The notes beneath the pieces were generated by a model that was given only the letters and a program-made list of their open reading frames with translations, ran no database searches and had not been told where the DNA came from. The position numbers and the translations under genes are program-made. From assembly GCA_023381615.1 (NCBI GenBank), contig JAMCQL010000051.1, positions 1 to 38,617 of the forward strand: 38,617 bases of DNA. The letters run 5' to 3'. Below, one piece after another: positions 1 to 38,617 of the stretch. This DNA comes from Bacteroidota bacterium. Lineage in GTDB: Bacteria > Bacteroidota > Ignavibacteria > Kryptoniales > JAKASW01. Numbering within the stretch: the stretch's first letter is position 1; each line of letters opens with the position of its first letter.

Positions 1-256
1 CGAGGTTGTGATATTTGGCAACGTCGATCATTTTTCCAGCCAACGAGTCCGTGTAAAGAGGGAAGTCGAAGACCGGATATTGGGACATTTCCACCTCGTG
101 ATAAAAAATATCGCCGACAAAATTGTCAAGTCGCGCCGGCAGTGCATAGCTGATGAAGTGTATTTGATGTTCTCGCTGAGCGAGGGCTTTGCCTAATTCC
201 GTTGCGACTACACCGCTTCCGCCGTAAGTTGGATAACAGGTAATCCCGATTTTCAC
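1..256 (-). CDS. bshA: N-acetyl-alpha-D-glucosaminyl L-malate synthase BshA (3' end cut by window edge)
   Basis: This is the first glycosyltransferase of bacillithiol synthesis, which joins UDP-GlcNAc and L-malate. Only the first 85 or so residues are visible. They begin KIGITCYPTYGGSGVVATE and continue with FISYALPARL and a YHEVE segment, the characteristic N-terminus of BshA (GT4 family) with its glycine-rich nucleotide-sugar loop. The start is a GTG at 256-254, chosen because a GAGGAG ribosome site lies 8 bases upstream (265-270) and the family begins exactly here. It is oriented with the cysteine operon but separated from it by about 170 bases with no obvious terminator. Bacillithiol needs cysteine, so the location fits the operon's product. 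The reading frame is open to the window edge. Confidence 0.9.
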   Translation of the reverse strand, partial: MKIGITCYPTYGGSGVVATELGKALAQREHQIHFISYALPARLDNFVGDIFYHEVEMSQYPVFDFPLYTDSLAGKMIDVAKYHNL

Positions 257-425
257 TGAATGTTCTCCTCAAGAAAAATTAGCTGTGTCAATCCATTTAA
301 ACAATCCCAATCGGATAATCATTCCATATTAGCTGGATGGCTTCGACAATCATCTACAAAGCACAGGAGTACGACGAGATAGATGTCAGCGCCGAGAAGT
401 GTGGGACAAATTCGTATAGATCTGA

Positions 426-1871
426 TTAGTAGCGAGGCAAGCCGGGCTCTATCCTCTCTGCCCATGCATCGATTCCGCCGACAAGATTCTTCACTCTCTT
501 GAAACCGTTCTTCCTCAGGAATTCCGCTGCTCGAGCACTTCGTCTACCTGATTTGCAGTGTACGATGATCTCCTTCGAGGAATCTAACTCATGGAATCTC
601 TTTGGCAATTCGGATAATGGAATCAAAAGCGCACCGAGGTTCACGATTTCGTATTCGTGGGGCTCACGAACGTCGAGTACGAAGATGTCATCGCCGCGAT
701 CCAGCCGTGCCTTCAGTTGCTCCACGGTTATCTCGGTCTTCTCATCGATAATCTCTTCGGTAACCCTTTTGATCCCGCAGAATTCTTCGTAATCGATAAG
801 CTCATGAATTGTCGGCTCGTCACCACAAATCGGGCATTCAGGATTTTTCCTCAGCTTTAGCTCGCGGAACTTAAATTTCAACGCATTGAACAGCACGAGT
901 CTTCCAATGAGCGGCTCTCCTTCTCCGAGTATCAACTTGATAGTCTCGAGTGCCTGGAGAGTGCCTATAATCCCCGGTAATACTCCTAACACACCGCCTT
1001 CCGCACAGCTTGGCACGAGTCCGGGCGGCGGCGGTGCCGGATAAAGACACCTGTAACATGGTCCACGCCTCGCATCGAACACACTCACCTGTCCATCAAA
1101 TCGCAAGATGGAGCCGTAAACGTTCGGTTTGCCGAGAAGAACACAAGCATCGTTGACAAGATACCGCGTCGGAAAATTGTCCGTCCCGTCCACAATAACA
1201 TCATAGTCTGAAAAAAGCTCGAGGGCATTTTCTGAAGAAAGCCTTACCTCGTATGTTTCGATTACCACGTTTGGGTTGATGCTCTGCAGCGTCTCACGCG
1301 CCGAATCAAGTTTCGACCTGCCGACATCTTCTGTCGAATGCAAAACCTGTCGCTGCAGGTTAGTCACGTCGACAACATCGAAATCGACAATTCCGATCTT
1401 CCCGACACCAGCCGCGGTGAGATATAGACCGAGCGGTGAGCCGAGTCCGCCGGCTCCGATCATCAAAACCTTAGCCGCCTTCAATTTCTTTTGGCCCTTC
1501 AAGCCGACTTCAGGGATGATCAGGTGTCTGCTGTAGCGCAATATTTCCTCGTTCGAAAGCCGAACGTCGCTTTCCACATTTTCGGTGTCAACCTCGACGC
1601 CGCCCGCAATCGAGGGAACGATGCTGACGGTATCCGTCTCCTTCACGGGAGTTCGGTCCTTTGCCAGGTATCTGATGTCTTCATCGTTCACGTAGATATT
1701 GACATAACTCCGCAAGCTGCCGTTCTCGGCATACAAGTGCTGCCTCACCTGACCGTATTTGGAAGTCAAGTTCTGCAGAACTTCACCTACGGTCCTGCCG
1801 TCGACTTCAACAGTGTCACGTTTATCAGTGTATGGACGCAGCGGCGTTGGAATGAAAACCTTTATTGACAT
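426..1871 (-). CDS. CysO-like sulfur carrier / MoeB-type E1 / rhodanese triple fusion
   Basis: The 481-residue protein has three modules. Residues 1-91 are a ThiS/MoaD/CysO ubiquitin-like carrier ending SIVPSIAGG. Residues 105-350 are a MoeB/ThiF adenylyltransferase with GAGGLGSPLGLYL and two zinc pairs (CYRC and CPIC). Residues 375-481 are a rhodanese with active-site loop CKSGRRSA. Known chemistry of the families: the E1 adenylates the carrier's terminal glycine and sulfur is transferred to give a thiocarboxylate, the sulfur donor for CysM-type cysteine synthesis. MoeZ of mycobacteria has the E1-rhodanese pair, but there CysO is separate. Here the Gly-Gly is internal, so the carrier would have to be cut free, or work on a tether. 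It follows mec by 79 bases with a TAAGGAG ribosome site. Confidence 0.92.
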   Translation of the reverse strand: MSIKVFIPTPLRPYTDKRDTVEVDGRTVGEVLQNLTSKYGQVRQHLYAENGSLRSYVNIYVNDEDIRYLAKDRTPVKETDTVSIVPSIAGGVEVDTENVESDVRLSNEEILRYSRHLIIPEVGLKGQKKLKAAKVLMIGAGGLGSPLGLYLTAAGVGKIGIVDFDVVDVTNLQRQVLHSTEDVGRSKLDSARETLQSINPNVVIETYEVRLSSENALELFSDYDVIVDGTDNFPTRYLVNDACVLLGKPNVYGSILRFDGQVSVFDARRGPCYRCLYPAPPPPGLVPSCAEGGVLGVLPGIIGTLQALETIKLILGEGEPLIGRLVLFNALKFKFRELKLRKNPECPICGDEPTIHELIDYEEFCGIKRVTEEIIDEKTEITVEQLKARLDRGDDIFVLDVREPHEYEIVNLGALLIPLSELPKRFHELDSSKEIIVHCKSGRRSARAAEFLRKNGFKRVKNLVGGIDAWAERIEPGLPRY

Positions 1872-1884
1872 TGATTCTCCTTAT

Positions 1885-1995
1885 CTATCAATTAACAATT
1901 ATCAGTGTTCAGTTATCAGTTGTCGGACTTCAGTTCTCGCAAATCAGTTTTCACTTATCTGAGTTCTCGACTCTCGCTCCTTGCTCTCCAACTTC
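1885..1995. repeat. Degenerate heptanucleotide repeat at the mec/cysO-moeB junction
   Basis: On the minus strand the spacer between mec and the next gene reads as a drifting series of units such as AACTGAT, AACTGAA and CACTGAT. The series runs back into the last codons of mec, which encode a poorly conserved tail. No other signal except the downstream ribosome site is seen. Confidence 0.6.
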
Positions 1996-2427
1996 GTTGG
2001 CTGTAGATTTCTCAATTGAAAGCGATCTCTCATCGAAGCGCTCTCTTGTACCGGACAAGAGCCAAGCTGTCATACTCTTTGCCTTGCCCTCAGCTACGGA
2101 AACGATCACATAAATAAAACAGGGAAGAGCGTGCTCCGTGTCGAACGCGGACGGGATTGCAGGATGATCGGGATGAGAATGATAGAAACCGAGTAGTTCG
2201 AGTCCCCTTTCAACTGCCATTCGTTCCGCCTGAAGGTATTGCTTCGGGGTCACGAAGAATCTTCTTCGTCGGTTCTCATCCTGGTTATTGTCAAGTTCAA
2301 TAACGGTCTCAACTTTTTGAACGCCGTCCTTGTTCACCCCCAATAGAATTCCGCAACACTCTTCCGGATAAGTATGTTCACCGTGCTGCTCAATTTGGCG
2401 AACAGATTCTTTCGTCATTCTAATCAT
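1951..2427 (-). CDS. mec: Mec-type JAMM/MPN+ metallopeptidase
   Basis: A 158-residue zinc peptidase of the JAB/MPN+ fold. The JAMM signature is visible as H83-S-H85 followed by S93 and D96 (HSHPDHPAIPSAFD), and the supporting glutamate is in PEECCGILLG. In mycobacteria Mec hydrolyses the CysO-cysteine adduct to release cysteine. Here it lies between cysM (14 bases upstream) and the CysO-E1-rhodanese fusion, so the same role is very likely. It could also cut the internal Gly-Gly of the fusion to mature the carrier (inference). The last dozen residues are encoded by heptad-repeat sequence and look non-conserved. Confidence 0.9.
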   Translation of the reverse strand: MIRMTKESVRQIEQHGEHTYPEECCGILLGVNKDGVQKVETVIELDNNQDENRRRRFFVTPKQYLQAERMAVERGLELLGFYHSHPDHPAIPSAFDTEHALPCFIYVIVSVAEGKAKSMTAWLLSGTRERFDERSLSIEKSTANEVGEQGARVENSDK

Positions 2428-2441
2428 TCTTTTTTACCGGT

Positions 2442-3446
2442 TTATTTCCCTGCATGATCCTGTAGATCGCTCAAAAAATGTTCCGTGCCGTATCTCGCGC
2501 CGCTATCCGGGAAGACCGTAACAACAACTCCCGACTTCAGCTGCGACGCGACCTTCAAACTTGCCGCCATGGCGGCACCGCTGGATATGCCGACAAACAA
2601 TCCCTCCTCGCGTGCCAATCGCTTCACCATCTCGTAAGCTTCCTCGGTTGAAACAGTCAACTCGTCGTCTGCGATTGTGGAATCATAAATCCCCGGCACG
2701 ATCGAAGTCTCAAGATGTTTTAAGCCCTCCAATCCGTGGAGCGGCGTGTCCGGCTCGAATGAAACACAAACAATGGAAGGATTGAATTCCCTCAACCGTC
2801 GACTGGTGCCGACAAATGTTCCAGTCGTTCCGAGTCCTGCGACAAAATGTGTGACGCGATGATCGGTTTGTTCCCATATTTCCGGTGCGGTGGTCTGATA
2901 GTGGGCTTTCCAATTCGCTGGATTGTTATATTGATCGGGATAAAAGTACATTTTCGGTTCGGCGGCAACGATTTCTCTGACTCGCTGCTGTGCACCGTCT
3001 GTGCCCGCAAGCGGATCCGTGTAGATGATTTCCGTGCCGTAAGCAAGCAGCGCATTCTTTCGCTCCCTGCTCGCATTCGATGGAAGTGCAAGTGCGACTT
3101 TGTAACCGAGTGCGCTGCCGATCATCGCATAGGCAATCCCCGTGTTTCCGCTGGTTGCATCTATGATCGTCTTCTCTTTCGTCAACACTCCGGACCGTTC
3201 GGCTTCGAGGACCATGCTGAGTGCCGCGCGATCTTTGACCGATCCGCCTGGATTGAACCACTCTGCCTTAGCATAGACTTCGACCGACTCGTTAGCAGGA
3301 GACAGTTTCCGGATGCGGAGCAGCGGTGTATTTCCAATGTTGCCGAGAATTGAGTGACGATCATGGATATGGCTCTCGACGCGATCCGGGTCAAGTTCCG
3401 TTAATGTCGACTGATCTTCGCTTTCTTTGAATTGATGCAATGTCAT
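2442..3446 (-). CDS. cysM: CysM-like PLP-dependent cysteine synthase
   Basis: A fold-type II PLP enzyme of the cysteine synthase/cystathionine beta-synthase family, 334 residues from the chosen ATG. K71 in FNPGGSVKDRAAL is the Schiff-base lysine, and the phosphate-binding loop SGNTGIAY is present. The frame stays open about 50 codons further upstream to 3596, but that stretch (beginning MPILRCNK) lies inside the neighbouring small zinc-finger gene and has no family similarity, so the ATG at 3446 is preferred even though its ribosome site is weak. Placement with mec and a CysO fusion suggests it uses a protein thiocarboxylate with O-phosphoserine or O-acetylserine, like mycobacterial CysM, rather than free sulfide. 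The acceptor amino acid cannot be read from the sequence. Confidence 0.88.
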   Translation of the reverse strand: MTLHQFKESEDQSTLTELDPDRVESHIHDRHSILGNIGNTPLLRIRKLSPANESVEVYAKAEWFNPGGSVKDRAALSMVLEAERSGVLTKEKTIIDATSGNTGIAYAMIGSALGYKVALALPSNASRERKNALLAYGTEIIYTDPLAGTDGAQQRVREIVAAEPKMYFYPDQYNNPANWKAHYQTTAPEIWEQTDHRVTHFVAGLGTTGTFVGTSRRLREFNPSIVCVSFEPDTPLHGLEGLKHLETSIVPGIYDSTIADDELTVSTEEAYEMVKRLAREEGLFVGISSGAAMAASLKVASQLKSGVVVTVFPDSGARYGTEHFLSDLQDHAGK

Positions 3447-3493
3447 CTTTTTATCACATAAGTTTTCAGTTTTTGATCGAACATATCGCGGAA

Positions 3494-3733
3494 CTAATTC
3501 CCGCGATGTACGGCTTTCAACTTCTTGCAGTGTTTGCAGATGCTCTTGTATAGTTTGTAAAAAGATTGCGGCTTTGTTGCACCGCAGTATCGGCACTTCG
3601 GAGGCATCTTGTATCGCCGCTTAAGAAATTCGACACTGCCGTAACGCCGCTGTCTCCCATAATGTTTCCAGCAAAGCCCGCGTGCAACGCAGGGTTCCGA
3701 ACATCTGTCTACAGTACAAACGCGATTATTCAA
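3494..3733 (-). CDS. Small HNH/zinc-finger-like protein in the cysteine operon
   Basis: A 79-residue basic protein with C6, C11, C15 and C21-WKHYGRQRRYG, followed by CRYC and CKHC pairs. The first part (ARGLCWKHYGRQRRYG) is the motif common at the N-terminus of small phage-type HNH endonucleases and related zinc-binding proteins. The second half resembles a zinc ribbon. Its ATG overlaps the end of cysG by 8 bases, so it is probably translationally coupled and co-transcribed. No complete catalytic HNH triad was identified, so nuclease activity is doubtful. Why it sits among sulfate-assimilation genes is unknown. It could be a DNA-binding protein or a stray mobile-element gene. Confidence 0.65.
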   Translation of the reverse strand: MNNRVCTVDRCSEPCVARGLCWKHYGRQRRYGSVEFLKRRYKMPPKCRYCGATKPQSFYKLYKSICKHCKKLKAVHRGN

Positions 3734-5174
3734 CGAAGAAATCCCTCTCCAGGATAGTTACTTCGGGTGAGACCGGCTCTTGAATGGCTGGAATGCTCTC
3801 CCGAGTTGTGAATTCACGAAAAAATCGGACCACATTGCCAACAACAATCAATCCAGGTAAATCAGTCGAAAATTCTCCGGCGCGCTCCTCAATATTCTCC
3901 ATCGTTCCTGTGACGACAGTTTCCGCAGGCAGCGTGCCGCCGAAGATAACCGCAACAGGTTTTGAGGCGGAGACGCCGTGTCGAATTAACCGCTCCGTGA
4001 TTATGCCGAGCCTCTTCACGCCCATGTAAATCACAATTGTATCTACGTGTGAAACACATTCCCAATCGACGTGTTCACCGGATTTCGCTGGGGCCTCATG
4101 GCCGGTTAGAAATAAAACACTCGACGATTCCTCGCGGTGAGTTAGCGGTATTCCCAGAGAAGTCGGCAAGCCAACTCCTGCTGTAACACCGGGGACAGCT
4201 TCCACTTCGATTCCTGCTTCCTGCAGGGTTTTGAGTTCTTCTCCTCCGCGTCCAAAAACGAACGGGTCGCCGCCTTTCAGCCTCACGACGCACTTTCCCT
4301 CGCAAACTTTCCGAATAAGCAGCTCATTGATTTCTTCCTGTTTCACGCAATGCGCACCTGCCCTTTTTCCGACATAAATCTTTTCGGCAGACTCCGGAAC
4401 CTCGGAGAGAAGTTCATTACTGATGAGCGCATCGTAGAGAACAACCTCTGCTGAACGGAGTAACCTGAGCGCTTTTACAGTAATCAATTCAGGATCACCG
4501 GGGCCTGCTCCCACGAGATAAACTTTGCCAACACTCAAAGAATTCTTAGAAGACCGGCTGTCATCTCTCGCCTCTACAGAATAATTCTTAGAATATGAGT
4601 GGGGCCTCTTCAACTCGGTTTGAACTATATGTTCATAAAGTTTCTTTCGGCTCTCAAAATCAGGCAAAGTCTTCTGAATCTCAGGGCGCAAGCCGCCAAT
4701 AGTCCCGAGCAAGGCAGGATAACCATCCGAATATTCAGCTGCGATCTTATCCCGAATAATCTTGCCGAGAGTCGGGCTTTTCCCGTTTGTCGATACAGCG
4801 ACCTTTAGATCACCCTTTTGAAACACTGATGAGAGATAGAAAGTGCAGCGATCCGGCATGTCAGCGATGTTGACAGGGATTTTTCTATCCCGCGCTTCTT
4901 TGAAAACTATCTCTTGCACATCGCGGTCGTTAGTTGCGCAGATGACAATAAAAACCCCCTCCACATCTCCCGACTCATACCTGCGACGATGTAGAACGAT
5001 TTTTCTTTCCTCAGCAAGTTTCTCAATATTCGCAGAAACCACGGGAGCAATCACGGTAACGTCAGCATTTGCTTCAAGCAATCCTTTTATCTTTTGTTCG
5101 GCGACTTTTCCTCCGCCGACCACAAGAACTGGTTCGCGCTCAATCTTCAAGAATATCGGATATAGATTATTCAT
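3726..5174 (-). CDS. cysG: Siroheme synthase (Met8-like dehydrogenase/ferrochelatase + uroporphyrinogen-III methyltransferase)
   Basis: A 482-residue fusion making siroheme for the sulfite reductase of the same operon. Residues 1-200 are the precorrin-2 dehydrogenase/sirohydrochlorin ferrochelatase part, with the NAD-binding VLVVGGGKVAEQKI and the STNGKSPTLGKIIRDKI segment. Residues 218-460 are the SAM-dependent methyltransferase (SUMT), with VYLVGAGPGDPELIT, the VVRLKGGDPFVFGRGGEE loop and the AVPGVTAG motif. Domain order and length match CysG. The start at 5174 follows a heptad-repeat spacer downstream of the APS kinase-sulfurylase gene, with AAGAGAAA as a weak ribosome site. The 3' end overlaps the small zinc-finger gene. 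Confidence 0.93.
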   Translation of the reverse strand: MNNLYPIFLKIEREPVLVVGGGKVAEQKIKGLLEANADVTVIAPVVSANIEKLAEERKIVLHRRRYESGDVEGVFIVICATNDRDVQEIVFKEARDRKIPVNIADMPDRCTFYLSSVFQKGDLKVAVSTNGKSPTLGKIIRDKIAAEYSDGYPALLGTIGGLRPEIQKTLPDFESRKKLYEHIVQTELKRPHSYSKNYSVEARDDSRSSKNSLSVGKVYLVGAGPGDPELITVKALRLLRSAEVVLYDALISNELLSEVPESAEKIYVGKRAGAHCVKQEEINELLIRKVCEGKCVVRLKGGDPFVFGRGGEELKTLQEAGIEVEAVPGVTAGVGLPTSLGIPLTHREESSSVLFLTGHEAPAKSGEHVDWECVSHVDTIVIYMGVKRLGIITERLIRHGVSASKPVAVIFGGTLPAETVVTGTMENIEERAGEFSTDLPGLIVVGNVVRFFREFTTRESIPAIQEPVSPEVTILERDFFVE

Positions 5175-5176
5175 TT

Positions 5177-5230
5177 TCTCTTAGTCTCTGCTCTATGCTC
5201 TCTGCGCCATGCTCAATGCCTCTTTACCAC
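5177..5230. repeat. Heptanucleotide repeat at the cysC-sat/cysG junction
   Basis: On the minus strand units such as GAGCATG, GCGCAGA, GAGCATA and GAGCAGA follow each other. They begin in the last codons of the upstream gene and fill the spacer to cysG. The block GAGG-C-TTGAG-ATGGCGCAGAGAG occurs again, nearly identical, at the start of cysH (8630-8665). Confidence 0.6.
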
Positions 5231-7069
5231 AGTTGTGGAAGCGATATTCTGTCTTTCGGAGTATTGTCGTTGAAGTACCTTCACGACTTCGGGTCGGGAA
5301 AATTCTTTAGGCAACTCTTCCCCATTTCTAAGTCGTTCGCGCACTTTCGTACCGCTGAGAATGATTCGCTCATCGGCCCCGTGCGGGCACGTCTTCTCCG
5401 ATGCCATTCCATCGCACTTCCGGCAATAGAAAGTGTGCTCGAATTTCAGTGGCGTTATTCCAAGCTCATCCTTTGCGTACTCATCAAAGATGATCTGGGC
5501 ATGGTAAGTACCGTAATAATTGCCGACTCCTGCGTGGTCGCGGCCCACTATAAAATGCGTGCATCCATAGTTTTGTCGGATGATCGCATGATGAATCGCT
5601 TCCTTCGGTCCAGCATATCTCATTGCGGCCGGCATTACGGAAAGCAAGACGCGGTCTTGAGGATAATAATTCTTCAGGAGGACCTGATAACACTCCATGC
5701 GAACCTCGGCCGGTATGTCATCTCCTTTCGTCTCTCCCACGAGAGGATGGAGGAGAAGCCCATCGACCATCTCAAGAGCCACTTTCTGAAGGTACTCGTG
5801 AGCACGGTGCACAGGGTTGCGCGTCTGGAAGGCTGCCACAGTTTTCCAGCCATGTTCCTTGAAATATCGACGCGTTTGCAATGGGGTAAGCCGGAGTTCC
5901 AGAAAATCACTGCGACCTTCCAACCTCACAACGTCAATTACACCGGCTAAAGCGACATCTCCTTCGTCAAAGAGATTCTTCACACCGGGGTGATTACGGT
6001 CAGTGGTCTTCCAAACTCGTTGTGCAAGTTCGTCTTTGTCGATGCGGAATATTTCGTCCAGATTCAGAAGCGCAAGGTTCTTTCCGTCACGATCGCGAAG
6101 CACTATGTCGTCATTAATCTTTAGTTGCTCAGCCTGCTCGTCTTCAACAAGCAGCAGAATTGGAATTGTCCAGGCGAGCCCGTTGCTTAACCGGCCGTTC
6201 ATTATGATGCTCTTGTAATCGTGCTCGCCAACGAATCCGACGAGAGGTGAATATGCACCATTTGCAATCAGTTCGATGTCCGACCACTGACGAGAAGAAA
6301 GAGTAAGCGAGGGGGATTTCTCGATTCGATCTATGATTTTATCTCTCTCCACATCCGGAAGAAAACGATTCACGAGGATTCCGCCGTGCGGTGCAATGGT
6401 GCAGTGTTCTCCCTCATCAGCGCTGATGACTTTGCTAACCGCTGCGTCCGAGACGTGCAAATTACGGAGCTTGCCAACCCTTCGAAGTTGAGTGATTACC
6501 TTTTCTTCCTCTTGTTCAGGAAGAGATATATCTCCTGTCGGCACCAGACTGAGAAGCTCCAATGCACGAAGAAGCTTATTCACACTGATGTCAACCGTCT
6601 CTTTGTCCGTTTCGAGAATGACTTCCGGAGCATGCGGCGGCTCATAAGGATCTGAGACGCCAGTAAAATTCTTTATCTCGCCCGCAAGCGCTTTCCTGTA
6701 TAAGCCTTTGACGTCCCGCTGCACGAGAGTCTCCATTGGTGCGGAAACGTAGACTTCAACGAAATTCTCTATTTGGAAACGGACACGATCCCTAATTTTC
6801 CGATATGGAGAAATAGCCGCTCCGATCGCTATTGCACCATTGCGGGAAAGCAGCTCGCAGACAAATCCGATTCGCAGGATGTTTGTATCACGATCCTCTT
6901 TACTGAATCCCAATCCTTTGCTCAAATGCGTCCGAACTACGTCACCGTCGAGAACTTCAATTTTGTTCTCTCCTCTCGCCTTCAGTCTCTTGACAAGTTC
7001 TTCCGAGATTGTCGATTTCCCGGCTCCTGAGAGTCCGGTGAACCAAATCGTGAACCCTTGCGGACTCAT
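5213..7069 (-). CDS. APS kinase / ATP sulfurylase fusion
   Basis: A 618-residue bifunctional enzyme. Residues 1-175 are APS kinase with P-loop GLSGAGKST, the EVLDGD motif and GVSDPYEPP substrate loop. Residues 215-610 are ATP sulfurylase with QTRNPVHRAHE and GRDHAGVGNYYG, both intact. It activates sulfate to APS and phosphorylates APS to PAPS. The kinase-first order is that of animal PAPS synthetases rather than the sulfurylase-first order. A C-x2-C...C-x-H pattern in the sulfurylase (YCRKCDGMASEKTCPHG) suggests bound zinc, as in some bacterial enzymes. The start has a good AAAGGAG site 8-10 bases upstream. The reductase next door looks APS-type, so the kinase may supply PAPS for other uses. 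The last residues are encoded beside heptad repeats. Confidence 0.94.
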   Translation of the reverse strand: MSPQGFTIWFTGLSGAGKSTISEELVKRLKARGENKIEVLDGDVVRTHLSKGLGFSKEDRDTNILRIGFVCELLSRNGAIAIGAAISPYRKIRDRVRFQIENFVEVYVSAPMETLVQRDVKGLYRKALAGEIKNFTGVSDPYEPPHAPEVILETDKETVDISVNKLLRALELLSLVPTGDISLPEQEEEKVITQLRRVGKLRNLHVSDAAVSKVISADEGEHCTIAPHGGILVNRFLPDVERDKIIDRIEKSPSLTLSSRQWSDIELIANGAYSPLVGFVGEHDYKSIIMNGRLSNGLAWTIPILLLVEDEQAEQLKINDDIVLRDRDGKNLALLNLDEIFRIDKDELAQRVWKTTDRNHPGVKNLFDEGDVALAGVIDVVRLEGRSDFLELRLTPLQTRRYFKEHGWKTVAAFQTRNPVHRAHEYLQKVALEMVDGLLLHPLVGETKGDDIPAEVRMECYQVLLKNYYPQDRVLLSVMPAAMRYAGPKEAIHHAIIRQNYGCTHFIVGRDHAGVGNYYGTYHAQIIFDEYAKDELGITPLKFEHTFYCRKCDGMASEKTCPHGADERIILSGTKVRERLRNGEELPKEFSRPEVVKVLQRQYSERQNIASTTVVKRH

Positions 7070-7109
7070 TTATCTACTTCTCCTTTCATCAGCTTGTTCA
7101 ATAAGGTTC

Positions 7110-7874
7110 TCATAACAGTTTTATACCCGATATGACCAACATCGAGCCGAGGATTATTTCCATTGCTCTCTTCGGGAAGGAGACGCTCAACTTGCTCCCG
7201 AGAACGACACCCGGGACTGAACCGATGAGCAAATTGATCAACAGAGAAAAATCGACAGTGCCGTTTGCAAGATGGCCAGCTCCGGCAACGGCCGTAAGGA
7301 TTGCTCCATGGAGGACGTCAATGCCGACAACTCGTGAAAGCGGAAGTGTAAAAGTGGCAAGTAAGAATGGGACAAAGATGCTGCCGCTGCCAACTGAAGT
7401 TATCGAAACTGCGAACCCAATCCCGAAGCTGACTCCTCTGACAACCCAGATGTTTTTATTTCTGGCCGCTGAGGATTTAGAGCGCTCAGCAAATCTCCAT
7501 ACTGATGGATAGAATAAACCCGCAGAGACCAAAATGAGCAAGACGCCTAGAACCTGCTTTGTCATTGAGTCGACAGAAATAATATGGAGCGAAGGAAGTA
7601 TCCTCAGGAATAGGAGACCGAGCAACGCTCCGGGAATACTCCCCGAAAGAAGCATTTTTGTTATTCGGATGTTCACATTCCCCAGCCAAGAATGAGTTAC
7701 TGCACCCGCAGCCTTTGTGAGAGAGCTAAGTACCAAATCGGTTCCAACCGCTACGACAGGCTGAACTCTAAAAAATAAAATCATGATCGGAGTGATCAGA
7801 CTTCCTCCACCCATTCCGGTAAGGCCGATCATCGTTCCGACAAAGAATCCGGCAAGTATGGTCTCCAGAGACAT
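7110..7874 (-). CDS. TauE/SafE-family membrane permease, probably for sulfate or sulfite
   Basis: A 254-residue polytopic protein with two related halves and about 7-8 predicted membrane segments. The family signature is the glycine-rich GLTGMGGGSLITPIMI near residue 20, echoed by SITSVGSGSIFVPFLL in the second half. Members move sulfite, sulfonates or other small sulfur anions, and some act as sulfate permeases. Lying between cysH (stop and start share a base) and the sulfate-activating fusion, its likely job is sulfate uptake or relief of sulfite. Direction of transport cannot be told from the sequence. Confidence 0.88.
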   Translation of the reverse strand: MSLETILAGFFVGTMIGLTGMGGGSLITPIMILFFRVQPVVAVGTDLVLSSLTKAAGAVTHSWLGNVNIRITKMLLSGSIPGALLGLLFLRILPSLHIISVDSMTKQVLGVLLILVSAGLFYPSVWRFAERSKSSAARNKNIWVVRGVSFGIGFAVSITSVGSGSIFVPFLLATFTLPLSRVVGIDVLHGAILTAVAGAGHLANGTVDFSLLINLLIGSVPGVVLGSKLSVSFPKRAMEIILGSMLVISGIKLL

Positions 7875-8623
7875 TATCTGCCGTCCCCTTCCTGAGCGGG
7901 CGAATCATCTCCGGATACGACTGGCAGCTCGGCAAGGTGTAAGCCGCATTCTTTCTTTTGAAATCCGCGCCACCTGCCGGCACGCTCATCCTCACCGTCT
8001 TTTATGGGAGTCGTGCAGTGAACGCAGCCGATACTGGCATATCCGGCATCGTGAAGGGGATTGTATGGAACCTCGTTGTCGGTGATGTAATTCCACACAT
8101 CCTTCTTTGTCCAGGTAGCCAGCGGATTGATCTTGAGCAGACTGAATTTGCTGTCCCATTCAACAATTCCCGCTTTCGCACGGAAGGGTGATTGCTTGCG
8201 CCTGACCGCGGTGATCCAACCTGTGTAATTCTTCAACGCCTCGCGAAGAGGTTCTACTTTTCTAATCTTGCAGCAGAGATCCGGATCATGTTCCCAGATG
8301 TTTGCGCCATGAAGCTCTGCCTGTTGATCGAGAGAAATTGGCGTGGCATAGCGGATGAGGCGTATCTGATATTTCTCCTCAAGCCTGTCGCACAATTTGT
8401 ATGTTTCGGGAAACAAGACATCGGTATCGAGATAGAAAACGGGAATATTCTTGTTCACCGACGCAAGCATATCAATGAGCGCAACTCCCTCAGCTCCAAA
8501 TCCAGTAGCCATGGCTATCTCGCCCACCGAAAAAGTATCGTTTATCCATTCCAATACTTTGATAGGGTGTTCCGCCTCGAATTTTTTATTTAGTGAAATT
8601 AGTTCATCCTTAGAAAATTGCAT
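7874..8623 (-). CDS. cysH: Assimilatory adenylylsulfate (APS) reductase
   Basis: Member of the PAPS reductase family, 249 residues from the chosen start. It has the C117-C118 and C200-x2-C203 cysteines that bind a [4Fe-4S] cluster in APS-using enzymes (DLCCKIRKVEPL and IGCVHC), and the catalytic cysteine in KKECGLH. Enzymes specific for PAPS lack the cluster cysteines, so APS is the expected substrate, although some cluster-bearing forms accept both. The frame is open to an ATG at 8680, but residues from there to 8623 (MRSVNKEALRMAQRVESNE) are encoded by heptad-repeat DNA and overlap the end of sir. MQFSKDELISLNKKFE matches where the family starts, so 8623 is preferred. The annotation could legitimately begin at 8680. 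Confidence 0.9.
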   Translation of the reverse strand: MQFSKDELISLNKKFEAEHPIKVLEWINDTFSVGEIAMATGFGAEGVALIDMLASVNKNIPVFYLDTDVLFPETYKLCDRLEEKYQIRLIRYATPISLDQQAELHGANIWEHDPDLCCKIRKVEPLREALKNYTGWITAVRRKQSPFRAKAGIVEWDSKFSLLKINPLATWTKKDVWNYITDNEVPYNPLHDAGYASIGCVHCTTPIKDGEDERAGRWRGFQKKECGLHLAELPVVSGDDSPAQEGDGR

Positions 8624-8624
8624 C

Positions 8625-8668
8625 TCGTTGCTCTCTACTCTCTGCGCCATCCTCAACGCCTCTTTATT
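8625..8668. repeat. Heptad-repeat block at the sir/cysH junction
   Basis: Minus-strand GAGGCGTTGAGGATGGCGCA and the following GAGAGTAGAGAGC closely match the repeat between cysC-sat and cysG. If the upstream ATG of cysH is used, this DNA is translated. Confidence 0.55.
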
Positions 8669-10440
8669 CACGCTGCGCATTCGCCTTCTCCTGTTACCGC
8701 AGCAAATGCTGACACCTCGCCAAGATCGACGAACAATTCCTTTTTGATATTCTCAGGACGAAAGTCTGACAGGTCTTTTATGTCCTCGCGGAAAGAGCGA
8801 ATACCGATTCGTTCGGCGAACTGCCAGAAGTTTTCGTCCGGGTTCCTCTGCGACAGGAACCTCCTTAGAATTCGCGAAACCGCCTCGGTCGCGTAATGTG
8901 CAGGTATTCTTCCCAGAGTCTTGCCGAATACGTGCTTGCCTGAGTTCATGCCTCCGCCGATCGATACGATGTAGGATGGAATCTGACCGCCGTTGACTTT
9001 CTTCGTTGCGCCGTGCAGTCCAATAGCGGCAATATGATGTTGATCGCACGAATTCTGGCAGCCGCTTATCTTTATGCGGAGGTCCTTCAGGATTTCACTC
9101 CAATCCGGCTGGCGATGGAACAACTGAGTTAGTTCTTTTCCCAAAGCGCGCGAGTGCGTGATGCCGAGATTGCAAGTGTCGGCTCCGGGGCACGAGGTGA
9201 CATTTGAAATGTCCTGCGCTCCGGCATCGTCCAAGTTCGCCTTCTTCAATTCCTCGTACAACCACTGCACATCGGATGATCTGACCCAATGGAGGACGAT
9301 ATCTTGTTGCGTCGTCGTGCGAACCTGACCGTTTGAGAAACGCTCCGACAGTTCACCAAGCGTATGCAGTTGATCCGCGGTGATATCACCAATCACGGGG
9401 TTTACATAAACCACGTTGTAGCCAGCTTGCTTTTGAGAAACGACGTTTGACTCAAGCCAGCGATTGAATTCGATATCTCCATTAGCCTTCAAGACAAAAC
9501 CGGTCTCGACGAGCAGACGGTCGTCTGCCGCATCATCACTTGGCACAGGGAATGTCCTGCCTGATTCGAGAATGCGTGACAGTTCCACGTTCACTCGTCT
9601 GCGAAATTCTTTAAATCCCAATTTCCAAAGTACATATTTCATTCGTGCTTTGTTGCGGTTCTCTCTATTTCCAAGCGCGTTGAATACCGTGATGATCGCC
9701 TCCGTATTTGGAATCAACAACTTGACAGGGAGAAATTCTTCAAATACATTGGCAACACGCGGTTGACCGCCGAGTCCGCCGCCGACAAATACTTTAAACC
9801 CTTTTCTTACTTTATCATCTTCTTGTTGGATCGCGGCAACATATCCAATGTCGTGAATCCAAGGAACTATCCCATCACTTTCATCAGCGCTTCCGGAAAA
9901 CGAAATCTTGAATTTTCTCGGAAGATGCTGGTTCAACTGATTGCGCAGCAGGTGTTTTGCCAGCAGACGGGCATACGGCGTTATATCAAACAACTCGTTC
10001 TGCGAGACGCCCGCCAGCGGTGATCCGACAATATTCCTGACTGTGTTGCCGCATGCTTCTCTTGTGGTAAGACCAACTTCCGCCAGCTTCTCCATGATCG
10101 AGGGAGCATTCTCGAGCTTCACCCAGTGTAACTGAATATCCTGTCGCGTGGTAATGTGTGCAATGCCGTCGGAAAACTCGCGCGTGATTTCGCCGATCCG
10201 CATCAATTGTGTCGAAGTCAGTAATCCATAAGGGATCTTGACACGGACCATGTTGAAACCCTTTTGGTCCGGCCGCTGGCCGTAAATACCGCGATGAAGC
10301 CGGTACCTCTTGAATTCATCTTCTGAAATCTCACCGCGCTTGAGACTCTCAATTGCCTCACGCATGCCTCGAATATCTTCATCATAATATATCTGGGCGC
10401 TGTCTACAGCAGCCAATTCATCTATCGTATTCAAAACCAT
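8668..10440 (-). CDS. Ferredoxin-type sulfite (nitrite/sulfite) reductase
   Basis: A 590-residue siroheme/[4Fe-4S] reductase. The cluster-siroheme cysteines are visible as TSCPGADTCNLG (C-x5-C) and SGCQNSCDQHH (C-x3-C). Two ferredoxin-like half-domains, each with an R-x-TTRQDI or R-x-TTTQQDI stretch, precede them. It reduces sulfite to sulfide with six electrons. Nitrite reductases share the fold, but the operon of sulfate-assimilation genes points to sulfite. The frame extends to an ATG at 10461, but a GAGGAG site lies just before the ATG at 10440 and would be inside the gene otherwise, so 10440 is chosen. The first base of the upstream candidate abuts the attenuator's T-run, another reason to reject it. 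Confidence 0.92.
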   Translation of the reverse strand: MVLNTIDELAAVDSAQIYYDEDIRGMREAIESLKRGEISEDEFKRYRLHRGIYGQRPDQKGFNMVRVKIPYGLLTSTQLMRIGEITREFSDGIAHITTRQDIQLHWVKLENAPSIMEKLAEVGLTTREACGNTVRNIVGSPLAGVSQNELFDITPYARLLAKHLLRNQLNQHLPRKFKISFSGSADESDGIVPWIHDIGYVAAIQQEDDKVRKGFKVFVGGGLGGQPRVANVFEEFLPVKLLIPNTEAIITVFNALGNRENRNKARMKYVLWKLGFKEFRRRVNVELSRILESGRTFPVPSDDAADDRLLVETGFVLKANGDIEFNRWLESNVVSQKQAGYNVVYVNPVIGDITADQLHTLGELSERFSNGQVRTTTQQDIVLHWVRSSDVQWLYEELKKANLDDAGAQDISNVTSCPGADTCNLGITHSRALGKELTQLFHRQPDWSEILKDLRIKISGCQNSCDQHHIAAIGLHGATKKVNGGQIPSYIVSIGGGMNSGKHVFGKTLGRIPAHYATEAVSRILRRFLSQRNPDENFWQFAERIGIRSFREDIKDLSDFRPENIKKELFVDLGEVSAFAAVTGEGECAA

Positions 10441-10461
10441 CTTCTCCTCAAGAGTATACAT

Positions 10462-10498
10462 AAAAAAAGCCCTTCGTCGGTTTTCAACGAAGGGCTTT
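10462..10498 (-). terminator. Intrinsic terminator / attenuator in the leader of the sulfate operon
   Basis: Minus-strand AAAGCCCTTCGT (10498-10487) and ACGAAGGGCTTT (10477-10466) form a perfect 12-bp stem around a 9-base loop, followed by a run of seven Ts ending at 10462, 22 bases before the sir start codon. It lies downstream of a Cys-rich leader ORF and upstream of the whole operon, so it is best read as an attenuator. A competing pairing exists: GCGAAGG within leader codons 31-33 (10548-10542) is complementary, with one wobble pair, to CCTTCGT in the terminator's first arm (10493-10487). Confidence 0.9.
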
Positions 10499-10522
10499 CA
10501 GAATCTAAGTTTCTATTTTTTG

Positions 10523-10639
10523 TTAGCTCATGGTAATTACACCTTCGCGAAAACAAAGCGGTCCCATCATGCGGGTACAACAACAACATGCGCAACACAG
10601 AGATGCTTCGTTAATTCGGGAAAATGCAGTGGTACTCAT
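10523..10639 (-). CDS. Cysteine-rich leader peptide (putative cysteine attenuator)
   Basis: A 38-codon ORF whose residues 15-21 read CCACCCC, with a seventh cysteine at 29. The Cys codons are at 10597-10577. It begins a few bases after the predicted transcription start of the sulfate operon and ends 24 bases before the terminator stem. A run of codons for the end product ahead of a terminator is the hallmark of ribosome-mediated attenuation. When charged Cys-tRNA is scarce, stalling at codons 15-21 would leave codons 31-33 free to pair with the terminator's first arm and allow read-through. The peptide itself is probably not functional. No ribosome site is seen, so translation may be leaderless or nearly so. 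The mechanism is inferred from sequence only. Confidence 0.82.
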   Translation of the reverse strand: MSTTAFSRINEASLCCACCCCTRMMGPLCFREGVITMS

Positions 10640-10648
10640 ATTTATTAT

Positions 10649-10677
10649 AAGATATGAACACACAATCAGTCTGTCAA
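10649..10677 (-). promoter_or_regulatory. Promoter of the sulfate-assimilation operon
   Basis: TTGACA (10677-10672) and TATCTT (10654-10649) are separated by exactly 17 bases. A start about 7 bases on falls near 10642, only about three bases before the leader-peptide ATG at 10639. A better -10 match (TATAAT, 10649-10644) overlaps but sits at an unfavourable 22-base spacing. Confidence 0.7.
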
Positions 10678-10766
10678 GCATCTTCGAGTGGAAAAATTCT
10701 AAATTGTCAAGAAAATAAATCAATTCTCTTGCCTCTCCAGATTGAAAGCGGACAGTTTTGTCTTCA

Positions 10767-11957
10767 TCAGCATTCTGCCACTGCTTTCGACGTGCGGGCG
10801 CGTGAGCGAGTGCCAGGCTGAAACGCTAATGCTTGATCGAGGTCCTCGATAAGATCATTCGGGTCTTCAATTCCGACAGACAGGCGAATCACACGGTCGT
10901 TGATACCAGCTTTCTCGCGCAGGTCAGGATTCATCGAGGCATGGCTCATTGTCGCAGGATGTTCAATGAGCGACTCAACGCCTCCCAGCGATTCCGCGAG
11001 TGCAAATATCCTCGTCGAACTGAGCACCTGTTTTGCTTCCTCGATTCCCCCGTCCACTTCAAACGATACCATCCCTCCAAACCCGGATTGCTGACGCTTG
11101 GCAAGCTCGTGATGAGGATGGCTCTCTAATCCGGGATAATAGACTTTGCGAACATGCGAATGAGACGAAAGGAATTCCGCAACAGCTTTCGCATTCCGTT
11201 CGTGTTCTCTCATGCGCGGAGCAAGTGTCTTGATACCGCGTAGAACAAGCCAACAATCGAATGGAGACGCACCCTGTCCCAGTGCATTTGTGAGAAACTG
11301 CAGCCTTTGGGCATGTTCCTGGTGCTTGACCACAACGGCTCCGCCAACCACGTCGCTGTGTCCGTTCAGGTATTTAGTCGTTGAGTGTACAATAATATCG
11401 GCGCCAAGTTCAAACGGTCTCTGGTTGAAAGGTGATAGGAAGGTGTTGTCAACAATGGAAAGCGCGCCATTCCGGTGAGCAATACGGGAGAGTTCCCGTA
11501 TGTCAACGATATTCAAAAGTGGATTGCTTGGAGTCTCGATCCAGAATGCTTTCGTGTTCGGTTGGATTGCATCCTGAACAGACGACAAATCTCTCATGTC
11601 GACATAGGAAATTTCAAGCCCGAATTGTTCGCGGTATGTGCGCAATAGTCGTTCTGTCCCACCGTAACAATCGTGCGTACAGAGAATGTGGTCTCCCGTT
11701 TTGAAAAAATGTAACACGAGGGTAATTGCGGCCATTCCGGTTGCAACTGCCGCCGCGCTGACCCCGCCTTCGAGTGCAGCTATGTTTTCTTCTAAGGCTC
11801 TTCGGGTTGGATTTCCGCTTCGCGTGTAGTCAAATCCTTTTGTCTGACCGATATTCTCGAAGCGAAATGTTGAAGTCTGATAGATTGGGGTTATGACGCT
11901 GTTGAAGGCGGAATCTTTATCCACTCCCGTGTGGACGGTTTTGGTTTGAAGACGCAT
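10767..11957 (-). CDS. metB: Cystathionine gamma-synthase / gamma-lyase family PLP enzyme (metB-like)
   Basis: A 396-residue Cys/Met-metabolism PLP enzyme (fold type I). It has YTRSGNPTRRALEENIAALE, the phosphate-binding TGMAAI region, DNTFLSPFNQRP and the PLP-lysine motif STTKYLNGHSD. Gamma-synthase (joins cysteine to an activated homoserine) and gamma-lyase (breaks cystathionine) cannot be told apart by eye. The SAM-I riboswitch upstream favours a methionine-biosynthetic gamma-synthase, which would consume the cysteine made by the next operon. The start at 11957 is preceded by AAGAGGT. The longer open frame to 12119 runs through repeat-like DNA and is rejected. Transcription is toward the sulfate operon promoter with no clear terminator between. 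Confidence 0.9.
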   Translation of the reverse strand: MRLQTKTVHTGVDKDSAFNSVITPIYQTSTFRFENIGQTKGFDYTRSGNPTRRALEENIAALEGGVSAAAVATGMAAITLVLHFFKTGDHILCTHDCYGGTERLLRTYREQFGLEISYVDMRDLSSVQDAIQPNTKAFWIETPSNPLLNIVDIRELSRIAHRNGALSIVDNTFLSPFNQRPFELGADIIVHSTTKYLNGHSDVVGGAVVVKHQEHAQRLQFLTNALGQGASPFDCWLVLRGIKTLAPRMREHERNAKAVAEFLSSHSHVRKVYYPGLESHPHHELAKRQQSGFGGMVSFEVDGGIEEAKQVLSSTRIFALAESLGGVESLIEHPATMSHASMNPDLREKAGINDRVIRLSVGIEDPNDLIEDLDQALAFQPGTRSRARTSKAVAEC

Positions 11958-12067
11958 ACAATTACCTCTTTTTGTAAATGATTTCACTACTGGTCGTATC
12001 TCTGGTACGAAGCAAATGTTCTGATGGTATGAAAAGAAATTCCAAGCTTCAAGCACCAAGCTCCAAA

Positions 12068-12112
12068 TGCCGCTTACGGCATCCCGACATACAAATATTT
12101 TTGACGGGACAA
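12068..12112. repeat. Copy of a dispersed short palindromic repeat within the metB leader
   Basis: The stretch GGCATCCCGACATACAAAT followed by TTTTGACGGGACAAG recurs with few changes at 23655-23690 (GGCACTCCGACATGCAAAT, then TTTTGACGGGGCAAG). A shortened inverted form occurs near 36465-36490. Its ends (CCCG and CGGG) are complementary. It is flanked by heptad-like sequence (CAAGCACCAAGCTCCAAAT and similar) between 12040 and 12200. Confidence 0.6.
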
Positions 12113-12266
12113 GCACCAAATTCCAATCTCAAACTGGGGAACTGGTACTCCGGAAGTTCAGAACTGGAATTTATGTTTTTGGTAATCGGAACTTGGATCT
12201 TGGCGTTTGCAGTTCGTTCATCACGTCAGCTCACTATACTTACTCGTTACCAATTGCACCTGTTCC

Positions 12267-12299
12267 AAAAAAAACCTCTTCCGATGATCAGAAGAGGTT
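12267..12299 (-). terminator. Intrinsic terminator of the SAM riboswitch
   Basis: Minus-strand AACCTCTTC, a short loop containing TGATCATC, then GGAAGAGGTT and a run of eight Ts. It lies about 20 bases past the riboswitch aptamer and well upstream of metB, the expected expression platform of a transcription-terminating S-box leader. Confidence 0.88.
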
Positions 12300-12320
12300 A
12301 CAAGGTAGTGTACGCATCTT

Positions 12321-12451
12321 CCTCTCATCTTTCCCGCCAATCACAATGGCAGGCAGGAGTTAGCACCTAACATTCTGCGAGGTTGTCGAGAACTGGTTGC
12401 TACGGCGTCATCGGGCCTGTTCCCTCGGCCGTTCTTGATAAGATAGAGGTT
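12321..12451 (-). ncRNA. SAM-I (S-box) riboswitch
   Basis: The aptamer's conserved blocks appear in order on the minus strand: CTTATCAAGAACGG, GAGGGAACAGGCCCGATGA, CGCCGTAGCAACC, then a variable stem, AGGTGCTAACTCCTGCC, a further stem and GGGAAAGATGAG. The 5' CTTATC and 3' GATGAG can close the P1 helix. It binds S-adenosylmethionine, and high SAM should favour the terminator that follows. It controls metB. Boundaries are approximate to a few bases. Confidence 0.95.
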
Positions 12452-12476
12452 TTCGAAAGAACTTATTGACAATTGA

Positions 12477-12505
12477 ATATACCGAATCGGAAAGGACTTG
12501 TCAAG
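12477..12505 (-). promoter_or_regulatory. Promoter of the SAM riboswitch-metB transcript
   Basis: TTGACA (12505-12500) and TATATT (12482-12477) with a 17-base spacer, a near-consensus sigma-70 promoter. The predicted start (about 12470) is some 20 bases before the aptamer. The remaining 286 bases to the divergent nucleoside phosphorylase gene show no gene. Confidence 0.85.
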
Positions 12506-12791
12506 TGGAGGAAGGTAAGCGCGCGAGTTTACCCAATTTGATTACGATCGCCAAATCTCCTGGTAATCAACAACGTATCTAACTCGAGTTGTCCCGACTT
12601 TCGCGCATGCGCGTCAACGTAACTGGAGGTTATCTTTTTTAGAACCGAACAGCCTCGACTTTTAAGTCAGGGAAATAAAACAAACCATATTATACATATT
12701 TTGCCCTTAGAATCTTCCTCCATCGTTTTGCTTCTTTTCCGGAGACTTGCGATTTTAATTAAGGTCCAATTAGACAATAGTCAGGAGCACG

Positions 12792-13589
12792 ATGTTCACA
12801 CCGCCGATCTTATCCAATAAGTATCACGTAAAGCCATCAGTTTTTACCCCGCAAAACCTCCTTCGCGAGGCGAGACGCCAGAAATCATTGCCAATGAAAA
12901 GCGTCCCTCCCGTTTGTATTCTTGATCCTGATGGAGATATTGTCCGCTGGCTCGCTGCCGAACACCGTTCAAAACGAGACTACGACTGGGCTTGCTACCA
13001 CACTGAACTCTACACATTCACCGAGTACGACAATCATTTCGGTATTATCGGTTGTGCTGTCGGCGCATCGTTCGCCGTGCTGGTCGCCGAGGAGTTGTTC
13101 GCCTCAGGGTGCGAGCTGCTTATAAGCGTTACCTCCGCGGGACAAATTGTCGAAAGGAGGAAGCCGCCTTATTTTGTTTTGATCGAGAAAGCCTTGCGCG
13201 ATGAAGGAACAAGTTATCACTACCTTCCCCCGGCAGACTTCAGCATGATTTCACCGCAGCTTCTGTCGGTGCTTGACAATGCATTTCCCAGTGCGTCGGT
13301 CCCAATCTATCGTGGTTCAACCTGGACCACAGATGCCCCTTTTCGAGAGACAGAGGCCGCCATAGAGCGTTGCAAAACGTTGGGTGTCATGGGAGTCGAA
13401 ATGGAGGCGGCGGGGCTATATGCCTTCGCCGAGGCGAGAAACAAACCGGTGATTTGTCTGGCTCATGTAACTAACAGGATGGCCCGAATCGAAGGCGATT
13501 TCGAGAAGGGAATAGCCGCGGGAAGTCAGGATGCACTCCATATTATCACTCTGGCAGCACGCGCATGGCTTGAACAACGGGAAAAATAG
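12792..13589 (+). CDS. Nucleoside phosphorylase (uridine phosphorylase / PNP family)
   Basis: A 265-residue member of the PNP_UDP_1 family, which splits nucleosides with phosphate to the base and ribose-1-phosphate. Visible family features are GIIGCAVGASFAVLVAEELF, SVTSAGQI (phosphate and base site), a STWTTDAPFRET loop, and GVEMEAAGLYAFAEA, in which the MEA glutamate contacts the ribose. The substrate base is not determinable. ATG 12792 follows AGGAGCACG. Transcribed away from the metB unit, it appears to be a single gene with no sulfur-related function. Confidence 0.87.
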   Translation: MFTPPILSNKYHVKPSVFTPQNLLREARRQKSLPMKSVPPVCILDPDGDIVRWLAAEHRSKRDYDWACYHTELYTFTEYDNHFGIIGCAVGASFAVLVAEELFASGCELLISVTSAGQIVERRKPPYFVLIEKALRDEGTSYHYLPPADFSMISPQLLSVLDNAFPSASVPIYRGSTWTTDAPFRETEAAIERCKTLGVMGVEMEAAGLYAFAEARNKPVICLAHVTNRMARIEGDFEKGIAAGSQDALHIITLAARAWLEQREK

Positions 13590-13627
13590 TGTTAGAACCT
13601 TGATTATCCTTTCCCACTTGGATTGAC

Positions 13628-13656
13628 TTGACTTCACTCCACGTCGTCAATATATT
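13628..13656 (+). promoter_or_regulatory. Promoter of the arsR-rhodanese/sqr cluster
   Basis: TTGACT (13628-13633) and TATATT (13651-13656) with 17-base spacing, followed by an operator-like palindrome at the expected start site and an AAGGAG ribosome site before the ATG at 13693. Confidence 0.8.
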
Positions 13657-13660
13657 CAAT

Positions 13661-13674
13661 TACTCAATTGAGTA
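13661..13674 (+). promoter_or_regulatory. Probable operator of the ArsR-rhodanese repressor
   Basis: TACTCAATTGAGTA is a perfect 14-bp palindrome placed directly after the -10 box and over the expected transcription start. ArsR-family repressors bind such dyads at their own promoters, so autoregulation is likely. Confidence 0.7.
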
Positions 13675-13692
13675 TGTTACTAAGGAGATCAG

Positions 13693-14352
13693 ATGACCGG
13701 CAGAGAATTTAAGGACATAACGTTCCACCATCTGGCAAAGGTGATCAGCGCTTTCGCAAGTCCCAAGCGGCTGGAAATCATAGATATCCTTTCGCAGGGC
13801 GAAAAAGATGTGGACTCATTAGCAAAAGAGACGAATACAAATTTCGCGAACACCTCCCGCCACCTGCAGGTCTTGAAAAATGCAGGTGTCGTTCAAAGCA
13901 GAAAGGAAGGCGTTCGGGTAGTCTACTGCCTGGCAACAGATGAGGTAATTAAGTGCTGGAAGAACATACAATCCCTTGCTGAACAAAGGTCGGCTGAGCT
14001 GAGAGAAGTTACAACTTCATTCCTCAAGGAGAGAAATGTACTCGAACCGATCTCTATGAAAAAATTGCGAGCAAAAATTAGAAGAAGGAATGTTACTGTA
14101 ATAGATGTCCGTTCGAGGGAAGAATTCCTGAACGGGCATTTGCCCAGATCTGTTTCTATTCCGCTGCCTGAATTAAAAAATGAAATAAAAAATGTGCCTG
14201 CGGACAAAGAGATCGTTGCTTACTGTCGCGGAAAATACTGTGTAATGGCTCCTGAAGCGGCAAAGATTCTGAACAAAAAAGGATTTAAGACAACAATCCT
14301 GCAGGATGACGTTAACTCGTGGCGGTTCGCCGGATTAGAGGTTGAAAGATGA
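13693..14352 (+). CDS. ArsR-family regulator fused to a rhodanese domain
   Basis: A 219-residue fusion. Residues 8-95 are a winged-helix ArsR domain (ASPKRLEIIDILSQGEKDVD, then the recognition helix TNFANTSRHLQVLKNAGVV). Residues 120-219 are a rhodanese with active-site loop C178-RGKYC183. Cysteines C79 and C88 in the ArsR part could sense thiols or metals. The classic arsenic-binding CxC is absent. Such fusions are plausible persulfide or sulfur-stress sensors, and the next gene is an SQR-like flavoprotein, which supports that. The rhodanese may deliver sulfane sulfur to the sensor (inference). The start has AAGGAG 7-8 bases upstream. Confidence 0.88.
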   Translation: MTGREFKDITFHHLAKVISAFASPKRLEIIDILSQGEKDVDSLAKETNTNFANTSRHLQVLKNAGVVQSRKEGVRVVYCLATDEVIKCWKNIQSLAEQRSAELREVTTSFLKERNVLEPISMKKLRAKIRRRNVTVIDVRSREEFLNGHLPRSVSIPLPELKNEIKNVPADKEIVAYCRGKYCVMAPEAAKILNKKGFKTTILQDDVNSWRFAGLEVER

Positions 14353-14419
14353 GTTCTAATATGAACGCTGAACCTACAGTGCGATTGCCCAACTCTTTTC
14401 TGATATGAAAGGATAAAGA

Positions 14420-15682
14420 ATGCAAAGCAAAAATGTGGTTATCCTCGGAGGAGGAGTGGGTGGTATCGTAACCGCTAATCATCTTGCGAAATTACTTCCA
14501 CCAGAAATAGAAATCATATTGATCGAAAGAAATAAGCTGTATTCCTTTCCGGCATCTTATCTATGGTTAATGGTTAACAAGAGAAAGCCGGAACAAGTTA
14601 CCGCGCAGTTACAGGACCTTGTCGATAAACGGATAACCGTTTTGTACGAGGAGGCAAAAGAAATTGATGCGGAAAATAAAATCATTGTTGCGGGAGATAC
14701 TAAAGTAAATTTCGATTACCTAGTTATCGCCCTCGGTGCCGACCTGGATAAAATGCACCTGAATAAGGAGCAATTCGGTATCCACACTTTCTTCAATTTG
14801 GAAGGTGCGGAGAAATTAAGTAAAGGGCTACAAAGTTTTGTCCCAAAGCCTCCTCCTAGAGAAGGCGGTAATGTTTGTATTGTCGTTTCTTCACTTCCTT
14901 ATAAATGTCCCGGCGCTCCTTATGAAGGTGCCATGTTGATAGCCGATTATCTTGGAAGTCGTAAATTGAAAAACCATGTGATGGTAAATCTGTATACACC
15001 GGAACCTCAGCCGCTGCCTGTCGCCGGTCCGCAGCTTGGCAATGCCATCAAAGAAATGTTGACCGCAAAAGAAATCGGCTTTCATCCGCTGCATCAACTG
15101 AGTTCAATTGATTATGATAAGAGAAAAATCGAATTTGCCTCCGGCGATTCAGTCACCTATGACTTATTGGTATTGGTACCGTCGCACAAAGCACCTGAAG
15201 CAATTTTGAAATCATCGCTTGTCGACGAGTCAGGCTGGATACCTGTTGATAAAGATACTCTGGAAACAAAAACCCCGAACATATTTGCTGTCGGTGACGT
15301 AAACTCAATTACAATTCCGGGCAAATGGAGTCTCGATAAGCCAATGAAGCTTCCGAAGGCGGGCGTGTTCGCTCATGGTGAAGCTATTACAGTCTCAGAA
15401 ATTATTGCTTCAAGAGTATCGGGCTATCATTTAAGAGGTTTCTACTGTGCCGATGGATTTTGCATGCTCGAAGCCGGGGAGGGTGTGGCCGGTTTTGCAT
15501 ACGGAGATTTCTATGCTTCGCCTCATCCTGATGTGAAGCTTAAGCGTCTCGGCAAGACGTGGCATTTGGGTAAAGTGCTTTTCGAAAAATGGTGGCTTGC
15601 TCCGGTTGGATTTAGAAAGAGAATTCTTCGGTCATCGCTGAAATTTGGTTCTGCTATCCTTAAGATCCCCGTAAGGTTGTGA
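14420..15682 (+). CDS. Sulfide:quinone oxidoreductase-like FAD protein
   Basis: A 420-residue member of the FAD/NAD disulfide-reductase superfamily. The N-terminal dinucleotide-binding motif is VVILGGGVGGIVTANHLAK and the second FAD motif is IFAVGDV. Redox-active cysteines expected of SQR are C163 (YKCPGAPYE) and C343 or C348 (FYCADGFCML). The last 40 residues are basic and hydrophobic, a likely membrane foot. SQR oxidizes sulfide to polysulfide and passes electrons to quinone. Related flavocytochrome-c and NDH-2-like proteins are alternatives, but the flanking ArsR-rhodanese and DsrE genes favour SQR. The ATG is preceded by AAAGGATAAAGA. Confidence 0.82.
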   Translation: MQSKNVVILGGGVGGIVTANHLAKLLPPEIEIILIERNKLYSFPASYLWLMVNKRKPEQVTAQLQDLVDKRITVLYEEAKEIDAENKIIVAGDTKVNFDYLVIALGADLDKMHLNKEQFGIHTFFNLEGAEKLSKGLQSFVPKPPPREGGNVCIVVSSLPYKCPGAPYEGAMLIADYLGSRKLKNHVMVNLYTPEPQPLPVAGPQLGNAIKEMLTAKEIGFHPLHQLSSIDYDKRKIEFASGDSVTYDLLVLVPSHKAPEAILKSSLVDESGWIPVDKDTLETKTPNIFAVGDVNSITIPGKWSLDKPMKLPKAGVFAHGEAITVSEIIASRVSGYHLRGFYCADGFCMLEAGEGVAGFAYGDFYASPHPDVKLKRLGKTWHLGKVLFEKWWLAPVGFRKRILRSSLKFGSAILKIPVRL

Positions 15683-15864
15683 CGCCAAGCATTTTCAGTG
15701 GATTACCAGTTGAATATGCCGAATAAGCCTGAGCACATCGGTTCACATATCATTCTAAAGTCGAGCTCGCAGGACAATTTATCGATTCTCAAAGGTTCTG
15801 GTTTTGAAATCAGAGTTGGAGCAGGTCGGCTCTCTCTTCTATTTCCATTAGGAAACATCAAGCA

Positions 15865-16446
15865 ATGAAAGTCTTTGACAGCGGAATGCCGAAGGAAGCA
15901 TACTGGAATAGTCTGTTCGACCTCCCGATTATTGTCGATTGGCTCAACTTGAAACATATCACCGCGCCGATAGTCGAGATCGGCTGCGGGTATGGTACAT
16001 TCACTCTGCCGGTGGCAAGAGGGGCAGATGTCGAGGTCTACGCTTTCGACATTGAGCCTTCGATGATTGATACGGCCAGGAGAAAAGTACAGCGGTCGGG
16101 AATCGGCAATGTACGATTTGTTCTCCGCGACGTTGTGAAAGACGGAACAGGATTGGAATCTAACATTGCCGGCATGGTCCTACTCTTCAACATTCTGCAC
16201 TTCGACGAACGGAGAATTCTGCTCGAAGAGGCGTCGCGGATCCTTAAACCGAACGGTGTGGCGGCAATTATTCATTGGAGGAAAGACATCCCGACGCCGC
16301 GTGGCACGCGCGTTTATACCCGGCCGGACCAACAGATGATTCTCGATTCTGTTTCAGGTCTTGATTTCCGCTTCGACGGCAACAGCAAGGTTCTTGAACC
16401 ATATCACTGGGGAATTCAATTGGTTAAATCAAACAAGAAAATCTGA
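15865..16446 (+). CDS. Class I SAM-dependent methyltransferase, substrate unknown
   Basis: A 193-residue Rossmann methyltransferase. Motif I is VEIGCGYGTFTLPVA, an acidic residue ends strand 2 (YAFDIEP), and the motif IV region reads MVLLFNILHF. An RILKPNGVAAIIHW stretch is typical of small-molecule methyltransferases of the UbiE type. It lies in the SQR cluster, 10 bases before the DsrE-like gene. The target could be sulfide, a thiol or a metalloid, but nothing in the sequence proves this. The 182-base gap before it holds no gene. Confidence 0.8.
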   Translation: MKVFDSGMPKEAYWNSLFDLPIIVDWLNLKHITAPIVEIGCGYGTFTLPVARGADVEVYAFDIEPSMIDTARRKVQRSGIGNVRFVLRDVVKDGTGLESNIAGMVLLFNILHFDERRILLEEASRILKPNGVAAIIHWRKDIPTPRGTRVYTRPDQQMILDSVSGLDFRFDGNSKVLEPYHWGIQLVKSNKKI

Positions 16447-16455
16447 GGAAACTAA

Positions 16456-16809
16456 ATGAACGTTCTAATTCTGATCAATGACGCACCTTATGGAACAGAA
16501 AAAGCCTACAACGCATTCAGACTCGCAATGGCAATTCAGAAAGACCACTCTGAAGTACAAGTCAACATCTTCTTGATGGCAGATGCCGTCGGCTGTGGAA
16601 TACAGAACCAAAACACTCCGCAAGGTTACTACAATATCGAGAGGATGATTAAGTCAGTCGTGTTGAAAGGCGGGAAGATAAAAGCATGCGGCACTTGTGT
16701 CGACGCACGTGGGGTGAAAAATCTGCAGCTCATCGAAGGCGTTGAGGTCAGCAACATGGCTGAACTTGCGAGGTGGACGGTGGAGGCGGATAAGGTATTT
16801 ACGTTCTGA
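16456..16809 (+). CDS. DsrE/YchN-like sulfur-relay protein
   Basis: A 117-residue DsrE/DsrF-like fold. The likely sulfur-carrying cysteines are in KACGTCVDARG (residues 77-87), and the N-terminal VLILINDAPYGTEKAYNA strand-loop is typical. Family members accept persulfide on a conserved cysteine and hand it to a partner such as TusA or a rhodanese. With an ArsR-rhodanese and an SQR-like gene in the same orientation it probably carries sulfane sulfur in the cytoplasm. GAGGAA gives a good ribosome site. Confidence 0.85.
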   Translation: MNVLILINDAPYGTEKAYNAFRLAMAIQKDHSEVQVNIFLMADAVGCGIQNQNTPQGYYNIERMIKSVVLKGGKIKACGTCVDARGVKNLQLIEGVEVSNMAELARWTVEADKVFTF

Positions 16810-16920
16810 CCGCTTCATCAAACTGATCAGTCCTGTTCAGTTGAAATTTCCTGATCCTCTGATCTTGATAGTACTCAGGCGAAGCCCTATCTTATTTAGA
16901 CCAAATATAAATGGAGATTT

Positions 16921-18117
16921 ATGGAAGCGATTGAAGAACGAAGTAATTATTCAAGGATTTGGGAGCTCCTGAAAGTCTGGGGACCGGCCTGGCTCGTCAT
17001 GATAGCCGATGTGGATGCCGCAAGCGTGATAACCGCTGCGGAGAGCGGAGCAGTGTATGGGACAAAGCTTGTCTGGTTCCTCATAGTTTTGATTGTTCCA
17101 CTCTATGTCATTCAGGAAGTGGCCGGGAGAGTGGGCGCAGTGACGAACAAAGGTTTGGGCGAGCTCATACGAGAGAATTACAGCAGGCGAACCGCTGTCT
17201 TCGCAGCCGTTCCAATGGCTTTAGTGGATATTATCAGTTACATAGTCGAGTACACAGGGGCAGCTGTCGGTTTCCAGATACTGGGAATTCCTCCCCAGAT
17301 ATCAGTGCCCATCATTTTCGTCGCACATGTTTTGTTGGTTTATAAACGCAAATACGTGCAGGCGGAAAAGCCGCTTCTCGTGATCTCTATCCTCTTTGCT
17401 CTGGCATGTGGCGCATCTGCATTTCTCACGGCTAGGAAGGGAATCGAGTTCACTCCGTTTTATTTCTCGAGTTCGTCGGATTTCTTCTTCCTTCTTGCTG
17501 CAAACGTGGGGGCAGTCATAATGCCCTTCATGCTCTTTTACCAGGCTTCGGCGACTGCTGAGAAGGGTATCACGGCAAGGAGCTTGTGGGCCGTAAGGCT
17601 CGAAACAGCCATCGGAGCGGTCGCTTCGGAAGTGATCATGGTAGCGATAGCCATCGCTGCAACAGGTGTGAATGCTGACTCGCTCAACTTTGCCTCGCCG
17701 GTGATTCTGTCCGGAGCGCTCGCAGGTGTGGCAGGAAAGTTTGCCCCGCCTGTTTTCGCGGTAGGATTGATAGCCGCCTCCTTCATCGCGCTCATAGTGA
17801 TCTCACTCGGGAGCTGCTGGGGAGTAACGGAAGCATTAGGCTGGGGAAGAAAGAACTGGTTCAAGGTTTATCTGGCGGAATCGCTGCCGGCTTTGGTAGT
17901 TCCGATAGTCACCCTCAACTTAGTCAACATGGCACTCAACCTCATGGTGCTCCAGATAATCGTTCTCATGGGGCCGGCCATCATACTCGGCTTTATATCG
18001 TCAAACAAGAGGTTGATGGGAAGGTACTCACTCGGCATGTCTAACAAGATTGTGTACTGGGTCTTCCTCACGCTCATCTTCGGCACCGGGATAGTAAGTA
18101 TTGTGTCTTTGCTTTAG
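16921..18117 (+). CDS. NRAMP-family transporter with non-canonical metal-site motifs
   Basis: A 398-residue protein with about 11 hydrophobic segments and NRAMP architecture. The first helix reads MIADVDAASVITAAESGAVY, with D30-V-D32-A-A in place of the usual DPGN. The sixth reads GAVIMPFMLFYQASA, with MPF (residues 201-203) in place of MPH. Canonical NRAMPs move Mn2+ or Fe2+ with protons. NRAMP-related Mg2+ transporters depart at these same positions, so the substrate is uncertain. GGAG lies just before the ATG. It follows the DsrE-like gene after 110 bases and may be part of the same transcript. Confidence 0.82.
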   Translation: MEAIEERSNYSRIWELLKVWGPAWLVMIADVDAASVITAAESGAVYGTKLVWFLIVLIVPLYVIQEVAGRVGAVTNKGLGELIRENYSRRTAVFAAVPMALVDIISYIVEYTGAAVGFQILGIPPQISVPIIFVAHVLLVYKRKYVQAEKPLLVISILFALACGASAFLTARKGIEFTPFYFSSSSDFFFLLAANVGAVIMPFMLFYQASATAEKGITARSLWAVRLETAIGAVASEVIMVAIAIAATGVNADSLNFASPVILSGALAGVAGKFAPPVFAVGLIAASFIALIVISLGSCWGVTEALGWGRKNWFKVYLAESLPALVVPIVTLNLVNMALNLMVLQIIVLMGPAIILGFISSNKRLMGRYSLGMSNKIVYWVFLTLIFGTGIVSIVSLL

Positions 18118-18166
18118 AATGTTCTTTGCATATCGCCTTTGGATTCCTTATTTTTTTGTGAAAGAA

Positions 18167-18565
18167 ATGACAAAGAAATTGAACGCAAATATAGCTTCGT
18201 CGGTTTCCCTCGTGCTTATTTTCTCCTTCAACGTTTCTCTCTTCTGGTGCAATGGTACCGATCGTTTTCACCGCGGAGCCGGAAACGACCAGGGAACTTC
18301 AGTCTGTTCCCTTCAAGATAAACATGCCAGCTCCCAGGAAAACACGTTTGACGTCAATCCGTCGGAATGCTCCTGCATTTGTCACGTACCGATGATCGCG
18401 ACAAACACGGCTGCCCTCTCGTATTGTTCGGTACAGTCGCGAACCGCTTATATTTCGATCTCTGGAAATCCTTCCGACTTCTCTAACCGCATCTTCCGCC
18501 CTCCGATCGCTTCACAGCTTTGCCGTTTTTCTTTTCTTTCTGACCGGCAAATTCAAATATCGTAA
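18167..18565 (+). CDS. Small exported Cys/His-rich protein ahead of the P-type ATPase
   Basis: About 132 residues from the ATG at 18167, with a basic start (MTKKLNANIAS) and a hydrophobic segment that looks like a signal peptide. The mature part holds CSLQDKH and CSCICHVPM, possible metal ligands. No family was recognised with confidence. The frame is open upstream to 18101, overlapping the NRAMP gene, but the signal peptide argues for the later start. It precedes a heavy-metal ATPase by 46 bases, which suggests a periplasmic metal-binding accessory role. The ribosome site is weak and the C-terminal part looks low in conservation, so it is a tentative gene. Confidence 0.5.
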   Translation: MTKKLNANIASSVSLVLIFSFNVSLFWCNGTDRFHRGAGNDQGTSVCSLQDKHASSQENTFDVNPSECSCICHVPMIATNTAALSYCSVQSRTAYISISGNPSDFSNRIFRPPIASQLCRFSFLSDRQIQIS

Positions 18566-18611
18566 CAAGCAGACGAAAAAATCTGTATAGAACCAGCTTA
18601 TTGAGGCAAGA

Positions 18612-20507
18612 ATGAAACAAGATGATAATAAAGAAATCTTCGACGGCAAATGGTATTCTCATCCTCCTATGCGAAACGCGCTCATCGCGGGATTATTGGT
18701 CGGCGCCGCCTTCATCATGGCACACTCCCGACTCGTCTCATCACAAATCGAAATAGGCTTCTATGTTGTAGCCATCGTTATCGGCGGTTATCATTGGATT
18801 CGCGAAGGATTCGAGGAACTGTTCGAGGAGAAAGAGGTGGGCATAGACATTCTGATGTTCGCTGCAGTTGTCGGCTCGGCAGTGCTCGGAATGTGGGACG
18901 AGGCGGCCTTTCTTGTTTTCCTGTACGGTGCAGCCGAGGGCCTGGAAGAGTACACTTATGCGAGAACAAGAGCCTCCATCAGGAAACTCCTCGACCTTGC
19001 ACCAAAGGAGGTGCGAGTCGTCAAGAATGGAGAAGAGATCGTCATGCCGGCAGAGGAAGTAGCATTCGGCGACTTATTTAACGTAAGGCCAGGTGAATCG
19101 ATTGCAGCCGATGGCGTGATTGTAAAAGGAGAGTCAAGTGTCAACGAAGCACCGGTCACGGGTGAGTCGATACCGGTTGAAAAGAGAGAAGGGATGAAGG
19201 TCTTTGCTGCCTCAATCAATCACGAAGGCGCGTTGCAGATAAAGGCAACCGCGAATTTTGCCGATAACACGTTATCGAAGATGGTCCATTTGGTTGAAGA
19301 GGCACAGGAACAGAAGAGCAATACACAGGCTTTCATTGACCGTTTCGGTCGCATTTACTCGCCGATAGTTCTCCTCGCTTCCGTGCTGCTCGCGGTGGTA
19401 CCACTCATTCTTGGCGCATTGACTTCAGAGTGGGCGATGCGGGCAGTTGTCCTGCTGGTCGCTGCGGCCCCCTGCGCCCTGGTCATGTCCACCCCTGTGG
19501 CCGTAGCCGCAGGAATCGGCATGGCGGGACGGTCAGGCATCTTAGTCAAAGGCGGTGTCCACCTCGAAAACCTCGGGAGAATCAAGGTCGTTGCGTTCGA
19601 CAAAACTGGAACACTCACAAACGGGAAGCCTGTGGTGACGGACATAGTGGCCTTGAACGGTGACCCGGAAAAGGTTCTCAGGCTTGCGAAGAGCGTCGAG
19701 AAGTTTTCCGAGCATCCTCTTGCTCAGGCAATCGTTGCAAAAGCTGAGGGAAAAGAAGTAGTAGATTCCGACGTAACCGGATTCAAGGCACTCGTAGGCT
19801 CAGGAGTAAAGGCAGAAGTCAATGGAGAAACTTTTTACGTCGGAAGCCCCGAATTGTTCGGCGGCCTGGGCATAGGTACCGCCGGGATTCCGGAACTTCA
19901 GAGGCTGACCAGAGAAGGCAAAACGGCAGTTCTTGTAGGAACGAAAGGGAACGTCTCGGGTATCATTGCTCTGCGGGATGAACCCAAGCCGACGGCCAAG
20001 GGTGTTGTCGAGCAGCTTCGCCAAAAAGGGATAAGGGTAGTGATACTGACCGGAGATAACGAGATGACGGCGAAAGCCATCGGAGAAGAACTAAGTGTGG
20101 ATGAAGTCAGAGCCGGGCTCAAGCCGGAGGATAAGATAAAAGTTGTTGAAGAGCTCCGAAATAAATACGGAGGTGTTGCAATGGTCGGAGATGGCATCAA
20201 TGATGCGCCCGCACTCGCGCGAGCGACTGTGGGCATCGCAATGGGTATTGCAGGCACCGACGCTGCCATCGAGGCCGCCGACACGGCTCTCATGGCAGAT
20301 GACCTGACGAAAGTTGTCTATGCGCTCTCACTCGGCAAGAAGTCCAGAATCGTCAGCACACAGAACATTGTCTTCTCGCTTCTTATTCTCGGCGTGCTAA
20401 TTCCATCCGCTCTCAGCGGCATTATGACTGTCACTGCTGCGGTGCTATTCCACGAATTGTCAGAGCTTATCGCGGTTGCCAATGGTCTCCGTGCGGGACG
20501 TGCTTAA
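18612..20507 (+). CDS. P1B-type heavy-metal-translocating ATPase
   Basis: A 631-residue P-type ATPase. The phosphorylation site is D330 in DKTGTLTNG. The actuator TGES, the nucleotide-domain SEHPLAQAI (HP motif), and the hinge GDGINDAPA are intact. The transport-site motif in the sixth helix is A286-P-C288, not CPC or SPC, and the last helix carries FHELSELIAVANGLR. No N-terminal metal-binding HMA domain is present. The motifs place it nearest the Zn/Cd/Co-type exporters (P1B-2 or P1B-4) rather than copper pumps, but the metal is not certain. GAGG precedes the ATG. Confidence 0.9.
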   Translation: MKQDDNKEIFDGKWYSHPPMRNALIAGLLVGAAFIMAHSRLVSSQIEIGFYVVAIVIGGYHWIREGFEELFEEKEVGIDILMFAAVVGSAVLGMWDEAAFLVFLYGAAEGLEEYTYARTRASIRKLLDLAPKEVRVVKNGEEIVMPAEEVAFGDLFNVRPGESIAADGVIVKGESSVNEAPVTGESIPVEKREGMKVFAASINHEGALQIKATANFADNTLSKMVHLVEEAQEQKSNTQAFIDRFGRIYSPIVLLASVLLAVVPLILGALTSEWAMRAVVLLVAAAPCALVMSTPVAVAAGIGMAGRSGILVKGGVHLENLGRIKVVAFDKTGTLTNGKPVVTDIVALNGDPEKVLRLAKSVEKFSEHPLAQAIVAKAEGKEVVDSDVTGFKALVGSGVKAEVNGETFYVGSPELFGGLGIGTAGIPELQRLTREGKTAVLVGTKGNVSGIIALRDEPKPTAKGVVEQLRQKGIRVVILTGDNEMTAKAIGEELSVDEVRAGLKPEDKIKVVEELRNKYGGVAMVGDGINDAPALARATVGIAMGIAGTDAAIEAADTALMADDLTKVVYALSLGKKSRIVSTQNIVFSLLILGVLIPSALSGIMTVTAAVLFHELSELIAVANGLRAGRA

Positions 20508-20518
20508 AGAAAGATGTT

Positions 20519-20545
20519 CATAACGTTTTCTGCCCCATCTGCGTC
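20519..20545 (+). promoter_or_regulatory. ECF-type promoter of the sigma factor gene
   Basis: CATAAC (20519-20524), 17 bases, then CGTC (20542-20545) followed by TTTATATG. The AAC...CGTC pair is the usual signature of ECF promoters, and the identical arrangement occurs 1.46 kb downstream before the Spy-like gene. The sigma factor probably drives its own transcription. Confidence 0.75.
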
Positions 20546-20550
20546 TTTAT

Positions 20551-21108
20551 ATGCGAGAGAAATTCTTGGAGTTAGCTGAAGAGGAACTACAAGCGGTGTT
20601 AGAACAGGCACGGCACTTTGAGCCGAAGGCCATAGCGAAGCTATCGGAATACTGTTACCCGAAGGTATTCGGCTACATCTACTATCGCGTGAACGATCAT
20701 TCCGACGCGGAAGACCTCACAGGTGAAGTCTGCCTCCGTATGGTTCAATCGATCCGGCAGCAAAAGGGATCCTTCAAGGGTTGGATTTATCGAGTGGCGT
20801 CCAATGTTGTCACTGATTTCTACCGGCGACGCGCGGTGCGTCAGGTCGTTGATCCAGCGGCCGATTCTGTCGAAGATATTGTGGATGACACAGATGAGAC
20901 CGGTCATTTGCTGAATCAAGCACAGCTAAAGGAGGGACTGTCTCATCTGACAGATGAACAACGGGAAGTGATAATACTCAAGTTCATCGAGGGGTACGAG
21001 ACCGAGGAGATAGCCCGCATGCTTGAAAAGTCGAATGAAGCCGTCAGGGCACTTCAGTTCAGGGCACTTACAACGCTAAAGAAGATACTTCAAAAGGAAA
21101 AGCGGTAG
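20551..21108 (+). CDS. ECF RNA polymerase sigma factor
   Basis: A 185-residue sigma-70 family ECF factor. Region 2 is seen in YPKVFGYIYYRVNDHSDAED and region 4 in HLTDEQREVIILKFIEGYE with the DNA-binding helix ETEEIARMLEKSNEAVRAL. The only ATG upstream of the conserved part is at 20551, which coincides with the predicted transcription start of its own promoter. The message would then be leaderless, or the true start is the GTG at 20596 (VLEQARHFEPKAIAKL), which has AGAGGA upstream and fits the usual family length. It is followed after 5 bases by a DUF5667 gene, the likely anti-sigma partner. Confidence 0.9.
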   Translation: MREKFLELAEEELQAVLEQARHFEPKAIAKLSEYCYPKVFGYIYYRVNDHSDAEDLTGEVCLRMVQSIRQQKGSFKGWIYRVASNVVTDFYRRRAVRQVVDPAADSVEDIVDDTDETGHLLNQAQLKEGLSHLTDEQREVIILKFIEGYETEEIARMLEKSNEAVRALQFRALTTLKKILQKEKR

Positions 21109-21113
21109 AATCC

Positions 21114-21968
21114 ATGGGAAAGGATCTCGAAAAAATATTCGACGATTGCATCGGCGAGCTCCGAAACGGTGGAAGCATCGAGTTAATTCTTCAGAAGTAT
21201 CCGGAACACAAATCCGAGCTCAAGCCGCTGCTTGAGCTGGTGCAAGCTATGGAGCAATTGCCAAAACCCGAACCGACAGCTGGCGCCGTCTCGGCTGCTT
21301 TAATCGGTTTAGGAGAAGAGATTGCGCATCTTCGCTCCGCCGAATCTCCGAAAATAAAAAAGAGACGCCGTTCCGTCTTTGGCAGATTCTTTCAACAGCC
21401 GCGGTTAGCATGGACGCTTAGTGTGGCTTTTGCGCTTGTACTCATGTTTGTCGGAATCAGCACTGTCTCCGCCAATAGTGTTCCTGGTGACATTCTCTAT
21501 CCGTTGAAGTTGGCGACCGAGAAAGTCAGCTTTCTCCTCGCATTCGGCTCAGAGAGAAAAGCGGAGCTTCGGCTGACTTTTTCTGAGCAGCGCACGAAGG
21601 AGATAAAACGCGTTCTGCAGAAATCGGGCAAACTCGATGAAGGACTTCTGAACGCGATGCTTAAGGAGGCTCAGTTAGCCCTGGAAGAATCGCCAAATGA
21701 TACATCAGCCTTCTTCCTTGCGAAATTGAATGCCGTGAACACCTACCAGAAGGACGTATTGGAGAGCTTTCGCCCACGGGTCGATTCGGCTAATGAGAAA
21801 ATTGTGAATAGGGCAATAGGAGTCTGTGATATGCGCGGTCGCTGGATCAAGGGAATGATGCGTGAGGAATGGGACGAAATGCCGACGCACCGACCGCCAG
21901 CAACGCATCAAGAAAGGCGTCACTCCCAAAAGCCGCAATGGGGACCAGGATGCGATTGGATGAGATAA
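21114..21968 (+). CDS. DUF5667-domain membrane protein, likely anti-sigma factor
   Basis: A 284-residue protein with a cytoplasmic N-terminus (1-100), one membrane helix (about 103-122, LSVAFALVLMFVGISTV) and an outer domain beginning NSVPGDILYPLKLATEKV, the signature of DUF5667. Its N-terminal DCIGELRNGGSIELILQKYP resembles sigma-binding regions of such proteins. Genes of this type follow ECF factors and probably hold them at the membrane until a signal arrives. The C-terminal third is rich in His, Arg and Met (RWIKGMMREEWDEMPTH), which may matter for metal or misfolding stress. It is co-transcribed with the sigma gene. Confidence 0.82.
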   Translation: MGKDLEKIFDDCIGELRNGGSIELILQKYPEHKSELKPLLELVQAMEQLPKPEPTAGAVSAALIGLGEEIAHLRSAESPKIKKRRRSVFGRFFQQPRLAWTLSVAFALVLMFVGISTVSANSVPGDILYPLKLATEKVSFLLAFGSERKAELRLTFSEQRTKEIKRVLQKSGKLDEGLLNAMLKEAQLALEESPNDTSAFFLAKLNAVNTYQKDVLESFRPRVDSANEKIVNRAIGVCDMRGRWIKGMMREEWDEMPTHRPPATHQERRHSQKPQWGPGCDWMR

Positions 21969-21976
21969 AACTACAA

Positions 21977-22003
21977 CATAACACTTTCATTATACTGTGC
22001 GTC
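21977..22003 (+). promoter_or_regulatory. ECF-type promoter of the Spy/ZraP-like gene
   Basis: CATAAC (21977-21982), 17 bases, then CGTC (22000-22003) and TTTATATGTGAGA. The motif and the following ten bases match those ahead of the sigma gene almost base for base, while the spacers differ, as expected of a shared sigma-factor recognition site. Confidence 0.75.
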
Positions 22004-22074
22004 TTTATATGTGAGATTTGAAGTTTCAAATTCTCTTCTGAAAAAAATCAAAACATACTGTAAGGAGAAAACAC

Positions 22075-22629
22075 ATGTTTAAGAAGAAACTTGTTCTTGG
22101 TGCTCTGATTCTCGGAGCAACTTCGATCCCTCTATTATTCTCGAGCTCAATATTTGCCCAAGGCTGGGGTTATGGGATGAGAGGACATCGTGATATGATG
22201 GGCATGGTGGGATGGAACCAAAATGTTCCTGAAAAGTATTGGCTTACTGCTCAACAGATTGACAATGTCAGGCAGATACGGTCAAACTATGATGACAAAA
22301 TTCTCCCTCTTCAACAAAAGCTCTACTCTTTGAGGATCGAAGCACGAGGTTATGCCTCTGATCCTGATGCCGACCTTGGAAAGATCAAGGACTACCGGGA
22401 AGAGATAAGAGGACTTGAGGGGAAGATCGACGATCTTCGATTGGATGCGAGGGGTGAAATCAACAAAGTTCTCACTAAGGAGCAAAGAGCATATTTCAGT
22501 GATAACTTCGATTGGTGGGACACAGGGCGTGGTATGATGAATGGTATGGAAGGTATGGACAATGGATACGGGATGATGAATAATATGAGAGATATGTGTC
22601 CGATGATGTCCGGATCGAGAGATTGGTAA
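22075..22629 (+). CDS. Spy/CpxP/ZraP-like periplasmic protein
   Basis: A 184-residue exported protein. A signal peptide ends near residue 28 (SSSIFAQG). The central helical part (residues 55-140) contains QQIDNVRQIRSNYDDKILPL and a long charged hairpin ending EINKVLTKEQRAYF, the LTxxQ-type repeat pattern of Spy/CpxP/ZraP chaperones. The flanks are rich in Met, His, Gly and Trp (MRGHRDMMGM and a Met-rich tail), suggesting Cu or Zn binding. Its promoter matches that of the sigma factor, so it is probably the main output of that regulator. TAAGGAG precedes the ATG. Confidence 0.85.
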   Translation: MFKKKLVLGALILGATSIPLLFSSSIFAQGWGYGMRGHRDMMGMVGWNQNVPEKYWLTAQQIDNVRQIRSNYDDKILPLQQKLYSLRIEARGYASDPDADLGKIKDYREEIRGLEGKIDDLRLDARGEINKVLTKEQRAYFSDNFDWWDTGRGMMNGMEGMDNGYGMMNNMRDMCPMMSGSRDW

Positions 22630-22764
22630 TTGGGAAAGAGATGAAGCGAGTGTGATTGTATAAGAGATGCGAGTTCTGAATTTAAGAGTCACCCAAAACT
22701 TCCGAACTCGCAACTCAAAATCTCTAACTCAGAACGGGAAACTGCAAATAAGGAGACGATAAAG

Positions 22765-23016
22765 ATGATGGGACCGAATTGTTGGTGGTGGGGACCCGGG
22801 TATTTTTTCGGAGGCCCTTGGGGCATGATGATGGGGCTTATCTTCTGGATCTTAATTATATACGGGATTTTTTATTTGATTTCTCACTTGGCAAGCCCTT
22901 CGTCGGAGATTGTCAGAAAAGAGGAAACTTCAATTGAGATTCTCAAGAAGAGGTATGCCAGGGGCGAGATCGATGCCGAGGAGTTTGCAAAAAGGAAAAG
23001 AGACTTGGAGCCTTGA
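22765..23016 (+). CDS. Short membrane protein with SHOCT domain
   Basis: 83 residues: a Trp/Gly/Met-rich start, one membrane helix (about 22-45) and a C-terminal SHOCT motif (SIEILKKRYARGEIDAEEFAKRKRDL). SHOCT domains are thought to mediate protein association. The protein resembles small SHOCT proteins found next to copper and stress genes. A paralogue-like gene lies at 33786. TAAGGAG ribosome site. The 135-base gap before it holds heptad-like repeats (CGAACTC, GCAACTC, CTAACTC). Confidence 0.85.
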   Translation: MMGPNCWWWGPGYFFGGPWGMMMGLIFWILIIYGIFYLISHLASPSSEIVRKEETSIEILKKRYARGEIDAEEFAKRKRDLEP

Positions 23017-23034
23017 CAAAAAACAGAAAGGAAG

Positions 23035-23571
23035 ATGACCATGACACGAATCAACAATGTTGATATCAAGAAAGTCGAAGAATTCGCCGAACAGATTAAA
23101 AGCGATTCTTCAAAAGCCCGAAAGACACAGGTGATCGAAGGGGAATGGCTTGTGAGAGAAGGAAAAACACAATTTCAAGGGAACGTCAAATTTGAAGGCG
23201 GCGAAACCACATTTCAAGTGGACAATCCAACGTTCATGGGCGGCGGCGGTAACTTACCGGGTCCGATGCACTATTGCTTCTTCGGACTTGCATCGTGTTA
23301 CACCGGCACATTTGCAACGATGGCCACTATGTTGGGTATCGAATTGAAAAGAGTCACAACCAGAGTGGAAGCCGACGTCAATTTTTCCAGGGTCTTCGGG
23401 ATAAACGATCAGCCCGTTATGGAAGAAGTACGTGTGATCCTCAATGTGGTAAGCGATGCGCCGGAAGAAAAAATTAAGGAAGCCGAGACATTAGCACTAC
23501 AGCGATGCCCTGTCGTTTACACGCTGAAGAATCCCGTTAAACTAACGCCTAAATTAGAAATAGTCAGATAG
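23035..23571 (+). CDS. OsmC-family protein
   Basis: A 178-residue OsmC/Ohr-fold protein. The first redox cysteine is in MHYCFFGLASCYTGTFATMA and the second in ALQRCPVVYTLKNPV. Relatives reduce organic hydroperoxides with a cysteine pair, others are of unknown function. The spacing FGLASC and RCP is normal. Two ATGs (23035 and 23041) fit the AGGAAG ribosome site, with the second better spaced. It follows the SHOCT gene by 18 bases, so it is likely co-transcribed and may protect the envelope during metal or oxidative stress. Confidence 0.88.
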   Translation: MTMTRINNVDIKKVEEFAEQIKSDSSKARKTQVIEGEWLVREGKTQFQGNVKFEGGETTFQVDNPTFMGGGGNLPGPMHYCFFGLASCYTGTFATMATMLGIELKRVTTRVEADVNFSRVFGINDQPVMEEVRVILNVVSDAPEEKIKEAETLALQRCPVVYTLKNPVKLTPKLEIVR

Positions 23572-23654
23572 TCGAACTAGGCCGTTGCAAGTGAGATTTG
23601 TGCAACAGAAGTGCCTTCCTGTCGCGGATGCCGCGCCACGCGGCGCGGCACTCC

Positions 23655-23690
23655 GACATGCAAATCCTTTTGACGGGGCAAGAAGATATC
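23655..23690. repeat. Second copy of the dispersed short palindromic repeat
   Basis: GGCACTCCGACATGCAAAT followed by TTTTGACGGGGCAAG matches the copy at 12068-12112 at about 30 of 36 positions by eye. It follows a GC-rich palindrome (GCCGCGCCACGCGGCGCGGC). The rest of this 317-base gap has heptad-like sequence (AAGCACATAGAACACATGGG) and the next promoter. Confidence 0.6.
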
Positions 23691-23797
23691 AAACCACATA
23701 AGCACATAGAACACATGGGATTACTGATAAGATATTTTCTACGTTTCTTATGTGTCTATGTGTTTGAGTTTTTCTTTCAGCTTCGCCGAGTTTTGTC

Positions 23798-23828
23798 TTG
23801 ACAAACCCCTCTGTCCCCAAGGTATATT
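23798..23828 (+). promoter_or_regulatory. Promoter of the TonB-dependent receptor unit
   Basis: TTGACA (23798-23803) and TATATT (23823-23828) are 19 bases apart, longer than usual, which can indicate MerR-type or weak activation. The -35 and following bases (TTGACAAACCCC) repeat those of the csoR-like promoter at 27388. Confidence 0.5.
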
Positions 23829-23888
23829 TCATATTATACGATATTCTCGAATCTTGAAAATGTCTATACACAAGGAGACTTTAAAATA

Positions 23889-26144
23889 ATGAAAACCAGC
23901 CTGCTGTTCCTCCTCTTGGCCATTCCCTCTGTTACTTTTTCTCAAAACATATTCAAAGCAAGGATTGTGGACGAAAAAACGGATAAGCCTCTTGTCGGCG
24001 TCACCGTTTATATTCCCGACCTGAAATTGGGCGCGGTTTCCGATTTGAAAGGACTGGTCGAGATAAAAAACATTCCAAACGGTAAATACGAAGTAAGATT
24101 CTTGATGGTCGGTTACGAAAAGCTGACTCATGAGTTCTCGTTTCCTATATCTGCGGAAAGTATGGAAGAGAAGGAGCATGGGGAACACGAAGAAAGTAAA
24201 GAGAATGAGGAAAATGAGGAGCATACCATACACGAAGAAAATGGGATTATAGAGGTCCCTTTGGAGGAGGAAGGGATTGAGTCTAAGGAGGTAATCGTCA
24301 GCGCGACGAGGACAGACACAAGAATTGAAGATACGCCGGTCAGAGTTCAGGTATTAGGACCCGAGGAGATGGCGGAGCATATAGACATGAATCCCGGCAA
24401 TGTTACTGACCTGTTAGGTGAGACGCCGGGAATTCGGCTGCAGCAGACTTCGGCAACATCGGGAAATATGGTCTTTCGCATCCAGGGTCTGCCGGGAAGA
24501 TACACCGCGCTATACAAAGATGGACTTCCGCTCTACAGCGGCTTCTCATCCGGCCTGAGCCTGCTTCAAATTCCTCCGCTCGACTTGCAGCAGGTGGAAG
24601 TCGTAAAGGGACCTTCCTCCACATTATACGGCGGCGGTGCTATTGCAGGTCTTGTCGATCTGATTCCAAAAGTGCCGGGCGAAAAACCGGATTTGTCCTT
24701 TCTGGTCAATCAAACACAAAAAGGCGGGACGAATTTAAGCGGATACTATTCGGGGAGAAACAAAAACGTCGGCATCACTTTTCTTGCCGACTACAATTTG
24801 CAGAGACCCGTGGACGTGGACCACGATGGATTCACGGATATTCCGAAGTTCAATCAACTGAACCTTTCGCCCAAATTGTTCTACTACTTCGATAACTCGA
24901 CTAACCTGTCCGCGGGCATCTCTTATTCCACCGACAACCGCGAGGGGGGCGACCTGATTGCCATCGAAGATGGTCCCAGTCCTGCCCACAGTTATATCAA
25001 CACAAACAAAACAACACGGCTGGTTACAACGCTGACTTTCGACAAAACATTTTCGGGTGGAAGTCTTCTGTCATTTAAGAACAGCACGAGCAGTTTCACA
25101 CGAGATATCGAAGTGCCTGCGGCATTTTTCGATGGGAATCAATTCTCATCGTATTCCGAGCTATCATATCTCATGAAATCAGAATCGAACAGATTGGTGT
25201 TCGGCGGAAATCTTACTACGGACCGTTTTAAGCAGCTTAATAACAGCACTCCGCCGGAGTTCAACTACAACTACTACACTCTGGGCATATTTGCACTCGA
25301 TGATTGGGATGTAACCCATCAGTTGATTCTGGAGGGTGGGCTTCGAACCGACTATCAAAACAAGTACAAGGCATTTGTGCTTCCGCAGGCATTTCTTCTC
25401 TACAAATTCACAGACAACTTCTATGCACGCGCCGGCGGCGGGTTCGGATATAAAGTTCCGAACGTCTTCACCGCCGAAGTTGCGGACGAGGCCGGGCTGA
25501 CTGCGTATGCAAATGTGCGCCCGCTTCCGGATAATATAAAAGCGGAAAAATCCACCGGCTTGAGTCTTGACTTCAATTACCATTCTCTGCTCTGGGACAA
25601 ATTGCTCTTCACAATTGATCAGGCGTTTTATTATACTAAGGTTACCGACCCGCTGACACTTAATGAAGATTCACTCGCGTCGAACGTGATCATCTATTAC
25701 AATTCGCCATCACCGCTTCAGGCAAGAGGATTCGATACGAACATCAAACTCAACTTAGAAGATTTTGAATTGTACTTTGATTACACTTACACGGATGCCA
25801 TGGTGGGAAGCTCGTTCCTCGAACTCACTCCGAAGAACAGCCTCTATATCACGTTGACGTACGAGAAGGAAGATGATTGGCGTGCAGGCATCGAAGCGTT
25901 TTACACGGGGAGGCAGTATCTGAACGGAGGGATTGAGTCTCATAACTACTGGGTCTCAGGTGTCATGGTACAGAAGTACTTCCCGCATTTCTCCGTAGTG
26001 GCGAACGTGGAGAATATGTTCGATTTAAGGCAGTCGAGGTTCGGGCCGATTGTGTATCCGCCTTATTCGAATCCGACCTTTGCGCAGATTTACGCGCCGC
26101 TCGACGGCATGGTTGCAAATGTGGCAGTCAAGATCAATCTATGA
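23889..26144 (+). CDS. TonB-dependent outer-membrane receptor with acidic/His-rich linker
   Basis: A 751-residue receptor. A signal peptide ends at FSQ (residue 19), then a carboxypeptidase-regulatory-like beta-sandwich (FKARIVDEKTDKPLVGVTVY, to about residue 95). A charged linker rich in Glu and His (residues 97-125) follows, then a TonB-box-like region (KEVIVSATRTDTRIEDTPV). The plug contains LLGETPGIRLQQ and RIQGLPGRYTALYKDGLPLY, and a 22-strand barrel ends in NVAVKINL. It takes up a large or chelated ligand with TonB energy. The linker's His residues suggest a metal ligand, not proven. AAGGAG lies before the ATG. The following exported protein is probably its partner. Confidence 0.92.
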   Translation: MKTSLLFLLLAIPSVTFSQNIFKARIVDEKTDKPLVGVTVYIPDLKLGAVSDLKGLVEIKNIPNGKYEVRFLMVGYEKLTHEFSFPISAESMEEKEHGEHEESKENEENEEHTIHEENGIIEVPLEEEGIESKEVIVSATRTDTRIEDTPVRVQVLGPEEMAEHIDMNPGNVTDLLGETPGIRLQQTSATSGNMVFRIQGLPGRYTALYKDGLPLYSGFSSGLSLLQIPPLDLQQVEVVKGPSSTLYGGGAIAGLVDLIPKVPGEKPDLSFLVNQTQKGGTNLSGYYSGRNKNVGITFLADYNLQRPVDVDHDGFTDIPKFNQLNLSPKLFYYFDNSTNLSAGISYSTDNREGGDLIAIEDGPSPAHSYINTNKTTRLVTTLTFDKTFSGGSLLSFKNSTSSFTRDIEVPAAFFDGNQFSSYSELSYLMKSESNRLVFGGNLTTDRFKQLNNSTPPEFNYNYYTLGIFALDDWDVTHQLILEGGLRTDYQNKYKAFVLPQAFLLYKFTDNFYARAGGGFGYKVPNVFTAEVADEAGLTAYANVRPLPDNIKAEKSTGLSLDFNYHSLLWDKLLFTIDQAFYYTKVTDPLTLNEDSLASNVIIYYNSPSPLQARGFDTNIKLNLEDFELYFDYTYTDAMVGSSFLELTPKNSLYITLTYEKEDDWRAGIEAFYTGRQYLNGGIESHNYWVSGVMVQKYFPHFSVVANVENMFDLRQSRFGPIVYPPYSNPTFAQIYAPLDGMVANVAVKINL

Positions 26145-26156
26145 AAGGATAAAAAT

Positions 26157-26693
26157 ATGAAAACCATCAGACTATATTTTGCCGTGTCTGTTGCTGCAAT
26201 ACTCGCTGTGGTGTCGTCAGTGACTACTACAAGTGCAGAAACCCACATGAAGTTGACACAGAAGGATTGCTCCTCAATCTTCTCATGGACACAGTACTGC
26301 CAAACGTCAAGAACCACGGATGGTGAGTTGTACTGCAAAGCGTGGTTTGATAGAAGAGGATTTGGCGATGATGTCGATGAATTCCTTGGATATGTTTTCG
26401 CAAAACCGCTGTTGATTCAAGGAAAACAGACAAGACTCCTTGTGGGCGTAACTGAGTCTGGCAGGATTTCCCGCGTTAAGCTTGAAGGAAACGATTTAAT
26501 CAATCAAGAATTTCTCTCACAATTCGAGGGAAAGAGACTGAGAGACAGCTTTGAAATAGCTAAGTCGCTTGACGATATTCTATATGAGCCGTCCAGGGTA
26601 AAAGCGATACGTGGAGATATTGAGACCTCTCAGTTGATTGCAAACGCTGTGAAAGAAGCATTGAGTTCCGCAAAAAAGTTAGCGTCAAATTAG
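26157..26693 (+). CDS. Exported protein, possibly FMN-binding-domain-like
   Basis: A 178-residue protein with a signal peptide (cleavage near TTSAE, residue 28). The part LGYVFAKPLLIQGKQTRLLV followed by GVTESGRISRVKLEGND, and the end RGDIETSQLIANAVKEAL, recall FMN-binding (RnfG/NosR-type) domains, where a C-terminal S/T residue carries flavin. The key threonine motif is altered, so this is only a resemblance. Three cysteines lie at the N-terminus (DCSSI, QYC, LYC). It starts 12 bases after the receptor and is probably co-transcribed, so a role in periplasmic reduction or handling of the imported ligand is possible (inference). Confidence 0.6.
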   Translation: MKTIRLYFAVSVAAILAVVSSVTTTSAETHMKLTQKDCSSIFSWTQYCQTSRTTDGELYCKAWFDRRGFGDDVDEFLGYVFAKPLLIQGKQTRLLVGVTESGRISRVKLEGNDLINQEFLSQFEGKRLRDSFEIAKSLDDILYEPSRVKAIRGDIETSQLIANAVKEALSSAKKLASN

Positions 26694-26719
26694 AAGGAGA
26701 TAATAAATATCCTGTCTCG

Positions 26720-26748
26720 TTGATTTTCCATAAGGGTTCTACTAATAT
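26720..26748 (+). promoter_or_regulatory. Promoter of hicBA
   Basis: TTGATT (26720-26725) and TAATAT (26743-26748) with a 17-base spacer, 34 bases before the hicB start and its GGAAGG ribosome site. Confidence 0.7.
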
Positions 26749-26782
26749 GGGATGAAATCCATGAGCGAGGAAGGTCAATTCT

Positions 26783-26989
26783 ATGAAATATCGAGTGATC
26801 ATACAACAAGATGAAGATGGAATATTCGTTGCTGAGGTTCCTTCGCTACCAGGTTGCATCTCACAGGGGAGGACGCGCAGGGAAGCAGTGGCCAACATCC
26901 AGGAAGCCATCCAGGCATATATAGAAAGTCTTAGAAAACATAACGAACCGATCCCTCCACCAATAACCGAAGAGTTTGTTGAATTGTGA
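26783..26989 (+). CDS. hicB: HicB-like antitoxin (short form)
   Basis: 68 residues with the HicB partial RNase-H-like fold: YRVIIQQDEDGIFVAEVPSL and PGCISQGRTRREAVANIQEAI. It is a short form without the DNA-binding tail, so it probably acts by binding HicA. It lies upstream of the toxin gene, the reversed gene order seen in many hicBA loci. Its stop overlaps the GTG start of hicA by four bases, giving translational coupling. Confidence 0.85.
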   Translation: MKYRVIIQQDEDGIFVAEVPSLPGCISQGRTRREAVANIQEAIQAYIESLRKHNEPIPPPITEEFVEL

Positions 26990-27246
26990 GCAAGCTGTCG
27001 GTAGATTCCGTAGAATCTACCAGATTCTACGAACCGGTTGTCTCCGGAAAAGAGGTAATCAAAGCTCTTTCGAAGATCGGATATGAGTTCGACCATCAAC
27101 GTGGCAGTCACATTGTGCTTAGACAAATGAAAGCACCTTTCCGTCGCATCACTGTCCCCAACCATGATGAGATTGCTAGAGGCACCCTTCGTTCGATTAT
27201 CCGTGAGGCGGGACTCACGCTCGAAGAATTCTCTAGTCTCCTTTAG
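26986..27246 (+). CDS. hicA: HicA-like mRNA interferase toxin with an N-terminal insertion
   Basis: 86 residues from a GTG at 26986. The core (PVVSGKEVIKALSKIGYEFD, QRGSHIVL, the catalytic His in GSH, TVPNHDEIARGTLRSIIREAG) is a dsRBD-like HicA toxin, which cuts mRNA. Usual family members run directly from MPKLP into VVSGKEV, but here about 12 residues (VDSVESTRFYEP) are inserted. They are encoded by a perfect inverted repeat at 27001-27030. A later start is not available, so the insertion is translated if the gene is functional. Confidence 0.85.
   Translation: MSKLSVDSVESTRFYEPVVSGKEVIKALSKIGYEFDHQRGSHIVLRQMKAPFRRITVPNHDEIARGTLRSIIREAGLTLEEFSSLL
27001..27030 (+). repeat. Nested inverted repeat inside the 5' end of hicA
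   Basis: GTAGATTC-CGTA-GAATCTAC (27001-27020) and the overlapping GTAGAATCT-ACC-AGATTCTAC (27010-27030) are both perfect inverted repeats. In RNA only one can form at a time. It adds codons to hicA and could hide its ribosome-entry region or mark a small insertion. Confidence 0.75.
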
Positions 27247-27387
27247 TCCTCCCAAGTGGCAACTGCTTGCCCGACCAGAAGGGAAGGGCAGTCATAAGAA
27301 AGTCTGCACCACCCTGCCGTCTCCTTCGGACCAATCGCCGCGCCCTTTTCGGACGCCACGTGCAGCCCGGAATTTTACATTTCCCCC

Positions 27388-27417
27388 TTGACAAACCCCA
27401 CCCTTTACTTCTTATAT
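27388..27417 (+). promoter_or_regulatory. Promoter of the csoR-like operon
   Basis: TTGACA (27388-27393) and TTATAT (27412-27417), 18 bases apart. The predicted start falls at about 27424, on or beside the ATG at 27425, and no ribosome site precedes that ATG, so a leaderless message is likely. The 142 bases between hicA and this point show no gene. Confidence 0.7.
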
Positions 27418-27424
27418 TTAACGG

Positions 27425-27760
27425 ATGGACTCGAAGCAGAAAAAGGAGCTGAATAAGCGGATTAAATACGTCATCGGACACCTTTCTGCCATCGAGAAAA
27501 TGATCGCGGAAGACAGGGACTCATCCGAGATCTACGCACAGCTTCGCGCTGTGGAATCCGCTTTCAGCAAGTCGGTTCTCGACACATTTGAGAAGGAGCA
27601 CCGACTGGAACTTGCCGAGCGGGTCGTTGAAGCGCTCGAAAACTGCCCGGGCACGTGCGAATACTGCGACCTTGTTGACACGCTGAAAAAAGATTTCCCG
27701 AAGCTGACTTTAACACAGGTCCTTGATGGACTCCACCAGGTTAAAAGGAAGGGACGTTGA
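27425..27760 (+). CDS. CsoR/RcnR-family-like metal-responsive regulator
   Basis: A 111-residue helical protein with the CsoR/RcnR/FrmR (DUF156) pattern: KRIKYVIGHLSAIEKMIAED, then AQLRAVESAFSKSVLDTFEKEH. The cysteine that normally follows the first helix (EDRxC) is serine here, but H19 and H59 remain. A C-terminal extension of about 35 residues carries C74, C78 and C81 (CPGTCEYC), so the metal or thiol site differs from the classic one. It heads a four-gene overlapping operon and is presumably its autoregulatory repressor. Metal identity is unknown. Confidence 0.75.
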   Translation: MDSKQKKELNKRIKYVIGHLSAIEKMIAEDRDSSEIYAQLRAVESAFSKSVLDTFEKEHRLELAERVVEALENCPGTCEYCDLVDTLKKDFPKLTLTQVLDGLHQVKRKGR

Positions 27761-28144
27761 ATGAAAAGAAGGGCATTCATAACCGCTATAGCTGCCATCG
27801 TTCTGATCGGAGTCGGGTTCGGGGCGTATCTATTGGCTTCCAAATCTTCGGAACACCGCAGCACAGTGGAAGGTCTCAGAAAAACCACTTTAATAGCTGT
27901 TGATCAGGTCGTAAGTGGCCCGGAGAAATTCACGGGTCTCATCGGTGTGAATGGTTCAGTCAGCAGTGTAGATGAATCGAAATCCATGTTCACGTTGGGC
28001 TGCGAAGACGCCTGCGTTCTCATGCCTGTAAAATTTGATGGACAATTGCCTGAACAAGGAACAAACGTGGTTGCGTACGGGAAGGTGGAGAAGAACGAAC
28101 AGGGCAAATACATATTTGTTGCACAGGAGCTTAAAACTAAGTGA
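27761..28144 (+). CDS. Membrane-anchored OB-fold protein (CcmE-like)
   Basis: 127 residues: one N-terminal membrane anchor (residues 7-26) and a periplasmic beta-rich domain with NGSVSSVDESKSMFTLGCED and VVAYGKVEKNEQGKYIFVAQ, resembling the OB fold of CcmE. The haem-binding histidine of CcmE is not apparent. Instead C81 and C85 (GCEDACVLMPV) could bind metal. ATG follows the stop of the regulator directly, and its own TGA shares bases with the next ATG. The function is unknown; the context suggests metal handling at the membrane. Confidence 0.65.
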   Translation: MKRRAFITAIAAIVLIGVGFGAYLLASKSSEHRSTVEGLRKTTLIAVDQVVSGPEKFTGLIGVNGSVSSVDESKSMFTLGCEDACVLMPVKFDGQLPEQGTNVVAYGKVEKNEQGKYIFVAQELKTK

Positions 28145-28653
28145 TGAAGCGATTCCTTCTGCCGTTAACCGGTTTCTTCGTCGTGCCCGCTATCCATGCT
28201 TCGTACACGATCTTTGAAAATGTGAGATTGGCCGAACACTGGGCGACGGAGACGGACCCCAACTACATAGCGCTTTACTTTTCGAACGGTGAATATCTCA
28301 TCGGTGCTTCATACGCACTCGCGGCCGCCTTCTCAATTTATGCGCTCGCTCGATTTGTCCGGAATCGAAATAAAGGGATCGCAGGAGTGCTCGGCGGGAT
28401 GACTCTCACGGGCGCTCTCTATGTCGGCGGGTGTTTCCTTCTCGGTTGCTGTGGCTCGCCGATGCTCGCCGTTTATCTCACGCTGTTTGGTTCCACATTC
28501 TTAGGGTTTACGAAATTATTGACATTTGTCCTCACACTCGCTTCGATCATCGTCGGATATATATGGCTTGAAAGAAAACCGGTCTCCGTGAAAGATGGTA
28601 CGGGAGAAATCGCTTGTGACTGCAGAGGAGATGAAACATGCAAACCGAGATAG
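28144..28653 (+). CDS. Cys-rich membrane protein with about four helices, unknown function
   Basis: 169 residues with hydrophobic segments near 5-22, 52-72, 82-106, 108-142 and a short cytoplasmic or periplasmic tail. One helix contains GGCFLLGCCGSPML (C97, C102, C103), a vicinal cysteine pair in the membrane reminiscent of metal carriers such as MerT. The tail ends in CDCRGDETCKPR. No known family was recognised. The start codon overlaps the preceding stop (TGATG) and the end overlaps the next gene by 16 bases, so expression is tightly coupled to the OB-fold and MtrA-like proteins. Confidence 0.7.
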   Translation: MKRFLLPLTGFFVVPAIHASYTIFENVRLAEHWATETDPNYIALYFSNGEYLIGASYALAAAFSIYALARFVRNRNKGIAGVLGGMTLTGALYVGGCFLLGCCGSPMLAVYLTLFGSTFLGFTKLLTFVLTLASIIVGYIWLERKPVSVKDGTGEIACDCRGDETCKPR

Positions 28654-29795
28654 AGACAAAGCCGCTTGAGAAAGTTGAAGCCGGGCTCAGGGAAGGAATG
28701 TCGCTTGCCAAATGCAGGAAGTGCGGGTGTATGAAGGATGCGCTGGACGCACTCTCAAATTCGTTGACGAATGTCGAAAAAAATTATGAAGGCGGTTTCT
28801 CGGACAGCCTGTTGCAATGGAAGTCTCAGATGGAGCCAATCAAGTACGCTTGCCTCGGCTGCGAGTATTGTTACCCGGCCGTGGCATTGAATGAATTCAG
28901 CAAGGTGTTCCCCGATGCGGCGCCGGGTGATGCGCTCAGTTGCGCGTTTGATGTAAAGGAACAAGTCTGGCCAGCCGTTCCAGGAGAGTACAAAGTTCTA
29001 TGTGAAAACGGAGAGTGCCCCGTCGCGATTTCGACGCTTGCAAGTGCGGAGCTTACCGGCAGAATTGCCGAGCTGAATCCTGAGGAGGTCTGCATAGTCG
29101 GAAAAACGGAGACGGAAAACATCGGCATCGACAAGCTGATAAAGAATACCATCACGAACAAAGCGATCCGATTCCTGGTTCTCGCCGGAACCGATCCAAA
29201 AGGGCATAAGCCCGGACAAACAATTCTGAGTCTGTCAGTAAACGGCGTGGATGAGAAAATGAGAGTTATTGGCTCCGAAGGAAAGCGTCCGTTTCTGCGA
29301 AACGTAACTAAGGGCGAAATCGAATCATTCCGCAGACAAGTGGACGTAATAGACTTGATAGGATGCCAGGAGGTTGAGACTATTTTAAACAAGGCGAAGG
29401 ATCTATTGAAGACTGCAAACGCATCTGGGCGGGAAATGGAACAGCCGAAGGTGAAATGCAGCTGCTCGACTTGCAGCGATGGATCTGAATTGAACGAATC
29501 CATGGAAGTCCCAACCATCCAGGCGAAAGAGCCAACGAGAATCCAGATGGACAGGGCCGGCTACTTCGTGATCCTGCCTCTTGCTGAAAAGGGGATTATT
29601 TCAGTCGAGCATTATTCCTACGACGACAAGCTGTTAAGGACGATTGAAGGCAAGGACGCGAGAAGTTTGTATTGGACAATCGTCGAGAACAACTGGGTGA
29701 CACAGCTTTCACACGCTGCCTATCTCGGCAAAGAATTGGAGAAGGCGGAACTGTCACTGAAGATCGGATTCAAGTACACGCAAGACGGGGCATGA
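28638..29795 (+). CDS. MtrA-like corrinoid domain / DUF4346 protein with Cys-rich N-terminus
   Basis: 385 residues in three parts. Residues 1-105 hold CRKCGC and ACLGCEYCYP. Residues 112-250 match the MtrA subunit of tetrahydromethanopterin S-methyltransferase (KTENIGIDKLI, RFLVLAGTDPKGH, RNVTKGEIESFRRQVDVIDL). H190 in PKGHKPGQT aligns with the histidine (H84 of MtrA) that coordinates cobalt of the corrinoid. Residues 292-385 are DUF4346 (RIQMDRAGYFVILPL, IEGKDARSLYWTI, TQLSHAAYLGKELEKAEL), after a CSCSTC spacer. MtrA is known from methanogens, so a bacterial metal-regulated copy is unusual. A corrinoid-dependent methyl transfer is a reasonable guess. The DUF4346 part has a close single-domain copy at 34051. 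Confidence 0.82.
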   Translation: MQTEIETKPLEKVEAGLREGMSLAKCRKCGCMKDALDALSNSLTNVEKNYEGGFSDSLLQWKSQMEPIKYACLGCEYCYPAVALNEFSKVFPDAAPGDALSCAFDVKEQVWPAVPGEYKVLCENGECPVAISTLASAELTGRIAELNPEEVCIVGKTETENIGIDKLIKNTITNKAIRFLVLAGTDPKGHKPGQTILSLSVNGVDEKMRVIGSEGKRPFLRNVTKGEIESFRRQVDVIDLIGCQEVETILNKAKDLLKTANASGREMEQPKVKCSCSTCSDGSELNESMEVPTIQAKEPTRIQMDRAGYFVILPLAEKGIISVEHYSYDDKLLRTIEGKDARSLYWTIVENNWVTQLSHAAYLGKELEKAELSLKIGFKYTQDGA

Positions 29796-30083
29796 TTTTG
29801 GCGAAAGCATCCCTTTGGGGCAATTCAAAAGCCATGAAACGCCGAGAGTAGTTTAAAGGTTTATGGTCACGTTGCGACAAGTTTGAATGGCCCACCTTTC
29901 AATGATGCTGTTCTAATGACAAATCTGGGATTATCGAAAGCTGTTCGGACTTTTCCCTTTGCAGCTTACGAATCAAATCTTGAAATCCATGGAGATACTT
30001 GTTTCTCTGAGAAGCTCCGGTTATATTTTTTCGAGGCGTGAAACAAAATGGCAATGGAACAAGAACGAAGAATTTATTGCGGC
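29796..30083. other. Gap before the cassette array; no supported gene
   Basis: Several short open frames cross this stretch, including a 41-codon ATG frame and a frame ending KWQWNKNEEFIAA, but none shows a clear ribosome site plus family similarity. It may contain decayed cassette DNA. The left end of the integron-like array could not be placed. Confidence 0.5.
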
Positions 30084-30462
30084 ATAACATTCTTACTGCC
30101 GGAATGCTATGCCGATCGTGGGCCGTTCGATGCCGCATTTGCTGGCTTCTGGTTTTCTCACGTACCGAAGGCGCAGTGGCGTGAGTTCTTCGCCGACCTG
30201 TGCCTGCCTTCGACCCAAGGCCAGAGTCATCCTGCTCGACAATCTTTACGTCGAAGGTAGCAGTTCCCCAATCACCCACCACGACCATAATGGAAACACC
30301 TTTCAAACTCGTCGCCTCGCGGATGGTTCGTCGTATCGGGTGCTAAAGAACTTTCCTTCCGAAGCCCAGCTACAGCAGTCTGTTGCCGGGGTTGGCGAGT
30401 GTTGTTTCTTCACGCGCTGGCAATATTATTGGGCGTTTGAGTATGTTGCGGTCGAGCCCTAA
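30084..30462 (+). pseudogene. C-terminal remnant of a SAM-dependent methyltransferase (frameshifted)
   Basis: One frame reads YADRGPFDAAFAGFWFSHVP and KAQWREFFADL, the motif IV to V region of a class I methyltransferase. The continuation (LRPKARVILLDNLYVEGSSS, then TRRLADGSSYRVLKNFPSEA) is in another frame from about 30205. A frameshift near 30200 joins them. The SAM-binding N-terminus is missing. The second frame ends with a TAA inside the first core site of the attC that follows, which is where cassette genes usually stop. Sequencing error could explain the shift but not the missing N-terminus. Confidence 0.7.
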
Positions 30463-30552
30463 CCCGCGCTTCGAGGGGACCGCCGGCAAGCTGCGCTTGC
30501 CGGTTCCCCGTGGGCTTCGCCCCCGGGCGGCCCCTCAAGCTGAACGTTAGCC
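30457..30552 (+). other. attC recombination site A
   Basis: The left core CCCTAAC (30457-30463) and right core GTTAGCC (30546-30552) enclose complementary arms, GCTTCGAGGGG and CCCCTCAAGC, with one unpaired base in the first arm, the extrahelical feature of attC sites. Inside are further hairpins (CCGGCAAG with CTTGCCGG, and a GGGC/GCCC stem). Size 96 bases, orientation plus. Confidence 0.85.
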
Positions 30553-30572
30553 GCATAAGGAACTGGAGAAAA

Positions 30573-30842
30573 ATGTTTGAAAAGGGTTCAAGACTGAAGC
30601 GACCAAGATATCCGATGCCCGGCTTCGTTAAACGAGCTCTCGAAGCACGTGGCCTGATGGATAAATACAGAGAGCGGCCAGCGTACCAGCAGAATGATTA
30701 CATTGGCTGGATAGATCGCGCGAAACTTCAGGCGACAAAAGAGAAAAGGCTTCGACAAATGCTTGATGAACTTGAAGCAGGAGGCGTCTACATGAAAATG
30801 GCGCATCCTTCGTCAAAGAAAAACAAGAAAGGCGTGGAATAA
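30573..30842 (+). CDS. YdeI/OmdA-family protein, C-terminal-domain form (cassette gene)
   Basis: 89 residues from the ATG at 30573, which has a GGAG site upstream. The segment YQQNDYIGWIDRAKLQATKE, KRLRQMLDELEAGGVYMKM is the C-terminal part of YdeI/OmpD-associated (OmdA) proteins, whose function is uncertain. The N-terminal DUF1905-like part is missing, as in many short relatives. A longer open frame begins at 30510 inside the attC and is rejected. It is the first gene after attC A. Confidence 0.75.
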   Translation: MFEKGSRLKRPRYPMPGFVKRALEARGLMDKYRERPAYQQNDYIGWIDRAKLQATKEKRLRQMLDELEAGGVYMKMAHPSSKKNKKGVE

Positions 30843-30844
30843 TA

Positions 30845-31342
30845 ATGAGTGTTGAATACATAAGTCCAGATGGACTACACAGGAATCCTGCTTTCTCTCA
30901 AGTGGTTGTCACACGGGCTAATTCACGCACAATCTACGTCGGCGGTTAGAATTCTGTTGATTCATCGGGTACAATAATTGGAAAAGGCGACATAGGGCAG
31001 CAAGCAAAACAAATTTTCAAGAATCTTGAAATTGCACTGTCATCGGCAGGGGCGCGAATAGAGCACGTCATTAAGTGGAATATATACATTGTTCAAGGAC
31101 AGTCTCCAAAACCGGGGTTTGCAGAATTTCAACGTGTATGGGGGAGCCGTCCAAATCCACCACTTATCACAGTGCTATTTGTCGCTGGCTTAGCGAATCC
31201 AGACTTTCTTATGGAGATAGATGCAATTGCAGTTATTCCCAATAGCATCGCATCAACCAAAAAGAAGACGCTCCACATTTGTATATATCGTGGTTGCTTC
31301 ATTGCGCGAAACGCGCCACGACTTTTTGCCGCGAGACGTTAG
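30845..31342 (+). pseudogene. RidA-family gene interrupted by an in-frame amber codon
   Basis: The frame from ATG 30845 encodes MSVEYISPDGLHRNPAFSQV and a TIYVGG strand, then a TAG at 30947-30949, then NSVDSSGT, GQQAKQIFKNLEIALSSAGA and NPPLITVLFVAGLANPDFLM, all RidA (YjgF) signatures. RidA removes reactive enamine/imine intermediates. In relatives the interrupted position is glutamine (GGQNxVD), so a single CAG to TAG change explains it. The frame then runs through attC B and stops in its right core (31340-31342), giving an abnormally long tail. Read-through, suppression or sequencing error are alternatives to true decay. Confidence 0.8.
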
Positions 31343-31344
31343 GC
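31251..31344 (+). other. attC-like recombination site B (degenerate left core)
   Basis: The left core CATCAAC (31251-31257) departs from consensus. The right core GTTAGGC (31338-31344) is canonical. CAAAAAG (31258-31264) pairs with CTTTTTG (31322-31328), and an inner CGTGG pairs with CCACG. It sits at the end of the RidA cassette, as expected. Confidence 0.6.
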
Positions 31345-31383
31345 GCAAGCGCGCGTCCTAGTTCGCGCAAGACAGTGCGGTCT

Positions 31384-31412
31384 TTGACTAATCAGGAGGT
31401 TTACTCTATATT
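31384..31412 (+). promoter_or_regulatory. Promoter internal to the DUF433/DUF5615 cassette
   Basis: TTGACT (31384-31389) and TATATT (31407-31412) with a 17-base spacer, followed by an AAAGG site before the DUF433 start. Toxin-antitoxin cassettes commonly carry their own promoter. Confidence 0.78.
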
Positions 31413-31435
31413 CTCTCATTAGAAAGGTCGGTAAA

Positions 31436-31654
31436 ATGAAAGCGAGCGTCATATACTCTTCGCCGGATATTTTAAGCGGAATGCCAGTATTCTTGGGAAC
31501 GCGGGTTCCTATCAAGAACCTATTTGATTATCTGGAAAGTGGGGATACGATTGAGAATTTTCTCGACGATTTCCCTACCGTGAAACGGGAGCAGGTCATT
31601 GAAGTTCTTGAGTGGGCTGAACGCATGCTGACTGCAGACACTTCGACCGCATGA
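31436..31654 (+). CDS. DUF433 antitoxin-like protein
   Basis: 72 residues with the DUF433 pattern: SSPDILSGMPVFLGTRVPIK, NLFDYLESGDTIENFLDDFP and VKREQVIEVLEWAERML, a helix-turn-helix-like fold. DUF433 proteins are paired with DUF5615 PIN-like proteins as antitoxin and toxin. Its stop overlaps the toxin ATG by four bases. It has its own promoter and lies in an attC-bounded cassette, a typical stabilising module of cassette arrays. Confidence 0.85.
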   Translation: MKASVIYSSPDILSGMPVFLGTRVPIKNLFDYLESGDTIENFLDDFPTVKREQVIEVLEWAERMLTADTSTA

Positions 31655-31971
31655 AAATACTTCTCGACGAATGCCTCAATTGGCGTTTGAAAAAGGAGTT
31701 TGAGCCTCATGAAGTATTTACAGTCCAAGATATGGGGTGGTCAGGGATTACAAATGGAAAGTTAATGGCGAAGGCCTCCGAACAGAAGTTCGAAGTGTTC
31801 GTTACAATCGACAAGAATTTGCCATTTCAACAAAATATCAGGGAGTACAAACTGGCGGTGGTGGTTTTTCAAACGCCGCTTAATCGTCTGGAGTATATAC
31901 GACCGCTTATGCCAACTCTACTAAAGAAGCTACCGGAAATGGTATTCGGCGAAGTGTACGAAATTAGCTGA
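31651..31971 (+). CDS. DUF5615 PIN-like toxin
   Basis: 106 residues beginning MKILLDECLNWRL with later VFVTIDKNLPFQQN and AVVVFQTPLNRLE, the conserved acidic positions (D at LLDE and TIDKN) of DUF5615/Mut7-C-like PIN-fold nucleases. It probably cleaves RNA and is held in check by the DUF433 product. It ends 20 bases before attC C. Family functions are largely predicted. Confidence 0.83.
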   Translation: MKILLDECLNWRLKKEFEPHEVFTVQDMGWSGITNGKLMAKASEQKFEVFVTIDKNLPFQQNIREYKLAVVVFQTPLNRLEYIRPLMPTLLKKLPEMVFGEVYEIS

Positions 31972-31990
31972 AGCCTGGACGCGCGCCAGC

Positions 31991-32107
31991 GTATAACAGC
32001 GTGAATCACGACGCTCGATCATTCTATATCATCGATCTCGCTTCATGCCGCGCACATAGTAGGCCGAAAGGAGCGCGACACGAACGTGATTCGCGCGGAC
32101 GTTATCT
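31991..32107 (+). other. attC recombination site C
   Basis: GTATAAC (31991-31997) and GTTATCT (32101-32107) enclose GCGTGAATCACG and CGTGATTCGCGC, complementary over 12 bases with one wobble pair. Size 117 bases, plus orientation, directly after the DUF433/DUF5615 cassette. Confidence 0.8.
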
Positions 32108-32158
32108 GCCATAGCCGCTCGATCTATGTCCCTGCAAGGTCGGTGGCAAATGAAAGAT

Positions 32159-32458
32159 TTATCTGTTTGAAGAAAGGAGTTGCAATGACCTGCGGATTGC
32201 TTTCTCATCCACAAGCCGATTTGTTACGAACTTATGTAGCACACTGGAGATAAGGGTTTGGTATGGGATACCCTCTTCCTGCGAGCGTTTCTTCAATTCT
32301 TCCAAGACCGCCTCTGAAATCCGAATATTTACGTTTCGGGTTTTTCGGATTCGCTCAAGAACCCCCTCAATCTCCGCACGTTCCTTCTTCGATACAAGTT
32401 TATAAGATGCGGCAGACCTCTCGATCCCTTGTTCGTATTTGTCAAGTTTCGTTTTCAT
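32159..32458 (-). CDS. CopG/ribbon-helix-helix antitoxin
   Basis: 99 residues. The DNA-binding ribbon is TRNVNIRISEAVLEELKKRS and the following helices EEGIPYQTLISSVLHKFVTN complete a CopG-type RHH domain, after a basic N-terminal region (MKTKLDKYEQGIERSAASYK). Its start overlaps the end of the toxin reading frame on the same strand by 17 bases. The gene runs against the usual direction of the cassette array, as some toxin-antitoxin cassettes do. Confidence 0.82.
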   Translation of the reverse strand: MKTKLDKYEQGIERSAASYKLVSKKERAEIEGVLERIRKTRNVNIRISEAVLEELKKRSQEEGIPYQTLISSVLHKFVTNRLVDEKAIRRSLQLLSSNR

Positions 32459-32722
32459 CGCCTTTTCCTCCGTACAATCTATTGAATTTCCGACTTGGGA
32501 ATACAGTTTTCAGGACGATATTCCATTCGTCGTCAAATATAAATGGAACCGCGTGAATGTACCCATGAATCGGAATCAAGAATATCCGCCGCTGTGGGCG
32601 TTTGGGATGCTTAACAATTGCAACATATTTCTTCTGCAAAATCAACGTCGCCACTTCGTCAACGATATTCCTCGCTGCTTCTTGAGTTTGCTGTTCTTGT
32701 CTTCATCCCAAATAATGTTCAC
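32442..32722 (-). pseudogene. Toxin partner of the RHH antitoxin, frameshifted near its N-terminus
   Basis: The visible frame (from 32654) encodes VAIVKHPKRPQRRIFLIPIH, GYIHAVPFIFDDEWNIVLKT and VFPSRKFNRLYGG, the core of small toxins found with CopG antitoxins (BrnT-like fold). The expected N-terminus, VNIIWDEDKNSKLKKQRGIS, is present just upstream in another frame beginning at a GTG at 32722. A one-base shift near 32660 would restore a normal gene. Either the toxin is inactivated or the assembly has an indel. Confidence 0.68.
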
Positions 32723-32784
32723 ACCCTAATATATCACATTGGATACACAGCGTCAACCGATCCGTTCCAGCGAGCGCCAACGGC

Positions 32785-32875
32785 AGATAACAAGCGGCTC
32801 AACCTGACCGCGAGAAGCTCAGCGGCGCTGCGCGGGAAAGGTCATTGGCGCGGCAAGTTAGCCGGAGCGTTATGC
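32785..32875 (+). other. attC recombination site D
   Basis: AGATAAC (32785-32791) and GTTATGC (32869-32875) enclose GCGGCTCAAC and GTTAGCCG, complementary except for one extrahelical base. The site follows the RHH/toxin cassette. Size 91 bases. Confidence 0.8.
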
Positions 32876-32904
32876 GCTAAAAAATATAGACAGGAGGTAA
32901 CGCA

Positions 32905-33234
32905 ATGGATGACAAAGATAATCTAATGAGTGACGCTTTCCAAGTATTCATGAGGGAGGCGCCAGAGCACGCCAAGGTGTGGATGGCAGCGGCTCAAAAT
33001 CTCGGCAATGCAAGTGTCCTGGATAAGAAAACGGAAAGTCTTGCGTATCTGGCAGTCTTGTTTGCATTGCGCCTGGAGAGCGGCATTCCTTTCCATGTAG
33101 CGATTGCAAAAGAAGCGGGCGCGTCGCGAGATGAAGTAATCAGTGCAAGATTGATCGGCTTACCCGCGGCAGGTAATGTCGTTACACGGGCTTTGCCCGG
33201 CAACATTCAAGCGTACGACTCTCACAAGGCTTAA
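32905..33234 (+). CDS. Carboxymuconolactone decarboxylase (AhpD-like) family protein
   Basis: 109 residues of the CMD family: AVLFALRLESGIPFHVAIAK and EAGASRDEVISARLIGLPAA. The classic AhpD C-x2-C catalytic pair is replaced by residues around SGIPFH, so peroxidase-type chemistry is unlikely and the activity is unknown. An AGGAGG ribosome site is 7 bases before the ATG. It is the first gene after attC D and so a likely cassette gene, though no attC was found downstream. Confidence 0.83.
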   Translation: MDDKDNLMSDAFQVFMREAPEHAKVWMAAAQNLGNASVLDKKTESLAYLAVLFALRLESGIPFHVAIAKEAGASRDEVISARLIGLPAAGNVVTRALPGNIQAYDSHKA

Positions 33235-33236
33235 CC

Positions 33237-33407
33237 ATGAAAAAATCAAAGCTAAATAGAGATTGGCATCACGAGCATGAGATGCCTGTTAAAGCCACAA
33301 TGGAACAAAGGCTAGAATGGCACCTTGAACATGCCAGAAACTGCGGCTGCCGGCCCATTCCCGTTAACCCAAGTTCGACAGTTCAGAAGAAAAAGTTTTG
33401 TTTTTAG
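33237..33407 (+). CDS. Small Trp/His/Cys protein, uncharacterised
   Basis: A 56-residue ORF, MKKSKLNRDWHHEHEMPVKA then TMEQRLEWHLEHARNCGCRP, starting two bases after the preceding stop. The pattern WHxxHxMP...QRxxWHxxHAxxCGCRP resembles a small conserved protein family that I recall but cannot name. Histidine and Cys spacing could bind metal. Coupled translation with the CMD gene is likely. Confidence 0.6.
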   Translation: MKKSKLNRDWHHEHEMPVKATMEQRLEWHLEHARNCGCRPIPVNPSSTVQKKKFCF

Positions 33408-33785
33408 CCCGAAAACGTCAAAACGGCTCTAAAGTTTTCACTACAAAATGCGATTAGATTGGAATTCAAACGGAAATGCAGCGGGTATGTCTCTCTTCTA
33501 GGCATACCACAATTTACTACATCACGGTACACCATATCAATAGGGAAGGTTTTCACTACACAGACTTTTCGAACAATAACGGCAAATGCAAATCATATTA
33601 CCACAAAAATATTTTTCCGACGCCCCCAAGTGTCGAACTTGGGCTAAGAGCGCTGCAGAATTTTTCTTGAATCATTTGGCAGCGTCGGGAAGAATAAAAG
33701 CTGAGTTCAGCGAAAAGGCTAAAGACAATAGCGATGCGGGAAGTTCAACTAAAGACAAAACAAAATAAAATCCGGAGTTGAAATT
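33408..33785 (+). other. Gap without a supported gene; possible gene remnant
   Basis: A 60-codon frame (33586-33768) ends NHLAASGRIKAEFSEKAKDN and stops just before the next gene's ribosome site, but its N-terminus shows no family or ribosome site. Overlapping frames with phrases such as FSNNNGKCKSYYHKN suggest a decayed gene. The right end of the cassette array probably lies here. Confidence 0.4.
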
Positions 33786-34037
33786 ATGGGCCCAGTATAT
33801 TTTTGGGGAAGCGGGATGTGGATATTCCCGATAATAATGCTCATTATTACACTGATATTCGTCTTCCTAATTTTCGGACGCGGAGGTTTCAGACCGCCCT
33901 GGTGGTACGATTCAGATAGATATCACAATCATGACATAAATCGTGAAACCCCGCTGGAAGTACTCAGAAGGCGTTATGCAAATGGTGAAATTACGAAGGA
34001 GCAATTTGAGCAGATGAAAAGAGATATTTTGAGTTGA
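33786..34037 (+). CDS. Short membrane protein with SHOCT domain
   Basis: 83 residues with one membrane helix (about 11-30, FPIIMLIITLIFVFLIFG), a Trp/Tyr/Asp-rich spacer and a SHOCT C-terminus (TPLEVLRRRYANGEITKEQF). It is the same length and layout as the protein at 22765. CGGAG precedes the ATG. It is followed by a DUF4346 gene after 13 bases, so the two are probably co-transcribed. Confidence 0.85.
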   Translation: MGPVYFWGSGMWIFPIIMLIITLIFVFLIFGRGGFRPPWWYDSDRYHNHDINRETPLEVLRRRYANGEITKEQFEQMKRDILS

Positions 34038-34050
34038 GTGGGGGTTGTTA

Positions 34051-34407
34051 ATGAGTAAAATGATGGAAAAAATGATCTCAGGGAGGAAGGAGTCGCTTGG
34101 GGTTGCTGAAGTAACCGATGCGCCCGTTGTTCAGGCGAAAGAGCCGTCGAGGATTCAAATGGATAAGGCAGGCTACTTTGTTATCTTGCCTCTTCCGGAG
34201 AAGGTGATAATCTCAGTCGAGCATTACTCTTACGATGACAGACTAATGCGAACAATTGAAGGCAAGGATGCTCGAAGTCTGTACTGGATGATCATCGAAA
34301 ATGATTGGGTGACACAACTCTCGCACGCCGCGTACTTAGGCAGAGAGTTGGCAAAGGCTGAGTTGTCGATCAAACGTGGGTTTAAGTACATCCAAGATGG
34401 TGCATGA
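34051..34407 (+). CDS. Stand-alone DUF4346 protein
   Basis: 118 residues from ATG 34051. Residues 28-118 are a DUF4346 domain (RIQMDKAGYFVILPL, IEGKDARSLYWMI, TQLSHAAYLGRELAKAEL) differing from the C-terminal part of the MtrA-like protein at 28638 at about 14 of 91 positions by eye. The MtrA and Cys-rich parts are absent. DUF4346 otherwise occurs attached to dihydropteroate-synthase-like and MtrA-like proteins, hinting at pterin or corrinoid methyl chemistry, but its role is unknown. The duplication is recent in appearance and the two copies flank the cassette array. Confidence 0.85.
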   Translation: MSKMMEKMISGRKESLGVAEVTDAPVVQAKEPSRIQMDKAGYFVILPLPEKVIISVEHYSYDDRLMRTIEGKDARSLYWMIIENDWVTQLSHAAYLGRELAKAELSIKRGFKYIQDGA

Positions 34408-34591
34408 GCTCAATGCGTCATTCTGCGGACAATAAAATTTCCTTTGAGGCACATTGCCGCATCATAGGAATATTCTCACTTGGAGTGTTCTGAAAGTGCT
34501 CCCCGAACTTCTCCAATTTGAGCAAAAGGAAGCTTGAACCCTCAAATAAACTTTGGCATCATAGTTGTGAAACTTAAATATGAATTTGTTG

Positions 34592-34619
34592 TTGACAACT
34601 CTGAGAGTTAAATTAGTCA
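34592..34619 (+). promoter_or_regulatory. Possible promoter and dyad upstream of the cus genes
   Basis: TTGACA (34592-34597) overlaps a palindrome AACTC-TGA-GAGTT (34597-34609). A weak -10 (TAGTCA, 34614-34619) lies 16 bases away. The dyad within the spacer is where metal-responsive activators or repressors would bind. The start would fall at or inside the ATG at 34624, so the assignment is uncertain. Confidence 0.35.
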
Positions 34620-34623
34620 TCGG

Positions 34624-35049
34624 ATGAATAAAAGAATAAGATACCTGAACATTTTTGTGTTGTTAACCTTCCTGGTAGGTCAGGTTCAGTATGCGTATGC
34701 GTCGTACTTCTGCACCATGATGGACGCGGAGACCAGTTCACCAACCATGACCATGTCCACGGACAACGAGAGCACAGTGCACTCTACAGGACGGAACGGT
34801 TTTGCACAGCCTGTATCCAGTCAACAGATTGTGCAGGCTAAATGCATGCAGGTGCAGCTCACACAAAAGAAAGTCGTTGATAATTTCACAAACACGGATA
34901 AATCTTTTTCTCATTTTGTCGGAATTGTCGCTGTCCTGCAGTCCCAAGATGAGATCAGTCAATTAAGCAATAATAATTTTGTTCGGTTTTCCAGAACGGA
35001 TTCACCTCCTTTAGATATACCTACCTTCAACAGTAACCTCCGCATTTAA
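34624..35049 (+). CDS. Small exported Met/Cys protein preceding the cus operon
   Basis: 141 residues with a signal peptide (cleavage near YAYAS, residue 27) and a mature start YFCTMMDAETSSPTMTMS, rich in Met and with a Cys. No family is known to me with certainty, although small exported proteins of this layout (signal peptide, then YxC-x-M) often precede RND metal-efflux genes in this part of the tree. It may bind copper or zinc in the periplasm. The ribosome site is weak. cusC follows after 106 bases. Confidence 0.65.
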   Translation: MNKRIRYLNIFVLLTFLVGQVQYAYASYFCTMMDAETSSPTMTMSTDNESTVHSTGRNGFAQPVSSQQIVQAKCMQVQLTQKKVVDNFTNTDKSFSHFVGIVAVLQSQDEISQLSNNNFVRFSRTDSPPLDIPTFNSNLRI

Positions 35050-35075
35050 TGTACTTTCCCCGTTCCTGTTCGGGA

Positions 35076-35128
35076 AGCCGAATCCCGCATAGCAGGGGGC
35101 ACCATCGGCTCGGCCGACTTTTTCTTTT
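35076..35128 (+). terminator. Possible hairpin with T-run between the exported protein and cusC
   Basis: AGCCGA (35076-35081) can pair with TCGGCT (35105-35110), with an inner CCC/GGG pair, and a T-rich run begins at 35119. The gap between stem and T-run makes it an imperfect terminator. It could be an attenuator or simply a structured leader of cusC. Confidence 0.3.
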
Positions 35129-35155
35129 AGATAAACAAGAAAAAAAAGGTGAAGT

Positions 35156-36430
35156 ATGTTCATTTCCAAAATTCAGTTTATTTCTCTATTTGTTCTTTCA
35201 ATTGCAACATCGGCGTTTGCACAGTCGCAATTAGATAGTCTCGTCGCCACAGCGCTCCGTAACAATCCAGAAATCAAGATGGCCCGCTACGAATCGATGG
35301 CGGCCAAATCGAGGATCAGTCCGGCTGCTCAGTTGCCAGATCCACAGTTGAAAGTAGCTGCCATGAATGTCCCGTCAAATTTCAGTCTTACCGCCGATGG
35401 AATGACGATGTTCCCGCAACTGACGATTATGCAAATGTTCCCATGGTTTAGCAAGCTGTCTGCGGCAGGTGATGTAAAGAGATTCGGTTTTGACGCATCG
35501 AAGGACAGGTTAGCAAACACTGCACTGGATGTCGCTGCGAATATCAAGAAAGTCTACGGGGAGATCTATCAGACTCAGAAGACGATCTCGTATCTCGAAT
35601 ACAAGAAATCCCTGTTGAACGGAGTTGTGAAAGTCTCGGAACAATTGTTTGCCGTCGGACAGGTTCCACAGCAGGATGTGTTCCGCGCTACGGCGGAGTT
35701 GACCATGGTGCAGTCAGACTTGATCAATATGAACGGGATGCTGAAACAGCAATATGCCGAACTCGCGGCTCTTATTGGCAGCAGCGAACTGAAAGCTATC
35801 GAAGTCGACACACTTGTACTTCCGCAATTGCAGCCGCTGCCAACTCTCGAAACGCAGCTTATGGATCAAAATCCGTATCTGTCGCAAGTATCTAACCTGA
35901 AGGAAGCGGCGAAGGCGCAAGCTACATTTGCAAGAAAAGATGCAGTACCCGATGTCAGCGTCGGCGTATCTTATGGCTATCGTGGTGCGTTGATGCCCAA
36001 CGGCGCAAAAGTACCGAACATGATGAACTTCGAGGTCGGTCTCAGCCTACCGATTTTCTACGGAGCGAAACAGCAGAAAATGATTGATGAAGCTGATTTC
36101 ATGAAACGGGCAGCAGACCAGGAGTACAGTTCGGCAGAACTATCTCTGCAAAGCCAGCTCCGGTCGATGTATGCGGATGCGGAAGCGCAATACCAGCTTG
36201 TTCCGCTATACACAAAGGAACTCATTCCGCAGTACGAGGCAACTTACAACTCGTCCTTGTCAGCATATTCTGTGGGAAGGACGACGTTCGCTATGCTCAT
36301 CGACAATCTGACTACATTAATTAACACGAAAATAGAGCTTGCAAAAATAGAATCCGTCTACTTCTCAGCGACTGCTGAAATCTCAAAGCTGGTTGGAGAA
36401 AATTCAAGAAAGTACAGAGGTGAAGAATGA
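35156..36430 (+). CDS. cusC: TolC/CusC-type outer-membrane efflux protein
   Basis: A 424-residue outer-membrane factor. A signal peptide ends at AFAQ (residue 23). Two repeats of coiled-coil plus beta-barrel segments follow: the first around SRISPAAQLPDPQLKVAAMN and KVYGEIYQTQKTISYLEYKK, the second around DVSVGVSYGYRG and NNLTTL-type ends. Unusually it is rich in Met in the N-terminal half (TADGMTMFPQLTIMQMF), which fits copper or silver contact. It forms the outer-membrane channel for the CusB-CusA pair encoded next. No distinct terminator lies between it and cusB, only repeats. Confidence 0.9.
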   Translation: MFISKIQFISLFVLSIATSAFAQSQLDSLVATALRNNPEIKMARYESMAAKSRISPAAQLPDPQLKVAAMNVPSNFSLTADGMTMFPQLTIMQMFPWFSKLSAAGDVKRFGFDASKDRLANTALDVAANIKKVYGEIYQTQKTISYLEYKKSLLNGVVKVSEQLFAVGQVPQQDVFRATAELTMVQSDLINMNGMLKQQYAELAALIGSSELKAIEVDTLVLPQLQPLPTLETQLMDQNPYLSQVSNLKEAAKAQATFARKDAVPDVSVGVSYGYRGALMPNGAKVPNMMNFEVGLSLPIFYGAKQQKMIDEADFMKRAADQEYSSAELSLQSQLRSMYADAEAQYQLVPLYTKELIPQYEATYNSSLSAYSVGRTTFAMLIDNLTTLINTKIELAKIESVYFSATAEISKLVGENSRKYRGEE

Positions 36431-36439
36431 ATTGGAATG

Positions 36440-36650
36440 ATGGAATCGTGGAATATTGGAATATTGTCCCGCGCAGCGGGATGCCGCATACCCATATATA
36501 ATAATTGAGCGGCAGAGTAATGGAATTTTGGAATAGTGGAAAAATGGAATATTGAAAATCATAGAGGCAAAAGATGAAGGGAAGTGAGAAGACAGAAGAC
36601 AGAAGACAGAAGTCTGAAGTCAGGAGTCAGGAGTCAGAAAAGAGTATCAA
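36440..36650. repeat. Heptad-type repeats between cusC and cusB
   Basis: Three kinds of unit follow one another: TGGAATA-type units (36436-36470 and 36520-36555), a shortened inverted copy of the dispersed repeat (TTGTCCCGCGCAGCGGGATG, near 36465), and AGAAGAC/AGTCAGG-type units (36588-36640). No ORF is supported in this gap. Confidence 0.7.
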
Positions 36651-36673
36651 CATGAAAATTTTAGAGGTATAAA

Positions 36674-38170
36674 ATGATGAAGACAATTCTCTTGAAAGGA
36701 AAACGGGAACCGGAGAACGGAAATCGGAAAGTAAAGAAAATAATGAAGATGATTTCGATATCCATCACGGTATTTGCGGCCACTGCAATTTTGGCGGGAT
36801 GTGGCAAGTCGACGAAGAGTAGCGGTGCAAGTGGAGATTCTACTGCGGCCGCCGCGAACAAGGGGGAAAGGAAGGTCCTCTACTGGTATGATCCAATGAA
36901 CCCGACGATCCATTTCGACCATCCGGGCAAGTCTCCGACAATGGATATGGACCTTGTTCCCAAATATGCGGATGAAGTAGAGTCCAATCCTAACATTGTC
37001 CGTATCGATCCGGCGATGATTCAGGATATCGGTGTTGTGATCGACACGGTGTCGAGAAGAAAGCTGACACGCACGATAAACACTTACGGAGTTGTCGTTC
37101 CGGACGAGAAAAGTATTGCCGACATCAACACGAGAGTGTCCGGTTGGGTTGAGACTCTGTATTTCAATTACACCGGGATGAATGTCGGGAAAGATCAACC
37201 GATGGCGGTGATCTACAGCCCCGACTTAATTGCGGCAGAACAGGAGTTCCTCCAGTCTGTTTCATTTGCGAAGGTGAGTAGCAGCACAATTTCGTCCAGC
37301 GAAGCAGGAAGCCAGCTCATTAAGAGCTCTCGAGAACGGCTGAGGTTCTTCGGCATGAGCGATAAAGAGATTGACAAACTAGAGTCGACAGGAAATGTGA
37401 TAGACAAGGTAGTCATTCATTCGCCGGCGGATGGCGTGATATTGGAGAAAGATGTATTCGAAGGGCAAAGAATTTCAGCCGGACAGACCCTCTTCCGCGT
37501 CGCAGATTTGCATCACGTTTGGGTGCTCGCGGATGTATTCAAGATAGACATGCCTTTCTTAAAAATGGGAGCGCCGACAACTGTGAGTTACAGCAATTCG
37601 GAGACGTTTAACGGGGCAGTGGATTTCATCTATCCGGAAGTGGATGCTACGGCACGAAGCGTTAAAGCGCGAATTGCCCTGTACAATCCTGGAATGGTGA
37701 TGAAGGTCGGGCAGTATGTCAACGTCGCGATTCATTCACCGATTAGCTACGATGCGCTCGCCGTTCCTTCTCAAGCAGTTATAAACACTGGACTCAGACA
37801 GATCGTTGCGGTTGCGCTTGGCGGAGGAAGATTTGAAATACGAGACGTGAAGTTAGGCACTTATGCCGACGGTTATTATGAAGTTCTCGATGGATTGCAG
37901 GATGGCGAAGCAATAGTCAAATCCGGGCAGTTCCTCATCGATTCCGATGCCAACCTGAACGGTGCGGGCGCAGCAATGGCAGGCATGCCGGAAAAAGGAG
38001 AAAGGAAAAAGGAGAAAGGAGAAAGGAAGACGGAGCACGGAAAACGGAACACGGAAAACTCGATGAACGGGATGGATATGCCGGGGATGAAGATGAAGAG
38101 TGCAAAACCGGAGACGGGAAAGCGGACTCCGGCATCCGGTCTCCGGTCTCCGAATAAGATGGAGAACTGA
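36674..38170 (+). CDS. cusB: CusB-type RND periplasmic adaptor with heavy-metal-binding domain
   Basis: A 498-residue membrane-fusion protein. After an extra 24 residues encoded by heptad repeats ([15 protein letters not shown]) comes a lipoprotein signal, [20 protein letters not shown], then a YHS-like metal-binding domain ([28 protein letters not shown]). The lipoyl/barrel-sandwich and coiled-coil region follows ([20 protein letters not shown], to about 300), then beta-barrel and membrane-proximal domains to 440. The C-terminal tail is again repeat-encoded ([18 protein letters not shown]) before a Met/His stretch ([12 protein letters not shown]). The ATG at 36674 has AGAGGT upstream. An internal ATG before the lipoprotein signal is the functional alternative. 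It exports Cu/Ag with CusA and CusC. Confidence 0.9.
37985..38160 (+). repeat. Heptad repeats inside the 3' end of cusB
   Basis: Units such as GGAAAAA, GGAGAAA, GGAAGAC, GGAGCAC, GGAAAAC and, after an interruption by normal codons, GGTCTCC-type units. Seven-base units shift the frame, so the encoded peptide changes from unit to unit. The stretch extends the protein past its conserved end. Confidence 0.75.
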
Positions 38171-38171
38171 C

Positions 38172-38617
38172 ATGCTTGCCAAAATAATAGAATGGTCGAT
38201 AAAAAATCGGTTCATAGTAATCGTCCTCCTCTTGTTCCTTGTCGCAGCCGGTTATTATTCGCTCAGCACGAGTCCAGTCGATGCAATCCCGGACCTGAGC
38301 GATGTCCAGGTGATCGTTTATACCGAGTATCCGGGCCAGTCGCCGACAGTAGTGCAGGATCAGGTAACGTACCCCCTCACCTCGTCTATGATCTCCCTTC
38401 CCGATGCGAAGGTGGTGAGGGGTTATTCGTACTTTGGCTTTTCGTTGGTGTACATAATATTCAAAGATGGCACGAACCTGTATTGGGCACGAAGCCGCGT
38501 GCTCGAGTATCTGAACTATGCCGCGAACCGTTTGCCTCAAGGCGTCACGCCTCAACTCGGTCCCGATGCTACCCCAGTCGGATGGGTCTATGAGTATGCA
38601 CTGAAATCAGATAAGAG
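38172..38617 (+). CDS. cusA: CusA-type RND heavy-metal efflux pump (5' part only)
   Basis: The frame from ATG 38172, one base after the cusB stop, is open to the window end and encodes about 148 residues of an HME-RND pump. The first membrane helix follows [40 protein letters not shown] and [15 protein letters not shown] mark the porter domain, and the [16 protein letters not shown] and [20 protein letters not shown] segments are characteristic of CusA/CzcA proteins. It exports Cu+/Ag+ or divalent metals using protons. The exact metal is not decidable from this part. Confidence 0.93.

Follow-up and report, generated by a model that had tools for sequence, protein, structure and literature searches.

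In the window, as we call the whole stretch of DNA analysed (38,617 nucleotides), the minus strand carries, between sir and a cystathionine gamma-synthase-like gene, an element that is best read by far as a ribosome-mediated transcription attenuator sensing charged tRNA-Cys, and we regard this reading as highly probable from the arrangement of the sequence. A promoter, a short open reading frame (ORF) with a dense run of Cys codons, an intrinsic terminator and a complementarity by which this terminator can be undone are present in the letters themselves, and so are the conservation of the arrangement among relatives and the agreement between the residue of the run and the pathway of the gene behind it. 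How would such an element work? RNA polymerase would start at, or a few bases before, the ATG of the leader, and a ribosome would load on this near-leaderless mRNA and translate the leader ORF. When Cys-tRNA is plentiful, the ribosome would pass the Cys codons towards the stop codon and cover or clear the RNA segment behind them (segment 2), and the terminator would form before sir. When Cys-tRNA is scarce, the ribosome would stall in codons 15-21 and leave segment 2 free to pair with the first arm and the loop of the terminator (segment 3), so that the terminator is blocked and the genes for sulfate assimilation, cysteine synthesis and bacillithiol would be transcribed. Leaderless initiation, stalling, termination in vivo and the response to cysteine are what we infer from this layout. 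If the reading is true, it gives a protein-free cysteine sensor for uncultured Bacteroidetes/Ignavibacteria, and it suggests that poly-Cys leaderless leaders arose repeatedly, with different outputs.

The genes that would be placed under this control all lie on the minus strand. The first one, sir (8668-10461), was found by family search to belong to the NirA-like ferredoxin sulfite/nitrite reductase family, and it is named by family because its score is below the curated NCBIfam cut-offs. Its listed start at 10461 is probably not used, since GAGGAG followed by an ATG at 10440 lies just inside, and the real start is probably 10440. Then come cysH for (phospho)adenylyl-sulfate reductase (7874-8680), a TauE/SafE family permease gene (7110-7874; PF01925), a gene for adenylyl-sulfate kinase fused to ATP sulfurylase (apsK-sat; 5213-7069), cysG for siroheme synthase (3726-5174), a cysteine synthase gene of the CysM/CysK family (2442-3596), a JAB/MPN metallopeptidase gene (1951-2427), a gene for a fusion of a ThiS/MoaD-like carrier with ThiF/MoeB and rhodanese (426-1871), and a bshA-like gene that is partial at the contig end (2-256), where TIGR03999 matches over 85 aa with an E value of 5e-37 and 127.7 bits (the full-length cut-off being 273.7). 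As annotated from their sequences, these nine genes span the way from sulfate through cysteine to bacillithiol. A nine-gene operon had been proposed in the preliminary description; the number nine holds if the partial gene at the contig end is counted, and that the genes form one transcript is suggested by their common strand and spacing. The cysteine synthase, JAB peptidase and ThiS-ThiF-rhodanese genes (426-3596, minus strand), which are neighbours, are reminiscent of the CysM-Mec-CysO carrier route of mycobacteria, and the bshA-like gene adjoins them. On the other side of the leader, directly upstream and co-directional, lies the cystathionine gamma-synthase-like gene with a SAM riboswitch (10767-12444, minus strand; riboswitch at 12322-12444, its terminator at 12299-12273). 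The terminator scan found no terminator between this gene and the Cys leader, and therefore the SAM-controlled transcript might extend into the leader.

The promoter, identified by a promoter scan and from aligned leaders, consists of a -35 box TTGACA, a spacer of 17 nt and a -10 box TATCTT at 10649-10677 (minus strand), in agreement with the preliminary description. By the scan alone it is at chance level, with 2 promoter-like sites in 1.4 kb versus 1.5 expected from shuffles; TTGACA does not vary at all across the nine aligned leaders of the genus, the window's own among them. The leader ORF (10523-10639, minus strand) starts 9 nt behind the -10 box and has 38 codons followed by TAA; its product is MSTTAFSRINEASLCCACCCCTRMMGPLCFREGVITMS, and Cys occupies residues 15, 16, 18-21 and 29, exactly as had been described before. 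The regulatory codons 15-21 (CCACCCC; 10577-10597, minus strand) hold six Cys in seven codons. None of 20,000 dinucleotide shuffles of 10462-10677 reached this density, the best being five, which occurred in 3 shuffles, and when the window's ORFs of 10-100 aa were compared, 17 had three or more Cys within seven codons, the leader ORF having six and the runner-up three. The intrinsic terminator, made of segments 3 and 4, lies at 10465-10499 (minus strand). It had been described as a 12-bp stem with seven Ts; the seven Ts are there, at 10468-10462 after the stem, and the stem has to be lengthened, as the scan counts 15 pairs around a loop of 5, the first of the Ts pairing with A's at the foot of the stem. 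Like the promoter, the terminator is unremarkable by the scan alone (1 terminator-like site versus 1.1 expected from shuffles). In the alignment, both partners have changed in 3 of the 13 pairs of its helix, a number reached by 22 of 500 shuffles, and the covariation score of the helix is higher than those of all 500.

It is to be noted that the ATG of these leaders lies very close to the promoter. The -10 box was searched for at 5 to 15 nt ahead of the ATG. Of 22 leaders, 20 have a promoter match in which this distance is 8-13 nt, and it is 9 nt in 14 of these; the exceptions are L041, with a poor match only (6 of 12 bases), and L050, with none. A Shine-Dalgarno-like sequence is absent from -20 to -4 in all 22 leaders. 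Because of this short distance and the lack of a Shine-Dalgarno sequence, the leader mRNA is probably leaderless, as far as sequence can predict it.

Further upstream, 19 bp ahead of the -35 box, stands the element TTGACAATTTAGAA (10697-10710, minus strand), possibly an activator or UP site and perhaps bound by a regulator. Its exact motif TTGWCAATTTAGAA occurs at 9 sites in 13 genomes of the genus, and the reversed pattern at none: six sites are at sir promoters, one is at a contig-edge copy of the sir promoter region (L158) and two are elsewhere, and the exact motif is missing from three of the nine sir promoters of the genus. A similar form of TTGACAATTTAGAA is seen in L028, L030 and L183. 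We also considered whether TTGWCAATTTAGAA marks a wider regulon and rejected the idea, as the two remaining sites (L156 and L162) are not ahead of recognisable sulfur genes. Could the transcript then be terminated prematurely without regard to cysteine, with relief by a ligand-binding RNA or a protein and the Cys run being incidental? Such an explanation would find some comfort in the conserved terminator and in this additional conserved element upstream of the promoter, but the leader belongs to no Rfam family at gathering score, and the residue of the run follows the pathway across gene families, which makes it the most improbable of the explanations considered here. A T-box, a riboswitch or another Rfam element was looked for in the leader and gave only weak sub-threshold matches, and a search of a plasmid collection was without match.

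If the Cys run is where a ribosome stalls in an attenuator, the RNA behind it should matter. Segment 2, the antiterminator arm GUUUUCGCGAAGG (10542-10554, minus strand), contains TTTCGCGAAGG and is complementary to segment 3, CCUUCGUUGAAAAC (10480-10493, minus strand), which comprises the first terminator arm with the loop. The preliminary description had recognised that CGCGAAGG in codons 31-33 can pair with the first terminator arm; this is right, and the pairing extends further, over the whole of GUUUUCGCGAAGG with CCUUCGUUGAAAAC. The antiterminator is thus exclusive with the terminator and is built from the RNA directly 3' of the regulatory codons, which is the arrangement by which an attenuator is recognised. 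In the nine leaders of the genus, TTTCGCGAAGG is identical in spite of being read in two frames, as FREG in five and VSRR in four, because indels ahead of TTTCGCGAAGG shift the frame. Therefore it is conserved as RNA and not as peptide.

This bears on the idea that the product of the leader ORF is itself a small working protein, rich in Cys, which binds metal or acts in redox reactions, with an ordinary intergenic terminator behind it. A dense Cys run could indeed bind metal, and the ORF is open in all nine copies of the genus. The peptide shows little conservation beyond the Cys run, though, and its last third lies in two different frames over DNA that is in part invariant. Where his, trp and met genes follow, the runs are of His, Trp and Met instead of Cys, and the eight leaders tried had no NCBIfam match even at an E value of 10, so that we consider a small protein very improbable. 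Among the same eight leaders, none matched the leader-peptide families of NCBIfam.

Support for the attenuator reading comes also from the strength of the pairing between segments 2 and 3. The duplex has -13.6 to -18.4 kcal/mol in the nine leaders of the genus, and 0 to 4.1% of 1000 shuffles equal it. When segment 3 was taken slightly longer, P values for 22 leaders range from 0.004 to 0.40, the duplex being at chance level in L030 and L045 (P 0.38 and 0.40). For 15 leaders chosen from the 22 as diverse, the combined Fisher P is about 4e-10, which is overstated because these leaders share ancestry. L091, a Cys-run ORF ahead of cysK/M in genome G041, was left out of this pairing test. Cognate segments pair better than those re-paired between leaders, only 0.0007 of 50,000 permutations being as good, and in the Ignavibacteriales leader L028, segments 1, 2 and 3 differ from those of the window and are, by eye, still mutually complementary. 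In an alignment of 15 rows, 88.2% of the antiterminator cells are paired, versus 37-60% when the alignment is slid. Covariation of the antiterminator in this alignment is not above that of shuffles, with a double change in 1 of 13 pairs and a score of 0.136 versus 0.141. The alignment support for the antiterminator thus rests mostly on invariance.

Folding in different states is consistent with the attenuator in the window. When a ribosome is placed on the codon with which the Cys run begins and only the RNA 3' of it is folded, 0.81 of segment 3 is paired upstream in the leader of the window, versus 0.20 without the ribosome. A contrast of at least 0.3 between the stalled and free states is seen in 6 of 22 leaders (G000, G002a, G005, L028, L030 and L076); it is small in most of the others and reversed in L050. 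If the ribosome is placed on the stop codon with an assumed upstream footprint of 15 nt, segment 2 still reaches segment 3 in five of the nine genus leaders, including that of the window, and the model is therefore weakest in how termination is regained once the leader has been translated rapidly. Is there a protector stem, by which an attenuator of this type would bring back termination when translation is absent? Segment 1 at about codons 4-11 (10607-10630, minus strand) is a possible protector arm that pairs with segment 2. The shuffle fraction for this pairing is 0.099 in the window, 0.007-0.033 in four of eight relatives and 0.44-0.80 in the other four. A protector stem may well form in the window and in some relatives; since shuffle and fold support is confined to some leaders, it does not seem to be general.

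The arrangement is shared by the relatives. With the sir protein as query, 41 genomes yielded nine full-length copies, from eight members of the same genus and with the window's included (15 rows, of which six were dropped as partial matches to other proteins, with E values of 1e-11 to 1e-3), and a Cys-run ORF and a terminator stand ahead of every one of the nine. When genome contigs were searched, nine sir loci appeared, six from the same genus, two from Ignavibacteria/Ignavibacteriales and one from a planctomycete. Two of these three further loci have the Cys leader with its terminator, namely those of the Ignavibacteria and Ignavibacteriales bacteria, whose sir is 69% and 66% identical; the planctomycete sir (L029, 34% identical) has no Cys leader in the 500 nt upstream. 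It had been suggested earlier that the Cys run, the stop position and the stems be compared in relatives. This comparison largely bears out the proposal: the Cys run and the terminator are conserved to the extent just given, and the stop position is kept less strictly, the leaders of the genus having 34-38 codons in two frames. The pattern named as refuting, a terminator kept with the Cys run lost, was not seen among the sir loci examined. One genome, G002, has four Cys leaders (L002, L011, L070 and L076), belonging to two sir genes, one serine acetyltransferase gene and one OsmC-like gene.

How far does the element extend over the class? Two covariance models were built, R1 from ten leaders and R2 from fifteen. 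In 13 genomes of the genus, R1 had a match at E<=1 in nine and no match in four. It matched 185 of 294 class genomes at E<=0.1, and weak matches therefore carry little meaning. With R2, nine of 395 phylum genomes matched at E<=1e-7, every one of them from the same genus or class, and 391 class genomes gave 29 places at the same threshold. By reading their run residues, 22 of these places were assigned to Cys, 4 to Met (metY) and 2 to Trp (trpE), one (G652:C39:13093) being without a clear run. The 22 Cys leaders precede sir (11), cysteine synthase (5), serine acetyltransferase (2), rhodanese (2), cysH (1, with a small ORF lying between the leader and cysH) and metY (1) genes, the gene names having been checked for ten examples. 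Fifteen of the 29 places are members of the model, which match by construction; the 14 non-members comprise 7 Cys (of which G012 is near-identical to a member), 4 Met, 2 Trp and 1 unclear. Weaker matches, examined in part, include Cys leaders at OsmC-like genes (L064 and L076), cysH (L055) and metY (L057).

A gene-led scan, in which loci were picked independently of any leader and a run ORF followed by a terminator was sought within 600 nt upstream, covered 9 sir, the best 30 of 53 cysK/M, all 18 cysE, all 27 hisG and 30 of 35 metY genes, one of the last being too short so that 29 were usable. A Cys run with a terminator was found at 9 of 9 sir, 3 of 30 cysK/M (best 30 of 53), 2 of 29 metY (from 30 of 35), 0 of 18 cysE and 0 of 27 hisG genes; a His run with a terminator at 11 of 27 hisG and none of 86 other genes (cysK/M again as the best 30 of 53, metY as 30 of 35); and a Met run with a terminator at 7 of 29 metY (from 30 of 35) and none of 84 other genes (cysK/M as the best 30 of 53). 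The claim of specificity rests on Cys, His and Met, because common residues such as Leu and Arg yield background matches. The logic of a Cys attenuator, proposed from the window only, is upheld by the stalled fold there, which gives the antiterminator, and by hisG, with its His runs in place of Cys runs. A terminator-type Cys leader is missing from 27 of 30 cysK/M (best 30 of 53) and from all 18 cysE upstream regions, and some of the cysK/M genes devoid of a leader sit inside longer operons, like that of the window.

A Cys-run ORF without a terminator stands ahead of 5 of the 18 cysE genes. At four loci of family f10 (L112, L115, L117 and L119), the run occupies the C-terminal end of the ORF or lies close to it, with 80-105 nt between the end of the ORF and the cysE match, possibly indicating translational or Rho-dependent control. 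Leaders of this kind, with a C-terminal Cys run and no terminator, look like the actinobacterial arrangement. PMC13236596 cites Canestrari et al. 2020 for translation attenuation by polycysteine leaderless short ORFs in M. smegmatis. Might the leader of the window likewise gate the ribosome-binding site of sir, and not termination? Both have poly-Cys leaders that appear leaderless, the f10 cysE genes offer a terminator-less precedent, and the terminator is only 4-10 nt from the sir match in the window and two relatives, so that pairing near the sir start might occur there. Still, in every one of the nine genus copies the leader is separated from sir by a strong terminator with a T run, and six of these terminators end 59-99 nt ahead of the sir match, too distant to mask the start, and for these reasons we consider this explanation quite unlikely. 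The window's attenuator and the mycobacterial short ORFs have in common a poly-Cys leader tied to cysteine genes and a leaderless start (a predicted one here), but the mycobacterial ones act on translation according to PMC13236596, whereas the window has an intrinsic terminator and an antiterminator. The system of the window shares the leader type of mycobacteria, is not a member of that system and would work like the trp and his attenuators.

Compared with the attenuators of trp, his and leu operons, the features in common are a leader ORF with regulatory codons, an exclusive antiterminator and terminator, and an intrinsic terminator before the first gene; the differences are that the system of the window senses cysteine, governs sulfate assimilation, appears leaderless, has a protector that is not general, and lies in metagenome-assembled genomes (MAGs) of Bacteroidetes/Ignavibacteria. 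Runs of Cys codons have also been noted in front of the cys operons of Mycobacterium and P. acnes and of cbs in B. longum (PMC1262725); these runs are near the stop codon and come without conserved terminator hairpins, unlike in the window. In Rhodobacterales, uORFC-8-2 ahead of cysS is a predicted Cys attenuator with a 3' U run like that of an intrinsic terminator (PMC8632094). By its description there, it has two tandem Cys codons near positions 14-15, precedes cysS and belongs to Alphaproteobacteria, whereas the window has six Cys in codons 15-21 and precedes sir. Leaderless leader peptides of Streptomyces lividans, such as leuL, trpL and metL, contain residues of their pathways and some have intrinsic terminators, and one with Met/Cys precedes metNIQ (PMC8079986); pathway residues and a leaderless start, a predicted one in the window, are common to these and to the window, and their amino acids and their actinobacterial hosts are different. 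According to PMC2965389, leader-peptide systems had been shown in Proteobacteria and Actinobacteria only, before the Firmicutes case that it reports. Closer to the present phylum, PMC9723704 gives clues for leader-peptide attenuation at amino-acid operons of a flavobacterium, and PMC7366714 mentions short ORFs in Bacteroides that resemble leader peptides. Searches of open-licence papers brought up no cysteine attenuator of the terminator type for sulfate assimilation, the predicted cysS motif uORFC-8-2 being the nearest.

It might be possible that all these leaders form a class-wide sensing layer for sulfur and other amino acids, in which one leaderless attenuator core was re-keyed with Cys, Met, Trp or His and moved between operons, with tandem Met leaders at metY in place of the SAM riboswitch of relatives, and in which the poly-Cys sensor evolved independently of that of actinobacteria and acts on termination, not on translation. 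We offer this wider view tentatively and give it somewhat less than an even chance. Met-run leaders with a terminator stand at the metY (O-acetylhomoserine sulfhydrylase) loci L192, L197, L214, L215, L218, L219 and L221, and further Met-run leaders at metY are L169, L170, L172 and L059. They are in tandem at L214, L215 and L218, and several of the Met runs hold a Cys (MMCM). By Rfam, 8 of 12 metY loci have a SAM riboswitch, including that of the window's own genome (L213) and those of the genus relatives L200, L202, L204 and L208, and at the metY locus L192 a Met leader occurs together with a SAM riboswitch. Trp leaders precede trpE at L186 and L187, and the hisG leaders, found among L129-L155, look classical.
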